Of a stretch of DNA of 64,000 bases, positions 1 through 64,000 are shown one piece after another. The stretch lies in NCBI RefSeq assembly GCF_015244745.1, contig NZ_JABCQI010000010.1, positions 1-64,000 of the forward strand. Reading direction: 5' to 3'. The position numbers and the translations under genes were made by a program. How positions within the stretch are numbered: the stretch's first letter is position 1; each line of letters starts with the position of its first letter. The notes below the pieces were generated by a model. The model saw only the letters and a list, made by a program, of their open reading frames with translations, ran no database searches and had not been told where the DNA came from. Origin of the DNA: Gluconobacter cadivus. GTDB lineage: Bacteria; Pseudomonadota; Alphaproteobacteria; Acetobacterales; Acetobacteraceae.

Positions 1-201
1 TTGCCGCTCGCACGGCGTGCGTGGTCGTGGCGCTCCCATGACGTATCTGGCCCATAAGGCTTCCTTCCACTCTCGTGAAAATAATACCCCATCAAATCCC
101 GGGACTAAACAACTAGGACCTCTGATGAAACTCAATGGGGTCCGATCAGTGCACATCCGTCGTCACAAAGTCACAAGCGCCAGCCGTCATTCCCTTGGTG
201 T

Positions 202-455
202 TGCAGCCAATATTGCTCACATGATTTCCAGAAGAAACAGACGGAATACAGGATGATTCCATCCATGTCCGACAAGGGAAACTGCTTCGACAATGCAGCT
301 GTGGAGACCTTCTTCAAGAGCCTGAAGGCCGAAATGCTCTGGCGGCAGGCAACTGACGCCATCTTCCAGTACGTCAACGGCTTCTATAACCCGCGACGAC
401 GCTATTCATATCTCGGCAGCATCAGCCCACTCGTTTCGAGGCTAAAGCCGCCTAA
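202..455 (+). pseudogene. IS3-family transposase remnant (C-terminal end, frameshifted)
   Basis: The frame that contains the ATG at 253 is open further upstream and reads SQYCSHDFQ before MIPSMSDKGNCFDNAAVETF and then the NPRRRYSYLGS box. These are hallmarks of the end of the catalytic domain of IS3-group transposases (OrfB); the Glu of the AVETFF segment would be the last acidic residue of the DDE triad. One T seems to be missing near 433-436. Restoring it gives the usual family ending PLVFEAKAA and a stop at 453-455, whereas the frame as it stands runs on to 570 with unrelated residues. Nothing recognisable as transposase lies upstream of about 200, so the first two catalytic residues are absent and the element is inert. 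Inverted repeats were not identified. Confidence 0.8.
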
Positions 456-504
456 CAAGATCACATACCGGCACAAAACCGTCACAAGTCCAAGAATACG
501 CAGG

Positions 505-1668
505 TTACCAGACATTCACCCGTTTCTGCGCCATTATCCCACTAACTGTCTTGCTAAAGATTTCGAGTGAAATAATTGAATAACCTAGAATTTCCTCTGA
601 TTCGTCCCTGACCTGGGTCAGCATAACAAGGTCGATGTCACCACTCTCCCGCGTAAATCTGTAGGGAGGATAAGGTAGACCGCGTTCTCTAAAAGATTTC
701 AACCATTCAAGCATCGTACGCGTATCAGGCAGAAGCACATGGATATCGGCACCAATAACCTCTTTTTTGTCAAAACCAATTCGACGACAGAATGTCATAC
801 TGGCATCCCGGATGATATAGTCTCGATCTATAAAACAAATCGAAACTTCTTTCGAGTTATAGAGAGATGAGATTTGAAATGCCCTCTCTTCAATAGATAA
901 TCTTTGATATTCTTTTTCCGTATGTACCGCCGGATTGGAATTCGGGTTTTCAATTATTTTTAATGGCCGAGGAGGACTGAACAGATACCCCTGCCCTTTC
1001 GTACACCCGATTTTCCGTAGCAGATCTGCCTGCTCGACCGTCTCTATTCCTTCTGCGATCACGTCAATATCGAGGCTGTTTGCCAGACCAACAATCGCAG
1101 ATATTATTTTTCTATCCTCCTTACGACTGACACAGGAATGCACGAATTTCTGGTCAATTTTTACACCTGAAAATGGCAAAGAACTCAGGATCGTGAGACT
1201 TGAATAGCCGGTGCCGAAATCGTCCATGACGAAGGAAATTCCGGTTGTATTCAGTTTTGTCATAAATTCAGTACAAAGCGCGAGATCAGAAATAATCACG
1301 CTTTCAGTAATTTCGATTTTGATGCGCTCGTGCGGGAACTCATAGAGGCTGATGAGGGACAGGATGTCATCAAGAATACAGGCGTCCGATATCTGCGATG
1401 GTGAAAGATTAAACGAGAAAAACAGGTTTGGATTGAATTTAATTCGGTGACGGAAAGTATATTCCAAAAGAAAAATAAGGAGTCCATCAAGGAGTTTTTT
1501 ATTTTCGAACTGCTCGATACTTTTCTTGGTATCGAGCAGTTTTCCACAATCAAAAAATCTACTCAAAACTTCATAACCAATGATTTTATCAGATTTCATT
1601 GATACAATTGGTTGGAAATAAGGCAACACGGAAATCGTCGTTTCACCAATTTTGAAATGCCGGTTCAT
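505..1668 (-). CDS. EAL-domain cyclic-di-GMP phosphodiesterase with C-terminal PAS domain
   Basis: Predicted to hydrolyse cyclic di-GMP to pGpG and so lower this second messenger. The EAL domain fills about residues 15-250 with the signature as E33-V-L, then ITES, DDFGTGYSSL, KIDQKFV, AEGIET and GQGYLFSPP, so the metal and substrate residues seem intact and the enzyme is likely active. A PAS-type sensor follows at about 265-380 (ICFIDRDYIIRDASMTFCRRIGF). PAS domains usually precede EAL, so the order is uncommon. No membrane segment or GGDEF domain is seen. The gene is clearly richer in A+T than the rest of the window and lies beside a transposase remnant, which suggests acquired DNA. The 3' end lies only about 50 bp from the IS remnant on the other strand. 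Confidence 0.88.
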   Translation of the reverse strand: MNRHFKIGETTISVLPYFQPIVSMKSDKIIGYEVLSRFFDCGKLLDTKKSIEQFENKKLLDGLLIFLLEYTFRHRIKFNPNLFFSFNLSPSQISDACILDDILSLISLYEFPHERIKIEITESVIISDLALCTEFMTKLNTTGISFVMDDFGTGYSSLTILSSLPFSGVKIDQKFVHSCVSRKEDRKIISAIVGLANSLDIDVIAEGIETVEQADLLRKIGCTKGQGYLFSPPRPLKIIENPNSNPAVHTEKEYQRLSIEERAFQISSLYNSKEVSICFIDRDYIIRDASMTFCRRIGFDKKEVIGADIHVLLPDTRTMLEWLKSFRERGLPYPPYRFTRESGDIDLVMLTQVRDESEEILGYSIISLEIFSKTVSGIMAQKRVNVW

Positions 1669-2104
1669 TGTCTATCCCTTTTCAGGGTTAATACGGTATA
1701 AAACGTTCCGATATCGTTAACGTCTTGTACTTTCTGGGTCACGGTAACAAAAGACCTATTGGTCTGGCGCAAGATCTGAATCATTTTCTGGCTGTGGGAT
1801 AACGGGTAGAGAAAACAGTCATGAAAGTGACAATGTCCGCTTCAATCCCGTTGATCCCGGCCTGAGTTTCCCGCTTCCTAAACGAGCGTTCACCGTGTCA
1901 CAATGTGCAAATTTGGTGCATATGACCCGCTTTAGTAGCTGAATACCGGAAAAATCCGGGCACTCTTCACCGCATCTTTCGTGCCTATGGGAATTGGCAA
2001 GTGATAGCTTAGTCGCTCGCCCCGAGTTATTCAACAATCTCAGCGCGATAAGCATCCGACATTACCTTGACATAGCACGTGAACCTCACTGCTTTATGCA
2101 TGAT
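1669..2104. other. Intergenic region without a supported gene
   Basis: About 435 bp between two minus-strand genes. It holds short hairpins (AGACC-TATT-GGTCT near 1753-1766 and CCGGA-AAAA-TCCGG near 1948-1961) but no reading frame with a family signature. A 78-codon frame on the minus strand has no recognisable domain and no good ribosome binding site. The segment may be decayed insertion-element DNA, but that could not be shown. Confidence 0.5.
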
Positions 2105-3061
2105 TCACTGCCTCGTCGGTCGCCTGAGACGGACGAGTTCGCGCCGGATGACTTGGAGAACCGTGTCGCGCAGCCAGCGATGAACGCCATCTGAGTCTAC
2201 GCGCGGATGCCAAGCCTGAAAAGACGTGACGGGAGGAAGATCGAACGGGAAGTCGAAAGCCTCAAGCTGGATCTGCGAAAGTGGAAGACGGTCGATCACG
2301 ATATCGGGCAACGGAAGGATCATGTCCGTCTCCCGCATGGTCTCGATCATGGAATGGTAAGTCGGCACGACCATGGCGATGGGTCGGGTCAGGCCGTAAT
2401 GTTCTTGAAGAACAGTATCTATCGGGCCGTAAAGGCGACCTTTTCGCGATACGCTGATGTGATCATATTCCACCAGCGTTTGTGGTGTAATGCCTTGCGC
2501 GAAAATGGGGTGCCCTTCGCGCACCATGGCACGAAACGACGTCAGGAAAAGGGTCTGACGCATGATTTCAGGGCGCAGATCGTCCGTAGCACCAACATAA
2601 AGATCAATCTGGCTGTTGCGCAGAGCCTCACTGGCGGGCTCCTCCGTTTCGGGAGCGAACACGACGCTGCAATTTGGGCATTCCTGCTTGAGAGCCATCA
2701 GAATGACATGCCCGAACGCACTGACGACAAGGTCATTGGCGCGGATCGTAAAGCGCGGCGAGAGATGGCGCAGATTGAGCGTTTCGCTGTCATTCACCAG
2801 TGCATCGGCCTCGCGCACGATGTTCTGGACCCGGTCACGAATGCGGCTGGCGAAGGCTGTGGCCATCATCCGGCGCCCGGAAAGAACTAGAATAGGATCT
2901 CCAAATACGGTGCGTAGCGTTGCGAGATGGCGGCTCATGGCGGCATCGCTCACCTTCAGCCGGCGCGCTGCCTGCGAGACGCTTTCTTCCTCCACAAGAA
3001 CCTGAAGATAGCGCAGCAGGTCGAGATCATAGCGTCTGTGACTGTCAGTTCGTTTGGCCAT
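2105..3061 (-). CDS. LysR-family transcriptional regulator
   Basis: A 318-residue protein of the usual LysR length. The N-terminal winged helix-turn-helix (about residues 12-70) contains VSQAARRLKVSDAAMSRHLATLR, and the substrate-binding domain starts near residue 100 (FTIRANDLVVSAFG). It shows the NodD/LinR-like pattern with HPIFA and a C-terminal AWHPR. It is transcribed away from the EmrB/EmrA/outer membrane factor operon that starts 170 bp away, so the simplest reading is a local regulator of that efflux operon which responds to an aromatic or other effector. A perfect dyad at 3118-3141 between the two genes is a candidate binding site. The ligand is unknown. Confidence 0.9.
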   Translation of the reverse strand: MAKRTDSHRRYDLDLLRYLQVLVEEESVSQAARRLKVSDAAMSRHLATLRTVFGDPILVLSGRRMMATAFASRIRDRVQNIVREADALVNDSETLNLRHLSPRFTIRANDLVVSAFGHVILMALKQECPNCSVVFAPETEEPASEALRNSQIDLYVGATDDLRPEIMRQTLFLTSFRAMVREGHPIFAQGITPQTLVEYDHISVSRKGRLYGPIDTVLQEHYGLTRPIAMVVPTYHSMIETMRETDMILPLPDIVIDRLPLSQIQLEAFDFPFDLPPVTSFQAWHPRVDSDGVHRWLRDTVLQVIRRELVRLRRPTRQ

Positions 3062-3117
3062 CGCTCTCTTCGTTTCCTAAGGCTTTCCAGTATATTTTCG
3101 TGTTTTTAGCCTGAAAT

Positions 3118-3141
3118 GGAAGGGTTTTTGATAACCCTTCC
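3118..3141. promoter_or_regulatory. Perfect 9-bp inverted repeat, candidate LysR operator
   Basis: GGAAGGGTT at 3118-3126 and AACCCTTCC at 3133-3141 are perfect reverse complements separated by 6 bases. The dyad lies in the divergent promoter region, about 57 bp from the regulator start and 90 bp from the exporter start. LysR proteins bind interrupted dyads of this kind near their own promoters. The assignment comes from position and symmetry only. Confidence 0.5.
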
Positions 3142-3231
3142 GAAAAATGGAAACGTCACCTGCTGCAAACGTGGGTTTTCGGGCCTGTCCGCTCTGGATA
3201 ATGGCTGAGGGGCAACGAAAGAGACCCCATA

Positions 3232-4896
3232 ATGCAACCAGCAGCCTCGCCCTTGGCGGGTGCGCCGCCCGCGCAGCCGTCTTACATTCCACCTTTCGGC
3301 ACGCGGACCATTGTCGGCTGTCTCGGGATGCTGCTGGCCGTGCATGTCGCCGGATTCAACGAACACATCACGGAAATCGGCCTCGCAGATATCCGGGGCG
3401 CGATGCATATCGGGCATGATGAGGGGACGTGGTTCACCTCGATCTACGAGGCGTTCAACATCGCGGCCATGGCGTTCACGCCCTGGTTCTACATGACATT
3501 CTCGATCTACCGGTTTTCGATCTTCATGACGGCTGTGCTCGCAATGCTGTCGATCCCCCTGCCCTTCATGCCGGACATGATCTCGCTGTGTTTCCTTCGC
3601 GCAGCGCAGGGGCTGAGTGCGGGCTGTCTGCCGCCCGTTCTGATGACGGTCATGTTGAAATACCTGCCGCCGCCCATAAAGGTGTTCGGCATTGGCGGCT
3701 ATGCGATGAGCGCCACCTTCGGGCCCAATCTCGGTGGGCCGCTTGAGGCAATGTGGTTCGAGCATATGGGCTGGCGCTGGCTGTACTGGGAGGTCATTCC
3801 CTTTAGCATCATCGCCATTGCCATGATGGCCTACGGACTGCCGCGCGATCCGGTGCATCTCGAACGGTTCCGGAACTTCAACTGGCGTGGCTTCTTCATT
3901 GGTGTGCCATCCATCCTGTGTGTGGTGACAGTGCTCTATCAGGGGGACCGGCTGGACTGGTTCCGCTCGCCGATCATCTCCCATCTGACATTCTGGGGCG
4001 GTGCGCTATTCGTGGGGTTTCTGTTCCATGAATGGCACCATCACAGCCCGTTCTTCCGGCTTCAGTACTGGAAGAACCGCAATATCACGATGTCTCTGCT
4101 GACCCTTGTGGGTGTGCTCATCATCTGCGGGCTGATGATGGAAGTCCCGATGACATATCTGGAAGCCATGCGGGGATACCGGCCCATTCAGGCGGCTCCG
4201 GTCGCGCTGACAGTTGCCCTGCCCCAACTCATCATGCTGCCGCTGACGGCTGCGCTCTGCAATTCCGCGCGGGTGGACTGCCGATATGTGCTGGCGTTCG
4301 GCATGTCGTGTCTGGCGCTGGCAGCGTTCCTCGGAACCTGGCTGACGCCGGACTGGGTACGGGACAATTTCTATCTCCTGCAGGCGCTTCAGATCCTCGG
4401 TCAGCCAATGGTCGTGATCCCGGTGCTGATGCTAGCCACCATGTCTCTGGGGCCAGCGGACGGACCGTTCATCTCGGGCATGGTCAACATGCTCAAGGGC
4501 ATGGCCAATGCGTTTGCTGCCGCCATTTTTGAAATCCTGCTCCGCCGTCGGGAACAGTATCATTCCACGATGCTGCTGGACCGGGCGGGCAATAACGCCA
4601 CGTCCCTGTCGGGCATGGGCGATCCGATCCATGCGGCGATCAGCAACAGCTCGCCTGACGGCGCTCATGTGGCGCGCAATACGCTTCAGATCTTCCATAC
4701 CTATCTGCACGAGCAGTCGATCACGCTGGCACTGGTGGACATTTACTTCGTCGTGATGTGCCTGTGCATTGTTTACGTCGCGCTGACCGCCGTGCTGCCG
4801 AAACGGGTCTATCCGCCTGGCAAAGGGCCTGCTCCGGCCATGCCTGCTGCTGCCCGCGAACCCGCTCCTTCCTCCCTTCCCGCCACCGCGCACTGA
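3232..4896 (+). CDS. MFS multidrug transporter, DHA2 (EmrB-like) family
   Basis: A 554-residue inner-membrane protein with the hydrophobicity expected of 14 transmembrane segments, as in the EmrB/QacA group of drug:proton antiporters. A cytoplasmic N-terminal tail of about 25 residues precedes the first membrane segment. The conserved drug-antiporter region is visible as FLRAAQGLSAGCLPPVLMT with GYAMSATFGPNLGGP. The next two genes encode a membrane fusion protein and an outer membrane factor, so together they should form a tripartite pump across both membranes. It is the first gene of the operon; the fusion protein starts 15 bp downstream. The substrate cannot be read from sequence. Confidence 0.93.
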   Translation: MQPAASPLAGAPPAQPSYIPPFGTRTIVGCLGMLLAVHVAGFNEHITEIGLADIRGAMHIGHDEGTWFTSIYEAFNIAAMAFTPWFYMTFSIYRFSIFMTAVLAMLSIPLPFMPDMISLCFLRAAQGLSAGCLPPVLMTVMLKYLPPPIKVFGIGGYAMSATFGPNLGGPLEAMWFEHMGWRWLYWEVIPFSIIAIAMMAYGLPRDPVHLERFRNFNWRGFFIGVPSILCVVTVLYQGDRLDWFRSPIISHLTFWGGALFVGFLFHEWHHHSPFFRLQYWKNRNITMSLLTLVGVLIICGLMMEVPMTYLEAMRGYRPIQAAPVALTVALPQLIMLPLTAALCNSARVDCRYVLAFGMSCLALAAFLGTWLTPDWVRDNFYLLQALQILGQPMVVIPVLMLATMSLGPADGPFISGMVNMLKGMANAFAAAIFEILLRRREQYHSTMLLDRAGNNATSLSGMGDPIHAAISNSSPDGAHVARNTLQIFHTYLHEQSITLALVDIYFVVMCLCIVYVALTAVLPKRVYPPGKGPAPAMPAAAREPAPSSLPATAH

Positions 4897-4911
4897 CGGA
4901 CCTGCCTTGAT

Positions 4912-5988
4912 ATGATTTACGGAAAACCTCTTCTTCTGGCCGGATGTGCGGTCATACTGCTGACCGGCCTCGCCTGGACGGCAGATCGTTTCTTCGTGGG
5001 CGACGGTATCCGTCAGGAGACCAACGATGCCTATGTCACGGCCGATTTCACGACCGTAGCGCCGAAAGTCTCGGGCCGCATCGACCGCGTGCTGGCCGAG
5101 GACAATGAATACGTCCATGCCGGGGAAGAACTTGCCCATATCGAGGACGACGATTACCGCGCGGCTTTGGATGCCGCGCGTGGCGATACGGCTGCGGCTC
5201 AGGGCGATGTAAACAATCTTCAGGCCCTGCTGGACCGTCAGGGTTCTATCGTCAATGCGGCGAAATATACCGTGCAGTCCGACGAGGCGGCGCTGGTTTT
5301 TGCACGGCAGAATGCGGCCCGGTATCGCAATCTGTCCGCAGGTGGGGCCAGTACGATCGAACAGCAGCAGGGCGCGGAAGCCCGACAGCTTGAAGCGGTT
5401 GCAGCCCTTGCCCGCGACAAGGCCGGAACCAGTACGGCTGAACAACAGATCGCGGTGCTGAAAGCGCAGCTTGAAAAGGCTCAGGGTGCGTTGCTGAAGG
5501 CGAAAAGTGCCGAGCATCAGGCCGAACTGAACCTGTCCTACTGCACCATTCCCGCGCCGGTGGACGGCGTGGTGGGAGAGCGCGGCGTGCGTGTCGGTGC
5601 CTATGTCCATCCGGGCACGGGGCTGCTGGCGGTCGTGCCGGTCCGCAAGGCCTATGTGCTGGCGAATTTTCAGGAAACCCAGCTGACGAACGTCCAGACC
5701 GGGCAGAGTGCGACGGTCTGGGTTGATACCTTCCCCGGCCATCCCCTTAAAGCGCATGTGGACAGTCTGGCCCCAGCCACAGGTGTGGCTTTCGCTGCTA
5801 TCCAGCCTGATAACGCGACCGGAAACTTCACGAAAGTGGTCCAGCGCGTCCCGGTCAAGCTGACCTTCGATCCCGGCCAGCCTCTGGCGGAGAAGGTTCG
5901 TGTCGGCATGTCGGTCGAAGCACGGATCGACACGTCTTCGACGCCTGAGGGCACCCATTCCCATGACGCACGGTATCTCTGGAAATGA
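4912..5988 (+). CDS. HlyD/EmrA-type membrane fusion protein
   Basis: A 358-residue periplasmic adaptor anchored by an N-terminal membrane helix (residues about 5-23). It contains ETNDAYVTADFTTVAPKVSGRI, typical of the first lipoyl half in EmrA, then a coiled-coil hairpin of about residues 85-195 rich in A/E/Q/K, then the second lipoyl half (CTIPAPVDGVVGERGVRVGAYV) and a beta-barrel domain. It should link the EmrB-like pump to the outer membrane factor encoded next. Its stop codon overlaps the following start (ATGA at 5985-5988), which suggests coupled translation. Confidence 0.93.
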   Translation: MIYGKPLLLAGCAVILLTGLAWTADRFFVGDGIRQETNDAYVTADFTTVAPKVSGRIDRVLAEDNEYVHAGEELAHIEDDDYRAALDAARGDTAAAQGDVNNLQALLDRQGSIVNAAKYTVQSDEAALVFARQNAARYRNLSAGGASTIEQQQGAEARQLEAVAALARDKAGTSTAEQQIAVLKAQLEKAQGALLKAKSAEHQAELNLSYCTIPAPVDGVVGERGVRVGAYVHPGTGLLAVVPVRKAYVLANFQETQLTNVQTGQSATVWVDTFPGHPLKAHVDSLAPATGVAFAAIQPDNATGNFTKVVQRVPVKLTFDPGQPLAEKVRVGMSVEARIDTSSTPEGTHSHDARYLWK

Positions 5989-7520
5989 GAGCTTCCATGT
6001 CCACCCTCTCACGCTGCTTTCTTCTGGGGCTCACCGCGCTGTCTGCCTGTACGGTCGGACCAGACTATCATCGGCCTGACCCGCAGGCACCCGCGCACTG
6101 GCATCAGAGTCTAGCCCCCGCTGCCAGCCATCCGCAGGAAACATCCATTGTCGATGCACAATGGTGGCGGATCTATCATGACCCCACGCTGACGGCGCTG
6201 GAAGAAGATGTGGCGCGTAACAATCTCGATCTGCGTGAAGCCGCCCTGCATTTCACGGAAAGTCAGGCAGAACGCCGGATCGCCAGTGCGGCGCAGATGC
6301 CGCATATGGAAGGTGCTGCGTCCTATGCCCGTGAACGCGCCAGCACGAACGGTATTCTCGGCCTTCTGGGAACCATGCAACAGGCCGGGCCCGGCGAAAT
6401 TGCCAGCGGCCAGCAGGGTTTTGGACCGGCGGCTATGGATGGCGCGAAGGGCAACCCGTCTTTCAATCTGCCACAATACGGACTGAGTGCGTCATGGGAG
6501 GTCGATTTCTGGGGGCATGTGCGCCGTCAGGTTGAGGCAGCTACCGCGGCTATGCATGAGACGGACGAATTGCGTCGCGACGTGCTGATCTCCCTCATGG
6601 CGGAAACCGCGCAGGATTATCTGAGCCTGCGCAATATCCAGACACAGATCGGCATCACGCAGCAGAGCATCGCCATTGCAGCGCACAGTGTGAAACTCAC
6701 GGAGCTCCGCTTTGCACAGGGCACGGCAACGAAGCTCGATGTCGCTTATTCCCGCGGTCAGATGCATGGTTTTGAGGCGCGCCTTCCTGTGCTGAAAAGT
6801 CAGGAAGTGCACCTCGTGAATGCCCTGAGCTTCCTGACGGCACAGCAACCGGGCGCTTTGAAAAACACGCTCGGGTCTGTTCAAGCTATCCCGTCCGTCC
6901 CTGCTGACATTCCGGTCGGTTTGCCCTCCGAACTGGCCGAGCGCCGTCCTGATGTACAGGCGGCAGAAGACCATCTCCATGCCGCGACAGCGAGTATCGG
7001 TGTTGCCGTGGCAGATTTTTTCCCGCGCGTAACACTGTCTGGCAGTCTGGATATTCAGGCGTTGCAGTTCAGCGGATTGGGTTCATGGGCGTCGCGTCAG
7101 TACGGGTTCGGTCCGACCATGACCCTTCCTCTGTTCGAAGGGGGCCGTTTGACGGGACAGCTTCATCTGCGCCGCGCCCAGCAGAAGGAAGCGGCGATTG
7201 CGTTGCAGCGTACGCTTCTGAAAGCATGGGAAGACGTCGATGATTCCATGGCGGATCTGAGTGCCGCGCAGGAGCGTCGAAACCGACTGGAAGAAACTGT
7301 CTCGGAAGATGAGACCGCCGTCCATATCGCGCAGCTTCAGTATAGTCAGGGAGCAGGAGACTTCCTCAATGTCCTGACCACGCAGAATGCCCTTCTGGCC
7401 AGCCGGAGCGCTCTGGCTGAATCAAGCGCAAATGTCTCGATCTCCGTCGCCCATCTGTACCGCTCTCTTGGAGGAGGCTGGGAGAATGGAGACCCTTCAC
7501 ATAAACGTGGCGCGCCATGA
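5985..7520 (+). CDS. NodT-family outer membrane efflux lipoprotein (TolC-like)
   Basis: A 511-residue outer membrane factor that should form the exit duct of the tripartite exporter. The signal peptide ends in the lipobox LSAC, followed by TVGPDYHRPDPQAP, the usual mature start of NodT/OprM proteins. Two OEP repeats are visible, with AERRPDVQAAEDHLHAATASIGVAVADFFPRV marking the second. An alternative start at 5997 (MSTLSRC) gives a more ordinary signal peptide. The gene overlaps the adaptor gene by 4 bases, and its own stop overlaps the ATG of a 23-codon frame at 7517. Confidence 0.92.
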   Translation: MRASMSTLSRCFLLGLTALSACTVGPDYHRPDPQAPAHWHQSLAPAASHPQETSIVDAQWWRIYHDPTLTALEEDVARNNLDLREAALHFTESQAERRIASAAQMPHMEGAASYARERASTNGILGLLGTMQQAGPGEIASGQQGFGPAAMDGAKGNPSFNLPQYGLSASWEVDFWGHVRRQVEAATAAMHETDELRRDVLISLMAETAQDYLSLRNIQTQIGITQQSIAIAAHSVKLTELRFAQGTATKLDVAYSRGQMHGFEARLPVLKSQEVHLVNALSFLTAQQPGALKNTLGSVQAIPSVPADIPVGLPSELAERRPDVQAAEDHLHAATASIGVAVADFFPRVTLSGSLDIQALQFSGLGSWASRQYGFGPTMTLPLFEGGRLTGQLHLRRAQQKEAAIALQRTLLKAWEDVDDSMADLSAAQERRNRLEETVSEDETAVHIAQLQYSQGAGDFLNVLTTQNALLASRSALAESSANVSISVAHLYRSLGGGWENGDPSHKRGAP

Positions 7521-7588
7521 CGCGCGAACAGGTCCAGACTTACAACCCATTGAAATGGCAGGTGACGTGGGATGTATATCGGGATTGA
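7517..7588 (+). CDS. 23-codon reading frame bridging the exporter operon and xylB
   Basis: The ATG at 7517 overlaps the stop of the outer membrane factor as ATGA, and the frame ends at 7588, inside the start of xylulokinase (ATG at 7572). The peptide starts MTREQVQTYNPL and contains two Trp residues. The ATGA junction and the overlap with xylB would let ribosomes pass from one gene to the next, so it could act as a coupling peptide. It has no recognised family and could be chance. Confidence 0.3.
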   Translation: MTREQVQTYNPLKWQVTWDVYRD

Positions 7589-9053
7589 TCTGGGAACGTC
7601 AGGAGTCAAGGTGGTTCTGGTGGACGGAGCGCAGCATGTGCTGGCTTCGGAAACGGTGGCACTGAAGGTCTCGCGTCCCCATGAAGGATGGAGCGAGCAA
7701 AACCCGGATGACTGGCTCGCGGCCACGCTCGCAGCCATCGACGCGCTGGCAAAAGCCTATCCATCCGAAGTCTCGCAGGTCACGGGCATCGGGCTCTCGG
7801 GGCAGCAGCATGGCGCGGTCCTGCTCGATGGCGACGGTAAGGTGCTTCGTCCCTGCATATTGTGGAACGATACGCGGGCCGAGGCCGAGTGCGCAATATT
7901 TGAGCGTCGTTTCCCTGAGAGCCGCGCGGTGACCGGCAACATCGCCATGCCGGGCTTCACTGCGCCGAAGCTGATCTGGGTCGCAGAACATGAAAAGGAC
8001 ATTTTCGCGAAGACGCGTCTCGTGCTTCTACCCAAAGCATGGCTTCGCTTTGCCATGACGGGCGAGGCGATCGAAGACATGTCCGACGCATCGGGCACTT
8101 TATGGCTTGATGTCGGACAGCGCCGCTGGTCGGAGGAAGCGCTGTCTGCAACAGGGCTTTCACTCTCCCACATGCCGGAGTTAAGAGAGGGAAGCGAGGC
8201 CGCTGGCGTTCTCAAACCCGATCTCGTGCAGCGTTGGGGCATGCGCAAAGCGCCAGTCTTTGCGGGAAGTGCGGGAGACAATGCAGCCGGTGCAGTCGGG
8301 TTGGGTGCGACAAAGCCGGGGGACGCCTTTCTTTCGCTTGGCACTTCCGGAGTAGTCTGGGTGACGACAGATTCCTATCGCGGCGGTGCCCGGGACGCCA
8401 TTCATACATTCTGTCATGCGGTGCCGGGTGTATGGCACCAGATGGGCGTGACGCTCTCGGCTGCGGCATCACTGGCATGGTGGTCGCGCGTGACGGGAAT
8501 GAAAGAAGCAGAGCTTCTGGCTGAATTGCCTGAGTCGCCCGAGGCCCCCTCTCCTGTGCTGTTTGCACCTTATCTTTCAGGTGAACGCACACCGCACAAT
8601 GACGGAGCGGTACGGGGTGGCTTTGCTCTCCTTTCACAGGATACGACACGCGCGCAGATGACTCAGGCTGTGCTTGAAGGAGTTGCATTTTCGTTTCGCG
8701 ATGCATTGGAGGGGTTAAGGGCGTCCGGATCTGAAGTTAAGGAGGCGGCGGTCATCGGTGGCGGGTCGCGCAGTGCACTGTGGGTAGCGATCTTGGCCTC
8801 AGTGCTGGGAATTCCGCTGCATCGTTTGGCCAATGGCGAAACAGGCGGAGCATTTGGAGCCGCGCGACTGGCACGTCTGGCAGTCACAGGCGAGGACGTG
8901 GAAACCGTATGTCTGTCGCCTGAGCGCGCGGAGACGATTACCCCCAATGAAGCGCTGCGTCATGCGTATGAGGCTGCCTATGCGGGCTATCGCACGCTCT
9001 ATCCGGGCCTTGCGGCCGTGAAAACAGTGCTCGCGAAAAAAGAGAATGCATGA
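7572..9053 (+). CDS. xylB: Xylulokinase
   Basis: FGGY-family sugar kinase of 493 residues, the normal length for XylB, which phosphorylates D-xylulose to D-xylulose 5-phosphate for the pentose phosphate pathway. The phosphate-binding start MYIGIDLGTSGVKVVLVD, the XylB-specific GLSGQQHGAVLLD and CILWNDTRA segments, the catalytic-domain motif GSAGDNAAGAVG and the C-terminal GGGSRSALW are present. In acetic acid bacteria xylulose arises from periplasmic or cytoplasmic oxidation of D-arabitol or xylitol. It lies 51 bp downstream of an efflux operon on the same strand with no terminator seen between them, an unusual partner. Confidence 0.95.
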   Translation: MYIGIDLGTSGVKVVLVDGAQHVLASETVALKVSRPHEGWSEQNPDDWLAATLAAIDALAKAYPSEVSQVTGIGLSGQQHGAVLLDGDGKVLRPCILWNDTRAEAECAIFERRFPESRAVTGNIAMPGFTAPKLIWVAEHEKDIFAKTRLVLLPKAWLRFAMTGEAIEDMSDASGTLWLDVGQRRWSEEALSATGLSLSHMPELREGSEAAGVLKPDLVQRWGMRKAPVFAGSAGDNAAGAVGLGATKPGDAFLSLGTSGVVWVTTDSYRGGARDAIHTFCHAVPGVWHQMGVTLSAAASLAWWSRVTGMKEAELLAELPESPEAPSPVLFAPYLSGERTPHNDGAVRGGFALLSQDTTRAQMTQAVLEGVAFSFRDALEGLRASGSEVKEAAVIGGGSRSALWVAILASVLGIPLHRLANGETGGAFGAARLARLAVTGEDVETVCLSPERAETITPNEALRHAYEAAYAGYRTLYPGLAAVKTVLAKKENA

Positions 9054-9388
9054 AGAATCGTTGTCTTCTTGTCTAGTGACCAAGAATAACGACGAAGGCA
9101 GTTAGAAAAACCGCCTGATTACCAATGTTTCTGAACGAGTAGAAATCGTAGGGACCAGATTTTGGTTCCTGCGACCTCGAACCAATTCCAAACGCGCTCA
9201 AGAAACACCTGCATACTGTGCAAAGATACCTCTCGTAATCAAAAAATCGCCTGTCTCGGCGCCAGGGACTGACGACCTGTTGGTCGCAGGCGCTTGGTTC
9301 CGTCCCGATTTGAAAAGATATATTTTGGTATAATTTGTAATAAATTCGTTTCTTTTCATTTCAAAATCACGCTGCTATCGATGTGCAA
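9054..9388. other. Intergenic region with nested hairpins between xylB and a siderophore receptor
   Basis: No coding frame is supported. CGACC-TGTT-GGTCG at 9273-9286 forms a hairpin that is directly continued by CAGGCG at 9287-9292, which is complementary to CGCCTG at 9248-9253. GCGCC at 9259-9263 could alternatively pair with GGCGC at 9289-9293. CCTGCGACC near 9168-9176 is also the complement of GGTCGCAGG at 9282-9290. This could be the 3' structure of the xylB transcript. No T-run follows, so it is not a standard terminator. From about 9310 the sequence turns AT-rich, as expected for a promoter. Confidence 0.4.
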
Positions 9389-9405
9389 ATGATAATTATT
9401 ATCAT
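9389..9405. promoter_or_regulatory. Fur box (perfect 17-bp palindrome)
   Basis: ATGATAATTATTATCAT is a perfect palindrome around one central T and closely follows the classical Fur recognition sequence. It lies 28 bp before the GTG at 9433 and overlaps the likely promoter, so iron-loaded Fur should repress the receptor downstream. Confidence 0.85.
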
Positions 9406-9432
9406 GTGAATTTCCGATTGGGACCTGCTGAC

Positions 9433-11832
9433 GTGAATCTGCGCCCTGTAACGCGTTACGCCATAACCAGCCTTCTGGCCTCCACATTCCTGGCTACCGT
9501 GGCTCCTGCCGCGGTACAGGCCGAAGACATGCAAGAGAAACCCGCTGCTCTCGAAAAACCCGAAAAACGTGTCGATTCCAAAAAGAAAAAAGCGTCATTG
9601 AAGACGCATTCAGGAAAAGATCAGGATGCGGGGCCACCGGCGTCGCGTGACAAAACTGCTCCCACAGCTGAAAATATCATCGTCCGTTCCCAGAGATGGG
9701 ATCGTGGAAGCTATACCGCCCCTTCCACCAGCGCATCCACGGGACTTCCTCTCAGTCTTCGCGAAACGCCCCAGACCGTAACGGTCATGACACGACAGGT
9801 CATGGACGATCAGCAGATCAACAGTCTGGATGACGTCCTGAACACCACACCTGGTGTCACATCCTACGCCAACGATAATGCCGGTCGTACGACTTATCGT
9901 GCGCGTGGTTTCAACATCACCAACTACAAGATCGATGGCATGCAGATTGATGCCACTACAAGCTTCGGTGGTGTTGGGTCCTCCATGAACATGGACCTGT
10001 ATGAGAATGTCCAGATCGTCCGTGGCGCCAACGGTCTTCTGGGCGGGACAGGTGATCCGTCCGCAACCATTTATCTGCAGCGCAAAACGCCAACCAAAGA
10101 ATTCTCAGCCAATGGCCTGCTTCGACTGGGAAACTGGAATGAGCATCGTGTCATGGCGGATATTAACACTCCGCTGAATCATTCCGGCACGATCCGCAGC
10201 CGATATGTCTTCACATGGGATGACACGGATACATTCCGCGTCCGGGAGCACGTCAATCGTTTGGGCGCGCTTGCCAATTTCGCTGCGGACCTCTCCGTGC
10301 GGGATACACTGAGTTTTGGTTTCCAGTATGAACGAACCCGTAATGACGGCGCCTCATGGGGAACCAACGTTCCGATTTGGTATGCTGACGGTACACGTAC
10401 GCACCTGCCCCGCAGCACCAACCCGGCAGCGGACTGGAGCCAGGCTACCCGCGACCAGTATACGGCTTTCATCAATTACGATCATGATTTTTCAGCAGGC
10501 TGGCACCTCAAGGTCGGCTATATGCGGACGCAGGGCAGTTCCTACAGCAATCTGGGCGTTGCCAAAATCAACAATGCCGCCAAAAATGTCGGAGGCTATG
10601 CCGGTTTCTGGAATCAGGATGGCACAGGTGGTTACCTCAACGCGCTTCACGCAGAATATGCCGATGCGCGTGATAATGCGGATGTTCATATCTCGGGCCC
10701 GATCCATTTTCTTGGACACGAGCATCAGATCGTTTTCGGTTTCAACGGGTACAATGACGAGCTGACACAATACACATTCAGCAAAGCGCTCGGGAATTGC
10801 AGCATTGCAGGTATTACGCCCTATTCGGGCTGTCAGTATCGTGCGGCAGGACTGCCCATTGCCAACTGGCAGACTTGGGATGGTTCATATCCGGATTTTA
10901 TGACGCATCGAACAAAAGCACGCGAAGTCGATGTGACGCGCAATTACGGGGCCTATACGTCAGGTCGCTTCATTCTTGCCAAAGGTCTTTCGCTGATCCT
11001 TGGTGGTCGGGTAAGTACCTACGAAGCTTATAGTGGTACATATAATGTGCAGAACCAGTATTCGGGCGCGACAGGAACAGGACGCCAGAATGCCGTTCTG
11101 ACGCCTTATGCAGGCATGGTGTATGATTTTACAAAGACGATGTCCGTTTATGGCAGTTACACCAATATCTTCACTCCCCAATCCAATCTGAGAGATGCCA
11201 ACAATCAGCCTCTCAGCCCTGTGATGGGGAAAAGTTATGAAACGGGTTTGAAGGGGTCCTTCTTCAAACAACGCCTGAATACCTCTCTTGCCTTTTATCT
11301 AAACAGACAGAGCAATGTGGCGGAAGCAACAGGTGCCACCAACACAACGACGGGTGAGTCCATTTACCGATCCGTCAATGGCGTCAAAACCGAAGGCATT
11401 GATCTTGACGCTTCAGGCGAGCTTCTGCCGGGCTGGAATGTTTTCTTCGGCTATAGCTATCTTTACGAAAAAGGTCTGAGCTATCGGCAGGACCCACATC
11501 ATCTCGTGCGTCTGACCACAAGCTATACATTTCCTGGTGTGCTGCATCGTCTGACCATAGGCGGCGGCATTTCCAGCCAGACGAGCACAGAATGGACCAC
11601 CAATCCTGGCCGTCCGCTCGGCAACGGGAAATATGACAGTTCCAACCTGCGTGTGGGTGGTTACACGCTCATCAATCTTATGGCGCGCTACCGTTTGGCC
11701 AAGTGGATCGACGTTGCTGGCAACATCACCAATCTGACGGACAAGACCTATGTCAGACAGGCCGGATTTTATGACGGGATGATCTTCGGAGAGCCCAGAA
11801 CCTTCAGTTTCACAATCCGCGGTCATTATTAA
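9433..11832 (+). CDS. TonB-dependent siderophore receptor (FhuE-like)
   Basis: Outer membrane beta-barrel receptor for a ferric siderophore, about 799 residues. A signal peptide (VTRYAITSLLASTFLATVAPAAVQA) is followed by a lysine-rich linker, then the plug domain (ETPQTVTVMTRQVMDDQQINSLDDVLNTTPGV, RARGFNITNYKIDGMQID). The barrel ends with the expected terminal aromatic pattern (FTIRGHY). The plug and the YGSYTNIFTPQSNLRD segment resemble FhuE-type hydroxamate (coprogen/rhodotorulic acid) receptors. The GTG at 9406 directly abuts the Fur box and leaves no room for a ribosome binding site, so the GTG at 9433, preceded by GGGAC, was chosen. It appears monocistronic and iron-repressed. Confidence 0.9.
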   Translation: MNLRPVTRYAITSLLASTFLATVAPAAVQAEDMQEKPAALEKPEKRVDSKKKKASLKTHSGKDQDAGPPASRDKTAPTAENIIVRSQRWDRGSYTAPSTSASTGLPLSLRETPQTVTVMTRQVMDDQQINSLDDVLNTTPGVTSYANDNAGRTTYRARGFNITNYKIDGMQIDATTSFGGVGSSMNMDLYENVQIVRGANGLLGGTGDPSATIYLQRKTPTKEFSANGLLRLGNWNEHRVMADINTPLNHSGTIRSRYVFTWDDTDTFRVREHVNRLGALANFAADLSVRDTLSFGFQYERTRNDGASWGTNVPIWYADGTRTHLPRSTNPAADWSQATRDQYTAFINYDHDFSAGWHLKVGYMRTQGSSYSNLGVAKINNAAKNVGGYAGFWNQDGTGGYLNALHAEYADARDNADVHISGPIHFLGHEHQIVFGFNGYNDELTQYTFSKALGNCSIAGITPYSGCQYRAAGLPIANWQTWDGSYPDFMTHRTKAREVDVTRNYGAYTSGRFILAKGLSLILGGRVSTYEAYSGTYNVQNQYSGATGTGRQNAVLTPYAGMVYDFTKTMSVYGSYTNIFTPQSNLRDANNQPLSPVMGKSYETGLKGSFFKQRLNTSLAFYLNRQSNVAEATGATNTTTGESIYRSVNGVKTEGIDLDASGELLPGWNVFFGYSYLYEKGLSYRQDPHHLVRLTTSYTFPGVLHRLTIGGGISSQTSTEWTTNPGRPLGNGKYDSSNLRVGGYTLINLMARYRLAKWIDVAGNITNLTDKTYVRQAGFYDGMIFGEPRTFSFTIRGHY

Positions 11833-11886
11833 AAATAGAACAGGATCTGTTTGTAAAACCGCAAATCTACATTTTTGCTGATGGGA

Positions 11887-11912
11887 CTGGCCTTCAAGGA
11901 GAGAAGGCCCAG
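11887..11912. terminator. Hairpin between convergent genes, possible bidirectional terminator
   Basis: CTGGCCTTC at 11887-11895 pairs with GAAGGCCCAG at 11903-11912 with one bulged C. It lies between the receptor and the convergent antiporter gene. No good T-run follows on either strand, so termination is only suggested. Confidence 0.4.
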
Positions 11913-11921
11913 CCTACCTTC

Positions 11922-13178
11922 TCACTCCAGATCAGAGGACGGGTAAAACCTGCGGGCAACCCGTTCCATGGTCAGTCCCTGCACGATAATGGTAAATACG
12001 ACGACCCCGTAACAGACTGGCAGCAGCAGATCGCGCAAGTTTCCGGGCGGGAGCCCAAGCGCCAGCGAAACCGAAATGCCGCCACGCAGACCGCCCCAGG
12101 TCAGGATCCCAAGAACACGGCTCCGCTCCCATTGCCTGAGGTAAACCGGAAGCGTTGAAAGCAGCACACTCAAAGCCCGTACGGCAATGGACAGCGGGAT
12201 TATGGCAAGTGTCGCCAGTATCGCAAAGACATTCGGCGTAATTTCGAGAATTTCGAAGCCGATGAGCATGAACAGAAGGACGTTCAGAACCTCGTCAATA
12301 AGTGTCCATGCGACGTCGAGTTCCTTTCGGGATGCCTCATCGAAAACGGAATGGCTATAGCTTGTTCCAAAGCACAGCCCCGCCACCACGACGGCAATCG
12401 CCCCCGACATGCCAAGCTGGTTAGCGATACTGAAGGTTCCAGTCGCCAGAGCCAATGACGTCAACAGGTCAATGTGCGGGTCGCGCTGTCCTTTAAGCAC
12501 ACGGAGTGCAACCCATCCGGTCAGCGCGCCCAGCAGGCCGCCACCAATCGCCTCGCGGCAAAAACTCAGAGCGATCTCGGAGGCAGTCACGCCTTGACTG
12601 TTCCCGGTCGCTAGTCCGATCGTGACGCCAAAAATCACCACGCCTACGCCGTCATTGAACAGGCTCTCCCCTGCGAAAACGGCCTGAATCGGCCCCGGCA
12701 ATCCGAGACGTTTCAGCATGCCGACAACCGAAACCGGGTCGGTTGGCGCGAGAATGGCCCCAAGGACGATACACCACGTGAAAGGAATGGCATGACCCAA
12801 CAGAGGGAAGACACACCACGCCGCGATCGCCAGAAAGGCAACCGCCAGAACGGTGCCGAGAACAGAGAGGGCAGCCACGGAGGCAAGCTTTGCGCGGAGA
12901 TGCCCGACATTTACCTGCATGGCCCCGGCAAACAGAAGGAGAGACAATGCGCCATTCAGAAGAGCCGTCGGCAGATTGATGGCACCCAACACGGATCGTG
13001 GAAGAGCCTGAAGGTCATAAGCCGGAATCAACGGATTCAGGATCATGATCAGCAGAGACGCCAGCAATGAAAAGACCAGCACGCCAATCGTCACAGGAAA
13101 ACGAAGCGTGTGATGATTGAGAATACTGAACGCTGCCGAGAGAGTCAGCAGCAGGGCGAGGAGGCTGGTGGTGTCCAT
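11922..13178 (-). CDS. Cation:proton antiporter, CPA1 (NhaP-like)
   Basis: Inner-membrane Na+(K+)/H+ exchanger of about 418 residues with roughly 12 hydrophobic segments. The key CPA1 motifs are present: GAILAPTDPVSVVGML, with the Asp of the unwound helix, and AGESLFNDGVGVVIFG, with the ND pair that binds cation or proton. The ATG at 13178 (MDTTSLLALL) is preceded by GAGG five bases upstream. A longer reading from a TTG at 13214 would add 12 charged residues and is less likely. The role is pH and sodium homeostasis, relevant in an acid-producing organism. It is transcribed alone. Confidence 0.9.
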   Translation of the reverse strand: MDTTSLLALLLTLSAAFSILNHHTLRFPVTIGVLVFSLLASLLIMILNPLIPAYDLQALPRSVLGAINLPTALLNGALSLLLFAGAMQVNVGHLRAKLASVAALSVLGTVLAVAFLAIAAWCVFPLLGHAIPFTWCIVLGAILAPTDPVSVVGMLKRLGLPGPIQAVFAGESLFNDGVGVVIFGVTIGLATGNSQGVTASEIALSFCREAIGGGLLGALTGWVALRVLKGQRDPHIDLLTSLALATGTFSIANQLGMSGAIAVVVAGLCFGTSYSHSVFDEASRKELDVAWTLIDEVLNVLLFMLIGFEILEITPNVFAILATLAIIPLSIAVRALSVLLSTLPVYLRQWERSRVLGILTWGGLRGGISVSLALGLPPGNLRDLLLPVCYGVVVFTIIVQGLTMERVARRFYPSSDLE

Positions 13179-13406
13179 ATCCTCATCGCTGGCTTCTCCC
13201 GCTTCCTGCGTCAAGAAAAACCGGAAGGGTCTGCTTTGCGAAACCGGTCATGGCTATTTTTGACAATCAGGGAGAGCAGGGCAGCAGACGGGTGATAACG
13301 CTTTCACGCTGGCCACAATGCAGGCTTAGATAAAATGCCGCGAACCGTCGTTGGCATAAATACCTTATCTTCCTACTGAAACGGCACACCTGTCCAAATC
13401 GCATTC

Positions 13407-14615
13407 TTAGCCCCCATGCCCGAGGCGGTGGCCAGGTGGAAATCCGTGGAACCGGGCTTGCCAGGCGATCAGGAACCCAGCAACCGCAAGCCCCATTACA
13501 GCCCAAGGGAACGATACAACTCCCCAGGTCTCAAGCAACACACCGCCCAGAATTCCACCTCCCGCGATGGCGCTATTCCAGGCGACGACATTCATCGACA
13601 ATGCGACGTCCGCCCCCTCACCGGCCGCATCTGCCAGTGCTGTCTGAAGTAACGTTGCAGCACCGCCGAATGTCAGGCCCCATATCGCGACCCCCATTAT
13701 GATCACTAGTGGCGACGATGATCCGACTGCAAAAATAACCGCAACAGCAGCGAATATTGCCAGACTGACCAGAACGGAAAGCCGCAGGGCGTGATCGACC
13801 GTGCGACTGGTCAGCCAGATGCCAGCCAACGCAGCAATACCAAACAGCAGAAGAATACCATCTGCGTTGGGCGCCAACCCGGCAGGTGTGATGAACGGCA
13901 CGATATAGGTGTAGAGCACATTATGCGCGAGCATCCAGGTTATCACAACGCCCAGCACAGACCGTACGCCCGGAGTTCGCAGAACATGCCCGAACGGCTG
14001 ACGTTCGTGGTGCGCAAGCCCCGGAAAATCAGGAACGCTCGTCAGAACCCAGAGGATCAGCAGCAGAGTTGATCCTGACATGATCGCGAAGGCCAGTCTC
14101 CAGCCCACAGCAGCGCCCAGCCATGTTCCAGCCGGAACACCCAGAGAAAGTGCGATCGGTGTACCCACCATGGCAATGGCTAGAGCGCGCCCCTGCTGAG
14201 AGCGAGTCACCATCTTGCGCGCATAACCCGCCAGCAGGGCCCAGGCGAGTCCTGCCGCTGCACCCGCGCCATAGCGGGCAACAAGGGTCACTCCATAATG
14301 CCTTGAAAATGCCGTGACGGAATTAAAGACCACAAAACCAATGATCGCCAGCAGAAGAACCCGTCTCCGCCGCCATCGCTGGGTAGCAAGTGTCAGCGGG
14401 ATCGCAGCGCTCAGGGAACCCAAAGCGTAGGCCGTCACCATCTGTCCTGCCAGCGCCGGGGAAATATGCAGGTCGGCTCCAATCTGAGGCAACAGGCCCG
14501 CCGGGAGAGTTTCGGTCATGATGCAGATAAAGCCAGTCATCGCCAGTGCGAGCAAACCGGCTACGGGCAGTCCGCCATTGAGCTCCTTGCGGGAAGCTGT
14601 CGTATCGAGGGTCAT
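13407..14615 (-). CDS. MFS transporter, DHA1 family (drug or sugar efflux)
   Basis: A 402-residue, 12-segment transporter with the AraJ/NepI/chloramphenicol-exporter look: TETLPAGLLPQIGADLHISPALAGQMVTAYALG in the first segments, and YGAGAAAGLAWALLAGYARKMV as the motif between segments 4 and 5. It is divergent from a TetR-family gene, with a long dyad 7 bp upstream of its start codon. This layout implies repression by that TetR protein and release by the exported compound. The substrate is unknown. Confidence 0.9.
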   Translation of the reverse strand: MTLDTTASRKELNGGLPVAGLLALAMTGFICIMTETLPAGLLPQIGADLHISPALAGQMVTAYALGSLSAAIPLTLATQRWRRRRVLLLAIIGFVVFNSVTAFSRHYGVTLVARYGAGAAAGLAWALLAGYARKMVTRSQQGRALAIAMVGTPIALSLGVPAGTWLGAAVGWRLAFAIMSGSTLLLILWVLTSVPDFPGLAHHERQPFGHVLRTPGVRSVLGVVITWMLAHNVLYTYIVPFITPAGLAPNADGILLLFGIAALAGIWLTSRTVDHALRLSVLVSLAIFAAVAVIFAVGSSSPLVIIMGVAIWGLTFGGAATLLQTALADAAGEGADVALSMNVVAWNSAIAGGGILGGVLLETWGVVSFPWAVMGLAVAGFLIAWQARFHGFPPGHRLGHGG

Positions 14616-14621
14616 ATGGCT

Positions 14622-14653
14622 CTCATATATGGATCGTTCGATCTATATATGAG
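14622..14653. promoter_or_regulatory. 32-bp palindrome, candidate TetR operator
   Basis: CTCATATATGGATCG at 14622-14636 and CGATCTATATATGAG at 14639-14653 are reverse complements at 14 of 15 positions, separated by TT. The dyad lies in the divergent promoter region, next to the exporter start (14615) and about 70 bp from the regulator start (14721). Symmetry, length and position fit a TetR-family operator that blocks the exporter's translation-start region. Confidence 0.75.
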
Positions 14654-14720
14654 AGGTGCAAAATCTTGGCAATTATTTCTGGATCACTTAATATAAAAGT
14701 CTTTCAGAAGGAGTGGCAGC

Positions 14721-15347
14721 ATGGCGCGGACCGGGCGTCCTCGTGAGTTTGACAGGGACAAGGCAATTGATGCGGCCACCACACTTTTCTGGGCACAAGG
14801 ATATGAGCCAACGTCCCTGACGCAGCTCAAGACCTGCATGGGCAACATTTCGCCAGCAAGCTTCTACGCTGCGTTCGGCTCAAAGGAAGCCCTCTTCCAC
14901 GAAGTCGTGCAGCATTATCTGGCGACCTACGGACAGGTCATGGCGCCCTTATGGGACGAGAGTCTGTCACCACGCGATGCGATTGAGCGAACGTTACGCT
15001 GTTCAGCGGACATGCAGGCGGCTCGGACACATCCTTGCGGATGCCTGATCGTTTCAGGTGCCAGTAATTGTTCGCCCGAGAACCAGTCTGTTCAGGCTCT
15101 TCTTAGTGAACAGCGGCAGCAGACGCGGGCTGGCCTCCGGGCGTGCGTAAAGCGCGCCGTTGCCAACGGCGATCTTCGGGATTGCCCCGTAACTGAGGCC
15201 CTGCCCAATATTCTCGCGACATTTTTCCACGGCATGACATGCGAAGCCCGGGATGGAGCAACATCAGGAGATCTGGATGCAGCAATCACCTCTCTCCTAA
15301 TGTTGTGGGACGCCAATGCCGTCTCATCCGAAACAGAAATACGTTGA
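14721..15347 (+). CDS. TetR/AcrR-family transcriptional regulator
   Basis: A 208-residue repressor-type protein. The N-terminal helix-turn-helix domain contains GRPREFDRDKAIDAATTLFW and TSLTQLKTCMG, followed by SPASFYAAFGSKEALFHEVVQHYL, a standard TetR recognition helix region. The C-terminal domain (TetR_C type with HPCGCLIVSG) binds an unknown ligand. A ribosome site AGAAGGAG precedes the ATG. Divergent placement from the MFS exporter makes it the probable regulator of that gene and of itself. Confidence 0.92.
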   Translation: MARTGRPREFDRDKAIDAATTLFWAQGYEPTSLTQLKTCMGNISPASFYAAFGSKEALFHEVVQHYLATYGQVMAPLWDESLSPRDAIERTLRCSADMQAARTHPCGCLIVSGASNCSPENQSVQALLSEQRQQTRAGLRACVKRAVANGDLRDCPVTEALPNILATFFHGMTCEARDGATSGDLDAAITSLLMLWDANAVSSETEIR

Positions 15348-15516
15348 CTGCCGGCATTCACGCTGGTCAGGCAGGCTCTGCATCCTTGCCATGAAAAGCG
15401 GCCCGATCCGTTCGGGTCTGAGTATCCGAAAACCGGTCGGATGACAGGAATATCCGCGTCAAAAGTCTTTGAAGTTGCGACTATCCGGACGCCACCCCTC
15501 TCCCGGAAAAGAAAGG

Positions 15517-16281
15517 TCACAGCACTCCGTCGGTCAACATCTCACCATCGGCGCCAATACGAAAATCTGCGCTACCCTCCGTCACCAGCAGCCGGCTGTA
15601 CTCACAGACACCTTCTCCGAGGCACGTCGTTACGCGCTTGATACGCATCAAAGCAGACTGCTCGGAAACACTGAGCCACTGAGCGACATCAGCCGAAGCC
15701 TTGGACAGGCCGATGGAAATATCTGCATGGGCAACCTGAAACTTGAAAATATCCCGAAGGATCGCTGTTGATGTCAGGGAAGCAGCAAGGTCAGGTGACA
15801 CAAGAGGGGCAAGCCGGGCGGGATAAAAAACTTCTGTCACTCCCAAAGGTCCTTCTTCGGACCGATAACCACGACGAATGAACAATGTCTCGTCATCTGA
15901 TGATAAAGCCAGAGCGACTTCTTCAGGAGGACGACGCATCTGGTAATCCAGCAACGCCATTTCTGGGCTCAAACCTTTTCCGGCCAGAATTTCAAAAAAC
16001 GAATGAATCGTTTTCTGCCGCCCTGGCCGATGCAGGGCCCCTACGAATGTCCCACGTCCATGCTGCCGGACGACGACATCCCTTTCAGCGAGATAGGACA
16101 ACGCCTGACGGATGGTAATGCGACTAACACCATACATCAGGCACAGTTCAGCCTCGGATGGGAGCCGCTCCATGAAACGGCTGTCCTTGCCAATCAACCC
16201 GGAAATATGATGCCCAACCTGAAGGTAAAGCGGCGTCGGGCCATTCGTATCGAGCGCTGACGAGAACATGGCGTTAGGCAT
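15517..16281 (-). CDS. GntR-family regulator with UTRA ligand domain (HutC subfamily)
   Basis: A 254-residue protein. The winged helix (about residues 15-80) includes LPSEAELCLMYGVSRITIRQALSYL and the wing VVRQHGRGTFV. The UTRA effector-binding domain covers about 95-245. It is divergent from the TonB receptor that heads the purine cassette, so it is the obvious candidate regulator of that cassette, with a purine-related or phosphorylated ligand. UTRA regulators commonly bind small pathway metabolites. The effector and operator are not proven; an inverted repeat at 16345-16372 is one possible site. Confidence 0.9.
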   Translation of the reverse strand: MPNAMFSSALDTNGPTPLYLQVGHHISGLIGKDSRFMERLPSEAELCLMYGVSRITIRQALSYLAERDVVVRQHGRGTFVGALHRPGRQKTIHSFFEILAGKGLSPEMALLDYQMRRPPEEVALALSSDDETLFIRRGYRSEEGPLGVTEVFYPARLAPLVSPDLAASLTSTAILRDIFKFQVAHADISIGLSKASADVAQWLSVSEQSALMRIKRVTTCLGEGVCEYSRLLVTEGSADFRIGADGEMLTDGVL

Positions 16282-16344
16282 AAAGAAAAAATTCCAGAAA
16301 ACGTTTCACTTTTGGATTGAAGAGCACACCAAAACCCGGTACCA

Positions 16345-16372
16345 AGACGTCCTATAACAACCTAATACGTCT
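16345..16372. promoter_or_regulatory. Inverted repeat in the GntR/TonB-receptor divergent region
   Basis: AGACGT at 16345-16350 and ACGTCT at 16367-16372 are reverse complements separated by 16 bases. The same AGACGT followed by TAATAAC occurs before the second TonB receptor (around 25389-25401), so it may be a shared GntR recognition element. The arms are short and the assignment is weak. Confidence 0.3.
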
Positions 16373-16457
16373 TTGCCGATTCAGTCACTGTTTTGTGCCA
16401 GCGTCGGGAGAGATTCGGGCCTTTCTGGCGTCTCCGCAGTGTTTGAGAGCTTCTTCC

Positions 16458-18809
16458 ATGCGTGCTTCAACCTTCCTGAGTACCGCCGTTATCGGCAACA
16501 TGTTCTGTATGGCAGCCTACGCTGCTCCTGTTGCGGATACAAAGCACGTCGGGGAGAAGCGCCACTCTTCCGCCACCGGCAAAAGCGTGAAGCCCTCCCC
16601 TTCCCGGCCAGAAGTCATCCGGGTGTCCGCGGAATCCGTGGCAGGCGGTCGCATGGCTCCCCAGAATGGCACGAAATCACGCAGCGAGATTACTCAGGCC
16701 TATATCGCCAAACAGGCACCGACACCTAACGTCTTCAAGCTGCTCGGCAATCTTCCCGGCGCCAATGTCGCCAGTGCTGACCCCTTCGGGATGGTGAGCG
16801 GCAACATGACGATCCGTGGCATGAACAGCGATCAGATCGGCTTCACCGTTGAGGGTGCGCCTCTGAACGATATCGGTTCCTACATGGCTTTTCCAACCGA
16901 ATGGGTGGATTCCGAGAACCTGCGTGAAGTGACGATGCAGCAGGGGTCCGCTAATCTGGACTCTCCCGTCATTGGAGCATCAGGCGGAATTGTGTCGATG
17001 AACCTGCTTGATCCGTCTCACAAAATGGGCGCCACGATTGCAGGGTCTTTCGGGTCTTACAACACACATCGCGAATATGTTCGTCTTCAGAGCGGCGATA
17101 TCGGTAACACCGGAATGCGGGCTTTCGTCGCATGGTCACATCTGGAAGAGCCGCATTTCCGTGGTGCTGGAGACGATCACAAGCAGCATATTGACGCCAA
17201 AATGGTCAAAGACTGGATGAACGGAAGCCGAAGCACCGTTGCACTGACCTTTGATGATTCCATGAAGGTGGCTTACCTGAACCCCTCCCTGTCTGCCTGG
17301 CAGGAATATGGTCGAGGCGCGAATTATAGCAGAGATTTTTCGCCGACAGACACCAAATACTGGAAACTGCACCAAAGCCCTTATCGCGTTCTGATCCTGA
17401 GCGCGCCGCAGAATATCGTCGTCAATGACAAACTCGGGTTTGATTTCACGCCGTATTTTTACTGGAATTCTGGCACGATCGCCTCGGCGTCCCTTCTGTC
17501 TGAGAACGCCATCTATTCCGGGACACAAAAATACAGCATCGACCTGAACGGTAATGGCACGACCACCGATAAGGTGATGATGTATACGCCGTTTGGTACA
17601 CCTTACGTTTATCGCCCCGGTCTTGTCTCAAAAGTTCATTATACTATTGGCAAGCATACGCTGGTATTTGGATACTGGTTCGACTGGTCCAGGCAGCGCA
17701 TGGTCAATCCGTACAGCGCGATTGGAGAAAATGGCGGACCGGCAAATGTGTGGGGATATCTGGGAAACGTAAAACTGGCTGATGGCACACGCCTTGCAAG
17801 TTATGACAACCTGACCATCACACGCGTCAATACTCTGTTCTTCGGTGACACATTCAACGCACTGCATAATCGTTTGCGAGTGGAAGCAGGAATCAAGGAG
17901 TCTATGGTAACCCGCATCGGGTACAACTACCTGCCTGGCGCACAATACCGCACCACCATGAATGCGGCCGTTGCGACGCCTAATCTGGGTGCACGTTATC
18001 GTATTGACAGTCATAGCCAGATCTTTGCAGACGTTGCGACCAATTTCCGCACACCAACGCTGAATGCGCTCTACAACACCTACAGCGCATCAACCGGAAA
18101 GGTGGCGACGCAGGCCAATACTGCCCAGAAAACTGAGTATTCGATCTCTGAAGAACTTGGTTACCGCTATCAGGGCGACATCCTGGACGGCTCCATCACA
18201 TTCTTCAACTATAACTTCACGAACCGTCAGGTTTCTACACAGGTTACGATCAACAACGCGCAGATTACCCAGAACATCAATGCTGGCGGCCAGACGTCGC
18301 GCGGCGTAGACATCGAGATTGGTCTGCGTCCGTGGCATCATTTGCGCCCCTACATCTCGGCAGAATATCTGCACGCAACAATCGATAACAACTACAAGGT
18401 TGGGGCAGACTATCTTCCAACAGCTGGTAAAACTGCTGTGCGCAGCCCGAATGTGCAAGCGTCCGTCGGGCTCGACTATGATGATGGAACATATTTTGCA
18501 GGCTTTTCCGTCAAGTATGTCGGACGGCAGTTCTCAACTTTCATGAATGACCAGGCCATGCCAGGATATGTCAACGCGGATATGAACTTCGGTTATCGTG
18601 CACCGAAGATCTTCCACACACATCCCGAAATCAGGCTGAATCTTATGAATGTCGGCGATAACAAGTATCTCTCCGGTGTGGCTGGTGTCGCAGCGTCCTC
18701 ACGCGCAGCACGAGGGATCTATGGCAGCACCATCGCGTCCCAAGGGTCGCCGACATACTATGTTGCCGGAAGTTTCGCGGCTCTTGTCACAGCCAAAATT
18801 GACCTTTGA
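16458..18809 (+). CDS. TonB-dependent receptor, putative purine/nucleoside outer membrane importer
   Basis: A TonB-gated outer membrane barrel of about 783 residues. The ATG at 16458 gives a clean signal peptide (MRASTFLSTAVIGNMFCMAAYA, cut after APVA or AYA); a TTG-initiated longer frame from 16317 runs through promoter sequence and is rejected. The plug contains SEITQAYIAKQAPTPNVFKLL and IRGMNSDQIGFTVEGAPLND, and the barrel ends in a beta strand. It is not of the siderophore subfamily and no Fur box is near. It is the first gene of a same-strand cassette with a purine permease, nucleoside hydrolase and adenine deaminase, so import of a purine nucleoside or related compound is inferred from context only. 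Confidence 0.85.
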   Translation: MRASTFLSTAVIGNMFCMAAYAAPVADTKHVGEKRHSSATGKSVKPSPSRPEVIRVSAESVAGGRMAPQNGTKSRSEITQAYIAKQAPTPNVFKLLGNLPGANVASADPFGMVSGNMTIRGMNSDQIGFTVEGAPLNDIGSYMAFPTEWVDSENLREVTMQQGSANLDSPVIGASGGIVSMNLLDPSHKMGATIAGSFGSYNTHREYVRLQSGDIGNTGMRAFVAWSHLEEPHFRGAGDDHKQHIDAKMVKDWMNGSRSTVALTFDDSMKVAYLNPSLSAWQEYGRGANYSRDFSPTDTKYWKLHQSPYRVLILSAPQNIVVNDKLGFDFTPYFYWNSGTIASASLLSENAIYSGTQKYSIDLNGNGTTTDKVMMYTPFGTPYVYRPGLVSKVHYTIGKHTLVFGYWFDWSRQRMVNPYSAIGENGGPANVWGYLGNVKLADGTRLASYDNLTITRVNTLFFGDTFNALHNRLRVEAGIKESMVTRIGYNYLPGAQYRTTMNAAVATPNLGARYRIDSHSQIFADVATNFRTPTLNALYNTYSASTGKVATQANTAQKTEYSISEELGYRYQGDILDGSITFFNYNFTNRQVSTQVTINNAQITQNINAGGQTSRGVDIEIGLRPWHHLRPYISAEYLHATIDNNYKVGADYLPTAGKTAVRSPNVQASVGLDYDDGTYFAGFSVKYVGRQFSTFMNDQAMPGYVNADMNFGYRAPKIFHTHPEIRLNLMNVGDNKYLSGVAGVAASSRAARGIYGSTIASQGSPTYYVAGSFAALVTAKIDL

Positions 18810-18813
18810 TCGG

Positions 18814-20166
18814 ATGTTTTACGCCCGTCTTGATCGTTTTTTCAACCTCACGGCCAGCGGAACAACCGCTGGCCGTGAGGTTATTGCTGGCCTGACAACC
18901 TTCGCCGCAATGGTCTACTGCGTTGCAGTCAATCCCATGATCATGGCGGAAGCCGGCATGGACCGCGCAAGCGTCCTGAGCGCCACATGCCTGATTGCAA
19001 TTTTCAGCACGACTCTGATGGGGCTTCTGGCAAACCTTCCCCTTGGCGTCGCTCCGGCCATGGGATCGAATGTGGTCTTTGCGATCATTCTGGTCAAACA
19101 GATGGGCGTTCCCTGGCAGGCAGCTCTTGCATTGGTCTGCCTGACAGGGCTGATTTTCATGGTCATGAGCCTGACACGCATTCGCGAGCGCATTGCCCAG
19201 GAGATCCCTGATACACTCCGGATCGGTATTCAGGTTGCGGTCGGTCTGGTCATCATGTTCATCGGAATGCGCAATTCCGGCTTTGTTGTCCCCAGTCCCT
19301 CTACCTTTGTGTCCATGGGGCCCATTACCAATCCCAAAGTGCTCATGACGCTGGCTGGTTTTATTCTCACACCAGTTCTTGTCGCCAGACGGGTCCCAGG
19401 TGCCCTGATCATTTCTATTATTGCTCTAACCTTTGTCGGGCTTTTTCTTCCCGACGGCAAAGGTGGAAGCATCACGCCCTGGCCCACACATATCTTTGCG
19501 CTTCCCCGCATGCCCCATGAGACGGCTTTCCAGCTCGAACCACTCTATCTCGTGCATCACATCTTCTACGTCCTGCCGATGTTGTTCTTTTTCCTCTGCA
19601 CTGAACTGTTCGGCACGCTCGCAAACCTGCTGGGCGTTGTAACCGCGACAGGAATGGTGTCGGAAAGTGGTCGCATTCCTAGAGCCCGAGAAGCTTTCAT
19701 AACAGATGCTGCCGGAAGTATTCTGGCTCCAGTATTAGGAACCTCGATTGTAACGGTCTATTCTGAATCCATCACGGGCGTTCATGCCGGCGGTCGAACC
19801 GGCCTGACGGCTCTGGTCATAGCGGGAGGGTTCGTTACAGCACTTTTCCTGTGGCCTTTGTTCATGATCATTCCACCTCAGGCAACAGCGCCTTCTCTCC
19901 TCATGGTGGGAATGATGATGTTTCAGGGAGTCCGCCATCTGGATCTGTCCGACCTCAAGGAAAGTGCTCCTGCCGCCCTGACATTCATTATCGCTCTTCT
20001 GACCGGCAATCTCATCAACGGCATGGCCATCGGAACATTCTCATACGCAACCATGGCTCTCGCAACAGGCCGTGGCCGAGCAGTATCGCCAGTCGTGTGG
20101 GGTCTATGCGTGATTTTTATTATGTTTTTTGCTGTTTCAGCCCAGATGCATGGCCATCACGGCTGA
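18814..20166 (+). CDS. NCS2-family purine permease (AzgA-like)
   Basis: An inner-membrane nucleobase:proton symporter of about 450 residues. The ATG at 18814 (MFYARLDRFFNLTASGTTAG), 4 bp after the receptor stop, matches the family's usual start LDRFFxLxxxGTT. A frame that begins at 18649 overlaps the receptor and is not used. Diagnostic features are AGLTTFAAMVYCVAVNPMIM, GLLANLPLGVAPAMGSN (substrate region) and GTSIVTVYSESITGVHAGGRTGLTALV, which is the AzgA-type second motif. It is expected to bring adenine, guanine or hypoxanthine into the cytoplasm, which fits the secreted hydrolase and the deaminase that follow. Confidence 0.92.
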   Translation: MFYARLDRFFNLTASGTTAGREVIAGLTTFAAMVYCVAVNPMIMAEAGMDRASVLSATCLIAIFSTTLMGLLANLPLGVAPAMGSNVVFAIILVKQMGVPWQAALALVCLTGLIFMVMSLTRIRERIAQEIPDTLRIGIQVAVGLVIMFIGMRNSGFVVPSPSTFVSMGPITNPKVLMTLAGFILTPVLVARRVPGALIISIIALTFVGLFLPDGKGGSITPWPTHIFALPRMPHETAFQLEPLYLVHHIFYVLPMLFFFLCTELFGTLANLLGVVTATGMVSESGRIPRAREAFITDAAGSILAPVLGTSIVTVYSESITGVHAGGRTGLTALVIAGGFVTALFLWPLFMIIPPQATAPSLLMVGMMMFQGVRHLDLSDLKESAPAALTFIIALLTGNLINGMAIGTFSYATMALATGRGRAVSPVVWGLCVIFIMFFAVSAQMHGHHG

Positions 20167-20178
20167 GGGGATTTTTCC

Positions 20179-21255
20179 ATGTTTTTCAGACTTCGCCTTT
20201 CAGTTCTTCTGCTCGGCTTTTCTTCTCTGACTTTCGCTCAGGCCCAGACAACGCCGACACGCAATTATGTCATCATCGACAACGATTTCGCGGGTCCGGG
20301 CGGAACGAACATCCAATCCGTCATTCCCTTGCTGGGGCAACCAGACAAAGCAACCCTCCTTGGCTTTACAGTCGTGGTTGGAGATGGCTGGGAAAACGAA
20401 GCGGTTGCCCACCTGTCACGCTTTCTGGAAATAGCCTCTGCGCCGGCGAAATTGCCTGTCGTGCCAGGTGCAACGCAGCCATTGGTCAACTCACGCCCAC
20501 GTCTTCTAGCCTGGGAAAAATCCAATGGTAAGATGCCATGGAAGGGCGCATGGCGTGGAGATGCTCCTGATCTTCAGCCTCAGATCAAAACACTTAAAGA
20601 AGGAATGCCAAGCCGCCCTGTCTCTCCGGAGAAGGCAGCATTGTTTCTTATCCGCCAGGTTCATGAACATCCTCATGAGGTCACTCTTCTCGCAGCCGGC
20701 CCCATGACGAACGTCGCTCTTGCCATCAAGCTGGATCCAGAATTCGCCTCACTCTGTCGCAGGCTCGTTTTCATGGGGGCCATCGTTGATGGCAACCTTT
20801 CCCAAGTGACGGATAGTGCGGATTATTATACCGATTTCAACTTCATGTTTGATCCGGAAGCCGCAGCCATTGCGTTGGAAGCGCCATTTCCAGAGGTGAT
20901 TTCGATTGGGGCAGTCGCCAATCCCATTCGCATGACACCTGAAATCCGCGACCAGGCCACCCTCCATCCTGGGCCTGTTTCAGATTATCTGAAGCGCTAT
21001 TTCCGCCCACAACCCATGTGGGATGAACTGGCCGCGGCTATCGCCTTGGATCCGACTTTGATGACACATAGCGTAACGGCATACATGACAGTCGATCTGA
21101 CGCATGGTCCGAATTACGGATACGCTCATGTATGGCCTGATAGCACCCGCCCTCACATTGGCGAGCGCCCCGTCCGAATTGTCACAGCAGTCGATACGCC
21201 TCGTTTCATCCAGACGTTTGTAGACGCAGCCAATCGGATCAGTACGCATGATTGA
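20179..21255 (+). CDS. Secreted nucleoside hydrolase-like protein with altered metal motif
   Basis: A 358-residue protein of the inosine/uridine-preferring nucleoside hydrolase family (N-glycosidic cleavage of nucleosides to base and ribose), with a signal peptide that ends at about AQA22, so it should act in the periplasm. The first strand reads IIDNDFAGPGG; the secreted subfamily usually has DNDFAGDPDG, so the Asp residues that help hold the catalytic calcium seem replaced by Gly/Pro/Gly, while D34 and D36 remain. LLAAGPMTNVALAIKLDPEF and the C-terminal MWDELAAAIALDP, with the Asp that matches the distal metal ligand, are conserved. It lies between the purine permease and adenine deaminase and overlaps the latter by 8 bp. 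Activity needs testing because of the altered motif. Confidence 0.8.
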   Translation: MFFRLRLSVLLLGFSSLTFAQAQTTPTRNYVIIDNDFAGPGGTNIQSVIPLLGQPDKATLLGFTVVVGDGWENEAVAHLSRFLEIASAPAKLPVVPGATQPLVNSRPRLLAWEKSNGKMPWKGAWRGDAPDLQPQIKTLKEGMPSRPVSPEKAALFLIRQVHEHPHEVTLLAAGPMTNVALAIKLDPEFASLCRRLVFMGAIVDGNLSQVTDSADYYTDFNFMFDPEAAAIALEAPFPEVISIGAVANPIRMTPEIRDQATLHPGPVSDYLKRYFRPQPMWDELAAAIALDPTLMTHSVTAYMTVDLTHGPNYGYAHVWPDSTRPHIGERPVRIVTAVDTPRFIQTFVDAANRISTHD

Positions 21256-23023
21256 TGTCAGCTCTTCTCTGACCTCGCCTGAACTGCGCACACGCGCCGT
21301 GGATGCAGCAACCGGGCGGGCGCCGTTCGATATTCTGCTTGTGAATGGAAAGATTGCTGATGTTGCGACGGGAGAACTGCGTAACGCTGATGTCGGGTTG
21401 ATTGGGCCGCTGATTGCCAGCACACACCCAACGGGTCAGCGTCAGGATGCCCTCAAGATTTTCGATCTCGCAGGTGCAGTGATCGCACCAGGACTTATTG
21501 ACTCTCATATGCATATTGAGAGTTCCATGATTACCCCCCGGATCTACGCAAAAACCGTAGTACCGCAAGGAACGACGACCGTGTGCTGGGACCCACACGA
21601 AATCGGAAATGCCAGCGGTCTGGATGGCGTGAAATGGGCCATTGAAGCCACCAAAGGCCTTCCTCTCCGCATTCTGGTCGAAGCCCCGTCCTGTGTACCG
21701 TCCGCACCGGGGCTGGAACGCTCTGGTGCCGTCTTTGACGAAACGGCCATGGCAGATATGCTATCCTGGCCTGAAGTGATCGGTGTTGCTGAAGTGATGG
21801 ATATGCGAGGCGTCATCACGGGCTCACCTCGCATGAAGAGTATTGTCAACGCCGGCCTTACAAGCGGAAAACTGGTATGTGGCCATGCACGAAACCTCAA
21901 AGGCAGAGACCTTCAGGCGTTTATGGCTGCTGGCATAGAGTCAGACCATGAACTGACGTCTAAAGCTGATATTCTGGAAAAACTCCGATCCGGTATGACC
22001 CTGGAGTTGCGAGTTTCCCATGAAAATATCCTGCCTGAAGCGATTGCCGCCTTTGAAGAATTGGGCTGCGTTCCACAAACCGTCACGCTCTGTACGGATG
22101 ATGTTTTTCCAGATGATCTGTTGCGCCGTGGAGGAATGATTCATCATCTCAGATGCCTCGTTTCTTTGGGAATGCAGCCTCTGGATGCCCTGCGTTGCGC
22201 AACGTTGAATGCAGCGATGCGTCTTGAACGGCGAGATCTTGGCCTTGTTGCAGCTGGCCGCCGGGCGGATCTGGTAGTTTTCAACAACCTTTCAGATTTT
22301 ACGCCTCTGGAGGTTTTCACATCCGGCATCCATGCTGCGTCACACGGAACGCTTCTGATCGGCCTCCCGACTGAGCTGCCAGGACTTCCGCTCAAAACCA
22401 TAAACCACGCGCCTGTCACCCCTGAAGATTTTCAGATTGCGGTGGCCGATGCCACGAAAGTCCGTGTTCGAACTGTCCGTACACCCCGCACCACTCAGTG
22501 GGGAGAACGGGAAATGAGCGTTGAAGCGGGCCATCTCGTTCTGCCACCTGACGCTGCGCTCATGGCTGTTTTCAACCGCTATGGGAAAAACGGGCCACCT
22601 GGGCTCGGCATTCTTGAGGGATGGGGAGACTGGTCAGCCACAATCGGCACAACGATCCTTCATGATAGCCATAATCTTGCGATTTTCGGTCAAAATCCGG
22701 AAGATATGGCGCTTGTAGCCAACACTCTCATTGCGAGTGATGGGGGCATGGCAGTCGCACGGAACGGCAAAATTATCGCCCATGTTCCACTTCCTGTGTG
22801 CGGGCTGCTTTCTCCGGAAAATCTGGAGGTTGTCAGTCATCAGTTTACAGCCGTTCGGAATGCCGCAGCAGCGGCGACAACATGGGACGGTCCGACCGCC
22901 ATGATCAAGCTGGTGACGGGCGCCTCTCTCGCCTGCAATCCCGGGCCACACGTCACAGATCTGGGGATTACGGATGGTATGACAGGTGAAATCATCACCA
23001 ACATGGTCATGGAGACTGCCTGA
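21248..23023 (+). CDS. ade: Adenine deaminase
   Basis: A 591-residue metal-dependent amidohydrolase that converts adenine to hypoxanthine and ammonia. Metal and active-site motifs are all visible: DSHMHIESSM, WDPHEIGNASG, GHARNLKG, IESDHEL and LCTDDVFPDDL, in the family order, followed by the C-terminal small domain. The length matches the bacterial Ade family (about 580-600). The start overlaps the nucleoside hydrolase by 8 bases and the stop overlaps the next start by one base, so translation is likely coupled. In this cassette it would process adenine released in the periplasm and imported by the permease. Confidence 0.95.
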   Translation: MIDVSSSLTSPELRTRAVDAATGRAPFDILLVNGKIADVATGELRNADVGLIGPLIASTHPTGQRQDALKIFDLAGAVIAPGLIDSHMHIESSMITPRIYAKTVVPQGTTTVCWDPHEIGNASGLDGVKWAIEATKGLPLRILVEAPSCVPSAPGLERSGAVFDETAMADMLSWPEVIGVAEVMDMRGVITGSPRMKSIVNAGLTSGKLVCGHARNLKGRDLQAFMAAGIESDHELTSKADILEKLRSGMTLELRVSHENILPEAIAAFEELGCVPQTVTLCTDDVFPDDLLRRGGMIHHLRCLVSLGMQPLDALRCATLNAAMRLERRDLGLVAAGRRADLVVFNNLSDFTPLEVFTSGIHAASHGTLLIGLPTELPGLPLKTINHAPVTPEDFQIAVADATKVRVRTVRTPRTTQWGEREMSVEAGHLVLPPDAALMAVFNRYGKNGPPGLGILEGWGDWSATIGTTILHDSHNLAIFGQNPEDMALVANTLIASDGGMAVARNGKIIAHVPLPVCGLLSPENLEVVSHQFTAVRNAAAAATTWDGPTAMIKLVTGASLACNPGPHVTDLGITDGMTGEIITNMVMETA

Positions 23024-24285
23024 TGACGTTTCCCCACGACGTAACGGCCATGCGTCGCGATCTCCACAGCTTTCCCGAAACAGCCTTTCTTGAATACCGA
23101 ACGGCATCACTTGTCGCTCAACGCCTGACAGAATTGGGTTATTCTGTCAGGGTTGGGCCGGAGATCATGTCCATGAACGATGTTCGTGGATTGCCTACAG
23201 AAGAAGACATTCAGGCTGCCCAAGAGGATGCCCTCGCAAATGGAGCAGACCCTTTTTGGCTAAAAAGAATGCCCGGTGGCCAGACGGCTGTTTGCGGAGA
23301 AATTCGGCGTGGTGAAGGCCCGGTTGTTGCTCTTCGCTTTGATATGGACGCCCTCCCCGTCCACGAAAGTTCATCATCACATCATTCTCCGGCTCTGGGC
23401 AATTTCAGGTCTCGACACGAAGGGCGGATGCATGCGTGCGGCCATGATGGTCATACGGCTATAGGGCTGGCTGTCGCAGAAAAACTGTCGCGTCCAGAAG
23501 CAGAATGGAAGGGAACACTCCGGTTTATTTTCCAGCCTGCGGAAGAAGGAGGGCGCGGAGCCCAGCCGATCGTTTCGAGTGGACTTCTGGATGATGTCGA
23601 CCGTTTTCTGGCCAGTCATCTTGGCTGTCAGCTTCCAAGCGGGCAGATTGCCCTGACGGCTGATGGCTTTCTTTGGGCGGAAAAGTGGAATGTCACCTTC
23701 ACAGGCAAAGCGGCTCACGCAGCAATGTGCCCTGAAGAAGGCCGGAACGCCCTGCTCGCTGCGGCTATCGCCGTTCCTGGTCTTTATGCGCTACCTCGCG
23801 ATGGACAGTCTGACACGAGGATCAACGTGGGTTTGTTACAAGCGGGCCGTGCCCGAAACGTCATTGCAGATCAGGCCTATCTCGAACTTGAACTGCGTGC
23901 TTCAACCCGCGAAGGCCTCAGTCGCCTGACAGACGGCGCAACGCGCACCCTGCAAGGCGCGGCTCTGACTCAGGGCATTGAAGTCAAAATCGACATTTAC
24001 GGAACAGCCATCAGCGCTCAGTCCGACCCGGAGATTATGGAGCGTTTGAGAGATGCGATTCTTGGCACAGAAAGTGCCGCCGTTATTCAGAGCTGGCCGA
24101 TAGGTGGCGGTGATGACGCAACCTTCATGATGCAGCGCGTGCAGGAGCGCGGGGGCAAAGCTGGTTATTGCCTGTTTGGGGCAGATATTACCGCCCCTCA
24201 TCATGCCAGTCTGTTTGATTTTGACGAGACTGTATTGCACAGAGCCGTATCGGTTCTTTCAAAATTTGTGGAACTGCCAGCATGA
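23023..24285 (+). CDS. M20-family amidohydrolase (AbgA-like)
   Basis: A 420-residue zinc metallopeptidase-fold hydrolase of the M20/amidohydrolase group. Visible motifs are RRDLHSFPETAFLEYRT, RFDMDALPV, MHACGHDGHTA (metal ligands), FIFQPAEEGGRGA and the terminal GGGDDATFM / HHASLFDFDE. The spacer with DIQAAQEDALANGADPFWLKRMPGGQTAV is typical of AbgA, which cleaves p-aminobenzoyl-glutamate, rather than of IAA-amino acid hydrolases. Here the partners are purine genes, so the substrate could be an amide-linked purine or pterin-like compound, but that is speculative. No signal peptide is seen, so it acts in the cytoplasm. It overlaps both neighbours by 1-4 bases. Confidence 0.88.
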   Translation: MTFPHDVTAMRRDLHSFPETAFLEYRTASLVAQRLTELGYSVRVGPEIMSMNDVRGLPTEEDIQAAQEDALANGADPFWLKRMPGGQTAVCGEIRRGEGPVVALRFDMDALPVHESSSSHHSPALGNFRSRHEGRMHACGHDGHTAIGLAVAEKLSRPEAEWKGTLRFIFQPAEEGGRGAQPIVSSGLLDDVDRFLASHLGCQLPSGQIALTADGFLWAEKWNVTFTGKAAHAAMCPEEGRNALLAAAIAVPGLYALPRDGQSDTRINVGLLQAGRARNVIADQAYLELELRASTREGLSRLTDGATRTLQGAALTQGIEVKIDIYGTAISAQSDPEIMERLRDAILGTESAAVIQSWPIGGGDDATFMMQRVQERGGKAGYCLFGADITAPHHASLFDFDETVLHRAVSVLSKFVELPA

Positions 24286-24962
24286 GCACTCTTCCTTTCT
24301 GGCAGGTTTTCGCACCGGATGTTGCATTGAGCAGCCCCTATACCGATCGTTACAGGGTTCGTGCAGGAAATCGGAATCTTGACCTCCCTCTGCGTACTCT
24401 ACCGAATGGAAAGCAGGCGGTCTCATCCCTTCTGGTCAATCAGACATCCTTTGAAGTGATGGATGTGTTGTGTGAAGAATTGGTCAATCTGGCCCAATCA
24501 CTGAAGCCGGATCTGGTTGTCGGTATGCCGACTTTGGGTCTAGGGCTGGCTGCGGCTGTCGCCCGTGGGTGTGGACTGCCACGATATGTGCCACTGAGCA
24601 CATCGCGAAAATTCTGGTATGAAGACACGCTTTCTGCGCCCCTTTCGTCCATTACCAGTCCAGACAATGCTAAAAACCTCTACCTTGACCCCAACTTGCT
24701 TCCGTTGCTCCACGCAGCCAAGAAAATCATCATCGTTGATGACGTAGTCAGTACGGGGCAATCATTGGCTGCCGGTGTCAATATTCTTGCGGCAGCAGGC
24801 GTCTCACCAATCGGAGGCCTTTGTGTCATGACGCAAAGTGATCGTTGGAAGAACCGCTTTTCTTTTCCTGTTCTAAGCTGCTTCTCCTCCCCCCTTTTTG
24901 AGCACACGACAGAGGGCTGGATTGAACAGAAATGCCCTCCTCAAACAGGGAGCTCTGATTGA
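24282..24962 (+). CDS. Purine-type phosphoribosyltransferase
   Basis: A 226-residue type I phosphoribosyltransferase. The PRPP-binding motif is IIIVDDVVSTGQSL (about residues 149-162), with a beta-strand lead-in PDLVVGMPTLGLGLAAAVARGCGLP. The hood segment is unlike canonical Apt or Hpt and includes YVPLSTSRKFWYEDTLSAPLSSITSPD. It should join a free purine base to PRPP to give a nucleotide, trapping hypoxanthine or adenine in the cytoplasm, which completes the scavenging cassette. The start overlaps the M20 gene (ATGA). The exact base specificity is not readable. Confidence 0.88.
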   Translation: MSTLPFWQVFAPDVALSSPYTDRYRVRAGNRNLDLPLRTLPNGKQAVSSLLVNQTSFEVMDVLCEELVNLAQSLKPDLVVGMPTLGLGLAAAVARGCGLPRYVPLSTSRKFWYEDTLSAPLSSITSPDNAKNLYLDPNLLPLLHAAKKIIIVDDVVSTGQSLAAGVNILAAAGVSPIGGLCVMTQSDRWKNRFSFPVLSCFSSPLFEHTTEGWIEQKCPPQTGSSD

Positions 24963-25508
24963 TACGCTTCTGCCGTCTAAGCGCGGACGTTGGGCTGAAC
25001 AGGACCTGTGAGGTGCCCTAATGACTCTGCCGCTATAGAACCCCAACGCCATGCTGGCCGACCAGAGCGATAACAAATAATCGTTTCCTCCAATATCTGC
25101 TGATGCACGAAATCCTGCCGGTCATTCCATCACGCAAAAGCTGCGGTGGTCCATAGAAAACAGACTGGCGGCTTTACCGACCACAGCCACATTTTGCGAT
25201 CCGTTCCGACGAGACCGCCTTGTCCCGAGAAGTTTCATCACCTTTGCCGCCGTAAGGCTTTGGGTCAGGTCTTTTGTCAACGTAATCTGGACTGTCACTC
25301 GCACGACATGCGTGCCTATACCGGAACGTCCCGTAACAATCCTTTCAAGTTCTATAAAAATATCAATCCATAGTGGGATATTGCCAAAAGACGTTAATAA
25401 CCATTATATAATGTTATTTTTTATAAAACATTACGTTCGCGTGTATTTTTTTATCTCTCGCTATGATAGTTGGATAAAGATATAAAATCTTAAATCCGAG
25501 ATAGAATA
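24963..25508. other. Intergenic gap with a possible transposase fragment
   Basis: About 545 bp between the two halves of the locus. The stretch 24955-25011 reads on the plus strand as LIDTLLPSKRGRWAEQDL then a stop, which looks like the N-terminal part of an IS5-type transposase; this is a weak resemblance. The remainder to about 25370 has no recognised gene; a 60-codon minus-strand frame (25122-25304) has no family signature. The last 130 bp is very AT-rich and carries the dyad reported at 25396-25418, consistent with a promoter for the next gene. Confidence 0.45.
25396..25418. promoter_or_regulatory. Dyad with embedded TATAAT before the second TonB receptor
   Basis: AATAACCATTAT at 25396-25407 pairs with ATAATGTTATT at 25408-25418 apart from one bulged C, around the perfect palindrome CATTATATAATG. 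TATAAT at 25407-25412 could be a promoter -10 element, in which case the dyad would be an operator placed over it. The gene start is about 90 bp downstream. Confidence 0.4.
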
Positions 25509-27848
25509 GTGAAATACTCACATCGTTCTTTGCCTCTCCTCACTCTACGGCAAATTCCATATGCGAAATGCATCGTTCCCCTGATGGTTATCGCGGGCAT
25601 GGGATTAACCACGGGTCAGGCAGATGCGTCAGAATTTGCATCTTCTCGGATAAAGAAAAAGCAGGAAAAACCACAAAATACAGGTCCTTCAACAACGCTT
25701 TCAGGTGGTGAAGAACAAATTACTGTCACTGTCCGTCGTCGGAGCGAGCCTCTGCAGAAAGTCCCGGTTGCCACGTCTGTTTTCACTGCAAAAGATGCTG
25801 CACGGAACAATGTTCATGATCTTCAGGGCATTTTCCAGTTCATCCCGTCAGCCAATTTCCGAACAAGCGCTTCCTCAAAAGATAGAACAGTTTTTGTGCG
25901 TGGAATAGGCACCATTTCCACCTCTCCAGGCGTAGAACCCTCTGTCTCCACCGTTCTGGACGGCGTTGTCTTGGCCCGCTCGGGTCAGGCCACTGCGGAT
26001 CTTCTCGATCTTGAGCATATTGAAGTATTAAGGGGGCCCCAAGGCACTTTGTTTGGTAAAAATGCTTCGGCAGGCGCGGTGAATATCGTCACTGCAGCGC
26101 CCACAGAAGCCTTTCATGCCCATGCTGATGCGTCCTATTTTTCGGGCGACGAATATCGTCTGAGTGCTGGAGCCTCGGGCACACTTATTCCCTCAAAGCT
26201 AACTGCCAATGGATCTTTTCTGGTAGGCGGCTATACTGGGAATGTTCGTAATGTGTACAACAGCGAAACCGTTAATGGATATCAGCATCGAGGGGTGAGA
26301 ACGAAACTGGCATGGACGCCAGACGACCAGACACGGGTTACCCTTGGACTGGATTATATGTATTCCAACGATGCCGTTCCCAATGGAGTCTTTTCATCGA
26401 CCTCACATGTTGCCTACCCTACAGGAACAGTGACGAACAATGCCGCTCTGGCGCAGGCTCTAAGTGCCGAAGGCATTAGTCCTTCATCGAACAATACACG
26501 CGTCAGCAACAATACCCTCAGCAAATCCATTGATCACAATGGGGGAGCTTCAATCACGCTTGATCGGAAGTTTGGCGCTTATACTCTGACTTCCATTTCC
26601 GCCTACCGGCGCTGGCAGAACACACAGGATCAAGATTACGATCAACTGTCTCAGCCGTACCCTTCCCTGCCGCAACTCGCTGATCATGGGTGGCTGGACT
26701 TCTGGCAGGCGTCACAAGAGGTGCGTATTGCCTCCCCGAAAGGCCATTTTTTCGATTACGTCGGTGGTCTGTATTATCTTCATACCTCTGATTCAGAGAC
26801 ATATGATCGATCTTTACAGCCTTATGGAGGAACATCCACTTCCGGACATGCAAATTTCGGAACCACCGGAAACAATTACGCGGTCTTTGCAGAAGGCAAT
26901 CTGAACTTCACAAAGAATTTTAGGGCCATTCTGGGGCTTCGACTTTTGAGAGACGATCTGAATTACCGCTTCAACCGCACATCGACATCCGCCGCGGCGG
27001 TAACGGGCATCCGTCCAGACTATTCTTCCAATGGCTCAACAGCTCACAACGGATATGTAGACCGGATCGGCCTGCAATACGACATCAGCCACGATATCCA
27101 TACCTATTTCACTTACTCCCATGGCTATAAGGGACCAGCTTATAACGTGTTCTTCAATATGCAGAACACCGATGCAAAATCTCTACGGCCAGAACAAAAT
27201 AACAGCTTTGAAATTGGCCTGAAATCACAGTTCCTGCATCGTAGGATTACAGCGAATTTCGCAGCTTTCATTGAAGATTTTTCAAACTATCAGGCCAATT
27301 TTCTGGATACCGTTGCGGGTGCGACCGTTACGCGCCTTATCAATGCAGGAACAGTTTCCAGCAAAGGCGTAGAGGGGGACATTACCGCACGCCCCTTCCG
27401 CTATCTGACCGTTGGAGGCAATTTTGCCTATACCTATGCCACGGTCGATCATTTCAATTGCCCTGCTGGTGCGCCTCTCTCCTGCAATGTAAACGGCCAG
27501 CCGCTACCTTTTGCACCGCGCTGGAAACTTGTCCTGAATGCAGACTACACGCGACCACTGAATGATCGTTTCACGCTCTCTCTCGACAGCGATTACACAT
27601 GGCAAAGCCGTACCCAGTATTCGCTGACGGAAACGCCCGACACCATCCAGAAAGCTTATGGAATTTGGAACATGAGCACGACGATCGAGGACAGGAAGCA
27701 TCGGTTGCGTCTTACGCTCATCATGCGTAACGCCATCAATACACATTACGCCTCTTATATGGGCTATGGGAGTTTGGGAGGTGTCGTAAACTGGCTTCCG
27801 CGCGATTACGGCCGTTATGGTGGCTTTACCCTGCACAAGGACTTCTGA
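25509..27848 (+). CDS. TonB-dependent receptor (Caulobacter-type, non-siderophore)
   Basis: A 779-residue outer membrane receptor that starts with GTG. The leader contains a hydrophobic stretch (CIVPLMVIAGMGLTTGQADA), followed by a linker, the plug with EEQITVTVRRRSEPLQKVPVATSVFTA and EHIEVLRGPQGTLFGKNASAGAVNIVT (the TonB plug signature), and a barrel ending WLPRDYGRYGGFTLHKDF. It resembles the sphingomonad/Caulobacter receptors that import plant-derived compounds or sugars. The MFS transporter gene follows after 4 bp, so the two probably carry the same substrate across the two membranes. No Fur box is seen. Confidence 0.88.
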   Translation: MKYSHRSLPLLTLRQIPYAKCIVPLMVIAGMGLTTGQADASEFASSRIKKKQEKPQNTGPSTTLSGGEEQITVTVRRRSEPLQKVPVATSVFTAKDAARNNVHDLQGIFQFIPSANFRTSASSKDRTVFVRGIGTISTSPGVEPSVSTVLDGVVLARSGQATADLLDLEHIEVLRGPQGTLFGKNASAGAVNIVTAAPTEAFHAHADASYFSGDEYRLSAGASGTLIPSKLTANGSFLVGGYTGNVRNVYNSETVNGYQHRGVRTKLAWTPDDQTRVTLGLDYMYSNDAVPNGVFSSTSHVAYPTGTVTNNAALAQALSAEGISPSSNNTRVSNNTLSKSIDHNGGASITLDRKFGAYTLTSISAYRRWQNTQDQDYDQLSQPYPSLPQLADHGWLDFWQASQEVRIASPKGHFFDYVGGLYYLHTSDSETYDRSLQPYGGTSTSGHANFGTTGNNYAVFAEGNLNFTKNFRAILGLRLLRDDLNYRFNRTSTSAAAVTGIRPDYSSNGSTAHNGYVDRIGLQYDISHDIHTYFTYSHGYKGPAYNVFFNMQNTDAKSLRPEQNNSFEIGLKSQFLHRRITANFAAFIEDFSNYQANFLDTVAGATVTRLINAGTVSSKGVEGDITARPFRYLTVGGNFAYTYATVDHFNCPAGAPLSCNVNGQPLPFAPRWKLVLNADYTRPLNDRFTLSLDSDYTWQSRTQYSLTETPDTIQKAYGIWNMSTTIEDRKHRLRLTLIMRNAINTHYASYMGYGSLGGVVNWLPRDYGRYGGFTLHKDF

Positions 27849-27852
27849 GCCA

Positions 27853-29148
27853 ATGATCAGACGGCTCTTCAGTCCATCACAGGAATCAGAAACAGCACAA
27901 CCGGACACAACAGAAAGACTGTCCGTCCTAATGCCCTCTCTGCTGTTTCTGATTGGTATCATCGCCTACGCAGACCGACAGATTCTCGCTTTGCTCAAGC
28001 CTGAACTGGACCGTATTTTCGGCTGGACTGCTGCAGACTACGCGTCAATTTCCTCATGGTCACAAGCGACCATCGCTGTCAGTCTGCTGGTCAGCGGGTG
28101 GGTTGTTGATCGTCTGGGAATAAAAAAGACGTTGGGTTTTGGCCTGACAGGATGGAGCCTTGCAACCATCCTGCATGCTGCGGTGCGGAGTGTCAGCGGC
28201 TTTTTGGCCGTCCGGGTCGCTCTGGGACTGTTTGAGGGTGTGGGCACACCCGCCAGCATGAAGGCCATTAGAACGACATTCCCTCGTGATGCTCAGGGGC
28301 GCATGATCGGCCTGCTCAATGCAGCCCCAAATCTGGCCGCAATGAGCACACCTCTGATTGTGGCTCTTCTATTCCCCGTACTGGGATGGCGCGGCACAAT
28401 TATCGCGGTTGGGGCTTCAGGACTGCTTTGCGCATTGCTCTGGTTCCGTTTCGCCCGCATGAACGACAGCGAAACACAGACCTCGGCAACAGGTCATGCG
28501 GAGCCCAGCGCCTTTCCCGCATGGCGCTGTGTCACAGGTTTTGCATTGGGAAAATTTCTTACAGACCCGGTCTGGTGGTTCCTACTATTCTGGCTACCCG
28601 ACCTGCTCCATCGGCGCTTTGCACTTGAGCCCTCTTCCATGGGTTTTCCTCTCGCCGTAGCGTATGGCATGGCAGGGATTGGCTCCATCCTGGGAGGGTA
28701 CGCGCCTTTTCTCCTGACGCGGGCCGGGTACAGACATGAAACAGCACGACGCGCCATTATGGCTTTCGCCGCCTTGTGCGCCCTGCCGCTCCCTCTTCTG
28801 CTCACAACGTCCAGCCTGACTCTTGGCATTGCAGTCTGCGGGCTGACTCTGGCTGCTCATCAGGCCTTTGCTACCAATCTGTTCGGGTTCATTACCGAGT
28901 GGGTTCCTACGCGAATGACTGGGCGTGCAACGGGTGTGGGCGCTTTTGCGGGAAATATCGGCGGCGCGCTCATGCTGCACCTTCTGGGGCAGTTTGCGGC
29001 TCCAGGTCAGTCAATGAAGCCTGTTTTCGCTTACTGTGCTGTCGCCTATATTCTGGGGTGGCTCGCACTGGCGCTTTTCGCGCCAGTTAGGAAACTTCTT
29101 TCCCAAACTGCCGATCCCGACCTTAACCGTCCAGTTCCGACAGTCTGA
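27853..29148 (+). CDS. MFS transporter, anion/hexuronate-like (ACS) family
   Basis: An inner-membrane transporter of about 431 residues and 12 segments. The ATG at 27853 (MIRRLFSPSQ), 4 bp after the receptor stop, was chosen over an upstream frame that overlaps the receptor. The first segments read LIGIIAYADRQILALLKPEL with FGWTAADYASISSW and GWVVDRLGIKKTLGFGLTGWSLAT, typical of ExuT/GudP/tartrate transporters of organic anions. That would suit an acidic or sulfonated sugar. The 3' end overlaps the convergent Gfo/Idh gene by 26 bp. Confidence 0.88.
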   Translation: MIRRLFSPSQESETAQPDTTERLSVLMPSLLFLIGIIAYADRQILALLKPELDRIFGWTAADYASISSWSQATIAVSLLVSGWVVDRLGIKKTLGFGLTGWSLATILHAAVRSVSGFLAVRVALGLFEGVGTPASMKAIRTTFPRDAQGRMIGLLNAAPNLAAMSTPLIVALLFPVLGWRGTIIAVGASGLLCALLWFRFARMNDSETQTSATGHAEPSAFPAWRCVTGFALGKFLTDPVWWFLLFWLPDLLHRRFALEPSSMGFPLAVAYGMAGIGSILGGYAPFLLTRAGYRHETARRAIMAFAALCALPLPLLLTTSSLTLGIAVCGLTLAAHQAFATNLFGFITEWVPTRMTGRATGVGAFAGNIGGALMLHLLGQFAAPGQSMKPVFAYCAVAYILGWLALALFAPVRKLLSQTADPDLNRPVPTV

Positions 29149-30211
29149 CCATCCGTTTTTCGCGGGCACTGATCTCGGCTGCCGTCCCGATTTTTACGGC
29201 CAGAAGACCGTCTGCGGCCGTTACCTGAACAGGTGCGCGCCCAGCGCCAGCATCCAGAAACGCCAGTAGCTGGAAGTAAGTCGCCCCATGATGATGTCCG
29301 GCAGCAAGCACGTCATCGCAGACTTCGATCGTCTCCCGCACAACGGCTTTGGGCTCACCTACAGGAACGCGGGGGGAGAAAACCTTGATCCCGGACGGGA
29401 TACCCACCTCAAGCTTTGCGCGATCCCCAATCGCCACAAGCTGCTCCTGTTCTTCCGCCCCTTCTGCGAACATGCACAGATCCAGCATGGCGCGTACGCC
29501 GTTGTCGAAATCGACAATGGTATAACTGTTATCGATGATATCAGGCGTCTGACCGTCATAACGCTCATCAAGATGATTGACGTCTGCCGCTCCCGAACAG
29601 AAAACGCTGACAGGATTGGCCCGTACGATACAGGTCATGAGATCGAAAAAGTGACAGCATTTTTCGACCATCGTACCGCCCGTATTGCGGTTGAAGCGAT
29701 TCCAGTCTCCAACCTTGGCCAGAAACGGAAAGCGATGCTCATGGAGAGCCAGCCGCTTCAAAACACCGATCCTGCCCTCGTGCACATCAGCAATAAAGCG
29801 TGAGACAGGGGGCATAAACCGGTATTCCATCCCGACCCAGAAAATACCCTTCCGACCGTCTGTCCGCGCAACAATATCTGCGGCATCCGCCACCGTTGTG
29901 CAAAGCGGTTTTTCGCAAAGAATATGAAGATCCGTATCGAGCAGCGGCAAAAGCACATCGTGATGCGTGTAATTCGGCGACGCAACAATCACCGCATCAG
30001 CCTCAGTCACCGCAAGTGCGGACGAGACGTCGGCATAAGCCGGGATCTCTGGGGCATCCTCACCGAAACTGGTTCTCAGACTCTCTTTTGCCCATACGAT
30101 GGAAGAGAGTTCGGGATCGACAAGTGCAACGACGCGTGTTCCGGGCACAAGCGCCAGATTACGGATATGTTCCTGAGCCATAAGGCCGGTACCAACGAGA
30201 ATGAAACGCAT
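29123..30211 (-). CDS. Gfo/Idh/MocA-family NAD(P)-dependent oxidoreductase
   Basis: About 362 residues from the ATG at 30211 (MRFILVGTGLMAQEHIRNLAL); a longer start at 30259 only adds sequence ahead of the Rossmann strand. The nucleotide fold shows VGTGLMAQEHI and the family motif HILCEKPLCTTVADA, with the EKP lysine near residue 90. MVEKCCHFFDLMTC corresponds to the substrate-binding segment that carries the catalytic His. Members oxidise, epimerise or, through a transient keto step, hydrolyse sugar derivatives. It is divergent from the SsuD-like and aldo-keto reductase genes by about 100 bp, which suggests one pathway. Confidence 0.9.
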   Translation of the reverse strand: MRFILVGTGLMAQEHIRNLALVPGTRVVALVDPELSSIVWAKESLRTSFGEDAPEIPAYADVSSALAVTEADAVIVASPNYTHHDVLLPLLDTDLHILCEKPLCTTVADAADIVARTDGRKGIFWVGMEYRFMPPVSRFIADVHEGRIGVLKRLALHEHRFPFLAKVGDWNRFNRNTGGTMVEKCCHFFDLMTCIVRANPVSVFCSGAADVNHLDERYDGQTPDIIDNSYTIVDFDNGVRAMLDLCMFAEGAEEQEQLVAIGDRAKLEVGIPSGIKVFSPRVPVGEPKAVVRETIEVCDDVLAAGHHHGATYFQLLAFLDAGAGRAPVQVTAADGLLAVKIGTAAEISAREKRMVRLSELDG

Positions 30212-30272
30212 TGTCCGCCACGTGTTGTTGTTAATATCGTGAAGCGCGCTATACATCAATTCATCAAAGTGG

Positions 30273-30299
30273 TAAATAAGTATTAAACATTATTATTTA
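30273..30299. promoter_or_regulatory. AT-rich inverted repeat in divergent promoter region
   Basis: TAAATAA at 30273-30279 and TTATTTA at 30293-30299 are reverse complements with 13 bases between them. The element lies between the Gfo/Idh gene and the monooxygenase gene, 17 bp before the latter's start. It could be an operator or simply part of AT-rich promoter DNA. Confidence 0.3.
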
Positions 30300-30315
30300 G
30301 TGATTAGGTCTTCAG

Positions 30316-31404
30316 ATGCCAGTTCCCTCCGCCTCAACTCCATCCTGTGAAGTCAGTTGGTTCTCTGCGCTGTGTGATGATGACTACGAATTTCTCGGTG
30401 TCCCGGACAAGGCACTCCAGTCGTCTTGGGAGCATTGCAGAAATATCGTTCTGGGTGCGGAAAAAGGAGGCTTTGACCGTATCCTTCTGCCTTCAGGATA
30501 CAGTCTGGGACTGGATACAATCGCTTTTGCCGGTGGGATGGCTCCTCTGCTGCGTCGCCTGAAACTGCTGACAGCCATTCGTTGCGGCGAGGTCTGGGCT
30601 CCTCAGCAAGCAAGGCAGATTGCCACGCTCGACCAGATGACCGAAGGTCGGCTCGACATCAATATCATCTCGTCAGATCTTCCGGGTGAAACGCTGGAAA
30701 GTGCCCCGCGCTACAGGCGTACCCTCGAATATATGCATATCCTGCGAGCCCTCCTGAACGGTCAGCCTGTCGAAACTCAGGGAGAGTTTTACAAGCTGTC
30801 CATCGCCCCGCCTCGCTTGCAGGGTTACGGTGGCAAGTCTCCTCTGTTTTATTTTGGCGGTCTTTCCGAAGCCGCCCGTGAAACGGCAGCGGCAGCGGCC
30901 GATGTCTATCTGATGTGGCCCGATACCCTCGAAGGCGTTCGGGATGTCGTCACTGACATGCGGGCCCGTGCTGCCCGACACGGCCGCACCCTGAAATTCG
31001 GCTATCGCGTGCATGTCATCGTTCGGGATACCGAAATAGAAGCTCGCGCCGCCGCCTCCCGACTGCTTTCCAAATTGGACGCCTCCACCGGTGCCAGCAT
31101 TCGCAACCGTTCACTTGATGCTGCGACTGCCGGAGTGCTGCGGCAAGGTGAACTCAGGGATCGCGCCGATAGCGAGGGTTATGTCGAAGACATTCTGTGG
31201 ACCGGCATTGGCCGGGCAAGGTCTGGCTGTGGTGCTGCCCTGGTCGGCACTCCCGACCAGATTCTGGCCAAGCTGCGCGTGTATCAGGAACTCGGGATGG
31301 AAGCCTTCATTCTGTCAGGCTACCCTCATCAAAGCGAATGCGACCTGTTCGCCCGACACGTCTTGCCACATCTGAACCATGCTTCACTCTCCCGGTTTGA
31401 CTGA
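30316..31404 (+). CDS. SsuD-like FMNH2-dependent sulfonate monooxygenase
   Basis: A 362-residue LLM-class flavin monooxygenase closest to alkanesulfonate monooxygenase SsuD, which uses FMNH2 and O2 to release sulfite from a sulfonate and leave an aldehyde. Residues known to matter in E. coli SsuD are kept: the R-x-H of FGYRVHVIVR (R226/H228), the Arg of GIGRARSGCGAALVG (R297) and the Tyr of LSGYPH (Y331). The segment that matches LPTGRSC reads LPSGYSL, so the C54 position is Leu. No SsuE-type flavin reductase and no SsuABC transporter are seen in the window. The aldo-keto reductase gene follows after 36 bp. Confidence 0.85.
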   Translation: MPVPSASTPSCEVSWFSALCDDDYEFLGVPDKALQSSWEHCRNIVLGAEKGGFDRILLPSGYSLGLDTIAFAGGMAPLLRRLKLLTAIRCGEVWAPQQARQIATLDQMTEGRLDINIISSDLPGETLESAPRYRRTLEYMHILRALLNGQPVETQGEFYKLSIAPPRLQGYGGKSPLFYFGGLSEAARETAAAAADVYLMWPDTLEGVRDVVTDMRARAARHGRTLKFGYRVHVIVRDTEIEARAAASRLLSKLDASTGASIRNRSLDAATAGVLRQGELRDRADSEGYVEDILWTGIGRARSGCGAALVGTPDQILAKLRVYQELGMEAFILSGYPHQSECDLFARHVLPHLNHASLSRFD

Positions 31405-31440
31405 AGCCAGCATCACGATACGTACAAAAAGGAAAGCCGC

Positions 31441-32463
31441 ATGACCTGGACACCAAACCCCTCCCGTTATGAAACAGCGACCTTTCGTCGCTGTGGCCGC
31501 TCCGGCCTTGACCTGCCGCCCATTTCTCTTGGTTTGTGGCACAATTTCGGAGGCACTGACGTATTCGAGACAGGTCGTGCAGTCATCAGGCGCGCCTTTG
31601 ATCGTGGCGTAACGCACTTCGATCTGGCCAATAACTATGGACCGCCCTACGGCTCTGCCGAAGAGAATTTCGGCACGATCCTCAAAAAGGATTTTGCGGC
31701 CCACCGCGACGAGATGATTATTTCTTCAAAAGCTGGATGGGATATGTGGCCCGGCCCTTATGGTAACGGCGGGTCCCGCAAATACCTTCTCGCCTCTCTC
31801 GACCAAAGCCTCCAGAGAATGGGGCTCGATTACGTCGATATTTTTTACTCGCATCGCCCAACGCCGGATGTCCCACTTGAAGAGACAATGAGCGCTCTGG
31901 TGCAGATGCACCGCCAGGGCAAAGCACTCTATGTCGGTATTTCGTCCTATGGCCCAGAGCGAACAAAACAGGCCGCTGCCATCCTGAAGGCTGAAGGCGT
32001 ACCGCTCCTCATCCATCAGCCGTCCTATTCGATGCTCAATCGCTGGGTCGAGGTGGAACTGCTCGATACGCTCGAAAACCTTGGCGTTGGATGTATCGCT
32101 TTTTCTCCGCTGGCTCAGGGGCTTCTGACCAACAAATATCTCAATGGCGTTCCGGAAAACTCGCGCGCCGCCATCGGAGACTCATTTGTCCAGGCGATGC
32201 TCTCAGAGGACAATATCGCACATGTCCGGGCCCTGAATGACATTGCACAAAAACGCGGACAGTCCCTCGCACAGATGGCTATTGCCTGGATCCTGCGCGA
32301 TCCCCGGGTCACCTCCGCCCTTATTGGCGCACGCAACGTTCAGCAGCTTGACGACTCACTGGATGCCCTGAAAAATCAGTCTTTCAACACGGATGAACTG
32401 AAGTTGATCGACCAGTATGCCCGCGAAGGACATATCGACCTCTGGCGCAACCTCTCCGAATAA
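31441..32463 (+). CDS. Aldo/keto reductase (YghZ-like)
   Basis: A 340-residue NAD(P)H-dependent reductase of the AKR superfamily with the YghZ/L-glyceraldehyde 3-phosphate reductase layout. Catalytic residues are visible: Asp in THFDLANNYGPPYGSAEENFG together with its Tyr, Lys in MIISSKAGWDMWPGPYG and His in DIFYSHRPTP. The cofactor-binding C-terminus reads ALIGARNVQQLDDSLDAL. A ribosome site AAGGAAAG precedes the ATG. It is in operon with the monooxygenase, and would reduce the aldehyde that such a monooxygenase produces. Confidence 0.92.
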   Translation: MTWTPNPSRYETATFRRCGRSGLDLPPISLGLWHNFGGTDVFETGRAVIRRAFDRGVTHFDLANNYGPPYGSAEENFGTILKKDFAAHRDEMIISSKAGWDMWPGPYGNGGSRKYLLASLDQSLQRMGLDYVDIFYSHRPTPDVPLEETMSALVQMHRQGKALYVGISSYGPERTKQAAAILKAEGVPLLIHQPSYSMLNRWVEVELLDTLENLGVGCIAFSPLAQGLLTNKYLNGVPENSRAAIGDSFVQAMLSEDNIAHVRALNDIAQKRGQSLAQMAIAWILRDPRVTSALIGARNVQQLDDSLDALKNQSFNTDELKLIDQYAREGHIDLWRNLSE

Positions 32464-32486
32464 AGAGATACTCACCATCTCAAACA

Positions 32487-32512
32487 GGTTCGTCGGATCA
32501 TCCCGACGAACC
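32487..32512. terminator. Strong hairpin after the aldo/keto reductase gene
   Basis: GGTTCGTCGG at 32487-32496 and CCGACGAACC at 32503-32512 are perfect 10-bp complements with the loop ATCATC, 24 bp after the stop codon. The following bases (AAATTATAG) contain no real T-run, so it may be a transcript-end stabilising structure rather than a textbook terminator. Confidence 0.6.
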
Positions 32513-32927
32513 AAATTATAGCTCATCAAGAAATACAATCAGATCTCAATTTCTATAATCTACCGATATATTATTGTTCCATAATATATATGATTATTTT
32601 CAAAATATACGCTGTGTACAATTATAATTTCCAACAATAACCAGCTCAGAATTTAGCGCTCTCAACAAAAACAGATCTGGTCTTACCAAAACCGCAAACT
32701 GCCTCCGTTCGCAGGAACAAGCCTTGAGGCCGAAAAATCACATCTTACAGGAGGAGAGAAAAATATCTCATACCCTTATGGACACCCATACCGTTATATG
32801 TAACATAATTGGAGATAGTTATTGCGGTCATAGTGTGACATTCAATCACAAAATAGATCGTATGAAACCTTGGGCATGACTAACCCGTCATGCACGCTTT
32901 CTGCTTCATAGGGTCTGGGTGTCGTTT
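32513..32927. other. AT-rich intergenic region ahead of the polyol operon
   Basis: ATATATTAT at 32566-32574 and ATAATATAT at 32581-32589 form a 9-bp inverted repeat around TGTTCC. A consensus-strength ribosome site AGGAGGAG stands at 32750-32757 but the codon at the right distance is ATA (32763); the first ATG in that frame is at 32778 and opens a 33-codon frame (ending at 32879) that starts MDTHTVICNI. A leader peptide or decayed gene start is possible. No regulator gene is present. Confidence 0.4.
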
Positions 32928-34574
32928 ATGGATCTGGTTCTTGGAATTGATGTCGGAACAGGGAGCGCCCGGGCAGGCCTCTTCACCCTCGAGGGGCAGA
33001 AGAAAGCGTCTTTCGTCCAGAAGATCCAGACATGGACACCACGCGCAGGCTACGCGCAGCAATCTTCCGCTGACATCTGGTGCGCCATTTGCCAAGCGAC
33101 CCGTAACGCGCTGGCAATGCTTGAGGGGCCTTATCGCATTACCGGAATTGGTTTCGACGCAACCTGCTCTCTTGTCGTCCTTGATAAGGACGGCCATGCC
33201 CTGTCGATAGATCCGGACGGAGCACCCGATCAGAACATCATCCTCTGGGCGGATCACCGTGCCCTTGAGGAAGCGCAGGACATCAATCGTGGGGGTCATG
33301 ATGTGCTTCGCTATGTCGGCGGTACGATTTCTCTTGAGATGGAAACGCCAAAGCTGCTCTGGCTGAAGCGGCACCTTCCCCATATCTACGATCAGGCAGC
33401 CCATTTCTTTGATCTGCCAGACTTTCTGACATGGCGCGCAACAGGGACCCTCTCCCGCTCTGCCTGTTCGACGGCCTGCAAATGGACCTATCTCGCTCAC
33501 GAAAACCGCTGGGACGAAGGATATTTTCAATCTGTCGGCCTGGGAGATCTTGCCTCTGACAATTTCAGCCGGATTGGAAATGATGTGCGTCCGTTGGGCG
33601 GCACTCTGGATTCCGGCTTGAGCGCTCAAGCTGCTTCTGAAATGGGACTGACACCCGGCATCCCCGTGGGCGTCTCTGCCATTGATGCCCATGCTGGTGG
33701 CATCGGTCTGTTCGGACTCAATACGGAAGGGTCTTTATCAGATGAACAACTTGAGCGCTCAATCTCCCTGATCTGCGGGACTTCGAGCTGCCATATGGCG
33801 GTCTCTAAAGAAGCACGTTTCGTATCTGGTGTCTGGGGGCCTTACTGGAACGCCATGATCCCCGAAATGTGGCTCAATGAGGCGGGTCAGTCATCTACAG
33901 GCTCGTTGATCGACTTCATTATTTCCAGCCATCGCCTTGGCGCTTCCCTCAGGCAGGAAGCCGAAAAAGCCGGAACAAGCGTATATGCGCTGCTGAATGC
34001 ACGGATCGAGGCGCTTGAAGCCGAGGCACTGCCCGGAACGATTACGTCCGACCTGCATGTTTTTCCGGATTTTCACGGAAACCGATCGCCCCATGCCGAT
34101 CCGGCTCTAAAGGGCATGATCAGCGGTCTGACGCTCTCTGATACGCTCGATGATCTGGCGCGGCTCTATCTCGCCACAGTGCAGGGTCTCGCTTACGGCA
34201 CGAAGGACATCATCGACGCTCTGAATGCCAAGGGCTACCGGATTGACACGATCCTTGCGACCGGCGGCAGCACCAAGAACCCCGTTTTCCTGCGTGAGCA
34301 CGCCAATGCAACCGGGTGCCGTATTCTGCTCCCCGCAGAACCGGATTCCGTTCTTTTGGGAGCCGCTATTCTTGGAGCTGTCGCAAGCGGGGCCTACCCT
34401 GACCTGCGGCAGGCTATGGCACGGATGAGCCATGCAGGAGACGAGATCGTCCCGGACGACCGCACCGCCACATATCACGCCGCCAAACGCAGCATCGCGC
34501 ACGACATGCTCACGAACCAGATCACCTGGCGTCAGCAGATGCGCGACGTTCTGGAAAAGGAGGCCGCCGCCTGA
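32928..34574 (+). CDS. D-ribulokinase-type FGGY pentulose kinase
   Basis: About 548 residues, which matches the longer FGGY-pentulose kinases that phosphorylate D-ribulose to D-ribulose 5-phosphate. Motifs include LVLGIDVGTGSARAGLF (phosphate 1), GIGFDATCSLVVLD, ILWADHRALEEA, GVSAIDAHAGGIG, ICGTSSCHMAV, WGPYWNAMIPEMWLNEAGQS, and the C-terminal ILATGGSTKNPVFL. The ATG at 32928 (MDLVLGID) fits the family start better than the GTG at 32919. It heads an operon with a polyol ABC transporter and a dehydrogenase, consistent with uptake of ribitol or a similar pentitol, oxidation to the pentulose, then phosphorylation. I recall a matching gene order in Gluconobacter oxydans, not checked here. Confidence 0.92.
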   Translation: MDLVLGIDVGTGSARAGLFTLEGQKKASFVQKIQTWTPRAGYAQQSSADIWCAICQATRNALAMLEGPYRITGIGFDATCSLVVLDKDGHALSIDPDGAPDQNIILWADHRALEEAQDINRGGHDVLRYVGGTISLEMETPKLLWLKRHLPHIYDQAAHFFDLPDFLTWRATGTLSRSACSTACKWTYLAHENRWDEGYFQSVGLGDLASDNFSRIGNDVRPLGGTLDSGLSAQAASEMGLTPGIPVGVSAIDAHAGGIGLFGLNTEGSLSDEQLERSISLICGTSSCHMAVSKEARFVSGVWGPYWNAMIPEMWLNEAGQSSTGSLIDFIISSHRLGASLRQEAEKAGTSVYALLNARIEALEAEALPGTITSDLHVFPDFHGNRSPHADPALKGMISGLTLSDTLDDLARLYLATVQGLAYGTKDIIDALNAKGYRIDTILATGGSTKNPVFLREHANATGCRILLPAEPDSVLLGAAILGAVASGAYPDLRQAMARMSHAGDEIVPDDRTATYHAAKRSIAHDMLTNQITWRQQMRDVLEKEAAA

Positions 34575-34648
34575 GAACAGGCCCCGCCGTTTTTCTTCAG
34601 TCCCTTGTTCGCAATCTGCCAGAACCCCTTTTCCAGAGGCCAACGTCC

Positions 34649-35977
34649 ATGCTTCGTTTGAAATACACCCGTACAGCCCTTTGCGCCCTTGGCGCACTGC
34701 TCGCAGGCTCTGTTCTCTCCAGCGCACAAGCCGCTGGAACGCTCACGATTGCCACCGTGAACAACGGCGACATGATCGTTATGCGTCAGCTTTCGACGGA
34801 ATTCGAAAAAGCCCATCCAGACATTCACCTGAACTGGGTCACGCTTGAAGAAAACGTCCTGCGTCAGCGCGTCACGACCGACATCGCCATGAAAACCGGC
34901 CAGTTCGATGTCGTGACCATCGGCAATTACGAGGTGCCGATCTGGGCCAAACAGGGTTGGCTCACAGAAATTAAGCCCGATGACGCCTACGACATGAACG
35001 ACATCCTGCCGTCCGTGCGCGAAAGCCTCAGCGCGGAAGGCAAGCTCTACGCCCTGCCGTTCTATGCCGAGAGCGTCATAACCTATTACCGCAAGGATCT
35101 GTTCCAGAAAGCGGGCCTGACAATGCCTGAACAGCCCACTTACGACCAGATTCGCCAGTTTGCGGACAAGATCACGGACAAGCCCAATCAGGTCTATGGC
35201 ATCTGTCTGCGTGGCAAGCCCGGCTGGGGCGAAAACATGGCGTATATCTCCTCGCTCGCCAACACGTTCGGGGCGCAGTGGTTCGATATGTCATGGAAGC
35301 CAACCCTGACATCCGACGCCTGGAAAGCAACTCTGAACTGGTACGTCTCCGCCCTCAAGGCGGATGGTCCTCCGGGTGCGACGTCCAATGGTTTCAACGA
35401 AAACCTCGCCCTGTTCGCCAGCGGTCATTGCGGAATCTGGATTGATTCCACGGTCGCGGGCGGTCTGCTGTTCGACCCCAAACAGTCACAGGTTGCAAAC
35501 ACGGTCGGCTTCGCTCCTGCCCCCAAAGGCCCTTACGGCAAAGGCCCGACATGGTTGTGGAGCTGGAGCCTAGCTGTGCCCGTCAGTTCCCATCAGAGCG
35601 CAGACGCACAAGCCTTCATCGCATGGGCCACATCCAAGGATTATGTGAAGCTGGTGGCTGAACGGAAAGGCTGGGTTGCAGCCCCTCCGGGAACACGCGC
35701 CTCAACCTATGCTGCCCCCGAATATCTCAAGGCCGCTCCCTTTGCGTCTTTCGTCCTGAACGCCATCAAGACTGCTGATCCCAACGGCCCGACCGCACAG
35801 CCCCGCCCCTATACGGGTGCCCAGTTCGTCGCGATCCCCGAGTTCCAGTCCATCGGCACTCAGGTCGGCCAGACGGTCGCAGCAACCCTGTCCGACCAGA
35901 TGACGGTAGATCAGGCGCTGACATCTGCTCAGGCTTCGATCACCCGCGCACTCCGCCAGTCCGGCCGCGCGCGATAA
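34649..35977 (+). CDS. Polyol ABC transporter, extracellular solute-binding protein (family 1)
   Basis: A 442-residue periplasmic binding protein with the signal peptide YTRTALCALGALLAGSVLSSAQA (mature start about residue 30). The mature protein has the type 1 extracellular binding fold (TLTIATVNNGDMIVMRQLSTEFEKAHPDI, VVTIGNYEVPIWAKQGWLTE, YALPFYAESVITYYRKDLF) characteristic of SmoE/MtlE mannitol/sorbitol binding proteins. It lies 74 bp after the kinase and delivers substrate to the two permeases encoded next. Confidence 0.92.
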   Translation: MLRLKYTRTALCALGALLAGSVLSSAQAAGTLTIATVNNGDMIVMRQLSTEFEKAHPDIHLNWVTLEENVLRQRVTTDIAMKTGQFDVVTIGNYEVPIWAKQGWLTEIKPDDAYDMNDILPSVRESLSAEGKLYALPFYAESVITYYRKDLFQKAGLTMPEQPTYDQIRQFADKITDKPNQVYGICLRGKPGWGENMAYISSLANTFGAQWFDMSWKPTLTSDAWKATLNWYVSALKADGPPGATSNGFNENLALFASGHCGIWIDSTVAGGLLFDPKQSQVANTVGFAPAPKGPYGKGPTWLWSWSLAVPVSSHQSADAQAFIAWATSKDYVKLVAERKGWVAAPPGTRASTYAAPEYLKAAPFASFVLNAIKTADPNGPTAQPRPYTGAQFVAIPEFQSIGTQVGQTVAATLSDQMTVDQALTSAQASITRALRQSGRAR

Positions 35978-36003
35978 CACCGCCCGATCAAGGTCAAGAT
36001 ACC

Positions 36004-36912
36004 ATGCAGGCCGTTCTCGAACACAGCCCGCCCGCAGGGGCGACCGTACAGACCGCGAAACGGACAGGCTTCCTGCTCCTTTCTCCGTCCGTCCTGATCC
36101 TTCTGGTCTGGTCGATCGTCCCACTTGTCATGACGCTGTGGTACTCGCTACAGAACTATAACCTCGTCGACCCCACGCTGCATGGCTTCGCGGGCATCGA
36201 CAATTACTGGTACCTGCTGACCGACCCCGATTTCCTGCACGCTTTGCTGAACACACTCGTGCTCGTCGCGGGCGTTCTGGTGATCAGCATCGGCGGCGGA
36301 ACGCTGTTGGCCGTTCTGTATGATCAGGAGTTCTTCGGCCGGGGCATTGCCCGCATCATGGTCATTTCGCCGTTCTTTATCATGCCCACGGTCTCCGCAT
36401 TGTTGTGGAAGAACCTAATGCTGCACCCGATCTATGGCGTCTATTCCGCCATGATGCGGGCCGTCGGCCTCACGCCCATCGACTGGTTGGCGCGCTTTCC
36501 ACTCATGACGGTCATGATGATCGTCGCCTGGGAATGGCTGCCATTCGCGGTTCTGATCCTGCTCACCGCCGTGCAGTCTCTGGACGGCGAGCAGCGTGAA
36601 GCCGCCCGAATGGACGCTGCAGGGCCGATCGCGCGTTTCCGCTACATCATTCTGCCGCATCTGGGCCGCGCCATCAGCGTCGTGGTCATGATCGAGACGA
36701 TCTATCTGCTGACGATCTTCGCCGAAATCTCCGTCACTACGGCGGGCGGACCCGGCGTGGCCTCCACAAATCTCGCCTACCTGATCTATTCCCGCGCCCT
36801 GCTTCAGTTCGATGTGGGCGGTGCTTCAGCGGGCGGCGTGGTCGCAATCGTCATCGCCAATATCGTCGCAATTTTTCTGGTGCGCGCCGTAGCCCGCAAT
36901 CTGGAGGCCTGA
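36004..36912 (+). CDS. Polyol ABC transporter permease 1 (MalF/SmoF type)
   Basis: A 302-residue inner-membrane permease with six hydrophobic segments. Typical features are LLSPSVLILLVWSIVPLVMTLWYSLQNYNL at the first segment, and the ABC coupling motif EAARMDAAGPIARFRYIILPHL (EAA loop). It should pair with the next gene product to form the translocation path. Confidence 0.93.
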   Translation: MQAVLEHSPPAGATVQTAKRTGFLLLSPSVLILLVWSIVPLVMTLWYSLQNYNLVDPTLHGFAGIDNYWYLLTDPDFLHALLNTLVLVAGVLVISIGGGTLLAVLYDQEFFGRGIARIMVISPFFIMPTVSALLWKNLMLHPIYGVYSAMMRAVGLTPIDWLARFPLMTVMMIVAWEWLPFAVLILLTAVQSLDGEQREAARMDAAGPIARFRYIILPHLGRAISVVVMIETIYLLTIFAEISVTTAGGPGVASTNLAYLIYSRALLQFDVGGASAGGVVAIVIANIVAIFLVRAVARNLEA

Positions 36913-36913
36913 C

Positions 36914-37741
36914 ATGGCGCTCAAGACAAAAACCAGCACCCGGATCGGCGTGACCATTCTTGGATGGGGAATAGCGCTCTGGCTGTTCTTCCCGATTTTC
37001 TGGATGATCCTCACAAGCTTTAAAAGCGAGGTGCAGGCCATCTCCACGCCGCCGAAGCTGTTCTTTATGCCCACGCTCAGCAGCTATGCCGAGGTGTTCG
37101 AACGCGCCAATTACTGGCACTTCGCGCTGAATACCGTGATCGTCTCGGTCGGAGCGACAGCCATCGCCATCGCACTGGCTGTTCCTGCCGCCTATTCGAT
37201 GGCGTTCATGCCTTCAAAGCGCACCCGCGGGACCCTGCTCTGGGTGCTCTCGACCCGGATGTTGCCCCCCGTGGGCGTTCTGGTGCCGATCTATATTCTG
37301 GCCCGCAACACGCATCTGCTCGACACCTGCACCGGCCTTGCGATCGTGGACATGCTCACAAACCTGCCGATCATCGTGTGGATGCTCTACACGTTCTTCC
37401 GCGAAGTCCCGGCTCCTATTCTGGAAGCAGGCCGGATGGACGGCGCCACACGCTGGCAGGAAATGACGATGGTGCTGCTGCCCCTCGCCCTGCCCGGCAT
37501 TGCGTCCACAGCACTCCTGTCGCTCATCCTGTGCTGGAACGAGGCGTTCTGGTCCCTGAACCTGACATCCTCCCATGCCGCTCCGCTGACAGCCTTCATC
37601 GCGTCTTTTTCGTCGCCGGAAGGGCTGTTCTTCGGAAAACTGTCCGCAGCCTCCACTCTTGCCGTCGCCCCGATCCTCGTTTTCGGCTGGATCAGCCAGA
37701 AACAGCTCGTCCGCGGCCTGACCTTCGGAGCCGTCAAATGA
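36914..37741 (+). CDS. Polyol ABC transporter permease 2 (MalG/SmoG type)
   Basis: A 275-residue permease that starts 1 bp after the stop of its partner, so the two are translationally linked. It has six membrane segments, MalG-like WMILTSFKSEVQAISTPPKLFF after the first segment, and the EAA motif EAGRMDGATRWQEMTMVLLPLALPG. The C-terminal KQLVRGLTFGAVK is the usual ending in this transporter class. Confidence 0.93.
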   Translation: MALKTKTSTRIGVTILGWGIALWLFFPIFWMILTSFKSEVQAISTPPKLFFMPTLSSYAEVFERANYWHFALNTVIVSVGATAIAIALAVPAAYSMAFMPSKRTRGTLLWVLSTRMLPPVGVLVPIYILARNTHLLDTCTGLAIVDMLTNLPIIVWMLYTFFREVPAPILEAGRMDGATRWQEMTMVLLPLALPGIASTALLSLILCWNEAFWSLNLTSSHAAPLTAFIASFSSPEGLFFGKLSAASTLAVAPILVFGWISQKQLVRGLTFGAVK

Positions 37742-37794
37742 CTCTGATCCCGGCTCACTCCCTTCACTTTTTCTGCACGAACGGGGCCTGACCC

Positions 37795-38898
37795 ATGGCG
37801 ACTGTCGAACTCAAAAACCTCCGCAAGACGTATCTTACGGAAGAAATCATCAAGGGCATTTCCCTGTCGATCGAAGAACGCGAATTCGTGGTCTTCGTCG
37901 GCCCGTCAGGCTGCGGAAAATCCACGCTCCTGCGCATGATTGCAGGACTGGAAGACATCACCTCCGGCGATCTGCTGATTGACGGCCAGCGCGTCAACGA
38001 CGTGGAGCCCGGCAAGCGCGGTCTGGCGATGGTCTTTCAGTCCTACGCGCTCTATCCGCATATGAACGTCTATAAAAACATGGAATTCGGTCTGAAGCTG
38101 TCCGGCATGCCGGAAGCGGAGCGCCGCGCAAAAATCGAGCATGTCGCCCGTACGCTTCAGCTTGAACCCTATCTGAACCACAAGCCGGGACAACTCTCCG
38201 GCGGTCAGCGCCAGCGCGTCGCCATCGGACGCGCCATTGTCCGTAACCCGAAAGTGTTCCTGTTCGACGAACCGCTCTCCAACCTCGACGCCGCCCTGCG
38301 CGGCCAGATGCGCGTAGAACTCTCAGCCCTGCATCGCAAGCTCGGCGCCACTACGATCTATGTGACGCATGATCAGGTCGAAGCCATGACCATGGCCGAC
38401 AAGATCGTCGTCCTGCAGAAAGGCATTGTCGAACAGATCGGTTCCCCGCTCGAACTGTACCATCACCCCCGTAACCTGTTCGTGGCCCGCTTCATCGGCT
38501 CACCGCCCATGAACTTCTTCTCGGCCATTTTCCAGGGCGGAGATGCCGCAGGATCGAGCGTGCAACTCCGGGATGGATCGAGCCTCTACGTTCCCGTCAC
38601 GTCTCCGGGCCTCCTGCCCGGAACAAAGGTGACGGTCGGCATCCGCCCAGAACATGTCGAACTAGCGTCTTCTGGCCCCAATAGCGGCGTCGTGGAGGTC
38701 ATCGAACGCCTCGGCGCCATCACCCTCGTTCATGTCCGCATGCCAGACGGGGAAATCATCGTCGTCCAGACGGATGGTGCCGTCCTCACGGATGTGGACA
38801 CCCGCGTCAGCCTGACGCTGCCGCCACGGAACTGTCACCTTTTTGCCCCCGACGGTCTGGCTTTCGAAGCCTGTCACCGTCACCCCCTCGCAGCCTGA
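37795..38898 (+). CDS. Polyol ABC transporter ATP-binding protein (SmoK/UgpC type)
   Basis: A 367-residue ATPase of the MalK class that powers the two permeases. Walker A is GPSGCGKSTLLRMIAGLE, the Q-loop VFQSYALYPHMNVYKN, the signature LSGGQRQRVAIGRAIV, Walker B VFLFDEPLSNLD and the H-loop YVTHDQVEAMTMADK. The C-terminal half carries the TOBE/MalK regulatory domain (GIRPEHVELAS). Confidence 0.95.
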   Translation: MATVELKNLRKTYLTEEIIKGISLSIEEREFVVFVGPSGCGKSTLLRMIAGLEDITSGDLLIDGQRVNDVEPGKRGLAMVFQSYALYPHMNVYKNMEFGLKLSGMPEAERRAKIEHVARTLQLEPYLNHKPGQLSGGQRQRVAIGRAIVRNPKVFLFDEPLSNLDAALRGQMRVELSALHRKLGATTIYVTHDQVEAMTMADKIVVLQKGIVEQIGSPLELYHHPRNLFVARFIGSPPMNFFSAIFQGGDAAGSSVQLRDGSSLYVPVTSPGLLPGTKVTVGIRPEHVELASSGPNSGVVEVIERLGAITLVHVRMPDGEIIVVQTDGAVLTDVDTRVSLTLPPRNCHLFAPDGLAFEACHRHPLAA

Positions 38899-38916
38899 TT
38901 TTCTGGATCATCCACA

Positions 38917-39690
38917 ATGTACATGGAAAAACTCCGCCTCGATAACCGCGTCGCCATCGTCACCGGCGGCGCGCAGAACATTGGTCTGGCCTGCGTCACG
39001 GCCCTTGCAGAAGCTGGCGCCCGCGTCGTCATCGCGGACCTCGACGAAACTCTCGCAGCGCAGGCCGTCAAGGACCTGCGTGATCAGGGCTATGATGTCA
39101 GTAGCGTCCCGATGGACGTCACAAAGACGGAAAGCGTGCAGAACGCCGTCAACAGTGTACATGAAAAAGAAGGCCGTCTGGACATTCTGGTCGCCTGCGC
39201 GGGGATCTGCATTTCCGAGGTCAAGGCCGAGGACATGACGGATGGGCAGTGGCTCAAACAGGTGGATATCAACCTCAACGGCATGTTCCGCTCCTGTCAG
39301 GCCGCTGGCCGCATCATGCTTGAACAGAAAAAAGGTGTGATCGTCGCCATCGGCTCCATGTCCGGCCTGATCGTCAACCGCCCGCAGCAGCAGGCTGCTT
39401 ACAACGCATCCAAGGCGGGTGTTCACCAGTATATCCGCTCGCTGGCCGCCGAATGGGCGCCCCACGGCATCCGGGCCAATGCCGTTGCCCCCACCTATAT
39501 TGAAACCACCCTCACGCGCTTCGGTATGGAAAAGCCAGAACTTTACGACGCCTGGATTGCCGGAACGCCGATGGGGCGCGTGGGCCAGCCCGACGAGGTC
39601 GCCTCGGTTGTACAATTCCTCGCCTCGGACGCCGCAAGCCTCATGACGGGCGCAATCGTGAACGTGGATGCAGGATTTACTGTCTGGTGA
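38917..39690 (+). CDS. Short-chain dehydrogenase/reductase, putative polyol dehydrogenase
   Basis: A 257-residue classical SDR. The cofactor motif is TGGAQNIG, with an acidic residue in VVIADLDE that favours NAD(H). The catalytic Ser of IGSMSG and the Y-x-x-x-K of AAYNASKAG are present, with VACAGIC in place of the usual NNAG. Its place at the end of the transporter/ribulokinase operon, 18 bp after the ATPase, points to oxidation of the imported polyol to the ketose used by the kinase. A similar Gluconobacter SDR in this gene order has been studied structurally (recalled, not checked). Confidence 0.92.
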   Translation: MYMEKLRLDNRVAIVTGGAQNIGLACVTALAEAGARVVIADLDETLAAQAVKDLRDQGYDVSSVPMDVTKTESVQNAVNSVHEKEGRLDILVACAGICISEVKAEDMTDGQWLKQVDINLNGMFRSCQAAGRIMLEQKKGVIVAIGSMSGLIVNRPQQQAAYNASKAGVHQYIRSLAAEWAPHGIRANAVAPTYIETTLTRFGMEKPELYDAWIAGTPMGRVGQPDEVASVVQFLASDAASLMTGAIVNVDAGFTVW

Positions 39691-39700
39691 ATCCTCTGGC

Positions 39701-39723
39701 CCGGGCAGCAAAAAACTGCCCGG
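39701..39723. terminator. Terminator hairpin of the polyol operon
   Basis: CCGGGCAG at 39701-39708 and CTGCCCGG at 39716-39723 are perfect complements with a CAAAAAA loop, 10 bp after the dehydrogenase stop. The following ATTTCCCC has only a short T-run, so strength is uncertain. Confidence 0.6.
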
Positions 39724-39801
39724 ATTTCCCCTCTGCACAAGGGCCGTAACACTTCGTTTCCATGATAAAATCTTTCAGGGTCTTATTTTATAAACCTCTA
39801 C

Positions 39802-39818
39802 TTGCAACTAACTCGCAA
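39802..39818. promoter_or_regulatory. Pseudo-palindrome before siderophore receptor, possible iron-regulator site
   Basis: TTGCAACTAACTCGCAA matches its own reverse complement at 12 of 16 non-central positions. It lies 55 bp before the receptor start, where a Fur-family operator would be expected. It differs from the classical Fur box at 9389-9405, so another iron regulator is possible. Confidence 0.4.
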
Positions 39819-39873
39819 TAGCGATACCAGCCTCTGATCACGCACCAGCATGAACAGTCATTTGAGGTCGGGT

Positions 39874-42069
39874 ATGCACCGCAACAGGATTTTTTACGCG
39901 ATACCCCTCTCCCTCGTCATGAGTGGAGAAGTCTTCGCAGCCGACCAGAATGTCACGCCTGAACAGTCCCAGCGTTCCGGACCAAAAAAAACCGATACCG
40001 CCGGAACACAAGCCAAAACGGTTGAAACGCTCAAAGTCCGCGCCCGCCGCGCCTCGACGATCGCGTCTTCCGCGACCAAGTCGGACACACCGCTCGTCGA
40101 AACCGCCCAGTCGGTCACGGTTATCACCCGCAACGAAATGGATATCCGTAATGTCCTGAACCTCAATCAGGCCGTCCGTTACACCGCGGGCATTACGGCG
40201 GATCTCCGCGGCGGTGGTGTCGGAACGCGCTATGACCAGTTCGCCCTGCGCGGATTTTCGGCCCCGACATTCCTCGATGGCCTGAAACTTCAGAGCAGCC
40301 CGACCGGTTACGCCACCGCCCAGACCGACACGTCGCGTTTGGATCGTATCGAAATTCTCAAAGGCCCGGCCTCTGCCCTTTACGGCCAGTCCAGTCCCGG
40401 TGGTCTCGTCGCACTCTCCAGCAAACTGCCCACGGACCAACGCTCCTATGGCAGCGTCAATGCAACCGGCGGCATGTTTGATCTGTATCGCGTGGATGCT
40501 GATGTCGGCGGTTTCGTGACGAAAAACGGTTTCGTTCGCTACCGCCTCGACGGCACCATCAACGGCCAGCACAGCCAGCTTGCCCGAACCGGCAGCCGCC
40601 GCTTTTCCATCAGCCCGTCCTTTACATTCGGCGGCGATGGCCCGACCACGCTGACGATCCTCGGCAATTATCAGTACGACCCTGAAAACGGCACCTATGG
40701 CGGCGTTCCGCTGGTCGGCTCGCTTAAACGCGCGCCTTTCGGCTATCTGCCGCGCAATTTCTATGACGGCGATACATCGTTCGAAAAATACAACCGCCGC
40801 CACGGCGCCATCACCTATATCTTCAATCATCGTTTCAACGATGACTGGAGCTTCAGCACCCGCGGCCGCTACGACGATATCAAAACCCAGTATCGCAGCG
40901 TCTATGACAGCGGCTATTACGTTACGGGGCAGGACGACACGCTGGCTCGCTCAGCCATTGCCACAAACGAACACACGCATAATCTGACTTTTGACAGCGC
41001 GTTCAAAGGCAAAGTCCGGACCGGACCGTTGCGCCACACGATGATGTTCGGATTCGACTACATGCAACAGAGCGCTTCCGAAGTCGGCTTCTATGGCGAC
41101 GCTCCGTCCATGAATGTTTTCCATCCGAACTATCAGGTGGCCATCGCTCCCCTGAACCCCTGGGTGAACTACAACACCGACTCTCATCAGGCCGGTATCT
41201 ATGGTCAGGATGAAATCCACTGGAAACGCCTGATCCTGACGGGGAGCCTGCGTAACGACTGGTACCGTTCCCACCAGACCGACAACATGTCCCATACCAC
41301 CACCAACCAGAGCCCAAGCCAGATCACATGGCGCGCTTCTGGCCTGTATCACTTCGATTTCGGCCTGTCGCCTTACATCAGCTACTCGACATCCTTTCAG
41401 CCCCAGTCCGGGAATGTATCAACGGATGGTGGAAAGACCGTACATCAGGCCAGTCCGTCTGTCGGTAAGCAGCTTGAAGGCGGTCTGAAATACCAGCTTC
41501 CGGGCACATCGCTGCTTCTTACCGCCGCAGGTTTCCATATTGAACAGACAAATGTTCTCGTTGGGATCGGCAGCACGGGCTACAGCGCCCAAAGTGGACT
41601 GGTCCATTCGGATGGTTTCGAGTTCGAAGCCCATGCCGAACCGTTCCACAACCTCGTGCTGACCGCAGCTGTCAGCATCCAGAAAGTCCACGATGACTCA
41701 ACCGGAAAGCCCCTGATCCAGTCCGGAAAAGGCAATGCCTCGCTGTTCGCCTTCTATACGATGCCCTCTGGCCCCGCGAAGGGTCTCGGCTTTGGCGGCG
41801 GCATGCGCTATTCCAACAAATCCTATGGTGGTGAAGCGTCTTACGGGAGTGTCTGGGTGCCACAATATGCGGTATTCGATGCGTCAGTGCGCTATGACCT
41901 CTCCAACCTGTCGCACAGCCTTCATGGCTGGAATGTCGGCGCGAGCGTTCGCAACCTCTTTGACAAGAACTTCATCGCTAACTGCCTGAGCTATGCCTCT
42001 TACGGTCAGGAATTCTGCTACTACGGAGAGCGCCGCAACGCGCAGGCCAATATTGGTTTTAGCTGGTAA
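39874..42069 (+). CDS. TonB-dependent siderophore receptor
   Basis: An outer membrane receptor of about 731 residues. The ATG at 39874 is preceded by GAGG and gives a compact signal peptide (MHRNRIFYAIPLSLVMSGEVFA, mature AADQNV). The ATG at 39850 has no ribosome site. The plug shows ETAQSVTVITRNEMDIRNVLNLNQAVRYTAGI and RIEILKGPASALYGQSSPGGLV, the FhuA/FpvA-type siderophore subfamily. The barrel ends in ANIGFSW. The three genes that follow encode membrane proteins of a ferrisiderophore reduction module, so uptake and reduction are encoded together. Confidence 0.93.
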   Translation: MHRNRIFYAIPLSLVMSGEVFAADQNVTPEQSQRSGPKKTDTAGTQAKTVETLKVRARRASTIASSATKSDTPLVETAQSVTVITRNEMDIRNVLNLNQAVRYTAGITADLRGGGVGTRYDQFALRGFSAPTFLDGLKLQSSPTGYATAQTDTSRLDRIEILKGPASALYGQSSPGGLVALSSKLPTDQRSYGSVNATGGMFDLYRVDADVGGFVTKNGFVRYRLDGTINGQHSQLARTGSRRFSISPSFTFGGDGPTTLTILGNYQYDPENGTYGGVPLVGSLKRAPFGYLPRNFYDGDTSFEKYNRRHGAITYIFNHRFNDDWSFSTRGRYDDIKTQYRSVYDSGYYVTGQDDTLARSAIATNEHTHNLTFDSAFKGKVRTGPLRHTMMFGFDYMQQSASEVGFYGDAPSMNVFHPNYQVAIAPLNPWVNYNTDSHQAGIYGQDEIHWKRLILTGSLRNDWYRSHQTDNMSHTTTNQSPSQITWRASGLYHFDFGLSPYISYSTSFQPQSGNVSTDGGKTVHQASPSVGKQLEGGLKYQLPGTSLLLTAAGFHIEQTNVLVGIGSTGYSAQSGLVHSDGFEFEAHAEPFHNLVLTAAVSIQKVHDDSTGKPLIQSGKGNASLFAFYTMPSGPAKGLGFGGGMRYSNKSYGGEASYGSVWVPQYAVFDASVRYDLSNLSHSLHGWNVGASVRNLFDKNFIANCLSYASYGQEFCYYGERRNAQANIGFSW

Positions 42070-42355
42070 ACCGCTGAGCGGGCACACCCAGCGCTACGAG
42101 ACGATCCTGCGTTTTGTCGTAGCGCTTCCGGGCGGATACATCATATCCGCGCTGGGCGGCGTGTGCCTCGCATTCGGGCTGCCGCTTTCCAAGGCCGATA
42201 ACGCCATGGCCGGGATCCTGCTTGGCCTGTTGTTATGGCCAGTCGTCTTCATCGCATCCTTCGGTGTCGCAAATATTAGACGGCTGGCAGCAGTGGCAGG
42301 TGTTCTGACTGTTGTCTTGGCCGCTTTCGTCTTCAGCCGCGGCTGGTATCCATGA
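42053..42355 (+). CDS. DUF3649-family small membrane protein
   Basis: About 100 residues with three hydrophobic segments (FVVALPGGYIISALGGVCLAF, MAGILLGLLLWPVVFIASFGV, VAGVLTVVLAAFVFSRGW). The DUF3649 family is known to travel with PepSY proteins in iron uptake operons. The TTG at 42053 was chosen because it overlaps the receptor by only 17 bp; an ATG at 41993 would overlap by 77 bp. The stop overlaps the PepSY start (ATGA). The function is unknown, probably as a partner in ferrisiderophore processing. Confidence 0.75.
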   Translation: MVLAGKPLSGHTQRYETILRFVVALPGGYIISALGGVCLAFGLPLSKADNAMAGILLGLLLWPVVFIASFGVANIRRLAAVAGVLTVVLAAFVFSRGWYP

Positions 42356-43815
42356 AAAACACCTTCCGTGCCTCCATGGCCCTCGTCCATACCACACTGG
42401 GCCTTATTACCGGCTGGGTTCTGTTCGCCATTGCCCTGTCCGGTGCCCTGAGCGTGTTCCGACAGGATATCAATCTCTGGGCCAGACCGGAGTTACCGGT
42501 TACTGCCCCCGATCCGATGGTGGTGAACGCCCACTCGCTAGACTGGTTGAGCCATAATGCCCCCGCCGCCAGCGCATGGTATGTTGCCAGCGCGACCACG
42601 CTTCAGCCTTTTGCAACGGCCTTATGGCCGGATGCGAAAGGAGACTACATCCAGCGCGTCCTTGACCCTATTACTGGCAGCCCGGACGGTATCAGGGATA
42701 CGCTCGGCGGAGAATTCTTCTACCGCTTCCATTTCGAGCTTCAACTTCCCTATCCTCTGGGCCGACTGATTGCCGCCCTCGCGGCACTTGCGCTGGTTGT
42801 CGGGCTGATGACCGGCGTCATCATCCACCGGCGCATTTTCGCGGATTTTTTCACTTTCCGGCCCTCACGTGGACAAAGAAGCTGGCTGGACATGCACAAC
42901 CTGCTCGGTGTCGCAGCCCTACCCTTTCACCTGATGATTTCCTTCACCGGTGCCGTCACGCTCGGCACTCTGCTCCTCCCATGGAGCACACAGGCGCTCT
43001 ACCGCAACGATCTGACCGCTTCTTATACAGAGTTGAATCCGGCTCTTTATTCCCGTCCCGCTACGGGCCATCCCGCCCATCTCGCGCCCTTTCTGCCAAT
43101 GCTACGCGAGGCCGAAAGCAAATTTGGTGGTGCCGGGCTGGAACAGATCTATGTGTTCAATCCGTCCGATCAAGCCTCTCTCGTCACTATGATTGCTGGC
43201 AACGATCACACCGTCAGCACGTCCTCACAGATCATCACATTCGATGGGCCTTCGGGGCGCATTATCAAACAGCACATCGAACACCGCCCCGTTCTCAAAG
43301 CCTACACCTTCCTGTACGGGCTGCATGTCGCCCGCTTTGCCCCCGGCCTCACACGCTGGCTCTACTTCCTGTCCGGCCTTGCGCTTGCAGCCCTGATCGG
43401 CAGCGGCATGCACCTGTGGACGATCAAACGCCTGCGTCGTCCCCATCATCGCGGGCACCGGATCGTTGCCCGACTGAATGTGGGTGTCCTGGCCGGTACG
43501 CCTCTCGCTTTCGCATCCTTTTTCATCGCGAACCGCCTTATCGGCCCCACGATGCCGCATCGGTCCGGATATGAAGTGACAACTCTCTTCGTCGTCTGGG
43601 GCTTTACCCTGCTGTACGCACTGGCCCGCCGTCCGGAACGGACATGGCCAGAGCTTTTGGGTGGCAGCGCTGTTGCGTGCCTTCTGATCTCACTGCTTAG
43701 CCTGCCCTGGCACACATCTGTTCTGGCTGGCGTCAGTGTAACAGCCGCGCTCCTGTCTGCGTCATTCGCTTTCGCAGCCTTTCGCACGCTGCAAAAAACG
43801 GTCCTCCCGGCATGA
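42352..43815 (+). CDS. PepSY-associated membrane protein (PiuB/FoxB-like), putative ferrisiderophore reductase
   Basis: A 487-residue inner-membrane protein with an N-terminal segment (HTTLGLITGWVLFAIALSGALSVFRQD), a PepSY-like periplasmic region, and further membrane helices that contain His residues able to bind haem (WLDMHNLLGVAALPFHLMISFTG, FLYGLHVARFA). Homologues such as FoxB reduce siderophore-bound iron at the inner membrane. Placement between DUF3649 and DUF3325 genes and after a receptor gives the same picture. Confidence 0.88.
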   Translation: MKNTFRASMALVHTTLGLITGWVLFAIALSGALSVFRQDINLWARPELPVTAPDPMVVNAHSLDWLSHNAPAASAWYVASATTLQPFATALWPDAKGDYIQRVLDPITGSPDGIRDTLGGEFFYRFHFELQLPYPLGRLIAALAALALVVGLMTGVIIHRRIFADFFTFRPSRGQRSWLDMHNLLGVAALPFHLMISFTGAVTLGTLLLPWSTQALYRNDLTASYTELNPALYSRPATGHPAHLAPFLPMLREAESKFGGAGLEQIYVFNPSDQASLVTMIAGNDHTVSTSSQIITFDGPSGRIIKQHIEHRPVLKAYTFLYGLHVARFAPGLTRWLYFLSGLALAALIGSGMHLWTIKRLRRPHHRGHRIVARLNVGVLAGTPLAFASFFIANRLIGPTMPHRSGYEVTTLFVVWGFTLLYALARRPERTWPELLGGSAVACLLISLLSLPWHTSVLAGVSVTAALLSASFAFAAFRTLQKTVLPA

Positions 43816-44096
43816 ACGGGATCATGTCGCTGCTCCTCGGACAAGCCGCGATGCTGGTGCTCGTTACGGCCTCAGTGCGCGGAAATCGCACCCTGTGTCG
43901 CAACAGCCTGACAGACCTGCAACGGAATATTCTGAAATCCTGCGCCGCTGCTGTTCTGAGCGCCAGCCTCGTTCTTCAGGCCACGTCCAGCGATTTTATC
44001 ATCCTGAATATCATTGAATGGATCCTGTTCACAGGTCCGGAAATCATGGTCGCAATACTGTTCTGCTCTTGGCGAGAACAGCGTTCACGACCATGA
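43812..44096 (+). CDS. DUF3325-family small membrane protein
   Basis: A 94-residue protein with two to three hydrophobic segments (LLLGQAAMLVLVTASVRG, SCAAAVLSASLVLQ, IIEWILFTGPEIMVAILF). This is the size and position of the DUF3325 member usually found downstream of PepSY genes in iron uptake operons. It overlaps the PepSY gene as ATGA. Function unknown. Confidence 0.75.
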   Translation: MNGIMSLLLGQAAMLVLVTASVRGNRTLCRNSLTDLQRNILKSCAAAVLSASLVLQATSSDFIILNIIEWILFTGPEIMVAILFCSWREQRSRP

Positions 44097-44109
44097 CGCC
44101 CGAACGCGC

Positions 44110-46593
44110 TTAGCCGGAAAACGCCGCAGCAGGGTCCGTGATCGTAGGTTGTCCCGTCTCCATCCGACCGCCCAGAACTTGCCTGAAATCGGCGTCATCC
44201 GGAGAGGTCAGCGTCACGTCATACCATTGATGCGTGGCTGATAGATCCAGCCTGATGTCCTTATGCCCCCCGGATTTCAGAATAACCTTTTGCAACGGCG
44301 CAGCATCTCCCGTCCGGTATTGGATCGTCACAGGAACCTTGCCGCCATTACTGAGCGAGAGAAGAAGTGCTGCCCCTTTCCCCTTTACGCCGCTTTCATA
44401 GCGACATGCCGAGCGCAGCAGAACACGATCCACATGCCCCCGATAGGCCCGATAGAATCCATTGGGCGCATGAACCGCCACATCATACAGCCCGTCTATG
44501 GCGCGAAGTGTCACGTCCATGTCGTCACCGGCCGCAACAGCATAGGTTCCCACCTGCATGTCCCGACCGTCATTGCGATAATCATAAACATTGAACGGCG
44601 CGCCCACAGACCGCTTTCCATGAACGCCTCGACCTGCCCGGAATTTCAGGCCGATACGCCCCTCTCCTGCCACCACACCGCCGTCGCAATAGAGTTCATA
44701 CGGCAGCGCGCAGGCTGGACGTGTTCCTGCTTCCTGCCGAACGGTTTCCCGCAACAGATCCGGCTGTGTCCTCAGCGTTGCCGTCTCGGAAGCGGACAGA
44801 GAGCGAAAGCCACCCGGCAAAGGACGGTTTTTCGCATCTTCAATCGCTCGCAGATGCGTGTTCCGGTCCAGATAATTCAGGGACGGTGCAGCCTCTTCGG
44901 AGGACTGAAAGCAGGACGTCAGATCGCCGCAGATCGCACGACGCCAGAGAGAAATATTCGTTTCCCGAACAGGCTTTCCGAATTTCCGTTCAACAAAATG
45001 TTCGAGAAACTGCAATGTCGAACTGTGGTCAAACAACTGCGAATTGACGCGGCCACCACGGCTCCACGGAGAGGCAACAACCATCGGCACCCGGAACCCC
45101 AGTCCGATCGGGCCACTACGGGCCAGTCGCTCGGGAACGCCAAGACGCATTTCATCATCCGCCGTTGTATATTCCAGCCCGTCCGGTCCGATCCCCTCCG
45201 AAGAGCGTCCCGTTTCCGGGCGCTGGGGATCGGGAGCAGCGTAAGAGCAGCAGTGGTCGAAATACCCGTCATTTTCATCATAGGTCAGGATGAAAATGGT
45301 CTTTTTCCAGACATCGGGATTTTCGGTCAGAATGTTCATGACCTCCGACACATACCAGGCCCCGTACCAGGCCGATGTCGGATGGTCCGAGAAGTGCTCC
45401 GGTGCGGCAAGCCACGAAATGGCGGGAAGATTCCCTGTCCGCGTATCTGTGCGGAACTGATGCAGCACATCGCCCTTTGGCGCCTTCATCCCCTTTGAAT
45501 CGGGATCATCTGCAAAAGCCAGAGTCTCCAAGGAATGATAGTCCGGATCAGCCTTGTTCGTCACAAACGCCTTGTTGAAAAGCGCGCGTTCCGCAGGTGT
45601 CAGAGCCTCATATCCCTTAGCGGATTGCTGACGCCGGCGCAGAACTTCCATCAGCGCCTTAGCTTCGATAAGCTGCTCGCCACGCTCACCCGAAACCAGC
45701 ATCTCGAGTTTTTCAAGCCGATTGATATGGTCGGAACATTCCTGAATCCGCTCGTCAATCCAGTCTCCAAATCCCGCATTGGAGCTGACATTGAAGTTGT
45801 CGAAGCACTCCAGAACATTACATCCGAAATTTGACAGCCAGGAGCGCTCTGCCGCTGACATCCCTCCCGTCTGACTGAGCTCGTTCTGATAGAACTTCCA
45901 GGAAACCCCAATCTTTTCCAGACGCTCCGGAAAAGTCGTCCAGGTCATGCCGCCTTCAAGGATTTCCGGGTTCCGCATATACACGTTGGAGTTCGTAGTC
46001 TGCTGGTCACGCACGGTTCCTGTCCAGAAGATCAGGCGATTGGGGGTCGTGCTCGTCATTGCCCCACAATAATTCTGGTCACATACCGTAAAGGCATCGG
46101 CCAGCGCATAATAGAACGGCAGATCCTCGCGGGTATAATAACCCATCGTCAGAGGATATTGTTTATAGTCTTTTTTGTAGGGAAGTTTGGCATCAATCCA
46201 GTCATCATGATGTCCCTCATTCCAAGCATCGACCTGACTGTCCCGGGAATGCGGGATTGAGCCCATCCATGTAACTTTGGTGTCATGAATATTGAGACGC
46301 CAGGGCGCATAAGTCTCGCCACCCTTCCCCGACTGCACGAAAACGGAATTGCCGTTCTTCTGCCGAATGGCCCGCCTGTCATTGAACCCGCGAACCCCAG
46401 CGAGCGTGCCAAACATATGATCGAAAGAGCGGTTTTCCTGCATGAGGATCACCACATGTTCGGCATTCAGATATGTCGTTCCCGCATCAGGCGCGATGGC
46501 GTAAGCGCGACGGATGGCGGCCGGCAGCCCTTCGGTCGCTGCGGCCGCCCCACCGAACAGGGCATATTTGAGAAAGGTTCTGCGAGAGGACAT
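44110..46593 (-). CDS. Phosphocholine-specific phospholipase C, Tat-exported
   Basis: An 827-residue non-haemolytic type phospholipase C that splits phosphatidylcholine into diacylglycerol and phosphocholine. The twin-arginine signal MSSRRTFLKYALFGGAAAA is clear. The phosphoesterase domain has VVILMQENRSFDHMFGTLAGVRGFND, GAMTSTTPNRLIFWTG, SDHPTSAWYGAWYV, ILTYDENDGYFDH and GLGFRVPMVVASPWSRGG. Two C-terminal repeats of the bacterial PLC type occupy about 660-827. The small lipoprotein and phosphate transporter genes nearby suggest phosphate acquisition. Confidence 0.93.
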   Translation of the reverse strand: MSSRRTFLKYALFGGAAAATEGLPAAIRRAYAIAPDAGTTYLNAEHVVILMQENRSFDHMFGTLAGVRGFNDRRAIRQKNGNSVFVQSGKGGETYAPWRLNIHDTKVTWMGSIPHSRDSQVDAWNEGHHDDWIDAKLPYKKDYKQYPLTMGYYTREDLPFYYALADAFTVCDQNYCGAMTSTTPNRLIFWTGTVRDQQTTNSNVYMRNPEILEGGMTWTTFPERLEKIGVSWKFYQNELSQTGGMSAAERSWLSNFGCNVLECFDNFNVSSNAGFGDWIDERIQECSDHINRLEKLEMLVSGERGEQLIEAKALMEVLRRRQQSAKGYEALTPAERALFNKAFVTNKADPDYHSLETLAFADDPDSKGMKAPKGDVLHQFRTDTRTGNLPAISWLAAPEHFSDHPTSAWYGAWYVSEVMNILTENPDVWKKTIFILTYDENDGYFDHCCSYAAPDPQRPETGRSSEGIGPDGLEYTTADDEMRLGVPERLARSGPIGLGFRVPMVVASPWSRGGRVNSQLFDHSSTLQFLEHFVERKFGKPVRETNISLWRRAICGDLTSCFQSSEEAAPSLNYLDRNTHLRAIEDAKNRPLPGGFRSLSASETATLRTQPDLLRETVRQEAGTRPACALPYELYCDGGVVAGEGRIGLKFRAGRGVHGKRSVGAPFNVYDYRNDGRDMQVGTYAVAAGDDMDVTLRAIDGLYDVAVHAPNGFYRAYRGHVDRVLLRSACRYESGVKGKGAALLLSLSNGGKVPVTIQYRTGDAAPLQKVILKSGGHKDIRLDLSATHQWYDVTLTSPDDADFRQVLGGRMETGQPTITDPAAAFSG

Positions 46594-46735
46594 ATAGATC
46601 TTTGCCTGAAACCAGAAGGCGTTTGCGCGCCATAAATAAGGTATATCAGGCCAGTCCTAAACATTTCGCAGAATCAGTTCACCCCCTGCTTTTATAATTT
46701 AATAAAGGTTTCACCACCCGGCGGTGTTGTGAAGA

Positions 46736-46903
46736 TCAGTTGCCCAGTGAGCGGTCAACAGAGCGCCCTGCCCGCTCGATCGGTCCCTTGGGCGGATCAA
46801 CGGTATCACGCACCTTCTCGCCAAACGTCCGATGATGTTCGCAGGCCGTCAGCGTGACGCAGGAGACTGAAAGAGCCAGAAGAAGCAGGATTGATTTTCG
46901 CAT
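46736..46903 (-). CDS. Small lipoprotein, 55 residues
   Basis: A short gene with all the marks of translation: ATG at 46903, ribosome site AAGGGA 7 bases upstream, signal MRKSILLLLALSVSCVTLTAC with lipobox LTAC, and then a hydrophilic tail EHHRTFGEKVRDTVDPPKGP that ends IERAGRSVDRSLGN. The mature part is only about 35 residues. It is reminiscent in size of entericidin-like lipoproteins but lacks their motif. No function is known. It is on the same strand as the phospholipase C gene and 142 bp upstream of it. Confidence 0.8.
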   Translation of the reverse strand: MRKSILLLLALSVSCVTLTACEHHRTFGEKVRDTVDPPKGPIERAGRSVDRSLGN

Positions 46904-47106
46904 GTGAGCGTCCCTTCGAAAATACGTTTCGGCATAGAAAACGTCGAAGCTCTCGCATGGTTTCTTTCGGATATCCGAAACGATTTCTTATTCAGCATTC
47001 AATTTTATTCAATATATTCCACCCTTAACTATGAAATAAAACCCAAATCCTTACAAAATAAAATTCAAAATCAATAACAGTCATGAAGAATTTTGATTTA
47101 CCCAGA

Positions 47107-47124
47107 CTGTCGCAAAACAGTCAT
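47107..47124. promoter_or_regulatory. Pho-box-like direct repeat before the phosphate transporter
   Basis: CTGTCGC at 47107-47113, AAAA spacer, CAGTCAT at 47118-47124: two 7-base units set 11 bp apart, as in PhoB boxes (consensus CTGTCAT repeated every 11 bp). A third CAGTCAT lies at 47078-47084. The site is 70 bp before the PiT start. Matches are 5/7 and 6/7. Confidence 0.5.
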
Positions 47125-47193
47125 GTTTCAATGGTCGCATCTTCATAGGGCGTGCAATAGATTGCAAAAAGGTAAACAACCCATGGATTGGTG

Positions 47194-48819
47194 ATGTCTG
47201 AAACGACGATAGGTTCCCGCGCGGAAATCCAGTCTTCTTCGCGCCCCAACATGAGTGGAGGGAACAAGCCTCTGCATGTTGTCCTCTTTTTTGCGGTGCT
47301 GATCGGGGCGTTAGGCTTTGCCGCATTCAGTATTCTCAGAGATATGCATTCGGTCGGCGAAGGAGCCCTGGCAACCGGAACTTTCGTGATGCTCGGCATC
47401 GCGCTGATCATCGCTCTGGCGTTCGAGTTCGTTAACGGCTTTCATGACACAGCCAACGCCGTGGCAACCGTCATCTACACCCGAAGCCTGCCCCCTCTCG
47501 TGGCCGTCATCTGGTCCGGCTTCTGGAATTTTCTCGGTGTTGCACTCTCCACCGGCGCAGTCGCCTACAGCATCGTCACACTTCTTCCGGTGGAGTTGAT
47601 CCTTCAGGCCGGAAGCGGTGCGGGCTATGCCATGATTTTCGCCCTTCTGATCGCTGCTATCGTCTGGAATCTCGTGACATGGGCATTCGGCATCCCCAAT
47701 AGTTCGTCCCATGCCCTCGTAGGGTCAATCATGGGGGTCGGCCTGGCCAACCAACTGATGTCGCCGACCGGGGCGGCGACGCAGGGTGTCGACTGGGGCC
47801 AAGTCGAAAAAGTTTTCTCCGCCCTGCTGTTCAGCCCCATCTGCGGGTTCGTCATGGCCGGACTACTGCTGCTCGTCATGAAGCTGCTAATCCGCAACAA
47901 GGCCCTGTATCAGGCCCCTAAAGGCGATACTCCGCCACCTCTGTGGATCCGCGCGCTCCTGATCTTTACCTGCACAGGTGTCTCATTTTCGCATGGCGGC
48001 AATGACGGGCAGAAAGGCATGGGTCTGATCATGCTGATCCTGATTGGCGCAGCACCCACCGCCTATGCCCTGAACCGGGCTATGCCGGAAAGTGCCATGC
48101 CTGCGTTCTTTCAGTCTTCCGCAGAAGCCGAAAAAATCTTCCTGAGCCACTCCCCATCCCCGTCCACCACGCTCACAGCAGCAAATGCCCGTGAGATCGT
48201 AGGCGCTGGCCTGCGCGCCAAGTCCGTTGCCTCTCCACAGACCTATGACGCGCTGGCCGTTCTCAGCAACGACATCTCCACCTCGGTCAAAACTTATGGC
48301 TCCATGAAAGCCGTCCCTGCTGCAGCCGTGCCGAACGTCCGTACGGACATGTATCTGGTCGCAGACGCCATCCGCGTCATGGGAGAAGCAAAGGATTTTA
48401 CGCCAACGGAAAAGAATGCGCTGAAATCCTTCCAGTCCGAACTCTATCACGGCACGCGCTTTATTCCGCTCTGGGTCAAGATCTCCGTCGCCATTGCGCT
48501 GGGTCTTGGAACGATGGTCGGATGGAAGCGGATTGTGGTGACTGTCGGCGAAAAGATTGGCAAAACCCATATGACCTATGCCGAGGGAGCTTCGGCTGAA
48601 CTCGTGGCAATGACAACTATCGGTCTGGCTGAAAGATACGGCCTCCCCGTCTCGACGACGCATATCCTGTCGAGCGGCGTAGCAGGAACAATGGCCGCCA
48701 ACGGCTCTGGCATTCAGGTCGCCACCCTGCGATCTATGGCTCTGGCATGGGTCACCACCCTACCGGCCGCAATGGCGATTGCAGGCATCCTCTATGTTCT
48801 GTTCCGTCAGATTTTCTGA
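47194..48819 (+). CDS. Inorganic phosphate transporter, PiT family
   Basis: A low-affinity phosphate:proton symporter of about 541 residues. The two PiT signature halves are present: FVNGFHDTANAVATVIYTR near the N-terminus with GFWNFLGV, and SFSHGGNDGQKGMGLI plus GLPVSTTHILSSGVAGTMAANG in the second half. A hydrophilic cytoplasmic loop of about 115 residues splits the halves, as in PitA. The ATG at 47194 (MSETTIGSRAEIQ) was preferred to the upstream TTG/GTG codons. It may be induced by phosphate starvation if the repeat 70 bp upstream is a PhoB site. Confidence 0.93.
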   Translation: MSETTIGSRAEIQSSSRPNMSGGNKPLHVVLFFAVLIGALGFAAFSILRDMHSVGEGALATGTFVMLGIALIIALAFEFVNGFHDTANAVATVIYTRSLPPLVAVIWSGFWNFLGVALSTGAVAYSIVTLLPVELILQAGSGAGYAMIFALLIAAIVWNLVTWAFGIPNSSSHALVGSIMGVGLANQLMSPTGAATQGVDWGQVEKVFSALLFSPICGFVMAGLLLLVMKLLIRNKALYQAPKGDTPPPLWIRALLIFTCTGVSFSHGGNDGQKGMGLIMLILIGAAPTAYALNRAMPESAMPAFFQSSAEAEKIFLSHSPSPSTTLTAANAREIVGAGLRAKSVASPQTYDALAVLSNDISTSVKTYGSMKAVPAAAVPNVRTDMYLVADAIRVMGEAKDFTPTEKNALKSFQSELYHGTRFIPLWVKISVAIALGLGTMVGWKRIVVTVGEKIGKTHMTYAEGASAELVAMTTIGLAERYGLPVSTTHILSSGVAGTMAANGSGIQVATLRSMALAWVTTLPAAMAIAGILYVLFRQIF

Positions 48820-48830
48820 TCAAATCGTAG

Positions 48831-48863
48831 TGCCTTGTGCGGATTATATATCCGCACAAGGCA
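48831..48863. terminator. Perfect 14-bp hairpin downstream of PiT gene
   Basis: TGCCTTGTGCGGAT at 48831-48844 and ATCCGCACAAGGCA at 48850-48863 are perfect complements with a 5-base loop, 12 bp after the stop codon. No T-run follows. It is a strong candidate for transcript termination or 3'-end protection. Confidence 0.7.
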
Positions 48864-49347
48864 GCCGATCTCTTCCTTACCGTCGAGCCATGTCCAGAGG
48901 CTTCAAAAGCTGGCGCGAAGCAAGCACGCTTAAAAAATTCTGCCCGAAAGACAGGGCATTAAAAAGCCATTGTCTATTCATATTCTCCCATTTTACAGAA
49001 ACGATGTTGAGCATCTTACGGTCGAAATTAAATTCTGATTTTTCATAAATTATTTTTCCCTATTCTGAAATCTTGCAGAGGAGTGATATTTTATTCCAAA
49101 ACAAAAATCATAATTTCGTAGAAATAAATCTGCAAAAATGCTCCATTTAATATTTAACGACGTTACAAATTAAATTTCTTCAAAAAGTTTTTTCTCTTGC
49201 ATTTTTGAAAAATATGGCGCCTATCTCAATACAGCAGGTGCTCTTGAGTGAGTTTTTCGGTGCGTGTTGCGCCATTCTTTCTCCTTAAGTGTTATGATTT
49301 CGTGTGTATCTTGTACACGACTGCTATTGTTAAAAAGGAGCCTCGTT
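48864..49347. other. Long AT-rich leader region of the cold shock gene
   Basis: About 480 bp without a supported gene. From 49020 the DNA is strongly AT-rich. TTGCAT at 49197-49202 may be a -35 element. GGTGC and GCGCC near 49259-49273 can pair. A long structured 5' untranslated region that controls translation by temperature is known for cspA-type genes, and this layout would fit. Confidence 0.4.
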
Positions 49348-49554
49348 ATGGCAACAGGCACCGTAAAATGGTTTAACTCCACCAAGGGCTTTGGCTTCAT
49401 CCAGCCTGACAACGGTGGACAGGACGCGTTCGTTCATATCTCTGAACTCGAGCGCGCCGGAATGCACACCCTTAACGAAGGTCAGCACGTCTCTTACGAA
49501 CTCGAAGCTGGTCGTAACGGCAAGACCTCAGCAGTTAGCATCAAGGCAATCTGA
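49348..49554 (+). CDS. Cold shock protein (CspA family)
   Basis: A 68-residue single OB-fold nucleic acid chaperone. The two RNA-binding motifs are GTVKWFNSTKGFGFIQPD and QDAFVHISE. It binds single-stranded RNA and DNA and melts RNA structure. The ATG at 49348 is preceded by a strong AAGGAG at 49335-49340. A terminator follows 28 bp after the stop. Confidence 0.96.
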   Translation: MATGTVKWFNSTKGFGFIQPDNGGQDAFVHISELERAGMHTLNEGQHVSYELEAGRNGKTSAVSIKAI

Positions 49555-49582
49555 TTGCCCAGATGGACATTCTGATGTGCAG

Positions 49583-49609
49583 AAAGCCGCCTTTACGGGC
49601 GGCTTTTTT
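49583..49609 (+). terminator. Rho-independent terminator of the cold shock gene
   Basis: AAAGCCGCC at 49583-49591, loop TTTACG, GGCGGCTTT at 49598-49606, then a run of T to 49609. The stem is perfect. The last T is part of the convergent LysR gene's stop codon, and the A-rich 5' flank is short, so it acts mainly on the plus strand. Confidence 0.92.
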
Positions 49610-50505
49610 CATGTCTGCACACCCCGTGAAACTGCGATAAATTCGCTCATACCAAGCAGGGCCGTGGCAGCCGGGCTCTGATAACGCTCCTTGTGACGCA
49701 GACCATAGAAAAAACGACTTTCAGGGACCTGAAGTACGGCATGCAACGTGCCTGCGCGCAACGCCGGACCAACAACCAGAGACGACAAGGCGCCGATCCC
49801 GGCCTCCGCTTCTATGGCCGTCTGCACACCCTCATTTGAAGGCAGAACAAGACTGATATTCAGATCTTCGATGCCAATATCATATCTTCCTAGATAGTGC
49901 TCCAGCGCTGCACGTGTTCCGGAGCCCGCCTCTCGCATGACCCAATTTTGTTGACGTAACCAAGCGGCGTCGATCAGGGGGGGAAGCAGAGAACTTGCCT
50001 GCACGAGAATCATATGGTCCTCACCGACCGGCCATTGCGCCAATGCGGGATCATCGACAACGGCTTCCACAATTCCGACCTCGGCCTCACCCTCCCGAAC
50101 CATTCGGGATGCTTCTTCCGAATTGCTGATCGCCAGTTCGATCTTGATGTCTGGATATCTCTTCTGGAAGGCGACAAGGATCGCGGGCAGCCAATACGCA
50201 GCAATGGTCTGGCTGGCGACAACCTTCAGCGTACCCCGTCTCAAACCGCTGATATCCTTCAGAATATTCTCAGCGACCGTTGCCTGCGCCACTACCGCCC
50301 GTGCCTCTGGCAGAAACAAACGTCCTGCATCCGTCAGAGCAATCCCCCGCCCAACCCGATGGAAAAGCTTGACCCCATACCGCACTTCCAGCGCCGCAAT
50401 GGCAGCCGAAACGGCGGACTGGGTCACGTTCATCGCCTGACTTGCGGCCGTAACGTGCTCGCGTTCTGCGACAGCGATGAAAAGACGAAGCTGGTCGAGT
50501 GTCAT
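49609..50505 (-). CDS. LysR-family regulator (YeiE/CysB-like)
   Basis: A 298-residue LysR protein. Helix-turn-helix TAASQAMNVTQSAVSAAIAALEVRYGVKLFHRVGRGIALTDAG and ligand domain from GTLKVVASQTIAAYWLPAILVAF onward, with MREAGSGTRAALEHYL as the family's ligand loop. It is divergent from a YeiH-type putative sulfate exporter, the same pairing as yeiE/yeiH in enterobacteria. Regulation of that exporter by a sulfur-compound ligand is inferred. Confidence 0.92.
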   Translation of the reverse strand: MTLDQLRLFIAVAEREHVTAASQAMNVTQSAVSAAIAALEVRYGVKLFHRVGRGIALTDAGRLFLPEARAVVAQATVAENILKDISGLRRGTLKVVASQTIAAYWLPAILVAFQKRYPDIKIELAISNSEEASRMVREGEAEVGIVEAVVDDPALAQWPVGEDHMILVQASSLLPPLIDAAWLRQQNWVMREAGSGTRAALEHYLGRYDIGIEDLNISLVLPSNEGVQTAIEAEAGIGALSSLVVGPALRAGTLHAVLQVPESRFFYGLRHKERYQSPAATALLGMSEFIAVSRGVQT

Positions 50506-50527
50506 GCCGTCTTTCTAACAGAAATCA

Positions 50528-50551
50528 TCTGATTTTCCGATTGGAATCAGA
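50528..50551. promoter_or_regulatory. Dyad in the LysR/YeiH divergent region
   Basis: TCTGATT at 50528-50534 and AATCAGA at 50545-50551 are perfect complements separated by 10 bases, with TTCC/GGAA nested inside. The element begins 23 bp upstream of the LysR start and is likely its binding site. Confidence 0.5.
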
Positions 50552-50614
50552 AAAGTTATTCGTTGGAATGATATATCAGCCTCAGCCTAGATGTCTCCGG
50601 CAAGGGAGATCATC

Positions 50615-51661
50615 ATGCACATATCCTGTTTCAGAAACCGGCCCGCTTTCAGGTTGCCCGAAATTTTGGTCACGAGATTTCCCGGCATTGCTCTTTGTGC
50701 GGTCACGGCCCTGCTGGCTTTTGAAGCAGAGAAAATCGAACGCGCATTCCTTCAGAAATCATGGCTTGAAATGCTCAATCTGGCCCTTGTCATCGGGGTC
50801 TGCCTCCGACTGGTCTCCAGTCGAAGCCGCGTTTTCGATCCAGGGATCAGGTTCTGTTCAAAATCCCTTCTGGATGTGGCAATCGTTCTTCTTGGAGCCG
50901 GATTCAGCCTGAGGGGAATTGTCTCGGCAGGCCCCAGGATTCTCGTCTGTGTTTTCGGAATGGTCGCTTTCAGCCTTGCCCTGACAATCCTGATCGGACG
51001 CCTCACCGGCCTGCCCCGTTCACAGACCCTCCTCGTGGCCTGCGGCAATTCGATCTGCGGAAACTCCGCCATCATGGCCGTCGCACCCGTCATTCATGCT
51101 CGTGACGAAGATATTGGTGCCACTCTGGCCTTCACTGCTGCGGGTGGCCTTGCCATTGTTCTGGGTCTGCCACTTCTTCTGCCATTCCTGCATCTGTCCG
51201 ACATCGCGGAAGGCAGCGTTGCCGGACTGACCGTCTATGCCGTCCCACAGGTCATGGCGGCAGCGTCACCATTCGGGGCTGCTGCCCTGCATACCGGAAC
51301 ACTGGTCAAGCTCATGCGTGTCCTGACACTGGGACCCGTGTGCATTGTCCTGTCGCTTCTGTACACCCGCAAAAACCGTCAGACAGGAACGCATCAGACG
51401 TCACGTCAGCTTATCCCGTGGTACATCACGGGATTTCTGCTGATGATAACCTGCCGGTCTTTCAATATAATCCCTGAAGCGTTTCTTCCCGTCCTCAACA
51501 CCCTCGCCACGACCCTGACCGTTATGGCGATGGCCGCATTGGGACTCAGCATTGATGTCCGCTCCGTCTTTAAGGCCAGCGGATCGTTGATGCTCACGGT
51601 CGCCTTGTCTCTGGCCAGCCTCGTCAGCGCCAGTCTGGCGCTGATGAAGATCCTAGCCTGA
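50615..51661 (+). CDS. YeiH-family putative sulfate exporter
   Basis: A multi-pass inner-membrane protein of about 348 residues in the PSE (UPF0324) family. The ATG at 50615 is preceded by AAGGGAG six bases upstream, which favours it over the ATG at 50591. Typical sequences are LLGAGFSLRGIVSAGPRIL, GRLTGLPRSQTLLVACGNSICGNSAIMAVAPVI and AVPQVMAAASPFGAAAL, with TVMAMAALGLSIDVRSVF near the end. The family is annotated as sulfate exporters, but the transported ion is not firmly known. Confidence 0.9.
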   Translation: MHISCFRNRPAFRLPEILVTRFPGIALCAVTALLAFEAEKIERAFLQKSWLEMLNLALVIGVCLRLVSSRSRVFDPGIRFCSKSLLDVAIVLLGAGFSLRGIVSAGPRILVCVFGMVAFSLALTILIGRLTGLPRSQTLLVACGNSICGNSAIMAVAPVIHARDEDIGATLAFTAAGGLAIVLGLPLLLPFLHLSDIAEGSVAGLTVYAVPQVMAAASPFGAAALHTGTLVKLMRVLTLGPVCIVLSLLYTRKNRQTGTHQTSRQLIPWYITGFLLMITCRSFNIIPEAFLPVLNTLATTLTVMAMAALGLSIDVRSVFKASGSLMLTVALSLASLVSASLALMKILA

Positions 51662-51668
51662 CACAGTC

Positions 51669-52736
51669 TTACTGATAAATTTTCCCGTACCGGTTGGCCA
51701 AATAATCGGCCAGCGGAATGTCTTCCTGCCGCACAAAACCCTGCGTCGGAATTTTTCCTTCCGCCAGCAGATCCAGAACCGCACAGATGGACCCAGCCGT
51801 TGTGAGCTGGATCGCCGTGCGGAACCCTCCCATGAAATCCTGCGCCTCAATGGAACGCGCCACGGTTTCCTGCTGCAGCTTCCCGTTCTTCAGACCTGTC
51901 ACGATGACGGAAAGCACAACCAGATCCTGTGCAGTCCCCGGAATGGCATGCGTGAAAATATCCTGAAGAATATGCCGCCGCTCCGACAGACGCAGATCCG
52001 ACAGCAGAACCTTCATGATATCCCGATGGCCCGGATAGCGCATGGTGCGATAATTGAGTTCCCGGACCTTGCCTTCATAGGTCTCGCACAGAGACCCAAG
52101 CCCGCCTGACGTGTTGAAGGCTTCATAGGTCACGCCATCAACACCCAACGTCTCCACCCCGTCCAGAGCAGGCACCAAAACGCGCCGCCCGTCTACGATC
52201 GCTTCGCACGGCTCGATATATTCGTTGATCAGACCTTCGGTGCTCCAGGTCAGGTTATAACCCAGCGCGTTGGACGGAAAGCGCGGCAGCGCCCCGACCC
52301 GAAGCCGGATTGTCTCGACCTCATCGAAATGCTGCGCCAGATCATGTGCAGCAATGGAAACAAAGCCCGGCGCCAGACCACATTGCGGAATAAATGCGCT
52401 GGACGCCCCTTCTGCCAGCGCCCTCACATCTTTGGTGGAGGCAACGTCTTCCGTCAGGTCGAGATAATGCGTTCCTGCTGCAGCGGCTGCTTTCGCGATA
52501 TTCCGCGTCAGATGAAAGGGGAGTGCCGAGAGCACCGCAAACTGCCCATTTAGCAGTTCAGCATCCAGCCCTTTCGCAATATCCACCGTCCTGCGTTTGA
52601 TGCCTTCCGGCAGGACGAGCGCTTGAAGATGATCTGCATGGCAGTCCAGCAGCGTAACGCCATAGCCTCCATGATGGAGCAGCTCCGCAATGGCTGAACC
52701 GATCTTTCCCGCACCTGCAACCGTAACCTGCTTCAT
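51669..52736 (-). CDS. Saccharopine dehydrogenase-like / lysine dehydrogenase-type oxidoreductase
   Basis: About 355 residues from the ATG at 52736 (MKQVTVAGAGKIGSAIAELLHHGGYGVTLLD). AGGA sits eight bases upstream; two further upstream starts have poorer sites. Rossmann motif GAGKIG, a Sacchrp_dh_NADP-type N-terminal half, and a C-terminal domain with FIPQCGLAPGFVSIAAHDLA and LGVDGVTYEAFNTSGGLGSL. Members act in lysine metabolism (saccharopine or lysine 6-dehydrogenase). It is divergent from an Lrp/AsnC regulator, which supports amino acid catabolism. Confidence 0.85.
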   Translation of the reverse strand: MKQVTVAGAGKIGSAIAELLHHGGYGVTLLDCHADHLQALVLPEGIKRRTVDIAKGLDAELLNGQFAVLSALPFHLTRNIAKAAAAAGTHYLDLTEDVASTKDVRALAEGASSAFIPQCGLAPGFVSIAAHDLAQHFDEVETIRLRVGALPRFPSNALGYNLTWSTEGLINEYIEPCEAIVDGRRVLVPALDGVETLGVDGVTYEAFNTSGGLGSLCETYEGKVRELNYRTMRYPGHRDIMKVLLSDLRLSERRHILQDIFTHAIPGTAQDLVVLSVIVTGLKNGKLQQETVARSIEAQDFMGGFRTAIQLTTAGSICAVLDLLAEGKIPTQGFVRQEDIPLADYLANRYGKIYQ

Positions 52737-52836
52737 GATCATATCCTGTTCCGGAAGTGTTATGACAGCATCACGATCAGGGCAGACGGATCTCAAGCGG
52801 CATCCCGACGATGAAATACAGTTTCCATCGGCAGAT

Positions 52837-52854
52837 TGCCGGTTATAACTGGCA
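52837..52854. promoter_or_regulatory. Palindrome directly before the Lrp-family gene
   Basis: TGCCGGTTATAACTGGCA is palindromic apart from one mismatched pair, with a perfect GTTATAAC core. It stops 2 bp before the ATG at 52857. Lrp proteins commonly regulate themselves and the divergent gene from such sites, so it is a plausible operator. Confidence 0.5.
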
Positions 52855-52856
52855 GA

Positions 52857-53285
52857 ATGACGGATTCACTAGATCAGGCTCTGCTCGACATCCTGCGTCG
52901 CAATGCGCGCACACCTACCGCCGCGCTAGCGCGCAGACTGGGGATTTCACGCACAACCCTTCAGGGACGTATGGAACGTCTGGAGCGACAGGGCCATATT
53001 CGCGGCTACACACTTGTGGAAAATACTGACGACGACCTGCTGCGTGCACATGTCTCAATCGTCATCACGCCGCGCCATAGCCAGAAAGTGGAGCGGGACC
53101 TGAAAACGCTTCCCGAACTCCGCGAATTACACGCAGTCAGCGGTGCCTCGGACCTGATCGCCCTGCTGGGCGCAGCAACCACCGAGGCCATCAACCGTGC
53201 CATTGACGACATCGGCCAGATGGAGGGCGTAGAAAGAACGGTGTCCGCCATCATCCTCTCCACACGCTTCCGTAGAGGGAGTTAA
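52857..53285 (+). CDS. Lrp/AsnC-family transcriptional regulator
   Basis: A 142-residue regulator. Helix-turn-helix DSLDQALLDILRRNARTPTAALARRLGISRTTLQGRMERLERQGHI, followed by the RAM ligand domain (HVSIVITPRHSQKVERDLKTLPEL, HAVSGASDLIALLGA). An upstream TTG frame start at 52836 falls inside the palindrome, so the ATG at 52857 was chosen. The divergent saccharopine dehydrogenase-like gene is the probable target; the effector may be lysine or a related amino acid. Confidence 0.92.
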   Translation: MTDSLDQALLDILRRNARTPTAALARRLGISRTTLQGRMERLERQGHIRGYTLVENTDDDLLRAHVSIVITPRHSQKVERDLKTLPELRELHAVSGASDLIALLGAATTEAINRAIDDIGQMEGVERTVSAIILSTRFRRGS

Positions 53286-53289
53286 TTCC

Positions 53290-54828
53290 TCAGAGGGCGG
53301 CGTTGAATACCAGCCCCAGAACCGCGGCATCCTTGTAGCGGGTCGTTCCGCCAAGGCGGTTGAAATACTGGAAGTCCGGCTGAAGCGTCAGACCCGTCAT
53401 GATGTGATAGCTGTAGAAAAACTCGTAAATGTTCTCATGGGACTGAATGCCATGCGGGACCCCGAAATTGGTGGACTGGAACGGCAGACCATTATCGAAC
53501 GATGCTTCTTGCTGTAGGGTCGCAGCTCGGCTGAAGTTCATCCACTGATACGCAATACCCCACGTATCCAGCGGACGCCCCCACAGCTTTCCGGTATCAA
53601 GCAGAGAGCCAACCAGATGGTGGTTCATCGCCGAGGTTTGGCCTGAGGCATAGGAATAATATCCCGCCAGCATGAGGCCGTTCATCGGGCCATCGCCATG
53701 CCGGATCAGCATCTGATCCATCAGCACCCAGACAGACGTCTGACCGCTCTGATAGCGCGGGCTACGTCCGCTCAGCACCCAGGCCTGTCCAGAACCGTCA
53801 TCATACAGATCGTGATAGCGCGAATTGTCGTACATGGCGCCGACCTTGTAATGGCCGATCAGCTTGTCCTTACCAAACTCCGGAATCCAGCCCAGTTCAA
53901 CCTCGGTGGAGAGCTTTCCAAGCCCGCTCTGCGCCCAGGACCAGCCGGAAATACCGCCATTATAGGAATGGGGAGACACGGCAAACAGACCGCCCATCAG
54001 ATAGAGATGCGGGTTCGGCATCAGACGCAGAACCGTTCCCATATTGCCTGACGGCCAGTCACGGCCGCCATTGAGATACTTGGTGGGCGTCACGTTTCCG
54101 CACATGGAGACGTTCGTAAAGCTGCAAAGCCAGGGAGAGTTGTTGAAGAACGTGCCCGTCGGGATCCAGCCCGCTGCCAGATCCACCTTCCGGTTGAACC
54201 ACGCTTTTTCTCCGTATGCCCAGACGAGATGCGCCACGACATTGCCACGCGCGCCATAGATCTGCTGAGCCTGCGTGACGTTATCGCCGATATCACCGCT
54301 CAGATTCCGGCCATGTCCGTTCACCATGAGCGTATGCAGCCACAGATCCTTCGACCAGTCGCCACCCAGAATCTTGTGCCAGTCCAGATCAACCGTCACG
54401 CCGACCTGCCCGGCATTGGTCTCGGTCTGGTGACGGCCGCCCGTCACATTGCCCATAAGACTTTCATACACATCCACCGCAACATAGATGCCATGCTTCT
54501 GAAGCCAGGGCTGCACCCCTCCCCAGGTCCCGAACATATGGGTCGTGCCGTAAGGCGCACCAAAGGACGGCGGTCCGTATGGAGACTGGAGGAAACCCGG
54601 AATGGTCGTGGACAGCGGAGGAACCGGCTGCGTCTCCGACCCCATGGGGGCAGGATTCGTCAGATCTTCCGAACTGGCCTTGCTCTTGCTGCTCTGCGCC
54701 TCAGCAGTACCGGTCCCCATCGTGAGCACCCCCAACCCGCAGGCGAAAGCGAACGACAGAGCGGAACCGGACCGACGATAAGCCGTACCAGCAGAAACCA
54801 ACGTCAGGAATTTACTCACATGCCTCAA
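53290..54828 (-). CDS. Carbohydrate-selective porin, OprB family
   Basis: A 512-residue outer membrane porin for sugars. A signal region (SGSALSFAFACGLGVLTMGTGTAEA) and a Ser/Pro-rich linker precede the barrel. OprB features include FGTWGGVQPWLQKHGIYVAVDVYESLMGNVTGG, AGWIPTGTFFNNSPWLCSFTNVSMCGN and the C-terminal YEFFYSYHIMTGLTLQPDFQYFNRLGG. Oxidative sugar use in the periplasm of these bacteria depends on this class of porin. It converges with the Lrp gene, 4 bp apart. Confidence 0.93.
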   Translation of the reverse strand: MRHVSKFLTLVSAGTAYRRSGSALSFAFACGLGVLTMGTGTAEAQSSKSKASSEDLTNPAPMGSETQPVPPLSTTIPGFLQSPYGPPSFGAPYGTTHMFGTWGGVQPWLQKHGIYVAVDVYESLMGNVTGGRHQTETNAGQVGVTVDLDWHKILGGDWSKDLWLHTLMVNGHGRNLSGDIGDNVTQAQQIYGARGNVVAHLVWAYGEKAWFNRKVDLAAGWIPTGTFFNNSPWLCSFTNVSMCGNVTPTKYLNGGRDWPSGNMGTVLRLMPNPHLYLMGGLFAVSPHSYNGGISGWSWAQSGLGKLSTEVELGWIPEFGKDKLIGHYKVGAMYDNSRYHDLYDDGSGQAWVLSGRSPRYQSGQTSVWVLMDQMLIRHGDGPMNGLMLAGYYSYASGQTSAMNHHLVGSLLDTGKLWGRPLDTWGIAYQWMNFSRAATLQQEASFDNGLPFQSTNFGVPHGIQSHENIYEFFYSYHIMTGLTLQPDFQYFNRLGGTTRYKDAAVLGLVFNAAL

Positions 54829-55024
54829 ACCGACATCCCCTTACAGAGCCAAAAAATGCGAAAGACAGGGATGCCATGATCGGCACCCTTAAGTAAAATT
54901 CACTTTACAGAAAGAGCTTTGTTGCAGGAAGGCACAAAACAGTGAGACAATTGAAACAATAAGACTTTATTTTCTAAAATAAGATCACGTTTGTTTTCGT
55001 TACCCCTCCCATCCCGGAATCCTC

Positions 55025-56005
55025 ATGCAGCCTCCCGTCCCCGCTCCAGATGCCATTACCGTCAAAAATCTGCGGAAAATCTATACAGTCCGCGAAGGTG
55101 GAAGCTGGCGCGGGAAGACGCGCGAGATCGTGGCGCTGGACGGAATTTCCTTTTCCGTCCCCAAGGGCCAGATCGCCGGTTTCATCGGCCCGAACGGCGC
55201 AGGAAAATCGACGGCCATCAAAATCCTGTCCGGAATCCTGCGTCCCACCTCCGGCGAAGTGCAGGTGAACGGGTTGGTGCCATGGACAAACCGTGTGGCC
55301 CATGTCGCGCGGATCGGGGTCGTCTTCGGCCAGCGGACCCAACTCTGGTGGGATCTGTCGGTCGGTGAAGGTCTGGCGCTCCTGCGGGATATTTACGGCG
55401 TCGAGCCCGAACGCTTCGCCCGCAACCACGCCCGGCTGGCCGAGGCGCTCGATCTGGGAGCGATCATGGACCAGTCCGTCCGCCAGCTTTCGCTTGGACA
55501 GAGAATGCGCGCTGAAATCGCCGCTTCCCTGATCCACGACCCCGAAATCCTGATCCTTGATGAACCCACCATCGGTCTGGACGCCCCGTCAAAACTCGCC
55601 GTCCGGGCATTTGTCCATGAACTCTGCCGGGACCGGGGCACGACCGTCCTGCTCACCACCCACGATATGCATGATATTGAAGCGCTGGCCGAACGCGTGA
55701 TCGTCATCGGGCATGGGCGCATCCTCGCAGACAGCCCGTTCGAGGACCTACGCATGACAACCCTGTCCGAACGCATTCTCGAACTGGATTTCCACGGCAC
55801 ACCGCCCGAACTGGCGCTCCCGGCAGGCGCAGTCGAAACCGCCCGCGCGCCACACAGCCTCACCATCACGTTCGATCCGCGCCAGATCCCGGCCCCTGCC
55901 CTCGTCGCCCATGTCGGACATCTGTCCGGGCTGGACGATCTGAGGATCAGCCGCCCCTCAATCGACGAGATCATCACACGCTTTTATGCGGACCACGCCG
56001 CATGA
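55025..56005 (+). CDS. ABC transporter ATP-binding protein (viologen/DUF990-type exporter)
   Basis: A 326-residue ABC-2 class ATPase. Walker A GPNGAGKSTAIKILSGILRP, signature LSLGQRMRAEIAASLIHDP, Walker B LILDEPTIGLD, H-loop LLTTHDMHDIEALAERVIVIGHG. The leader VKNLRKIYTVREGGSWRGKTREIVALDGISF is typical of the family. It overlaps the first permease gene by 4 bp and is the first of a three-gene exporter operon. The substrate is unknown. Confidence 0.94.
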   Translation: MQPPVPAPDAITVKNLRKIYTVREGGSWRGKTREIVALDGISFSVPKGQIAGFIGPNGAGKSTAIKILSGILRPTSGEVQVNGLVPWTNRVAHVARIGVVFGQRTQLWWDLSVGEGLALLRDIYGVEPERFARNHARLAEALDLGAIMDQSVRQLSLGQRMRAEIAASLIHDPEILILDEPTIGLDAPSKLAVRAFVHELCRDRGTTVLLTTHDMHDIEALAERVIVIGHGRILADSPFEDLRMTTLSERILELDFHGTPPELALPAGAVETARAPHSLTITFDPRQIPAPALVAHVGHLSGLDDLRISRPSIDEIITRFYADHAA

Positions 56006-56826
56006 CGCTCCGCCCTTATTTCACGGCCTTCGGGCTGCAATGGAAGATCGGCCTGCGCTACCGTATCGCGGTCGTGGCCGGATTAGTGGCGCAGATGTGG
56101 TTCGGTGCCGTGACATTAATGGCCTATGCCTCCGTCTATCACGCAGCCCCGGACGTTCAGGCACCGCTCTCGCTGCGACAGGCCATGACCTACACCTGGA
56201 TCCAGCAGTCCCTCTTCACGCTTCTGCCGCTGGGCTGCCTGCCCGCCATCGGAGACGCCGCCAAAACAGGCGCGATCGTCTATGATCTGCTGCGTCCGGT
56301 CGATATGTGGAACTGGTGGCTGTCGGCCAGTCTCGCGCGTCTGCTGGGCAATGCTGTTCCCCGTGCAGTCCTGCTGGCCTGCGTAGCGGGTCCGCTGGCC
56401 ATACTGGTGGGCCTCGGCGCATGGAGCCTCGCACCACCCGCGGATCTGACGGCAGCAGTTCTGTCGCTGCTCTCCATCACGCTCGGCGCACTGCTCTCGG
56501 CCACCATCGTCATGTGGTGGAATATCCTGACGGCCCGCACGCTCTCACCACTCGGCAGTTACGCCGTTGGAACGCCACTGGCCGTACTGCTTTCTGGAAT
56601 GCTCCTGCCGCTGCCGCTCTATCCTGACTGGATCCGTCCCTTCCTGCTCGCACAGCCCTTCGCCGGAATTACCGACATTCCCATCCGCATCTATCTGGGC
56701 ACGCCCATTCCGGGCGGTGTCGCCACAGGGCTGGGCCTTCAGCTTTTCTGGCTGACAACACTCACCCTGCTCGGGCGTCTGTGGATGCGCCAGACGGTCA
56801 ACCGACTGGAGGTGCAGGGTGCCTGA
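56002..56826 (+). CDS. ABC-2 type permease, viologen exporter family
   Basis: A 274-residue membrane protein with six hydrophobic segments, starting MTLRPYFTAFGLQWKIGLRYRIAVVAGLVAQMWFG. It overlaps the ATPase gene (ATGA) and the next permease gene by 8 bp. With the next product it forms a heterodimeric export channel. The family is named for viologen export in some bacteria, but the natural substrate here is open. Confidence 0.88.
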   Translation: MTLRPYFTAFGLQWKIGLRYRIAVVAGLVAQMWFGAVTLMAYASVYHAAPDVQAPLSLRQAMTYTWIQQSLFTLLPLGCLPAIGDAAKTGAIVYDLLRPVDMWNWWLSASLARLLGNAVPRAVLLACVAGPLAILVGLGAWSLAPPADLTAAVLSLLSITLGALLSATIVMWWNILTARTLSPLGSYAVGTPLAVLLSGMLLPLPLYPDWIRPFLLAQPFAGITDIPIRIYLGTPIPGGVATGLGLQLFWLTTLTLLGRLWMRQTVNRLEVQGA

Positions 56827-57646
56827 CATGACACACTCCCGCACGCTCAGCGCCCTTGGTCTCTACCGCCGCATGGCGGGCGCTTCGATCGTCGCACAAC
56901 TCCGCTACCCCGGCACGTTTGCCATTCAGGCCATCGGGAATTTCATCACGACCCTGCTCGGCTTCTTCGGCATCTGGAGCCTCTTCCGCCGTTTCGGCAG
57001 TATCGCAGGATGGGATATCGGCACCGTTGCTGTTCTTTATGGCCTTGTGAACGTGGCGTTTGCCGTGGCTGAAACGCTGGGACGCGGCTTCGAGGTTTTT
57101 GGCGGCGAGTACGTCCGCACCGGCAGCTTTGATCGCCTGCTCCTGCGGCCACGCTCAACCCTGATTCTGCTTCTGGGCCACGAACTGCGCCTGCGCCCCA
57201 TAGGGCGTTTCCTTCAGGGCGCGTTCGTTCTCATCGCGGGATTATGGCTTGCCCCGCACGTCCAGTGGAGCGCCGTTCTAGTTTTGCCGCTCGCCATCGC
57301 AGGGGGAGCGGCCATGTTCCTCGGCGTCCTGATCGGACAGGCCGCACTGTGCTTCATCACGGTCGAGGGGCTGGAAGTCGTGAACGTCCTGACTTACGGC
57401 GGCGTCGAGGCCGGACAGTATCCGCTGACCATGTTCGGACGCTGGCTCCGGCGGTTTATCACCTTCGTCCTGCCGCTCGCTGCCGTCTGCTACTATCCCG
57501 CCCTGTTCAGCCTCAACCATCCCGACCCGCTGGGGGTGCCGACATGGATCGGCGCCTTGTCTCCGATTGCAGGCTTTGCCTTTCTGGGCGTCATGGTCCT
57601 GATCTGGCACCGGGCGGTTGCAGGATATGTTTCCAGCGGAAGCTGA
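56819..57646 (+). CDS. ABC-2 type permease, DUF990 family
   Basis: A 275-residue membrane protein with six hydrophobic segments and the DUF990 segments FEVFGGEYVRTGSFDRLLLRPRSTLILLLGHELRLRP and PLTMFGRWLRRFITFVLPLAAVCYYPALF. It overlaps the preceding permease and ends 9 bp before the convergent HpxZ-like gene. It forms the second half of the exporter channel. Confidence 0.9.
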   Translation: MPDMTHSRTLSALGLYRRMAGASIVAQLRYPGTFAIQAIGNFITTLLGFFGIWSLFRRFGSIAGWDIGTVAVLYGLVNVAFAVAETLGRGFEVFGGEYVRTGSFDRLLLRPRSTLILLLGHELRLRPIGRFLQGAFVLIAGLWLAPHVQWSAVLVLPLAIAGGAAMFLGVLIGQAALCFITVEGLEVVNVLTYGGVEAGQYPLTMFGRWLRRFITFVLPLAAVCYYPALFSLNHPDPLGVPTWIGALSPIAGFAFLGVMVLIWHRAVAGYVSSGS

Positions 57647-57655
57647 CGGCCGGGT

Positions 57656-58060
57656 TTAAGACCCAGTCCCCATCAGCGACACATGCGCGGCAATAATCTT
57701 CCATCCATCGGGCGTGCGGAACCAGGTCTGGCTCTGACGCCCGATCTTTTCGGCCCCGATGCGCCGGAACTCCAGATCCACCGTCGCGACATCCTGCCCC
57801 ACAGCCGTAATGACACGTCGCAGCACCTCCCGCGGCGGTGACCCTCCCGTCCGTGCCCGACGAAAAGCCTGAATCTCCTCAAACCCGTAGAGGTTCTCGC
57901 CTACACCGTAACGAACCGTTTCCGCGCCATCGTAAAAAAGAGCATCCAGTTCATGCAGGATATTCTCGCCCAGCGCCTTTTCATAGCGGTCGGACATCGC
58001 AGTCACGTCCGCAAGAACATGAGGATCATTCAGCGCAGGAAAAGGATTCAGCGTCATCAT
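57656..58060 (-). CDS. HpxZ/AtzH-like protein (SnoaL/NTF2 fold)
   Basis: About 134 residues. ALFYDGAETVRYGVGENLYGFEEIQAFRRAR and RIGRQSQTWFRTPDGWKIIAAHVSLMG closely match the HpxZ (oxalurate catabolism) and AtzH family, an NTF2-like fold linked to amidases of purine and triazine breakdown. The start at 58060 (MMTLNPFPALNDP) has GGAG upstream; a longer start at 58099 is possible. None of the usual hpx or amidase partners are next to it, which is odd for this family. Function otherwise unclear. Confidence 0.85.
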   Translation of the reverse strand: MMTLNPFPALNDPHVLADVTAMSDRYEKALGENILHELDALFYDGAETVRYGVGENLYGFEEIQAFRRARTGGSPPREVLRRVITAVGQDVATVDLEFRRIGAEKIGRQSQTWFRTPDGWKIIAAHVSLMGTGS

Positions 58061-58132
58061 TCGGTCTCCGACAGGACTTTCAGCAAGGTCTTCCATCACG
58101 AAAAAGACATAGCATTCCTTGAAAAAATCACC

Positions 58133-58162
58133 ATCTCGTGAGTTTTCGAAACGTAACGAGAT
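58133..58162. promoter_or_regulatory. 30-bp dyad before the RND operon
   Basis: ATCTCGT at 58133-58139 and ACGAGAT at 58156-58162 are perfect arms; the whole 30 bp matches its reverse complement at 12 of 15 positions, with TTTTCGAAA in the middle. It is 170 bp upstream of the RND gene and 70 bp from the HpxZ-like start. A repressor or activator operator is likely, yet no regulator gene is adjacent. Confidence 0.5.
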
Positions 58163-58335
58163 CTGTACCGTCTTTCGTAAATACTGATTCCTCTCTTCAA
58201 ATCATAAAAAAATTTTAATGGATTTTGAAAAGTAAAAAAAACTCCATAAACCACGATTTAAAAGACGTTGTATTTCATCCCACCTATTGTCCCGGTTTCC
58301 CTTCCTTGCTCAAAATCTGTTGGGAACCGAGCTGA

Positions 58336-61300
58336 ATGAATGCCATCGTCGTCACCGCGCTAAGGCGACCGCTCACCTTTGTCGTCCTGTCGATCATGAT
58401 CGTGCTGCTTGGCGTGATGTCGATCTTCAAGACGCCGACCGATGTTTTTCCAAACATCAAGGTTCCGGTAGTCGCGGCAATCTGGACCTATCCGGGGCTT
58501 CTGCCTCAGGAATTTGCAGGCCGTATCACCTATAACTTCGAACTGGCCGTTACCACGACCGTTCAGAACATCGAGCACATGGAGTCCAGCTCCTATTACG
58601 GTCGCTCGATCGTCAATATCTATTTCCAGCCCGGAACATCGGTCGGCACTGCCGAAGCCGAAGTGTCGGCCATCGCGCAGACCGTGCTGCTCGGGCTCCC
58701 GCCCAAAGTGCCGGCACCGATGATCGTGGCCCTGAATCCCTCTCAGGTTCCGGTCATTGCGCTTCAGATGACGTCTGACAAACAGACGCCATCCGATCTC
58801 TTCAAGCTCGGTGTCATTCGCGTTCGTCCGCTTCTTGCTACGGTTCCCGGCGCCATCGTCGCCCATCCTTATGGCGGCATGGACAGCTTCGTCATGGTCT
58901 CCTTGGACCAGAAGCAGCTTCAGGCTCACCACCTCTCCGCCGCAGACGTTCAGGCTGCCCTGACCGCCCAGAACATCGTTCTGCCGGCAGGTGACCAGAA
59001 GATCGATGCAACGGACTGGATGGTCCAGACCAACGCCGCCCCGGAATCCATGGACGATATCGCCAATATTCCGGTCAAGCGCGTTGGAAATGCGGTCATC
59101 TATGTGCGCGATGTGGCGTCGGTCTATCGCGGCGGACATCCCCAGACGAACCTCGTGCTGGTCAAAGGCCGCCAGGGCGTCGAGATGATCACGCAGAAGG
59201 GTGGCACGGCCTCCACACTCGATGTGGTCGCGGCGACCAAGGCCCTGCTTCCGCGCCTGAAAGCAATCCTGCCGCCTGACGTCCATATCTCCATCTTGTC
59301 CGACGCCTCCATCATGGTGAAGGATCAGATCAAGGATGTGGTTCAGGAAATGATCACCGCGTCGTTCCTGACCGGGATCGTGGTTCTGCTCTTCCTCGGC
59401 TCCTGGCGCTCGACAGTCATTATTGCGACGTCAATTCCGCTAGCCATTCTATGCTCGATCATCGCCCTTGGATGGGCAGGTCAGTCGATCAACGTCATGA
59501 CGCTCGGTGGTCTGGCCCTCGCCGTCGGTATTCTCGTCGACGATGCTACGGTGATGATCGAGAACATCGACGTTCACCTTGAAATGGGCAAGGATCTCGA
59601 AACCGCCATTATTGATGCGGCCAACCAGATCGTCATCGCGACCTTCGTCTCCACGACCTGCATCTGCATCGTCTGGCTGCCGCTGTTCGAACTCGATGGC
59701 GTCGCAGGCTATCTCTTCATGCCGATGGCCCTTGCCATCATGTTCGCGATGATCGCGTCCTTCATCCTGTCGCGAACCCTCGTTCCGACCATGGCGAAGT
59801 ACCTTCTCGCCGGTCATGTGCATCACCCAGTCGGCGCACCCGGCCCGGATGAAGACCCGCACGGTATCCATGACTCTGCGATCGACATCCCCAACCCGCA
59901 CGCAACCCAGCGTCCGCCATCGGGCTTCTTCAGCCGCTTCCAGAAGGGCTTCGAGGCGCGCTTCACCAGCTTTCGTGAAGGATACAACACAATCCTCACA
60001 CGCTGCGTGGAACGCCGTGGCGCCTTTGTCAGCGTGTTCATGGTGCTCTCCATCGCATCCATGGGGCTGTATTTCGTCGCAGGACGGGACTTCTTCCCCG
60101 AAGTAAAATCCGATGCCCTTCAGATGCACATGCGCGCACCGCTCGGAACGCGTATTGAAGTCGCAGGCCGCATCGCCGCCCTCGTGGACGATCGCATCAA
60201 CCAGCTTCTGCCGGGCAAGGTCGAGAACATCATCTCGAACTGCGGTCTTCCCGAAGGACCGCATAACCAGGCCTTCATCCCGACCCCGTCCATTGGGACA
60301 CAGGATTGCGATCTGACGATCGCCCTGAAAAACGCTGAATCTCCGGTCTGGGATTACCGTGCCCTCCTGCGCAAGGATCTCTCCAAGCGCTTCCCGGGAA
60401 CGGTCTTCACCTTCCAGCCTGCGGATCTGACGAACAAGATCCTGAACTTCGGCTCCGCCGCTCCCATCGACATCCAGCTTTCCGGCCCGGATGCCATGGA
60501 GAACTACAACTACGCCAAGCACCTGATCGGACTGATCCGCCAGATCCCGGGCACGGCAGACGTGAACATCCAGCAGACGATGTCCACGCCAACACTGATG
60601 GTGAATGGCAACCGAACCTTCAGTCAGGCAACTGGCGTGACGGAAGCCGATCTTGCAACCAACGAACTGCTGACGCTTGCCGGTTCCGGCGTCGTCGATC
60701 CGCAGTTCTGGCTTGATCCGGTCGACAATGTCACCTTCCCGCTCAACGTCTACACGTCGCAGGATCAGCTCACCCATCTCAATGACCTGCTGACCATCCC
60801 GGTCGACAAGGGAGACGGCGATCCCAACGACAAGACCCAGCTTCTGGGCGCCCTTGCCAATGTCGTGGCAGCCGGCACCCCGGGCGAAGTCTCGCACTAC
60901 AACTCGATGTCCGAAATCGACATCTATGTGAACATCGAAGGCACCGATATGGGTTCCGTGCTGGACAAGGTGCGTCAGGTCGTCGCCCACGACGATCATA
61001 ACAAACCGACCTCCGCCGAAGTCGATATCCACGGTCAGGCCACAACGATGGCAAGCGCCTACAAGCAGCTCATCATCGGTCTCGCGATCTCGATCGTCCT
61101 GATCTATCTGCTGATCGTGGTGAACTTCCAGTCCTGGCTGGACCCGTTCATCATCATTACGGCCCTTCCGGGCGCACTTGGCGGCATCGCCTGGGCGTTG
61201 TTCCTCACGCAGACACGCCTGTCCGTCCCGGCCCTGACGGGCGCCATCATGTGCATGGGAACCGCAACTGCGAACTCGATCCTCGTAGTGTCCTTTGCCC

Positions 61301-61560
61301 GTGAACGCCTCGAAATCCATGGCGATGCGCTTAAAGCCGCTATTGAAGCCGGTTATGGCCGTATCCGCCCGGTCATCATGACAGCGCTGGCCATGGTCGT
61401 GGGCATGATCCCGATGGCGACATCGAACTCGACCAATGCGCCCCTCGGCCGCGCCGTGATCGGCGGCCTGATCGTCGCAACAATCTCGACCCTTCTCTTT
61501 GTTCCCTGCGTCTACGCAATCCTCCACAACCGCACATCGCGTCAGAAGGAAATCGCCTGA
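58336..61560 (+). CDS. RND-family efflux permease
   Basis: A 1074-residue resistance-nodulation-division pump with two similar halves of six membrane helices, each with a large periplasmic loop. The proton-relay aspartates are present in LAVGILVDDATVMIENID. VVTALRRPLTFVVLSIMIVLLGVMSIFKTPTDVFPNI is the usual start of this class. It resembles the wide-substrate RND permeases that pair with MFP and OMF proteins, encoded next. Substrates are probably hydrophobic drugs or metabolites. The following gene starts on the last base of the stop codon. Confidence 0.95.
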   Translation: MNAIVVTALRRPLTFVVLSIMIVLLGVMSIFKTPTDVFPNIKVPVVAAIWTYPGLLPQEFAGRITYNFELAVTTTVQNIEHMESSSYYGRSIVNIYFQPGTSVGTAEAEVSAIAQTVLLGLPPKVPAPMIVALNPSQVPVIALQMTSDKQTPSDLFKLGVIRVRPLLATVPGAIVAHPYGGMDSFVMVSLDQKQLQAHHLSAADVQAALTAQNIVLPAGDQKIDATDWMVQTNAAPESMDDIANIPVKRVGNAVIYVRDVASVYRGGHPQTNLVLVKGRQGVEMITQKGGTASTLDVVAATKALLPRLKAILPPDVHISILSDASIMVKDQIKDVVQEMITASFLTGIVVLLFLGSWRSTVIIATSIPLAILCSIIALGWAGQSINVMTLGGLALAVGILVDDATVMIENIDVHLEMGKDLETAIIDAANQIVIATFVSTTCICIVWLPLFELDGVAGYLFMPMALAIMFAMIASFILSRTLVPTMAKYLLAGHVHHPVGAPGPDEDPHGIHDSAIDIPNPHATQRPPSGFFSRFQKGFEARFTSFREGYNTILTRCVERRGAFVSVFMVLSIASMGLYFVAGRDFFPEVKSDALQMHMRAPLGTRIEVAGRIAALVDDRINQLLPGKVENIISNCGLPEGPHNQAFIPTPSIGTQDCDLTIALKNAESPVWDYRALLRKDLSKRFPGTVFTFQPADLTNKILNFGSAAPIDIQLSGPDAMENYNYAKHLIGLIRQIPGTADVNIQQTMSTPTLMVNGNRTFSQATGVTEADLATNELLTLAGSGVVDPQFWLDPVDNVTFPLNVYTSQDQLTHLNDLLTIPVDKGDGDPNDKTQLLGALANVVAAGTPGEVSHYNSMSEIDIYVNIEGTDMGSVLDKVRQVVAHDDHNKPTSAEVDIHGQATTMASAYKQLIIGLAISIVLIYLLIVVNFQSWLDPFIIITALPGALGGIAWALFLTQTRLSVPALTGAIMCMGTATANSILVVSFARERLEIHGDALKAAIEAGYGRIRPVIMTALAMVVGMIPMATSNSTNAPLGRAVIGGLIVATISTLLFVPCVYAILHNRTSRQKEIA

Positions 61561-62744
61561 TGGCTACCTCCCCCAAACTCATCGCCGCTGCGGGAGGGTG
61601 CCTCCTCGCGCTCTATGTCGGCTATATCGTCGTTGACCGTATCCATGTCTCTGCGGCCCTCGCAGCGGAGACGAAGGAAAACGCTCTGCCCGACGTTGCC
61701 GTCGTCAAGCCGATCCGGTCCCCCAAGAAGGTCGCCCTGACGCTGCCCGGCAACATCGATGCCTGGTATCAGGCGCCGATCTATCCGCAGGTCTCGGGCT
61801 ATGTGAAGATGTGGTACAAGGACTACGGCGCCCGCGTGAAGCAGGGTGACGTTCTGGCCGAGATCAACGCCCCGGCACTGGACGCACAATATGCACAGGC
61901 GAAGGCCGATCTCGCATCGATCATGGCAAAGTACAACCTGTCCAATGTCACGCTCCAGCGCTGGCAGGCCATGGGGCGCTCACAGTCCGTCTCGGGACAG
62001 TCCGTCTCCGTCGCGCAGGCCGACCAGCAGTCCGCCAAGGCGCAGGTCGAAGCTGCCGAACGCAATGTTGCACACTTCGAGGCGCTCGAACGCTTCAAAA
62101 CGATCGTCGCACCATTTGATGGTATCGTGACCTCACGTGACATCAATGTCGGCGACTACGTCCATGACGGCGGCGGTAACCTCAACGCCGCAGGCGCGGC
62201 CTCCGAGCTTTTCACCGTGGCTGACGTCCACAAGCTGCGTCTGTTCGTCTCCGTGCCGGAAGTCTTTCAGTATGTCCTTCAGCCGGACATCACAGCCGAA
62301 GTTACCGTCCCGCAGTTCAAGGATCGCAAGTTCACAGCGAACTTCCTGACGACCGCGCGCGGCTATGATCCGAACACCCGCACTTCCACCACGGAGTTCG
62401 AGATGGACAATCCGAACGAAGTCCTGTGGCCGGGGACCTTCGCTTCGGTGGAGCTCAAGGCGAACAACGAAAACTCGCATCTCTACGAAGTTCCCACGAG
62501 TGCTCTGGTCTTTCAGGAAAAGGGCATGCAGCTCGCCGTGGTCCGCGACGACAACACCGTCCATTTCCAGAACGTGACAGTTGGACGCATGGCCGATACG
62601 GCAACGGAAATTCAGGCTGGCATCGGCCCGAACGACCGCGTAATCGCCAATCCGCCCGCAGATGTGCTCGAAGGCGACAAGGTCAACGTGACCGTGCCAC
62701 AGCGCGGCTACAACCAGTCCGGCTTCGGAAAAGAGAACGAGTAA
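61560..62744 (+). CDS. RND-type membrane fusion protein (periplasmic adaptor)
   Basis: A 394-residue adaptor. An N-terminal membrane anchor (LIAAAGGCLLALYVGYIVVDRI) is followed by PDVAVVKPIRSPKKVALTLPGNIDAWYQAPIYPQVSGYVKMWYKDYGARVKQGD (lipoyl half), a helical hairpin, the second lipoyl half (VAPFDGIVTSRDINVGDYV) and a beta-barrel domain. It connects the RND permease to the outer membrane factor. It overlaps the permease stop by 1 bp and ends 1 bp before the next start. Confidence 0.95.
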   Translation: MATSPKLIAAAGGCLLALYVGYIVVDRIHVSAALAAETKENALPDVAVVKPIRSPKKVALTLPGNIDAWYQAPIYPQVSGYVKMWYKDYGARVKQGDVLAEINAPALDAQYAQAKADLASIMAKYNLSNVTLQRWQAMGRSQSVSGQSVSVAQADQQSAKAQVEAAERNVAHFEALERFKTIVAPFDGIVTSRDINVGDYVHDGGGNLNAAGAASELFTVADVHKLRLFVSVPEVFQYVLQPDITAEVTVPQFKDRKFTANFLTTARGYDPNTRTSTTEFEMDNPNEVLWPGTFASVELKANNENSHLYEVPTSALVFQEKGMQLAVVRDDNTVHFQNVTVGRMADTATEIQAGIGPNDRVIANPPADVLEGDKVNVTVPQRGYNQSGFGKENE

Positions 62745-62745
62745 G

Positions 62746-64000
62746 ATGATCCCATCCTTCTCCCGCCTCCGCCGCACCGGTCTGGTCTGCGGCACCGCCC
62801 TGTCGCTGCTCGGTTTGTCCGCGTGCGATCTGGCGCCCACCTACAAGGCTCCGAACCTTGTCGTCCCTGCCTCATGGCAGGGGCAGGCACCGTTTGCCGT
62901 GGCCACACCCGCGGATACAGCATTGCCCACCAACTGGTGGACCATGTTTCAGGACCCGCTGCTGAACGATCTTGAAGCCCGCGCCACTTCGGATAACGGC
63001 GACATTCAGGCCGCCGCCGAACGCTTCATTCAGGCCCGCGCCCTCGTCGTGGCCGCGCGTTCGGAACTGCTCCCGCATGTCAGTCTCGAAGCTGGTGCGT
63101 CGGACAACAAACAGTCCGCTGACCGCCTGTTCCGCAACGGTGCAACCCTGACCCAGACCGAAGAGGAATATGGCGGTCTGGCCTCATGGGAACCTGATTT
63201 CTGGTCATCCATCCGCAACCGCGTCCGCGAGCAGAAACAGTTCGCTCAGCAGCGTGCGGCCGATTTCGCCATGGCGCGCCTGAGCACGCAAGCCGAGCTT
63301 GCCCGCGATTACATCCAGCTTCGCGGCTATGATGCGCAGGATGCGATCTATGCGCAGTCCATCGGCTATTATGAGCGGGCCGTTCATATCACTGAAAATC
63401 AGGTCCAGAACCAGGCCGCTCCCCGCCTCGATCTGGCACGCGCACAGGCCCAGCTCTACACCACACAGGCAGCGCGTCTGGACATTCAGGCCGCAAGGCA
63501 GGTTACGGAACACGCCATCGCGGTGCTGACGAACAGTTCACCGTCGAGCTTCCACATCCCGGCCAGCCCGCAGTTCCATTTCGTCCAGCCGACGATCCCC
63601 ACGGACGTTCCCTCCACCCTGCTCCAGCGTCGTCCGGATATCGCTTCCTCCGAGCGCGAAATGGCACAGGCCAATCGTGAAATCGGCATTGCACGCGCGG
63701 CTTTCTATCCGCATATCGCCCTGCGCCTGAATGGTGGTTTCTCCGCCAATGGCTTCGATCTGGCCAATCTTGCCAACTCGTTGTGGACCTATGGCGCGAC
63801 GCTCGACATGCCGCTCTTCGATGGCGGCCTGCGCCGCGCGGAGCTTCAGAGAACATGGTCGGCCTATCGGGAAACGCGTGACGACTATCGTATGAAAGTT
63901 CTGTCGGCCTTCCGCGAAGTGGAAGACGGGCTGTCCCTGACCGAACGTCTGACCAAGGAAAACGCGGCGCTGGAACAGGCTGTCAAAGCCAATCTTGCCA
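62746..64000 (+). CDS. NodT-family outer membrane efflux lipoprotein, cut by the window end
   Basis: An outer membrane factor of which 418 residues are visible; the family usually has about 480-500, so the 3' end lies beyond 64000. The ATG at 62746 opens MIPSFSRLRRTGLVCGTALS, with lipobox LSAC at about residue 25 and mature start CDLAPTYKAPN. The signature LPTNWWTMFQDPLLNDLEARATSDN and the second repeat LLQRRPDIASSEREMAQANREIGIARAAFYPHI are present. It completes the RND tripartite operon. Confidence 0.93.
   Translation, partial: MIPSFSRLRRTGLVCGTALSLLGLSACDLAPTYKAPNLVVPASWQGQAPFAVATPADTALPTNWWTMFQDPLLNDLEARATSDNGDIQAAAERFIQARALVVAARSELLPHVSLEAGASDNKQSADRLFRNGATLTQTEEEYGGLASWEPDFWSSIRNRVREQKQFAQQRAADFAMARLSTQAELARDYIQLRGYDAQDAIYAQSIGYYERAVHITENQVQNQAAPRLDLARAQAQLYTTQAARLDIQAARQVTEHAIAVLTNSSPSSFHIPASPQFHFVQPTIPTDVPSTLLQRRPDIASSEREMAQANREIGIARAAFYPHIALRLNGGFSANGFDLANLANSLWTYGATLDMPLFDGGLRRAELQRTWSAYRETRDDYRMKVLSAFREVEDGLSLTERLTKENAALEQAVKANLA

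Follow-up and report, generated by a model that had tools for sequence, protein, structure and literature searches.

A GntR-linked gene cassette in Gluconobacter that may scavenge purine nucleosides through a TonB-dependent receptor

Nucleosides are small enough to pass through porins, so the need for a TonB-dependent receptor in their uptake is not obvious. The window analyzed here, a stretch of 64,000 nucleotides from Gluconobacter cadivus, raises the question of what such a receptor might do among purine genes. At positions 15517-24962 it holds a GntR/UTRA regulator gene divergent from six close-set genes, the tightly packed cassette that a first-pass annotation had read as a purine nucleoside scavenging pathway. 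We consider it probable that the cassette is indeed a GntR/UTRA-controlled, TonB-driven system for scavenging purine nucleosides.

Organization of the cassette

All seven reading frames are open at the coordinates in Table 1, and Pfam and NCBIfam agree with all seven names given in the annotation. The genes run on the DNA in the order receptor, permease, hydrolase, deaminase, M20 amidohydrolase and phosphoribosyltransferase; the permease thus precedes the hydrolase, the reverse of what had been described. The receptor frame opens at 16317 (16317-18809), with a likely ATG start at 16458, and the permease frame opens at 18649 (18649-20166), with a start placed by inference at 18814. By these coordinates, two of the starts being inferred, 4 nt separate receptor from permease and 12 nt permease from hydrolase, and the downstream genes overlap by 8 nt (hydrolase/deaminase), 1 nt (deaminase/M20) and 4 nt (M20/phosphoribosyltransferase). 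Consensus scans showed no excess of promoters (9 sites against a shuffle mean of 8.1) or of terminators (9 against 12.8).

Table 1. Features of the cassette and the evidence for each.
Feature	Position	Strand	Evidence
GntR/UTRA (HutC-type) transcriptional regulator	15517..16281	-	PF00392 and PF07702 above cut-off
Intergenic site AAGACGTCCTATAACAACCTAATACGTCTT, putative GntR operator/promoter element	16344..16373	+	Conserved core
TonB-dependent receptor	16458..18809	+	PF00593 barrel and PF07715 Plug above cut-off
AzgA-type (NCS2) purine base permease	18814..20166	+	PF00860 Xan_ur_permease
Secreted-type nucleoside hydrolase	20179..21255	+	PF01156 IU_nuc_hydro, 154.7 bits
Adenine deaminase of adenine deaminase 2 (3nqb) type	21248..23023	+	PF01979 and PF13382
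M20D amidohydrolase, AbgA-like	23023..24285	+	TIGR01891, 286 against a cut-off of 153.75 bits
Phosphoribosyltransferase (PRK06031 family)	24282..24962	+	NF004689, 238 against a cut-off of 175 bits

A search for the same gene order in other genomes, as the annotation had proposed, found the identical seven genes in identical order in 10 of the 80 loci fetched with the hydrolase alignment, across Gluconobacter, Acetobacter and Gluconacetobacter; carriers in the first genus include G. cerinus and G. japonicus type strains. Most of the 80 (67/80) matched the hydrolase query alone; the queries were the window genes, and other receptor families may escape them. In a second set of 10 loci with a receptor or hydrolase ortholog, largely from the same genomes, nine (L075-L083) hold all seven genes in order, and the tenth (L038, genome G071) is without the M20 and phosphoribosyltransferase genes.

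The regulator gene is divergent in all ten full cassettes. Its product, which scores under the cut-off of each NCBIfam model that it matched, is presumably a local repressor or sensor. Upstream of the receptor, all 12 intergenic regions that were aligned keep the core of AAGACGTCCTATAACAACCTAATACGTCTT, and a pattern built from the site itself has a single match within the window. Allowing up to two mismatches, a genome-wide search gave 11 matches, the cassette's own included, against 18 in a reversed control; the sole other match with one mismatch lies inside another TonB-like gene. Across the whole genome we found no evidence of further targets that would form a regulon beyond the cassette.

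The TonB-dependent receptor and its relatives

The receptor has a signal-like N-terminus followed by EVIRV at residues 52-56, which we take to be a TonB-box-like segment, and TonB_C matches are present in the same genome. Its AlphaFold model (pLDDT 70.8) is similar to PqqU, FecA and FhuA, the top Foldseek match being PqqU (9c4o) at 15% identity. Eight receptors of at least 64% identity form one clade with support of 100/100. The probable sister of this clade (94/93) is a receptor from another Gluconobacter, L084, which is directly followed by a nucleoside hydrolase gene; the tree marks L084, L025, L100 and L103 as long branches with an uncertain position, and its root is a drawing aid.

The receptor might instead carry some other ligand, such as a thiamine-like vitamin or a metal complex, and be merely co-located with genes of ordinary salvage that are fed through porins. 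All 22 of the nearest fetched receptors outside the cassette have a thiamine-type look, with a TPP riboswitch in 11/22 and an APH and/or PnuC neighbor in 13/22 (APH alone in 3). Pseudomonas aeruginosa, moreover, has a periplasmic nucleoside hydrolase, Nuh, with no outer-membrane step identified in the passages cited (PMC5437708). However, the 8 cassette receptors have no TPP riboswitch, APH or PnuC within about 1.5 kb, the window has no riboswitch at gathering score, and receptor and purine genes keep together even where the flanks differ. Seventeen positions distinguish the cassette receptors from the thiamine-type ones, three of them exchanges from acidic to neutral and two from neutral to acidic, and unrelated receptors fill the same place in similar modules. 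We regard another ligand as improbable. A thiamine role in particular was set aside, riboswitch, kinase and PnuC all being absent.

Receptor relatives of 37-40% identity on Gluconobacter and Kozakia plasmids lie in non-purine contexts, which counts against the purine reading. In its favor, a same-family receptor of Methylosinus (35%) lies among genes for ExbD, ExbB and a 2',3'-cyclic phosphodiesterase/3'-nucleotidase.

Similar modules in other bacteria

Several rows of genes resemble the cassette with a different receptor or a different importer. In genome G048 a receptor of 36% identity stands with two AzgA genes, a deaminase, an M20 enzyme and a phosphoribosyltransferase. In Acetobacter nitrogenifigens a receptor unrelated to that of the window is followed by hydrolase, AzgA and deaminase. 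A Novosphingobium plasmid carries an unrelated receptor, an M20 enzyme and a hydrolase, all three with signal-like N-termini, and then AzgA. This was the one receptor-permease row among the four plasmid records opened out of 12 with a cassette-type hydrolase. Taken together, the conserved order, the hydrolase next to the probable sister receptor and the unrelated receptors in similar modules argue, at the level of comparative sequence analysis, that the receptor belongs with the purine genes.

In rhizobia and roseobacters a similar hydrolase-deaminase core stands behind an ABC importer in 6/6 plasmid loci viewed, and there the ABC importer would feed the core instead. Three of these loci (H5, H7, H19) were picked by deaminase and three (H41, H42, H45) by M20, so the presence of M20 in the latter is by construction. 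The LacI/ABC islands of Sinorhizobium meliloti pSymB, Shinella, Palleronia and Thalassospira share with the cassette a homologous adenine deaminase and a nucleoside hydrolase, and some of them also an M20 enzyme, a phosphoribosyltransferase and an NCS2 permease. They differ in having an ABC importer and a hydrolase of a different type with the canonical motif, where the cassette has a TonB receptor and a signal-bearing hydrolase.

From nucleoside to nucleotide

The N-terminus of the hydrolase is hydrophobic and signal-like in its hydropathy, and the enzyme is predicted to be exported to the periplasm. Its AlphaFold model has a pLDDT of 80.8, and the 50 Foldseek matches listed are nucleoside hydrolases. 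An N-terminal DxDxxxDD is described as the hallmark of these enzymes in the part of the source drawn on here (PMC3608555); the window hydrolase carries DNDFAGPGG in its place, with Trp-Asp-Glu at 281-283, and DNDFxGPG(G/E) is found in 12/12 aligned homologs (alignment A1). Since DxDxxxDD is lacking, activity toward ordinary nucleosides is not assured, and the enzyme might act on another N-riboside and not on purine nucleosides. The same source reports that a nucleoside hydrolase-like effector with a different altered motif is inactive on standard nucleosides (PMC3608555). Against this alternative, which we think decidedly unlikely, stand the structural matches, the neighboring purine enzymes and the motif itself, which is conserved and not decayed. 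A fungal- or plant-like label for the hydrolase was considered and dropped.

The best solved relatives of the permease are plant AZG1, followed by AZG2, and its substrate is likely to be a purine base, as expected for its family. AZG1 and AZG2 have been reported as cytokinin transporters, and plants and fruit are habitats of acetic acid bacteria. The cassette might accordingly consume plant N6-alkyl adenines, that is, cytokinins and their ribosides: the hydrolase would act on the ribosides, AzgA would import the base and the deaminase would take off the side chain. However, the closest solved relative of the deaminase is adenine deaminase 2 (3nqb), which we take to lie outside the cytokinin deaminase family, and this explanation leaves the M20 enzyme without a role. 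We give it very little credence.

The match of the deaminase to 3nqb (E 1.8e-195), presumably locus Atu4426, is a full-length alignment in which the HMH, DPHE, GHA, SDHE and TDD stretches are common to both, and the score against the TIGR01178 equivalog model lies under its cut-off (354 against 472.5 bits). Whereas 3nqb is a single enzyme, the window deaminase sits in a cassette, and its family suggests the same activity. Solved adenine phosphoribosyltransferases match the window phosphoribosyltransferase weakly (E 4e-7 and above); it presumably turns a purine base into a nucleotide, although which base is suggested by context. The genome also has matches to xdhB and OHCU decarboxylase. Pure ring catabolism is possible but not favored, because the cassette contains no ring-opening enzyme.

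These assignments and the comparative evidence bear out the pathway logic of the first-pass annotation. We propose that the TonB-energised receptor, kin to the host's own thiamine-type receptor, would import a purine nucleoside, and that the secreted-type hydrolase, by its predicted fold and export, would strip the ribose in the periplasm. The AzgA-type permease would then carry the base into the cell, where the adenine deaminase would yield hypoxanthine and ammonia and the phosphoribosyltransferase could trap the base as a nucleotide. The genome's xanthine dehydrogenase may offer the base an alternative fate.

The M20 amidohydrolase and conjugated purines

The M20 enzyme may widen the substrates of this pathway to purines bearing an amide- or urea-linked amino acid, in line with an earlier suggestion that the true substrate is a modified or conjugated purine. 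Its best solved relative is 3io1, an AbgA-like aminobenzoyl-glutamate utilization protein, in an alignment that spans the N-terminal insertion and the metal-ligand stretches. The cassette differs from the AbgA-like system in its purine context, and neither AbgB nor AbgT is among its genes. The window M20 may cleave p-aminobenzoyl-glutamate or another acyl-amino acid. Threonylcarbamoyl-adenosine (t6A) is such an N-acyl-amino acid (purinylcarbamoyl-threonine), M20D enzymes cut that kind of bond, and AZG permeases take N6-substituted adenines (cytokinins). A possible reading, which we hold tentatively, is that what the cassette takes up in nature is a purine nucleoside conjugated to an amino acid, for example t6A from tRNA turnover. 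The hydrolase would free the conjugated base, AzgA would import it, and M20 would remove the amino acid to give adenine.

The distribution of M20 genes bears on this reading from both sides. An M20 gene is present in 10/10 full cassettes, and purine islands repeatedly contain M20 enzymes, which fall into three kinds. The deaminase clade was tabulated in 22 loci, namely all non-window matches of at least 48% identity in 150 family genomes, several of them short or at a contig edge, with two classical adenine deaminases (L024 and L044) left out. Eight of the 22 have an M20 from one or other of two subfamilies, eight have SBP_bac_5, a peptide/opine-type binding protein (two by Pfam, six by 57-77% identity to those two), and seven have both. 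Locus L216, from which the deaminase is absent, joins the phosphoribosyltransferase to an M20 and an ABC importer. At E 1e-20 the phosphoribosyltransferase was found in seven other genomes; one of the five loci fetched has an adjoining M20 and ABC importer, and in the other four no M20 appeared.

Against the conjugated substrate, two related cassettes, L183/L038 and L184/L028, yielded no M20, nor was one annotated within 9 kb in the Palleronia and Thalassospira loci. No purine gene lies within about 7 kb of the three M20 relatives viewed outside these islands, from Rhodococcus, Halocatena and Plesiomonas. The M20s come from different subfamilies, so a shared substrate does not follow. The N-terminus of the window M20 is not signal-like, so a conjugated base could reach it only by way of the AzgA permease. 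Two more genomes have close relatives of the M20 (40-50%), on contigs of 3.2 and 5.2 kb that are too short for context, and one in a third genome (12 kb) has no match to the other query genes beside it. At the class level, where an association of M20 with the deaminase was sought, the deaminase clade was found at E 1e-110 in just 3/327 genomes. The idea of a conjugated purine is therefore favored by the recurring M20 partners and not by the outside relatives; it deserves weight because M20s recur in the islands, once, in Novosphingobium, with a signal-like N-terminus.

A fuller version would make the cassette a TonB route for amino-acid-conjugated purine nucleosides, likeliest tRNA-derived N6-threonylcarbamoyladenosine and its relatives, that runs through deribosylation, de-conjugation by M20, deamination and salvage. 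Its receptor would have been drawn from the thiamine-receptor family, with the acidic-to-neutral exchanges, and in Novosphingobium the same logic would have arisen again, this time around a receptor that is unrelated and an M20 that bears a signal. We find this version doubtful. If it were true, it would represent a dedicated pathway that reuses environmental hypermodified tRNA nucleosides, and any action of M20 on a conjugated purine would indicate a catabolic route for such nucleosides.

Relation to known systems

The scavenging of purine nucleosides that we propose has its closest functional parallel in the Nuh system of P. aeruginosa, where cells use the periplasmic enzyme to grow on adenosine and inosine (PMC5437708). 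Both would hydrolyze purine nucleosides in the periplasm and then import the base; the cassette adds a TonB receptor, an AzgA permease, a deaminase, an M20 enzyme and a phosphoribosyltransferase in one row. In the passages cited, neither the outer-membrane step of P. aeruginosa, if there is one, nor its inner-membrane transporter for adenine is identified (PMC5437708). One operon-like row here supplies candidates for both, and Gluconobacter is not known as a pathogenic genus.

The first-pass annotation had held that a link between TonB-driven import and periplasmic nucleoside hydrolysis is not textbook knowledge. Among the listed titles and abstract openings of the open-access literature we found no TonB-dependent purine-nucleoside system, but the gene pairing has a precedent: a putative nucleoside hydrolase shares a putative operon with the Xanthomonas albilineans receptors XALc_0643 and XALc_0646, and carbohydrate transport was suggested for these receptors (PMC3542200). 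They resemble the cassette in adjoining such a hydrolase and differ in that the passage concerned names no purine pathway.

The nearest relatives of the receptor found by context are the thiamine TonB receptors. OMthi of Bacteroides takes up a small aromatic nutrient by an energised process (PMC5613172), as the cassette receptor may do, and GOX1347 of Gluconobacter is a predicted TonB-dependent thiamine receptor (PMC7142613, PMC3400609). Unlike this group, the cassette receptor adjoins a GntR gene and purine enzymes in place of riboswitch, kinase and PnuC. If the proposed pathway is true, purine nucleosides join the substrates of TonB-dependent transport, and the cassette shows how a thiamine-type receptor can change its ligand.

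Cassette architecture and conservation

The cassette comprises a regulator gene and six genes on the opposite strand, which are spaced by 4, 12, -8, -1 and -4 nt when the inferred receptor and permease starts are used (see table). The gene names in the first-pass annotation agree with the Pfam and NCBIfam assignments, and the gene order of the cassette, whose occurrence elsewhere that annotation had proposed as a check, recurs with all seven genes in 10 of 80 hydrolase loci kept from a scan of named-genome contigs with a 12-sequence hydrolase alignment. The full cassettes lie in Gluconobacter cerinus, G. frateurii, G. japonicus, G. thailandicus, Gluconobacter sp. Gdi and G. wancherniae, and in Acetobacter persici (where receptor and permease matches are fragmented), A. 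tropicalis, A. musti and Gluconacetobacter tumulicola. Partial versions occur in KSS12 (regulator, receptor, permease, deaminase and hydrolase), in A. nitrogenifigens (a different receptor, then hydrolase, permease and deaminase) and in a Rhodospirillales MAG (receptor and hydrolase); the remaining 67 loci match the hydrolase query alone. An orthologous hydrolase (at least 73% identity) is present in 7 of the 26 genomes of the genus, and receptors of at least 64% identity in 8 of 397 family genomes, with the best two candidates scored per genome.

Flanks of about 4-8 kb per side were compared for 11 cassette loci, that of the window among them, with about 0.4 kb available at one end of loci L111 and L114. 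Extended similarity on both sides of the cassette was confined to G. frateurii, G. japonicus and G. thailandicus. On this evidence the cassette appears to have been inherited or moved as a unit; it is real and conserved, and seems to travel as one.

Between the regulator and receptor genes, the block RRGACG(T/A)C(C/T/A)TATAACA is found in all 12 aligned regions, even in the one where the regulator is just 40% identical. A genome-wide search gave 11 matches to the block versus 18 for a reversed control, from which we infer a putative local switch.

Features of the cassette, its surroundings and compared loci
Location	Content	Reading
Window 15517-24962	GntR/UTRA regulator (-); receptor, AzgA-type permease, nucleoside hydrolase, adenine deaminase, M20, phosphoribosyltransferase (+)	
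Window 16344-16373	Conserved block with second ACGTCTT arm	
Window 16458	Receptor start, inferred	
Window 18814	Permease start, inferred	
Window 24963-25508	No listed gene; 137-base match near far end of G. thailandicus locus L109	May be what is left of an old mobile element
Window 25509-29148	Just 3' of cassette; second TonB receptor gene overlapping MFS transporter gene	Independent receptor-transporter pair
L085:6462-10836 (own contig C2, about 86.5-90.8 kb)	TPP riboswitch, TonB receptor, APH-type kinase, PnuC, consecutive	Likely thiamine uptake operon
L104:8058-12184 (Gluconobacter oxydans ATCC 9937 plasmid)	Fragments only of a receptor relative and a nucleoside hydrolase relative, near IS5-type transposase gene	
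L195:8114-11577 (own contig C2)	TonB-type receptor; AppA-like histidine acid phosphatase/phytase gene directly after (under family cut-offs)	
L206:4188-10309 (Novosphingobium sp. KACC 22771 plasmid)	Unannotated row: TonB receptor, M20, nucleoside hydrolase, AzgA-type permease	
L216:9202-14900 (alphaproteobacterium G164)	Phosphoribosyltransferase, M20, ABC importer, without adenine deaminase	
L221:6702-12860 (Methylosinus sp. C49 plasmid)	35% receptor flanked by an ExbD and ExbB of its own and by a 2',3'-cyclic phosphodiesterase/3'-nucleotidase	Suggests a nucleotide-to-nucleoside uptake unit

The receptor and its thiamine-type relatives

The nearest fetched non-cassette relatives of the receptor are thiamine receptors by gene context. 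Of the next-nearest receptors, loci were obtained for 22 (L053-L074): a TPP riboswitch is present at 11 and an adjoining APH kinase and/or PnuC gene at 13 (APH alone at 3), so that all 22 bear one mark or the other. The receptor of L085, at C2:86827, is the closest own-genome paralog found and has riboswitch, kinase and PnuC; kinase and PnuC likewise accompany relatives encoded on plasmids of Sphingomonas and Novosphingobium capsulatum. Two papers count GOX1347 of G. oxydans among predicted thiamin transporters (PMC7142613, PMC3400609), and for the Bacteroides counterpart OMthi there is genetic support (PMC5613172).

None of these three marks occurs within 1.5 kb of any of the 8 cassette receptors, which form a single clade (100/100 in a 39-row tree). 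Their sister at 94/93, on a long row of unsure place, is the receptor of L084 from another Gluconobacter, with a nucleoside hydrolase gene directly after it. Seventeen positions are invariant in the 8 and set apart from 24 thiamine-type rows, at least 85% of which agree on another residue and none of which has the cassette residue; from thiamine-type to cassette, acid becomes neutral at 166, 543 and 699, and neutral becomes acid at 148 and 371. The receptor's AlphaFold model (pLDDT 70.8) is most like PqqU, at 15% identity.

On plasmids of Gluconobacter and Kozakia, relatives of 37-40% identity have non-purine neighbours. In L101 and L102 (G. oxydans H24 and Kozakia plasmids), receptor relatives are accompanied by genes for a LysR regulator, an oxidoreductase, a dipeptidase and ABC proteins, a possible further small-molecule uptake island.

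Hydrolase, M20 protein and substrate

The hydrolase is predicted to fold like nucleoside hydrolases (model pLDDT 80.8), and Trp-Asp-Glu at 281-283 resembles purine-specific enzymes. In place of the canonical DxDxxxDD, all 12 homologs of a first alignment have DNDFxGPG(G/E). A second alignment gave DNDFLGPGQ for the Novosphingobium protein and more divergent forms in remoter relatives (DQDLTGPGG in Devosia, yet another in Caballeronia), with the canonical motif in the five hydrolases of the type found in the ABC-importer islands. This deviation is the weakest biochemical link of the scavenging reading; a plant-pathogen protein with another altered motif is described as inactive on standard nucleosides (PMC3608555).

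The cassette M20 is AbgA-like and, by sequence, cytosolic. It had been taken to hint at a modified or conjugated purine, and the best argument for such a substrate is that M20 recurs in such rows, in three kinds and in one case with a signal-like N-terminus. The hint is weakened in that M20 was undetected in several related cassettes, and purine neighbours were absent at the three M20 relatives viewed outside such rows. Since threonylcarbamoyl-adenosine (t6A) can formally be viewed as an N-acyl threonine, it is a candidate substrate.

The same core with other receptors and importers

Cassette-type hydrolase and AzgA genes also stand beside receptors without a detectable cassette-receptor match, in A. 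nitrogenifigens, in genome G056 and on the Novosphingobium plasmid. The first two rows include the deaminase and their receptors are 71% identical, the plasmid receptor being about 23% identical to them. On that plasmid both M20 and hydrolase have a signal-like N-terminus, and the best matches of the M20 are other M20 profiles, every one below cut-off. Genome G048 combines a 36% receptor and a pair of AzgA genes with another, divergent TonB receptor, followed by deaminase, M20 and phosphoribosyltransferase. We regard these rows, together with the Methylosinus one of the table, as independent assemblies, and as examples rather than a statistic.

ABC genes lie in a row with nucleoside hydrolase and deaminase in all six plasmid loci viewed, the choice resting on the deaminase for Palleronia, Thalassospira and S. 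meliloti and on M20 for Roseateles sp. XES5 and two Shinella; that of S. meliloti adds M20, phosphoribosyltransferase, an NCS2 permease and ureide genes. Across 22 deaminase-clade loci in Acetobacteraceae, an SBP_bac_5-type binding protein occurs in 8, M20 (one of two subfamilies) in 8 and both in 7, with a TonB receptor, as matched by cassette-derived queries, in 3.

Comparison with known systems

No description of a TonB-fed purine nucleoside system was found among the entries listed by searches of the open-access PMC literature. The nearest published case comes from X. albilineans, where TBDT and hydrolase genes are neighbours (PMC3542200), and the paper on P. aeruginosa Nuh terms the missing transporters unidentified (PMC5437708). 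An Asaia nucleoside hydrolase, which may differ in type from ours, appears among released proteins that lack a secretion prediction (PMC12502724). In Arabidopsis a purine nucleoside hydrolase is extracellular and the apoplast contains nucleosides (PMC4688390), a possible natural source for plant-associated bacteria. TonB-fed purine nucleoside scavenging is the reading that best fits the cassette, and it would be a new variant put together from known parts.
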